This document shows, one piece after another, positions 1 through 9,452 of a DNA stretch of 9,452 nt (position 1 is its first letter; the number at the start of each line of letters is the position of its first letter). This DNA comes from JBBIVP01 sp037439705 [NCBI: bacterium]. Its GTDB lineage: Bacteria > JBBIVP01. A program made the position numbers and the translations under genes. The DNA lies in the NCBI GenBank assembly GCA_037439705.1, contig JBBIVP010000075.1:1-9452 (forward strand), read 5' to 3'. The notes beneath the pieces are model-generated. The model worked only from the letters and a program-made list of their open reading frames with translations. It was not told the origin of the DNA and made no database searches.

Positions 1-372
1 CATTGATGAGGTTCTTCGTATAATACAACAGGTTATTATGTTTAATAATCACCATCCCTCGGAGATATAGACAATGATGGAAAGCTTGAGGTTGTATTTG
101 GGTCTAATTATAAAATCTATGCCATTAATGGTGAGGATGGCTCAGTTCTATGGTCTTATACAACAGGTTATTATGTGCGATCCTCCCCATCCCTCGGAGA
201 TATAGACAATGATGGAAAGCTTGAGGTTGTAGTTGGGTCTTATGATGATAAAATCTATGCTATTGGAGCAGGTGGTAATGTTCCAGTCCCTTCTCTTTTG
301 CCCTGGCCAGAGTTCAAACACGATACAAAGAACACTGGATTTTACACAGGAAATCCAAATCCACCCTGGTAA
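1..372 (+). pseudogene. FG-GAP/VCBS-type beta-propeller repeat protein, C-terminal remnant (5' part broken)
   Basis: The frame ending at the TAA at 370-372 encodes repeats of the form DIDNDGKLEVVVGS..KIYAI (Asp at alternate positions as in calcium-binding FG-GAP/VCBS blades), then a short tail with WPEFKHDTKNTG and a final NPNPPW. W-P-x-F-x-H-D-x-x-N-T-G tails are usual at the end of secreted propeller proteins of this type, so this looks like the natural C-terminus. The frame is open only from 49. TAA TAA occurs at 43-48, and compared with the next repeat unit about one base is missing near 15-24, so the N-terminal side reads in another frame. A GTG at 175 could formally begin a 65-residue ORF, but it sits inside a repeat and has no ribosome binding site. 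Such proteins are normally exported and large, with roles in adhesion or surface binding. This copy is either a decayed gene or an assembly error in a repetitive gene; I cannot tell which. Confidence 0.7.
25..264 (+). repeat. Two tandem 135-bp (45-residue) coding repeat units
   Basis: Unit 1 begins at 25 and unit 2 at 160, both with ACAACAGGTTATTATGT. The stretch from CCATCCCTCGGAG through CTTGAGGTTGTA is identical at 52-96 and 187-231. Differences are concentrated in the V-R-S-S codons (replaced by V-stop-stop-S in unit 1) and in one extra codon near 241-249 of unit 2. Near-identity at DNA level points to recent duplication or gene conversion of propeller blades. More copies probably lie to the left of the window. 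Confidence 0.85.
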
Positions 373-399
373 AATTGGGTTTCTGAATGAAAATTTTTA

Positions 400-1488
400 T
401 TAAAATGCCCCGAAAACAATTTCTTTCATTTTTTCCTGAAACACCTTTATGTCAAATTTTTTTGCATTTTCCCTTATTCTTTCAGGGTCAAAATCCATCT
501 TTTCAAACTTCATCACAGCATCAATTATTGCTTCAGTGGTCTGTTCATAAAAGAATATCCCCGTTTCTTCTGGAACCAAAGTTTCAAGAATCCCCCCTTT
601 TCCATAGGCTATAACAGGTCTTCCTGATGCCATGCATTCAAGGGGAACAATTCCGAAGTCCTCTTCCTGAGGAAAAATAAGTGCTCGGCAGGTTGAATAT
701 AGACTTTTCAATTTTTCGTCGTCTAAGGAGCCACAAAATTTTATGTTTGAGGAGGAGATTCTTTTTAAACTTTTATAAGCCGGTCCAGTTCCAATTATTA
801 TCAGTTTTTTCTTGAGTTTGTTAAAGGCGGAGATTGCAATATCTATCTTTTTATGGGGTAAAAGCCTTGATACGATGAGGTAAAAATCTTCCTGATTTCT
901 TTCTATGCTGAAGTTATCAACTTCAATTGGTGGATGAAGGATTTCGCTTTTCCTTCCATAGATGTCTTTTATTCTCTTTTGTATGTTCCTGCAGTTTGTG
1001 ATTATGAGGTCAATATTTTTAACTGCTTCCATGTCTTCATTTTTTAATTTTTTCAGAAATGCCATAAGGTATATTTCTTTTATAAATGAAAACCTTTCCT
1101 TCTCAAGGTAATGGTATTTAAAATAAAGAAACCTTGGCGGGGTATGGATATAACCTATATGAATGGCTTCGTTCTTTTTTATGCATTTTGCAAAAGCGGA
1201 GGAGGATGAAATGATGAGGTCATAACCGTTGAGGTCAAGGCTTTTAAAGGCTTCAGGATATAATGGTAGGTAGATTCTGTGCCCGATGAAGTGAAAATAG
1301 ATTTTTTGTAGGAAACTGGTTCTTATTTTTAAATTTTTGAAAAAGGGAAATGTGCCTTCGGGGTCATAGAGAGAGGTGAAGAGATCAGCCTCAGGAAATG
1401 TTTTCATAAAGGCAATAACAACCCTCTCTGCTCCTCCTCTCTGTGTCAGATAATCGTGAACCACTGCAATTTTTTTACAGCTCTTCAT
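400..1488 (-). CDS. GT4-family glycosyltransferase (WbaZ/mannosyltransferase-like)
   Basis: A 362-residue retaining glycosyltransferase of GT-B fold, cytoplasmic or membrane-associated, which would move a sugar from a nucleotide-sugar donor to a polysaccharide or glycolipid acceptor. The N-terminal Rossmann domain opens with IAVVHDYLTQRGGAERV (GGAE at 18-21), typical of the GT4 group that includes O-antigen mannosyltransferases. The middle has the SSSSAFAK and HTPPRFLY segments. The C-terminal donor domain has HPPIEVDNF (185-193), VSRLLPHKK (206-214), GTGP (233-236) and the E-x7-E motif E276-DFGIVPL-E284 followed by MASGRPVIAYGKGG. Length is normal for the family. The start codon overlaps the 3' end of the upstream glycosyltransferase by 14 bp with no clear SD, so translation is probably coupled. 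It is the last gene of the leftward operon. Donor and acceptor cannot be read from the sequence. Confidence 0.93.
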   Translation of the reverse strand: MKSCKKIAVVHDYLTQRGGAERVVIAFMKTFPEADLFTSLYDPEGTFPFFKNLKIRTSFLQKIYFHFIGHRIYLPLYPEAFKSLDLNGYDLIISSSSAFAKCIKKNEAIHIGYIHTPPRFLYFKYHYLEKERFSFIKEIYLMAFLKKLKNEDMEAVKNIDLIITNCRNIQKRIKDIYGRKSEILHPPIEVDNFSIERNQEDFYLIVSRLLPHKKIDIAISAFNKLKKKLIIIGTGPAYKSLKRISSSNIKFCGSLDDEKLKSLYSTCRALIFPQEEDFGIVPLECMASGRPVIAYGKGGILETLVPEETGIFFYEQTTEAIIDAVMKFEKMDFDPERIRENAKKFDIKVFQEKMKEIVFGAF

Positions 1489-2620
1489 TCAGAATTTTTT
1501 TAATTCTATCAGAGATTTCGTCCGGTGAAAAGAGTTCGTAGGAAAGAAATAGTCCTCTTATAACTTTTTCTTTTGAGGCTTCATCGTGAAGAACCGAAAT
1601 AATTTTTTTTGAAAGGTCATCACCTTCTGAAAATAACCATCCGCAATTTTTTTCCTTTATTATTCTACCAATTCCGCTTTCTTCAGGAACAAGAACTGGA
1701 ACCACGCATGCCATTGCCTCTCCTATAACCCTTCCGAATGGCTCATTTAAAGATGTCAAAAGAACGAGGTCAGAAGCATTAATTACCATTTCCACATCAT
1801 CCCTTCTTCCAAGAAACATCACATTTTCCGAAAGGTCTTCCTCTGATACCATTTCTTTGAGGCTTTCATAATAAAGTTCATTTGGAAGCCTCCTTTTCTT
1901 TCCCCTGAATACGACCTCACCAACTATTAAAAGAAGCACATCAGGGTATTTATTCCTTATGGATTTTACTGCATTAATCGTCATTTCGAGCCTTTTCCAT
2001 GGAGCAATCTGCCCTATCACGCTTATAATGGGGTATCTGTTTTCAATCCCGAGAGCTTTCTTCGCAAATTTTGAATCAATGAACCTGAAAAACCTGTATC
2101 CTACAGGGCTATAGATTATGCTTGTTTTCTTTTCGTCTCTTATTCCGAATTTTTCTCTTGTAAATTCTGAATTGAAAATGAGGTGACCTGAAAAATTCGT
2201 GAGGAAGTAGGTAATTATTTTTGAAATTAAAGAGTTGTGAGGGAGTATATCCCTTATGTGAACAACGGTTCGGATACCACAAAGAAATGAAAGGATAGTT
2301 GCCAGTCCTCCTCTTATAGTATTTGCATATATTAAATCTGCCTTCCATCTTCTTGAAAAAATCAGGAGCCACAGGGATGCTCTGAGAAGGTGTGCAAGGA
2401 AAACAAGTATATAAAAAGGATTTTTCTTCAAACCAATATCTAAAGCGGGAGCGGAAATCCATTTTATTTTTCTCTTTTCTGCAAATTCAACAATTTTTCC
2501 CGGTGGACATGCAAGTATAAACTCGTTATCTTTTATCTCCGAAAGCATTTCTAAAAGGGAAATCTCTGCTCCACTTACAAGGGATGTGTGATTGTAAAAA
2601 AGGATTCTTTTATCCCTCAT
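1475..2620 (-). CDS. GT4-family glycosyltransferase
   Basis: A second GT-B glycosyltransferase, about 381 residues from the preferred start. Numbering from the longer start at 2647, landmarks are LFYNHTSLVSGAEISLLEML (SGAE at 25-28), a hydrophobic stretch at about 78-97 that may help membrane association, HIRD at 130-133, IGQIAPWKR (211-219) at the donor-domain entrance, and the E-x7-E motif E302-PFGRVIG-E310 followed by AMACVVPVLVPEESG. It probably builds a cell-surface polysaccharide or glycolipid with its downstream neighbour; the two are only distantly similar. Two starts are possible. The ATG at 2645-2647 gives nine extra residues and a 38-bp overlap with the upstream gene. The ATG at 2618-2620 gives MRDKRILFYN, an 11-bp overlap and a normal GT4 N-terminus. 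I chose the second, although neither has a well-placed SD (AGGA abuts the ATG at 2620). The acceptor and donor sugar are unknown. Confidence 0.92.
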   Translation of the reverse strand: MRDKRILFYNHTSLVSGAEISLLEMLSEIKDNEFILACPPGKIVEFAEKRKIKWISAPALDIGLKKNPFYILVFLAHLLRASLWLLIFSRRWKADLIYANTIRGGLATILSFLCGIRTVVHIRDILPHNSLISKIITYFLTNFSGHLIFNSEFTREKFGIRDEKKTSIIYSPVGYRFFRFIDSKFAKKALGIENRYPIISVIGQIAPWKRLEMTINAVKSIRNKYPDVLLLIVGEVVFRGKKRRLPNELYYESLKEMVSEEDLSENVMFLGRRDDVEMVINASDLVLLTSLNEPFGRVIGEAMACVVPVLVPEESGIGRIIKEKNCGWLFSEGDDLSKKIISVLHDEASKEKVIRGLFLSYELFSPDEISDRIKKILNEEL

Positions 2621-3965
2621 TCCTGATGTATTTCGGAGAAAATTCATTCAGAAGTAGAGAAATGGCTTCCTCTTTTGTTTTTATTCTATTTGCTATCATG
2701 TTGTTTATAATGAAATCTTTCGCCTTTCCAACAAGTGGAGATGGAGGAATTTTAAGAATCTTCTGAATCTCAAACCCATCAAGAAGTGGCTTTATTTTTG
2801 TGGTCTTCATCTTTATTACTTCTTCCTTTACCCTTCTTAAAAGTTCCTCTGCCAGCCTTAACCTGTTCTCGTAATCTAAGGAGCCCCTTGTTGATTTTAT
2901 ATCCGCTATCAGGTGATCAAGTGTTTCCCAGATATGGTCTCCGAGTTTATATATTAATCTTCTTATTGCTGAATTCGTCCACGAGGCAGTATATATTATC
3001 ATATGCTGTTGAATGATAAATACTGCTTTATCCCTTATTTCCTTTGGAAATCCCCACCTTGTGAGAACCTTTTCACATATTTCCGCCGAAATCTTTTGGT
3101 GCCCGTAATAGACCCATTTTCCTTTTTCATATCGTTCAGTAAAAGCCTTTCCGAAATCGTGGAAGAATCCAGCAATTTTGAGCGGAAGGGATTTTCCCTT
3201 CAGAAGTTTTACAGTTCTTATGCTGTGTGAAAAAATGTCTTCAATGTGATAGGGAGTTTTTTGCTCTTTATAAAGAGCAGGAACAATTTCTGGAATAATT
3301 TTTTCAATAATCTCGCCATCCCTTAACATGAGAAGTGAAGCGGATGGGTCAGGAAGTTCAAAAATTTTCATCATTTCTTCTCCAATCCTTTCTGCTGGTT
3401 CTTCTTGAAGGAGATATGAAAGTTCTTTCATATTGTTCCACAGGTTTTCATCTATTGAAGATGATGTCTCACAGGCGAAGCGCACAGCCCTTATAATTCT
3501 TATAGGGTCCTCTTTCAGGGTTTTTTCAGGAGACATGGGTGTTCTTATAACCCTCAGAGAAAGGTCGGTTTTACCGGTGCCAAGCGGGTCAAGCATTTTG
3601 TCAGCCTTTTCTTTAAGTGGAATCACAAGCGTATTAATTGTGAAATCCCTATGTAAAAGGTCTGTTTTTAAGGTTTTGAACTTGGAAGGAATGATCTCAA
3701 TCTCCACACCCATTCTGAATAGAATTTTTTCAAATCCCTTACCGGTCTGGTATCGGATATGGTGGGGGAATCTGTAATCCCTCTCCAAAATTTCTATTAA
3801 TTTTTCAATCTTTTCGTTTTCCATGATGAGCACATCAATGTCCCTGATCTTTCCCTGAATAATTTTTGCTCTTGGATATCCACCAACTATATATGCGGAA
3901 AGTTTCAGCTTTTTTACCGCTTCCACCAATATGTTGATAATTTTTTCTTCAACTTCTTTTTCCAT
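2610..3965 (-). CDS. Class II tRNA nucleotidyltransferase / poly(A) polymerase family protein with HD domain
   Basis: A 451-residue protein with the class II nucleotidyltransferase head of CCA-adding enzymes and bacterial poly(A) polymerases. Visible motifs: VGGYPRAKIIQG (27-38) leading to the metal-binding DID (42-44), HRDFTIN (105-111, usually RRDFTIN), DPLGTGKTDLSLRVIR (126-141), DPIRIIRAVRFA (153-164) and AERIGEE (191-197). An HD phosphohydrolase-type domain follows, with H247, H269-D270 in FFHDFGK, and H289. The C-terminus has the LLDGFEIQKIL..PPSPLVG pattern of HD-containing CCA/PAP proteins. Expected role: adding or repairing the tRNA 3' CCA end, or adding A residues to RNA, in the cytoplasm. 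CCA-adding, A-adding and PAP activities cannot be separated by eye. One oddity is that the GGxVRD motif reads GGYPRA, so its Asp is missing. It lies 28 bp downstream of purA with no clear SD and overlaps the next gene. Confidence 0.88.
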   Translation of the reverse strand: MEKEVEEKIINILVEAVKKLKLSAYIVGGYPRAKIIQGKIRDIDVLIMENEKIEKLIEILERDYRFPHHIRYQTGKGFEKILFRMGVEIEIIPSKFKTLKTDLLHRDFTINTLVIPLKEKADKMLDPLGTGKTDLSLRVIRTPMSPEKTLKEDPIRIIRAVRFACETSSSIDENLWNNMKELSYLLQEEPAERIGEEMMKIFELPDPSASLLMLRDGEIIEKIIPEIVPALYKEQKTPYHIEDIFSHSIRTVKLLKGKSLPLKIAGFFHDFGKAFTERYEKGKWVYYGHQKISAEICEKVLTRWGFPKEIRDKAVFIIQQHMIIYTASWTNSAIRRLIYKLGDHIWETLDHLIADIKSTRGSLDYENRLRLAEELLRRVKEEVIKMKTTKIKPLLDGFEIQKILKIPPSPLVGKAKDFIINNMIANRIKTKEEAISLLLNEFSPKYIRNEG

Positions 3966-3993
3966 TTTTTAATTGGTATCACAAAATTGATTA

Positions 3994-5370
<1,377 letters not shown>

Positions 5371-5374
5371 TCAA

Positions 5375-6148
5375 ATGAAGGGAGATTTTTTCAAAGGAAT
5401 TGTTCAGTGGGAATTTAAAAAGGAAGGACTTGAGGGTAATTTTAAGCTGCCTGTTTTCTATTATGATAATACCTCCGTTACCGCAATTTATACTGCTTCA
5501 ACATCAAAGGTAAGGAAATACCTTCCTCATCCGGATATGAATCCAGTTGAATTGTTTCCTGGTAGATGTCTTGTTGGTTTTACAGCCTTTGAGTACAGGA
5601 AGACCGATATAAATCCTTATAACGAATTTTCCATTTCTGTTCCGATAAGCTTCGGTAAGAAATCATGGGTTGGAATAGGAGTTCTGGGACAGATGTTGAA
5701 AAGGAGGTTCACCGTTTATATATGGCATCTTCCTGTAACCACTGAAATTGCAAGGTTTGGAGGGGTTGAATTGTACGGATATCCAAAATTTATAGCAAAT
5801 ATAGATTTTAAAGAATCTGGAGACTTTATAGAATGCAAACTACAGGAGGGTGAGGAACATATTCTTACATTGAGAGGAAAAAAGCTCAAAACATCAAAGG
5901 AAAAGGAGATGAAATACACAACCTATTCTATAAAGGACGGAATTCCTCTTGTTGCGAATGTTTTAGTAAATCCAATTGAGTTTGCACAGAGCGTGAATCC
6001 CTCTTCTGCAGAATTACAAATAGGTGAGGACCACCCCATCTGTAAAGAACTTAAAGATATAGAGCTTGGGAAATATCCGGTTTTCTATCAATACATTCCA
6101 TTGAACGAAGCAATTCTATTTGGACCAAGAAATCTTATTGATATATGA
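5375..6148 (+). CDS. Acetoacetate decarboxylase family protein (substrate unknown)
   Basis: A 257-residue protein matching the acetoacetate decarboxylase (ADC) fold. Two anchors align with the Clostridium acetobutylicum enzyme as I remember it: NPYNEFSISVPISFG (80-94), in which E84 matches active-site Glu76, and VELYGYPKFIANI (131-143), in which K138 matches the Schiff-base lysine. Further family features are the early KLPVFYYDNTS segment and the late FGPRNL ending. Classical ADC has two adjacent lysines here; this protein has Lys-Phe. Family members use Schiff-base chemistry for beta-keto acid decarboxylation, and some relatives act on other keto compounds, so acetoacetate itself should not be assumed. 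It probably acts in the cytoplasm as a soluble oligomer. It is the first gene of the rightward cluster and overlaps the next gene by 4 bp (ATGA), implying coupled translation with the acyl-CoA dehydrogenase pair and a shared pathway. Confidence 0.87.
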   Translation: MKGDFFKGIVQWEFKKEGLEGNFKLPVFYYDNTSVTAIYTASTSKVRKYLPHPDMNPVELFPGRCLVGFTAFEYRKTDINPYNEFSISVPISFGKKSWVGIGVLGQMLKRRFTVYIWHLPVTTEIARFGGVELYGYPKFIANIDFKESGDFIECKLQEGEEHILTLRGKKLKTSKEKEMKYTTYSIKDGIPLVANVLVNPIEFAQSVNPSSAELQIGEDHPICKELKDIELGKYPVFYQYIPLNEAILFGPRNLIDI

Positions 6149-7515
6149 AGGATATTCTGGAAGAGCATCCCGAACTTAAAAGGGACAAACTGGCAAGATA
6201 TGTTATTGAATCCGGAAGGAAATTTAAAGAAAGGTTTATTGTTCCACATGCTCACGAACTTGATAGAAAACTTCTTCTTGACCCTCACTATCATCCGGAA
6301 GAAATAATAAAAAGGGGATGTGAATTCAGATTTTTTAGCCTTCCGGTTCCTAAATTCATAGGTGGATTGGGCGGAGGTGCATTGCATGTTTCATTGCTCA
6401 TGGAAGAACTCTGTTCAGGATGTGGGGGGATTGCAAACATTTTTGGTGCCCATTATTTAGGACTCGCTGGAGTCCTTGTATCCGCTGACCTTTACGCATA
6501 CGGTAAATTCGTTACGGAGATAGTGAAAGGGGAAATGGAGAAAAAACCCATTATATTTTCAGCAGCCATAACAGAACCAACTGCTGGGACGGATGTAGAA
6601 GATAGAGACCTTCTGCCAAAAGCAAAACTTGTCCTCTCAGCAAAAAAACTGGATAATGGCTATCTTCTTAATGGAAGAAAGGTATTTATAAGCAATGGAA
6701 GCATTGCGGATTATAACCTTGTAGTGTGTGCCCTTGACAGAAAAAGACCACTTGAAACATTTAGCGGTTTTGTTGTCCCAAAGGGAACACCGGGATTTTC
6801 CATTGGAAGAATAGAACTCAAAATGGGACAGAGGGCGTGTCATGCTGCAGAACTGGTTTTTGAGGATTGTTTTATCCCCGAGGAAAACAGGGTCGGAATG
6901 GAAGGAGACGGTATGCTTGCAGTTGAACTTGTTCTTTCCGCATCAAGGGGGCCTGTTGGTGCGATAGCCACAGGGATTGCAAGAGGGGCTTATGAAAGAG
7001 CCCTTGATTATGCAAGAAACAAGAAGACGAGAAACGGAAGGTTAATTGATAAACAGTGGGTTCAGTTAACACTTGCAGAAATGGATGCAATGGTGAGAAA
7101 GGCAAGAAATGCTTATATTCAGGCTTCCATCTTTTTTGACAGGTTTATTCTCAACGGAATAATGAAGGGATTTCCTCAAATTGGATTGCTGAAAAGGATT
7201 TTTGAAAGTAAAGGATTTCTCAATTTCACTAAAAGGGATTTCTTTAAAAAGAGATGGTATGAATTCATAAAAAGCAGAATAGACCAGAAAATGCTGTACA
7301 CATCCTTCGGACTATCCTCTTTCGCAAAGTTTTCCTCAAGCGATATAGCGGTTAAGGTGTGTTTAATGGCAATGAAGATTCTCGGGAATGAAGGTGCTGA
7401 AGAAAGGAATTTGGTGGAGAAATTTATGAGGGACGCAAAACTTACCCAGATTTATGAGGGCACGAATCAACTCAATAGACTGACTGTTTTCAAAACCCTA
7501 ATTTCAGGACACTGA
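6145..7515 (+). CDS. Acyl-CoA dehydrogenase family protein, catalytic-type subunit
   Basis: A 456-residue member of the acyl-CoA dehydrogenase (ACAD) family, FAD flavoenzymes that form a 2,3-enoyl-CoA and pass electrons to an electron-transfer flavoprotein. Seen: an N-terminal helical domain, the middle-domain motif ITEPTAGTD (142-150), GRKVFISNG (177-185), MGQRACHAAELVFEDCFIP (227-245), and a C-terminal helical domain ending in RDAKLTQIYEGTNQLNR, in which E438 matches the catalytic Glu of MCAD/SCAD-type enzymes. Two oddities: about 50 extra residues (about 330-383, rich in Phe and Lys) between C-terminal helices make it longer than the usual 380-400; and the QxxGGxGY segment that contacts the FAD of the partner subunit reads KILGNEGAEE (411-420), with Gln and the second Gly gone. 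The ARNKK..NG segment also lacks the usual RxxFG. The start overlaps the ADC-like gene by 4 bp. It probably works with the next gene product as a heteromer. The substrate is unknown. Confidence 0.92.
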   Translation: MKDILEEHPELKRDKLARYVIESGRKFKERFIVPHAHELDRKLLLDPHYHPEEIIKRGCEFRFFSLPVPKFIGGLGGGALHVSLLMEELCSGCGGIANIFGAHYLGLAGVLVSADLYAYGKFVTEIVKGEMEKKPIIFSAAITEPTAGTDVEDRDLLPKAKLVLSAKKLDNGYLLNGRKVFISNGSIADYNLVVCALDRKRPLETFSGFVVPKGTPGFSIGRIELKMGQRACHAAELVFEDCFIPEENRVGMEGDGMLAVELVLSASRGPVGAIATGIARGAYERALDYARNKKTRNGRLIDKQWVQLTLAEMDAMVRKARNAYIQASIFFDRFILNGIMKGFPQIGLLKRIFESKGFLNFTKRDFFKKRWYEFIKSRIDQKMLYTSFGLSSFAKFSSSDIAVKVCLMAMKILGNEGAEERNLVEKFMRDAKLTQIYEGTNQLNRLTVFKTLISGH

Positions 7516-8549
7516 TGAACGGACAAGAGAGAAAGATAATCATTGAGACAGCAGAAAAATTTATGAGAAAGGTTTTTCTTCCTCATATTTCCACCTTTGA
7601 TAAGTTTCCTCTATTACCTCCTCCTTTTGAGCCAAGCAAAAAATTCTTTGAAATGGGAATTCATGAACTCGTAAAAGGTATGGACATACTTTCGGTTGTT
7701 GAAGTTCTAATGAAAGTATCGGAATTCTGTGCAGGTTTAGGGGCTTTTTTAGGTTATATGATTGCTGGAGAGATTTTGAAAATAAAATCTGGAATTGAAA
7801 CTGATGGAATTACATCAATTGCTATCTTTGAAGATGAGGATTTAGATTTAGAAAATGGCGGAAGGTTTTTTGTGAAAATGGAGGATGGAAAATTGAGGGG
7901 GATAAAAAAATCTGTGTTTCTTTTTCATCTGGCAGATATTTTTGCTGTTTTCTGCGAACTGGATGGAGAAAAAACAATTGCCTGGATAAGAAGAGAGGAT
8001 GTCAATGTGAATGAACCATCTGGTTTGATCGGCATAAGGGCATGCCCGTGTTCTGACATAGTTATAAAAAATTCTGTTCAGCCTTTAAAATTAACCCCTG
8101 CAGACAAACTTTTTCATTATTCCATTTCTCTTATCAGTTTGTTTTCATCAGCCTGTGCCTGTTCCACAGCAATTTCCGCCATTGAAAAAGCCTCTTCCTA
8201 TGCAAAGGAAAGGTATCAGGGAGGAAGCTTAATAATTGAATACGATGCCATAAAACTAATGCTATCCCATAACAGGATTTTACTCGGGAAGTGCAGGGAT
8301 TTAATTTTGAAGACTGCCGAAAATTTTAGAGAAGATGAAGTTTTATGGGTTGATGCTGTAAGAACCAAAATTTTCGCATCGGAGGTGGCAGTTAATGCAT
8401 GTCTTGATGCAATCCAGGTTTTTGGCGGATATGGATATATGAGGGATTACGAGGTTGAGAAGAGGTTCAGAGACGCAGTCGCCCTTTCCCTTCAACCCTT
8501 TGATAGTATCAGAGCGACCCTCTACCTTAATTCCATTGGAACCAAATGA
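7515..8549 (+). CDS. Divergent acyl-CoA dehydrogenase-like protein, probable non-catalytic partner subunit
   Basis: A 344-residue ACAD-fold protein, shorter than usual. The C-terminal domain is convincing: AKERYQGGSLIIEYDAIKLML (230-250, like the RxQGGxxI pattern of many ACADs) and QVFGGYGYMRDYEVEKRFRDA (301-321), a fully conserved segment that in homotetrameric ACADs contacts the ADP part of FAD in the neighbouring subunit. Catalytic parts are missing. Where the IYEGT motif should follow RDA, the sequence reads LSLQPFDSIR, so the Glu position is Pro328, and no Glu is found near the alternative helix-G position either. The TEPxAGSD-type motif is replaced by acidic FEDEDLDLENGG (105-116). A Cys-rich stretch (ACACS, 213-217) is also present. 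It starts one base inside the previous stop (TGATG) with AGGA at 7506-7509. It could be a structural half of a heteromeric dehydrogenase or an enzyme with altered chemistry; I favour the former. Confidence 0.85.
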   Translation: MNGQERKIIIETAEKFMRKVFLPHISTFDKFPLLPPPFEPSKKFFEMGIHELVKGMDILSVVEVLMKVSEFCAGLGAFLGYMIAGEILKIKSGIETDGITSIAIFEDEDLDLENGGRFFVKMEDGKLRGIKKSVFLFHLADIFAVFCELDGEKTIAWIRREDVNVNEPSGLIGIRACPCSDIVIKNSVQPLKLTPADKLFHYSISLISLFSSACACSTAISAIEKASSYAKERYQGGSLIIEYDAIKLMLSHNRILLGKCRDLILKTAENFREDEVLWVDAVRTKIFASEVAVNACLDAIQVFGGYGYMRDYEVEKRFRDAVALSLQPFDSIRATLYLNSIGTK

Positions 8550-8583
8550 TTTTAAAGACTTTAAAAATGAAAATTGGAATAAA

Positions 8584-8589
8584 AGGAGG
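8584..8589 (+). promoter_or_regulatory. Strong ribosome binding site of the TRAP receptor gene
   Basis: AGGAGG with a 6-nt spacer to the ATG at 8596, in the 46-bp gap after the second dehydrogenase gene. No promoter was seen in that gap, so the receptor gene is probably transcribed with the genes before it while having independent translation initiation. Confidence 0.85.
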
Positions 8590-8595
8590 AGAAAG

Positions 8596-9452
8596 ATGAA
8601 AAGCGCGATGAGAAAATGGGGCACCTGCAAAATTTTTCTGGTTCTTTTTTGCTTTTTTTTAAAGCCAGAGGTTATGCTGGCAGTAGATTTTGATAAAATG
8701 CACAGAGAAATTGAGACATTTTTAACCGGGAAAAAATTCAATTTTGAAAAAACTTATAATTTAAAAATAGGGACCCTCGCTCCTGAAATGACTCCCTGGA
8801 CAAACATACCAAGAAATTACATAATCCCTAAAATTCTTGAGGTTTCTGATGGAAAAGTAAAATTGGTGTTGTATTCCAGTGGTGTGATGGGAGATGACCC
8901 TGATGTTGTAAGAAAAATGAGACTGGGACAGCTTCAGGGATGCGGATGTACCGCAACAGGACTTTACATTCTTGATCCCGAACTTTCGGTATTTTCACTT
9001 CCTTTTATCTTTTCAGACTATGATGAGGTAAATTATGTCCTTGATAAATTGAAACCTGATATTGAGGCTTTACTGAAGAAGAAGAATCTCATGATTTTTT
9101 CGTTGATTCACACGGGATTTATGTACCTTTTTTCAAAAGAAATGATTAACTCACTGGAACTTATGAGAAAGGCAAAGGTTCTTACATGGTTCGGGAAAAT
9201 AGAACAGGAAACCCTGAAATCCATTGGAATTAATCCAGTTCCTCTTTCTGTGCCTGAAGTTGTTATGGGTTTGAGGAGTGGGCTTATAACTGCGCATTTC
9301 TCTCCTCCTGTATGGTCATTGAGTGCTCAGGCTTACCTTTCAACTCCTTTCTCCATGGAACCTCCGTTTTTTTATGCTCCAGCAGGAGTAGTGGTTGACA
9401 CCAACAGCATAAAGGATTTGCCTCCGGAAGCAATTTTCCTCTCAAATGATAT
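8596..9452 (+). CDS. TRAP transporter solute-binding protein, DctP family (3' end beyond window)
   Basis: 285 codons are present and no stop is reached; DctP proteins usually run about 330-340 residues, so roughly the last 50 are outside. The N-terminus (MKSAMRKWGTCKIF, then LVLFCFFL, then PEVMLA-VD) is a signal peptide with likely cleavage after about residue 29, so the protein is exported to the periplasm or surface. Family landmarks: LKIGTLAPEMTPW (56-68), VKLVLYSSGVMGDDPDVVRKM (88-108), RLGQLQGCGC (109-118), SLPFIFSDYDEVNYV (134-148), INPVPLSVPEVVMGLRSGLI (212-231). It would capture a solute for a Na+- or proton-driven TRAP permease, presumably encoded downstream. In the segment that usually reads like KIRTPG with the substrate-binding Arg, this protein has KVLTWFG (194-200). 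Loss of that Arg and the KVxxW pattern place it in a DctP subgroup whose ligands are probably not simple carboxylates. Its position behind a decarboxylase-like gene and dehydrogenases links it to uptake of their substrate. Confidence 0.92.
   Translation, partial: MKSAMRKWGTCKIFLVLFCFFLKPEVMLAVDFDKMHREIETFLTGKKFNFEKTYNLKIGTLAPEMTPWTNIPRNYIIPKILEVSDGKVKLVLYSSGVMGDDPDVVRKMRLGQLQGCGCTATGLYILDPELSVFSLPFIFSDYDEVNYVLDKLKPDIEALLKKKNLMIFSLIHTGFMYLFSKEMINSLELMRKAKVLTWFGKIEQETLKSIGINPVPLSVPEVVMGLRSGLITAHFSPPVWSLSAQAYLSTPFSMEPPFFYAPAGVVVDTNSIKDLPPEAIFLSND

Follow-up and report, generated by a model that had tools for sequence, protein, structure and literature searches.

In MCAD, Arg281, Gln349 and Gly353 are residues of the neighbouring subunit, and MCAD numbering is used here for all alignment columns. 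FAD lies at the dimer interface of acyl-CoA dehydrogenases (ACADs), and the catalytic base is Glu376 in MCAD and Glu291, on helix G, in LCAD (excerpts of PMC11153573, PMC6678751 and PMC8399759). The design of a split, two-gene ACAD is known from steroid degraders; at the locus described here it apparently belongs to another branch of the family, with the catalytic residue elsewhere. Crystal structures of ChsE4-ChsE5 and ChsE1-ChsE2 have the same division between chains, and the beta subunit of the steroid enzymes contacts the ADP-ribose of FAD (excerpts of PMC11153573); the ChsE4-ChsE5-type division of labour is also described in an excerpt of PMC8399759. CasC comprises two ACAD halves with one active site, the base being in the C-terminal half and the N-terminal half being required for FAD (excerpt of PMC8399759). 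In contrast to the two genes studied here, the CasC type is one fused steroid-type chain. FadE34 is a fused ACAD of this type. The pimeloyl-CoA dehydrogenase PimC/PimD (TIGR03204, TIGR03203) is named as the large and small subunit of one ACAD.

The window, i.e. the whole 9,452-nucleotide stretch of bacterial DNA analysed, contains two overlapping genes that, judged from their sequences, very probably encode unequal halves of one acyl-CoA-oxidising enzyme. The genes concerned are the following.

5375..6148, + strand: ADC-family (acetoacetate decarboxylase-like) protein, 257 aa, first gene of the operon (Pfam PF06314, E 9.1e-19).
6145..7515, + strand: ACAD1, proposed alpha (catalytic) subunit, 456 aa, with Pfam ACAD domains and relatives at 57 other loci.
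7515..8549, + strand: ACAD2, proposed beta (FAD-adenine-binding, non-catalytic) subunit, 344 aa, adjoining ACAD1 at 50 of the 57 other loci.
8596..9452, + strand: TRAP transporter solute-binding protein DctP (Pfam PF03480, NCBIfam NF037995), cut at the window end.

The ADC gene overlaps ACAD1 by 4 bases. The one-base overlap between the ACAD1 and ACAD2 frames, noted in the sequence-only reading, is seen at the junction TGATG. The DctP gene has a Shine-Dalgarno-like GGAGG of its own. At L003, a 61% identical ADC protein is encoded two genes away from the pair, and the ADC cluster lies near the pair in 12 of 45 neighbourhoods, as counted with a crude gene caller that missed some ACAD2 genes; pair counts were obtained separately. 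Beta-oxidation families are present among 12 neighbour representatives scanned. No steroid-specific model exceeded its cut-off among the matches listed for these 12, which is not proof on substrate.

Both chains belong to the ACAD superfamily by domains and fold. The best sequence and fold matches of ACAD1 are the homotetrameric MCAD, SCAD and butyryl-CoA dehydrogenase type enzymes (1ukw, 3mdd, 1buc), and its AlphaFold model (pLDDT 92.8) aligns with the top PDB row at Z 49.0 and an rmsd of 1.8 over 379 residues. ACAD2 matches only C-terminal ACAD domains in Pfam, and its model (pLDDT 85.9) has the ACAD fold, with Z 38.4 and an rmsd of 2.6 over 340 residues. MCAD/SCAD-type enzymes share the base position of ACAD1 but have on their own chain the adenine-side residues that ACAD1 is missing. 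Flavin side, adenine side and base, which such homotetramers combine on one chain, are together on neither ACAD1 nor ACAD2. ACAD1 scored 23.3 and 32 bits with the PimC and PimD models, whose cut-offs are 623.85 and 652.7, and neither model matched ACAD2 at E <= 0.001. We found no description of the ACAD1/ACAD2 family in the open-access literature searched, a scope that most subscription papers fall outside.

The motifs are distributed over the two chains as follows.

6571..6594, + strand: ACAD1 TEPTAGTD (T143-D150), flavin-side FAD motif; T, E and P in 58/58 ACAD1.
7141..7299, + strand: ACAD1 insert between helices H and I, about residues 333-385 (about 53 residues, ends approximate).
7375..7395, + strand: ACAD1 degenerate KILGNEG (K411-G417), aligned to the QxxGGxGY site.
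7450..7464, + strand: ACAD1 IYEGT (I436-Y437-E438-G-T), with E438 as proposed catalytic base; E in 58/58 ACAD1.
8208..8225, + strand: ACAD2 ERYQGG (E232-G237), equivalent of the MCAD R281 loop; R in the R281 column and Q in the T283 column in 50/50 ACAD2.
8415..8438, + strand: ACAD2 intact QVFGGYGY (Q301-Y308); Q in 50/50 and G353-column G in 49/50 ACAD2.
8496..8504, + strand: ACAD2 P328-F329-D330 at the EGT site, base lost; Glu at this column in 0/50 ACAD2, one of them cut before the column.

These residues bear out the earlier motif observations on both chains, namely the TEP motif (I142-T143-E144-P145-T-A-G-T-D150), KILGNEG and E438 in ACAD1, and QVFGGYGY, Pro328-FD and the lack of a TEP motif in ACAD2. 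The residues at MCAD columns were read from an alignment that also included 14 ordinary ACADs. In the window, ACAD1 and ACAD2 have, respectively, T and E at T136, K and R at R281, T and Q at T283, K and Q at Q349, N and G at G353, and E and P at E376. The Arg281 loop, absent from the earlier reading, splits in the same direction as the other motifs, being degraded in the window ACAD1 and kept as ERYQGG in ACAD2.

We then inspected the relatives. By eight strict criteria, 46 of 50 aligned pairs are fully complementary, ACAD1 having the TEP motif and MCAD-type catalytic Glu without equivalents of Arg281 and Gly353, and ACAD2 the reverse; the complementary loss of motifs noted earlier holds across the family (the partial L026 was left out of this analysis, A4). 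The four exceptions are L039, whose ACAD2 is cut at the contig end, L049, whose ACAD1 keeps G353, and L059 and L067, whose ACAD1 has an Arg aligned to R281. The E376 column holds Glu in 58/58 ACAD1 versus 0/50 ACAD2, the R281 column Arg in 5/58 versus 50/50, and the Q349 column Gln in 1/58 versus 50/50. At the Q349 column, 53/58 ACAD1 have E or D, and the window protein has K. The single ACAD2 without the G353-column Gly is a sequence cut by the contig end. Not all flavin-side residues of ACAD2 are gone, as 35/50 retain the Pro of the P138 column. Two adjacent pairs of ordinary ACADs (L009, L143) have no such split and carry a TEP or SEP motif in both members. As the split is seen family-wide, random decay of the pair is ruled out.

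The two genes also travel together. ACAD2 is next door at 50 of the 57 ACAD1 loci outside the window, on either side and in both gene orders. The genome sample comprises 495 genomes of two phyla; once G162 and G283 had been inspected, 30 of these have both genes, none has only one and 465 have neither. By threshold only, the table had been 29 both, one ACAD1 only, one ACAD2 only and 464 neither. Specifically, the apparent ACAD2 of G283 (L201) is an ordinary ACAD with TEP, GG and EGT intact, and G162 has a 113-aa ACAD2 stretch at a contig end (L203). A low match in G390 (L202) likewise proved to be an ordinary ACAD, leaving the counts unchanged. The genome searches scored the best 5-9 candidates per genome, so that rare or divergent members may escape, and the Fisher's p of 9e-49 ignores relatedness among genomes. 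The ACAD1 and ACAD2 distances correlate with a Mantel r of 0.93, a value reached in 0 of 2000 permutations. Such co-inheritance is a sign of a functional link and not of contact. The earlier question whether homologues always co-occur as adjacent genes is answered in favour of the pairing, with co-occurrence in all 30 genomes and adjacency at nearly every locus; 'always' is limited by seven ACAD1 loci without a neighbouring ACAD2 (L004, L038, L062, L071, L072, L073, L075). Of these, L004 lies at the end of a contig, the ACAD2 of L038 is located elsewhere, and the genomes of L062 and L071-L073 hold other ACAD2 copies; no ACAD2 partner was found for L075. In G138, the sole ACAD1 and the sole ACAD2 found sit on different contigs. 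Lone homologues with intact motifs, named beforehand as counter-evidence, were not found.

We consider it highly likely that ACAD1, as alpha subunit, and ACAD2, as beta subunit, make up one obligate heteromeric ACAD, most likely an alpha2beta2 enzyme with one FAD and active site per heterodimer. ACAD1 would hold the flavin ring and the substrate, with Glu438 abstracting the proton. ACAD2, having lost its own catalytic site, would provide the loop with R233 and Q235 and the Q301-GG segment, which, reaching over the dimer interface, may grip the ADP half of ACAD1's FAD. The reciprocal site, made of ACAD2's flavin side and ACAD1's adenine side, would be without both halves, so that each heterodimer would be expected to have a single FAD and a single active site. 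It is very unlikely that ACAD1 instead works alone, as a homodimer or homotetramer whose adenine site is weakened, with ACAD2 stabilising or regulating it and holding no half of the active site. Such autonomy would suit the unpaired ACAD1 at L062, L071-L073 and L075, and the Arg aligned to R281 that is kept in L071, L072 and L075, but the paired ACAD2 keeps exactly the adenine-side R, Q, Q and GG while losing the base and TEP, a pattern needless for a mere stabiliser. That the window ACAD2 is a decaying, non-functional remnant is barely credible: it differs strongly from the other 49 ACAD2 (identity 19-27%, branch length 2.11) and, at 344 aa, shorter than most relatives, but its 344-codon frame is intact, it retains the one-base overlap with ACAD1, and every adenine-side residue is present. 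A Viral_contigs search with ACAD2 gave no match.

The proposed heteromer was then compared with the steroid alpha2beta2 ACADs, i.e. ChsE4-ChsE5 (FadE26-FadE27, PDB 4x28), ChsE1-ChsE2, IpdE1-IpdE2, Tcur3483-Tcur3481 (6wy8) and Scd1AB. Both groups consist of adjacent unequal genes with split FAD-site residues, and the alignment with steroid-type chains suggested earlier revealed the same division of labour. Like ACAD1, the steroid alpha chains keep TEP or SEP and the base and lack G353 and mostly R281; like ACAD2, the beta chains keep R281, mostly Q349, and GG and lack TEP and the base. Glu occupies the Q349 column in 5/7 steroid-type alpha chains and 16/25 ACAD1. The catalytic Glu, in contrast, is in the T255 column (helix G) in 7/7 steroid-type alpha chains and in the E376 column, a gap in 3/7 steroid-type alpha rows, in 25/25 ACAD1, whose T255 column holds T in 13 and S in 12. 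The F284 column is G in 22/25 ACAD2 versus F in 10/10 steroid-type beta chains. The steroid-type beta chain of L138 also carries an RNQGG string. Three of the 17 steroid-type chains are firm assignments, FadE26- and FadE27-like by PDB 4x28 and IpdE2 by the NCBIfam cut-off; a fourth, with 370 bits to 6wy8_B, we take to be FadE29-like, and the others were labelled by IpdE2-model similarity and neighbourhood. Neither 4x28 nor 6wy8 was among the 60 PDB sequences listed for ACAD1, ACAD2 and the ACAD2 profile, or among the 50 structure rows listed for each model, absences that prove nothing.

The tree comprised 25 of 58 ACAD1, 25 of 50 ACAD2, 7 alpha-like and 10 beta-like steroid-type chains and 30 ordinary ACADs, leaving out the ACADs in L117, L119, L120, L124 and L125, one in L137 and two in L133, one of these being a fused 730-aa frame. 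In the free tree, steroid-type alpha and beta chains join (95/87) and are split from ACAD1 and ACAD2 (98/92), with deep joints unsure owing to two long rows, the window ACAD2 and one steroid-type beta chain. The ordinary single-chain ACADs of L144 and L150 fall beside ACAD1 with weak support (82/31). A single clade of ACAD1 and steroid alpha chains is weakly rejected (AU p = 0.0337, one of two tests, with long branches), and a single clade of ACAD2 and steroid beta chains is not rejected (AU p = 0.227). A common origin with FadE26-FadE27, FadE28-FadE29 and IpdE1-IpdE2, the base having moved later, is rather unlikely, and would be compatible with the mechanism proposed above. The shared division of labour, the Q349-column Glu in most alpha chains of both groups and the result for one beta clade are in keeping with it; the parting of the pairs in the free tree, the rejection of one alpha clade (p = 0.034) and the T255-column base of steroid-type alpha chains, against T or S in ACAD1, speak against it. 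The separate origin suggested in the sequence-only reading therefore gains support from the first subunit, whereas the second (p = 0.23) decides neither way. The ACAD1/ACAD2 lineage is apparently distinct by sequence, at least as regards the alpha chain. Rather probably, split-site heteromeric ACADs have at least two origins: one would have given the steroid enzymes, whose base is on helix G, and the other, starting from an ancestor resembling MCAD/SCAD with its base at E376, the lineage described here. Both would share the tendency of Gln349 to become Glu in the catalytic subunit, and the second lineage would extend over three phyla or more, with many of its members in beta-oxidation clusters. 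If so, one flavin site over two chains would be a repeatable outcome of ACAD duplication and not a quirk of steroid degraders. The pair would also bring to light a family whose genes annotation would present as a couple of ordinary acyl-CoA dehydrogenases; to judge from its residues, the second chain would be unable to work alone. Tallying both genes as independent enzymes would mislead metabolic models of degraders with the pair.

The insert between helices H and I is found in ACAD1 only. The median H-I spacing is 66 (63-68) in 25 ACAD1, 13 (7-14) in 25 ACAD2 and 13 (0-22) in 30 ordinary ACADs. The insert is helical in the AlphaFold model of ACAD1, and it may dock a partner of its own.

The right half of the window carries an operon that includes the genes of the proposed alpha (catalytic) subunit, ACAD1, and the proposed beta subunit, ACAD2, of a split acyl-CoA dehydrogenase (ACAD). 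The genes of the window are:

5375-6148, + strand, ADC-family protein, first gene of the operon
6145-7515, + strand, ACAD1, 456 aa
7515-8549, + strand, ACAD2, 344 aa
8596 onward, truncated at the window end, + strand, TRAP solute-binding protein
left of the operon, - strand, adenylosuccinate synthetase
left of the operon, - strand, poly(A)-polymerase/CCA-type protein
left of the operon, - strand, two glycosyltransferases

The ADC and ACAD1 genes overlap by 4 bases, and the ACAD1 and ACAD2 genes by 1 base.

The motifs of the two chains are as described in the sequence-only reading. ACAD1 has ITEPTAGTD and IYEGT, with KILGNEG at the QxxGGxGY site, and ACAD2 has QVFGGYGY, lacks a TEP motif, and has PFD at the EGT site. 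That reading overlooked a further contrast, which makes the split sharper than first noted: ACAD2 retains the counterpart of the MCAD Arg281 loop as ERYQGG, whereas ACAD1 has lost it. In an alignment of 58 ACAD1 and 50 ACAD2 sequences (MCAD-equivalent columns), the TEP Thr occurs in 58/58 ACAD1 versus 7/50 ACAD2, P138 in 58/58 versus 35/50, and Glu at E376 in 58/58 versus 0/50, whereas R281 occurs in 5/58 versus 50/50 and Gln at Q349 in 1/58 (E or D in 53/58) versus 50/50. G352 is found in 56/58 ACAD1 and 49/50 ACAD2. The control set of 14 ordinary ACADs is poor at two columns (Q349 in 6, E376 in 8); a larger set of 30 has R281 in 29, Q349 in 21, G353 in 26, and E376 in 19. The proposed complementary loss of motifs recurs beyond the window: by eight criteria, 46 of 50 pairs are fully complementary, the exceptions being L039, L049, L059, and L067.

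In the known heterotetramers, as described in PMC11153573, the isoalloxazine of FAD is bound by the alpha subunit, in which Glu and substrate also sit, and the beta subunit contacts the ADP-ribose of that FAD. PMC8399759 gives a single FAD and a single active site for each heterodimer, and reports that activity requires the heterotetramer. Compared with these enzymes, ACAD1 and ACAD2 carry the alpha-type and beta-type halves, respectively. The two chains would thus form one active site per heterodimer, as we infer from sequence and analogy, and the reciprocal site would be dead on both sides. The sequences support this heteromeric reading.

Single-chain AlphaFold models built from the family alignments came out confident. 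The ACAD1 model (pLDDT 92.8, pTM 0.93) matches MCAD/SCAD structures, with 1ukw_A at Z 49.0 and an rmsd of 1.8 over 379 residues. The ACAD2 model (pLDDT 85.9, pTM 0.88; residues 107-117 below 50) matches 4l1f_A at Z 38.4 and an rmsd of 2.6 over 340 residues, the ACAD matches being nearly tied. ACAD1 has an insert of about 53 residues (window 7141-7299), predicted to be helical, between helices H and I. The H-I spacing is 63-68 residues in 25/25 ACAD1 of the tree set, and its medians are 13-14 in four other groups. The insert is aromatic-rich in several relatives.

The genome-contig search returned 17 loci, including four close ACAD1 relatives (L001-L004, 38-42%). ACAD2 lies directly downstream of ACAD1 at L001-L003, and the contig ends at L004. 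In four genomes, the ACAD1 profile sets the family cleanly apart: its eight members score at least 390 bits, and all others among the matches listed score 182 or less. At E <= 1e-95, ACAD1 was found in 17/297 genomes of the phylum of L003 (a Syntrophaceae record) and likewise in 11/198 of an overlapping sample, in 13/198 of the phylum of L004 (an Actinomycetota record), and in 3/187 of the phylum of L001 (a Polyangiaceae record). The window's adenylosuccinate synthetase was compared with 34 genomes, and 32 of them gave a match, the best in each at 44-56%. The 12 genomes matching at 50% or more all belong to the phylum of L003, and therefore the host is, judged by this protein, probably a distant relative of that group.

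The expectation that homologues are always adjacent held for most loci. ACAD2 lies within 1.5 kb of ACAD1 at 50 of 57 non-redundant loci outside the window (one ACAD2 is cut by a contig end), mostly downstream and at seven loci upstream (L052-L057, L060); seven ACAD1 loci have no neighbouring ACAD2. None was seen in the wider flanks of L038, L062, L071, L072, L073, and L075. The genome of L038, G138, has an ACAD2 on another contig, beside a putative alcohol-dehydrogenase-like frame. Further ACAD2 copies, beside other ACAD1 genes, occur in the genomes of L062 and L071-L073. L075 is the most divergent ACAD1; the best ACAD2-profile match in its genome is an ordinary ACAD, and the approximately 640 remaining bases of its contig hold no ACAD2 frame. 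In the subgroup L071-L073, which has no adjoining ACAD2, Gln349 and Gly353 are replaced as well. These ACAD1 chains may be served in trans by another ACAD2, or their FAD binding may differ.

The ACAD2 profile was run over the samples of 297 genomes (phylum of L003) and 198 genomes (phylum of L004), with only the best few candidates scored per genome, and matched 17 and 13 genomes, respectively, at E <= 1e-83. Two genomes were reclassified: one of the 17 matches, that in G283, proved to be an ordinary ACAD that retains every motif, and G162, seemingly ACAD1-only, carries a partial ACAD2 where a contig ends. Both genes then occur in 30 genomes, one alone in 0, and neither in 465, in agreement with the expected co-occurrence; as the genomes are related, the 30 are not independent events. 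ACAD1 and ACAD2 distances over 50 aligned pairs correlate with r = 0.93, compared with at most 0.27 in 2000 permutations. Identity to relatives is far lower for the window's ACAD2 (19-27%) than for its ACAD1 (33-44%), which suggests faster evolution of the beta subunit in this lineage.

Steroid-type reference chains were taken from the steroid-degrading genome G338, together with similar chains. The G338 FadE26-like and FadE27-like chains score 736 bits to 4x28_A and 578 bits to 4x28_D, its alpha chain scores 370 bits to 6wy8_B, and its IpdE2 is above the NCBIfam cut-off. In both ACAD1 and steroid-type alpha chains, R281 is mostly absent, G353 is missing, and the Q349 column usually holds Glu (Lys in the window's ACAD1). 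The two differ in that steroid-type alpha chains have Glu at T255 (7/7) and none at E376 (three are gapped there), whereas ACAD1 has T or S at T255 and Glu at E376 (25/25 each). In a 97-row tree, ACAD1, ACAD2, steroid-type alpha, and steroid-type beta each form one group with starred support, and the two steroid-type groups are joined (95/87) apart from ACAD1 and ACAD2 (98/92). Two ordinary ACADs are placed beside ACAD1 at 82/31. A constrained tree that unites ACAD1 with steroid-type alpha is 32 log units worse (p-AU 0.034); one that unites ACAD2 with steroid-type beta is 18.6 worse (p-AU 0.227) and is not rejected. Two origins of the split architecture are thus favoured, and the suggested separate origin has test support on the alpha side only. 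This architecture is already known; the ACAD1/ACAD2 lineage and its base position are apparently new, and our searches of open-access papers listed no account of the lineage. At L121, L122, L123, and L127, in the sampled Actinomycetota-phylum genomes, an ACAD with SEP again adjoins one without TEP; by similarity these further pairs are steroid-type. The IpdE2 model matches 26/60 genomes at E <= 1e-20, 1 of them above its cut-off.

We inspected 45 neighbourhoods (window, L001-L003, L076-L115, and L189) with our own crude gene caller, and identified recurrent neighbour clusters from one representative each. The setting of the ACAD pair is beta-oxidation: an SCP2/BbsB-like thiolase is found in 21/45 neighbourhoods (NCBIfam matches all below cut-off), an AMP-forming acyl-CoA ligase in 20, a short-chain dehydrogenase in 19, an enoyl-CoA hydratase in 7, and TetR regulators in 8 and 5. 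The thiolase type leads us to guess at branched or ring-bearing acyl-CoAs as substrates. Another 20/45 count belongs to a fusion protein, exemplified by:

L109:12284-14377, same strand as the ACAD pair in 18/20 loci, GltD-like NAD(P)/FAD oxidoreductase with a fused nitroreductase domain

Since no ETF was found among the twelve neighbour representatives scanned, this oxidoreductase may serve in the electron transfer path. A 4Fe-4S protein lies near the pair in 6 neighbourhoods. By clustering, the ADC-family protein occurs in 12/45 neighbourhoods, including L076 and L077, whose ACAD1 genes have no adjoining ACAD2. It was found additionally in L081 and L090 (phmmer) and L004 (tblastn). The window belongs to this ADC-linked set, its ADC being 61% identical to that near the L003 pair.
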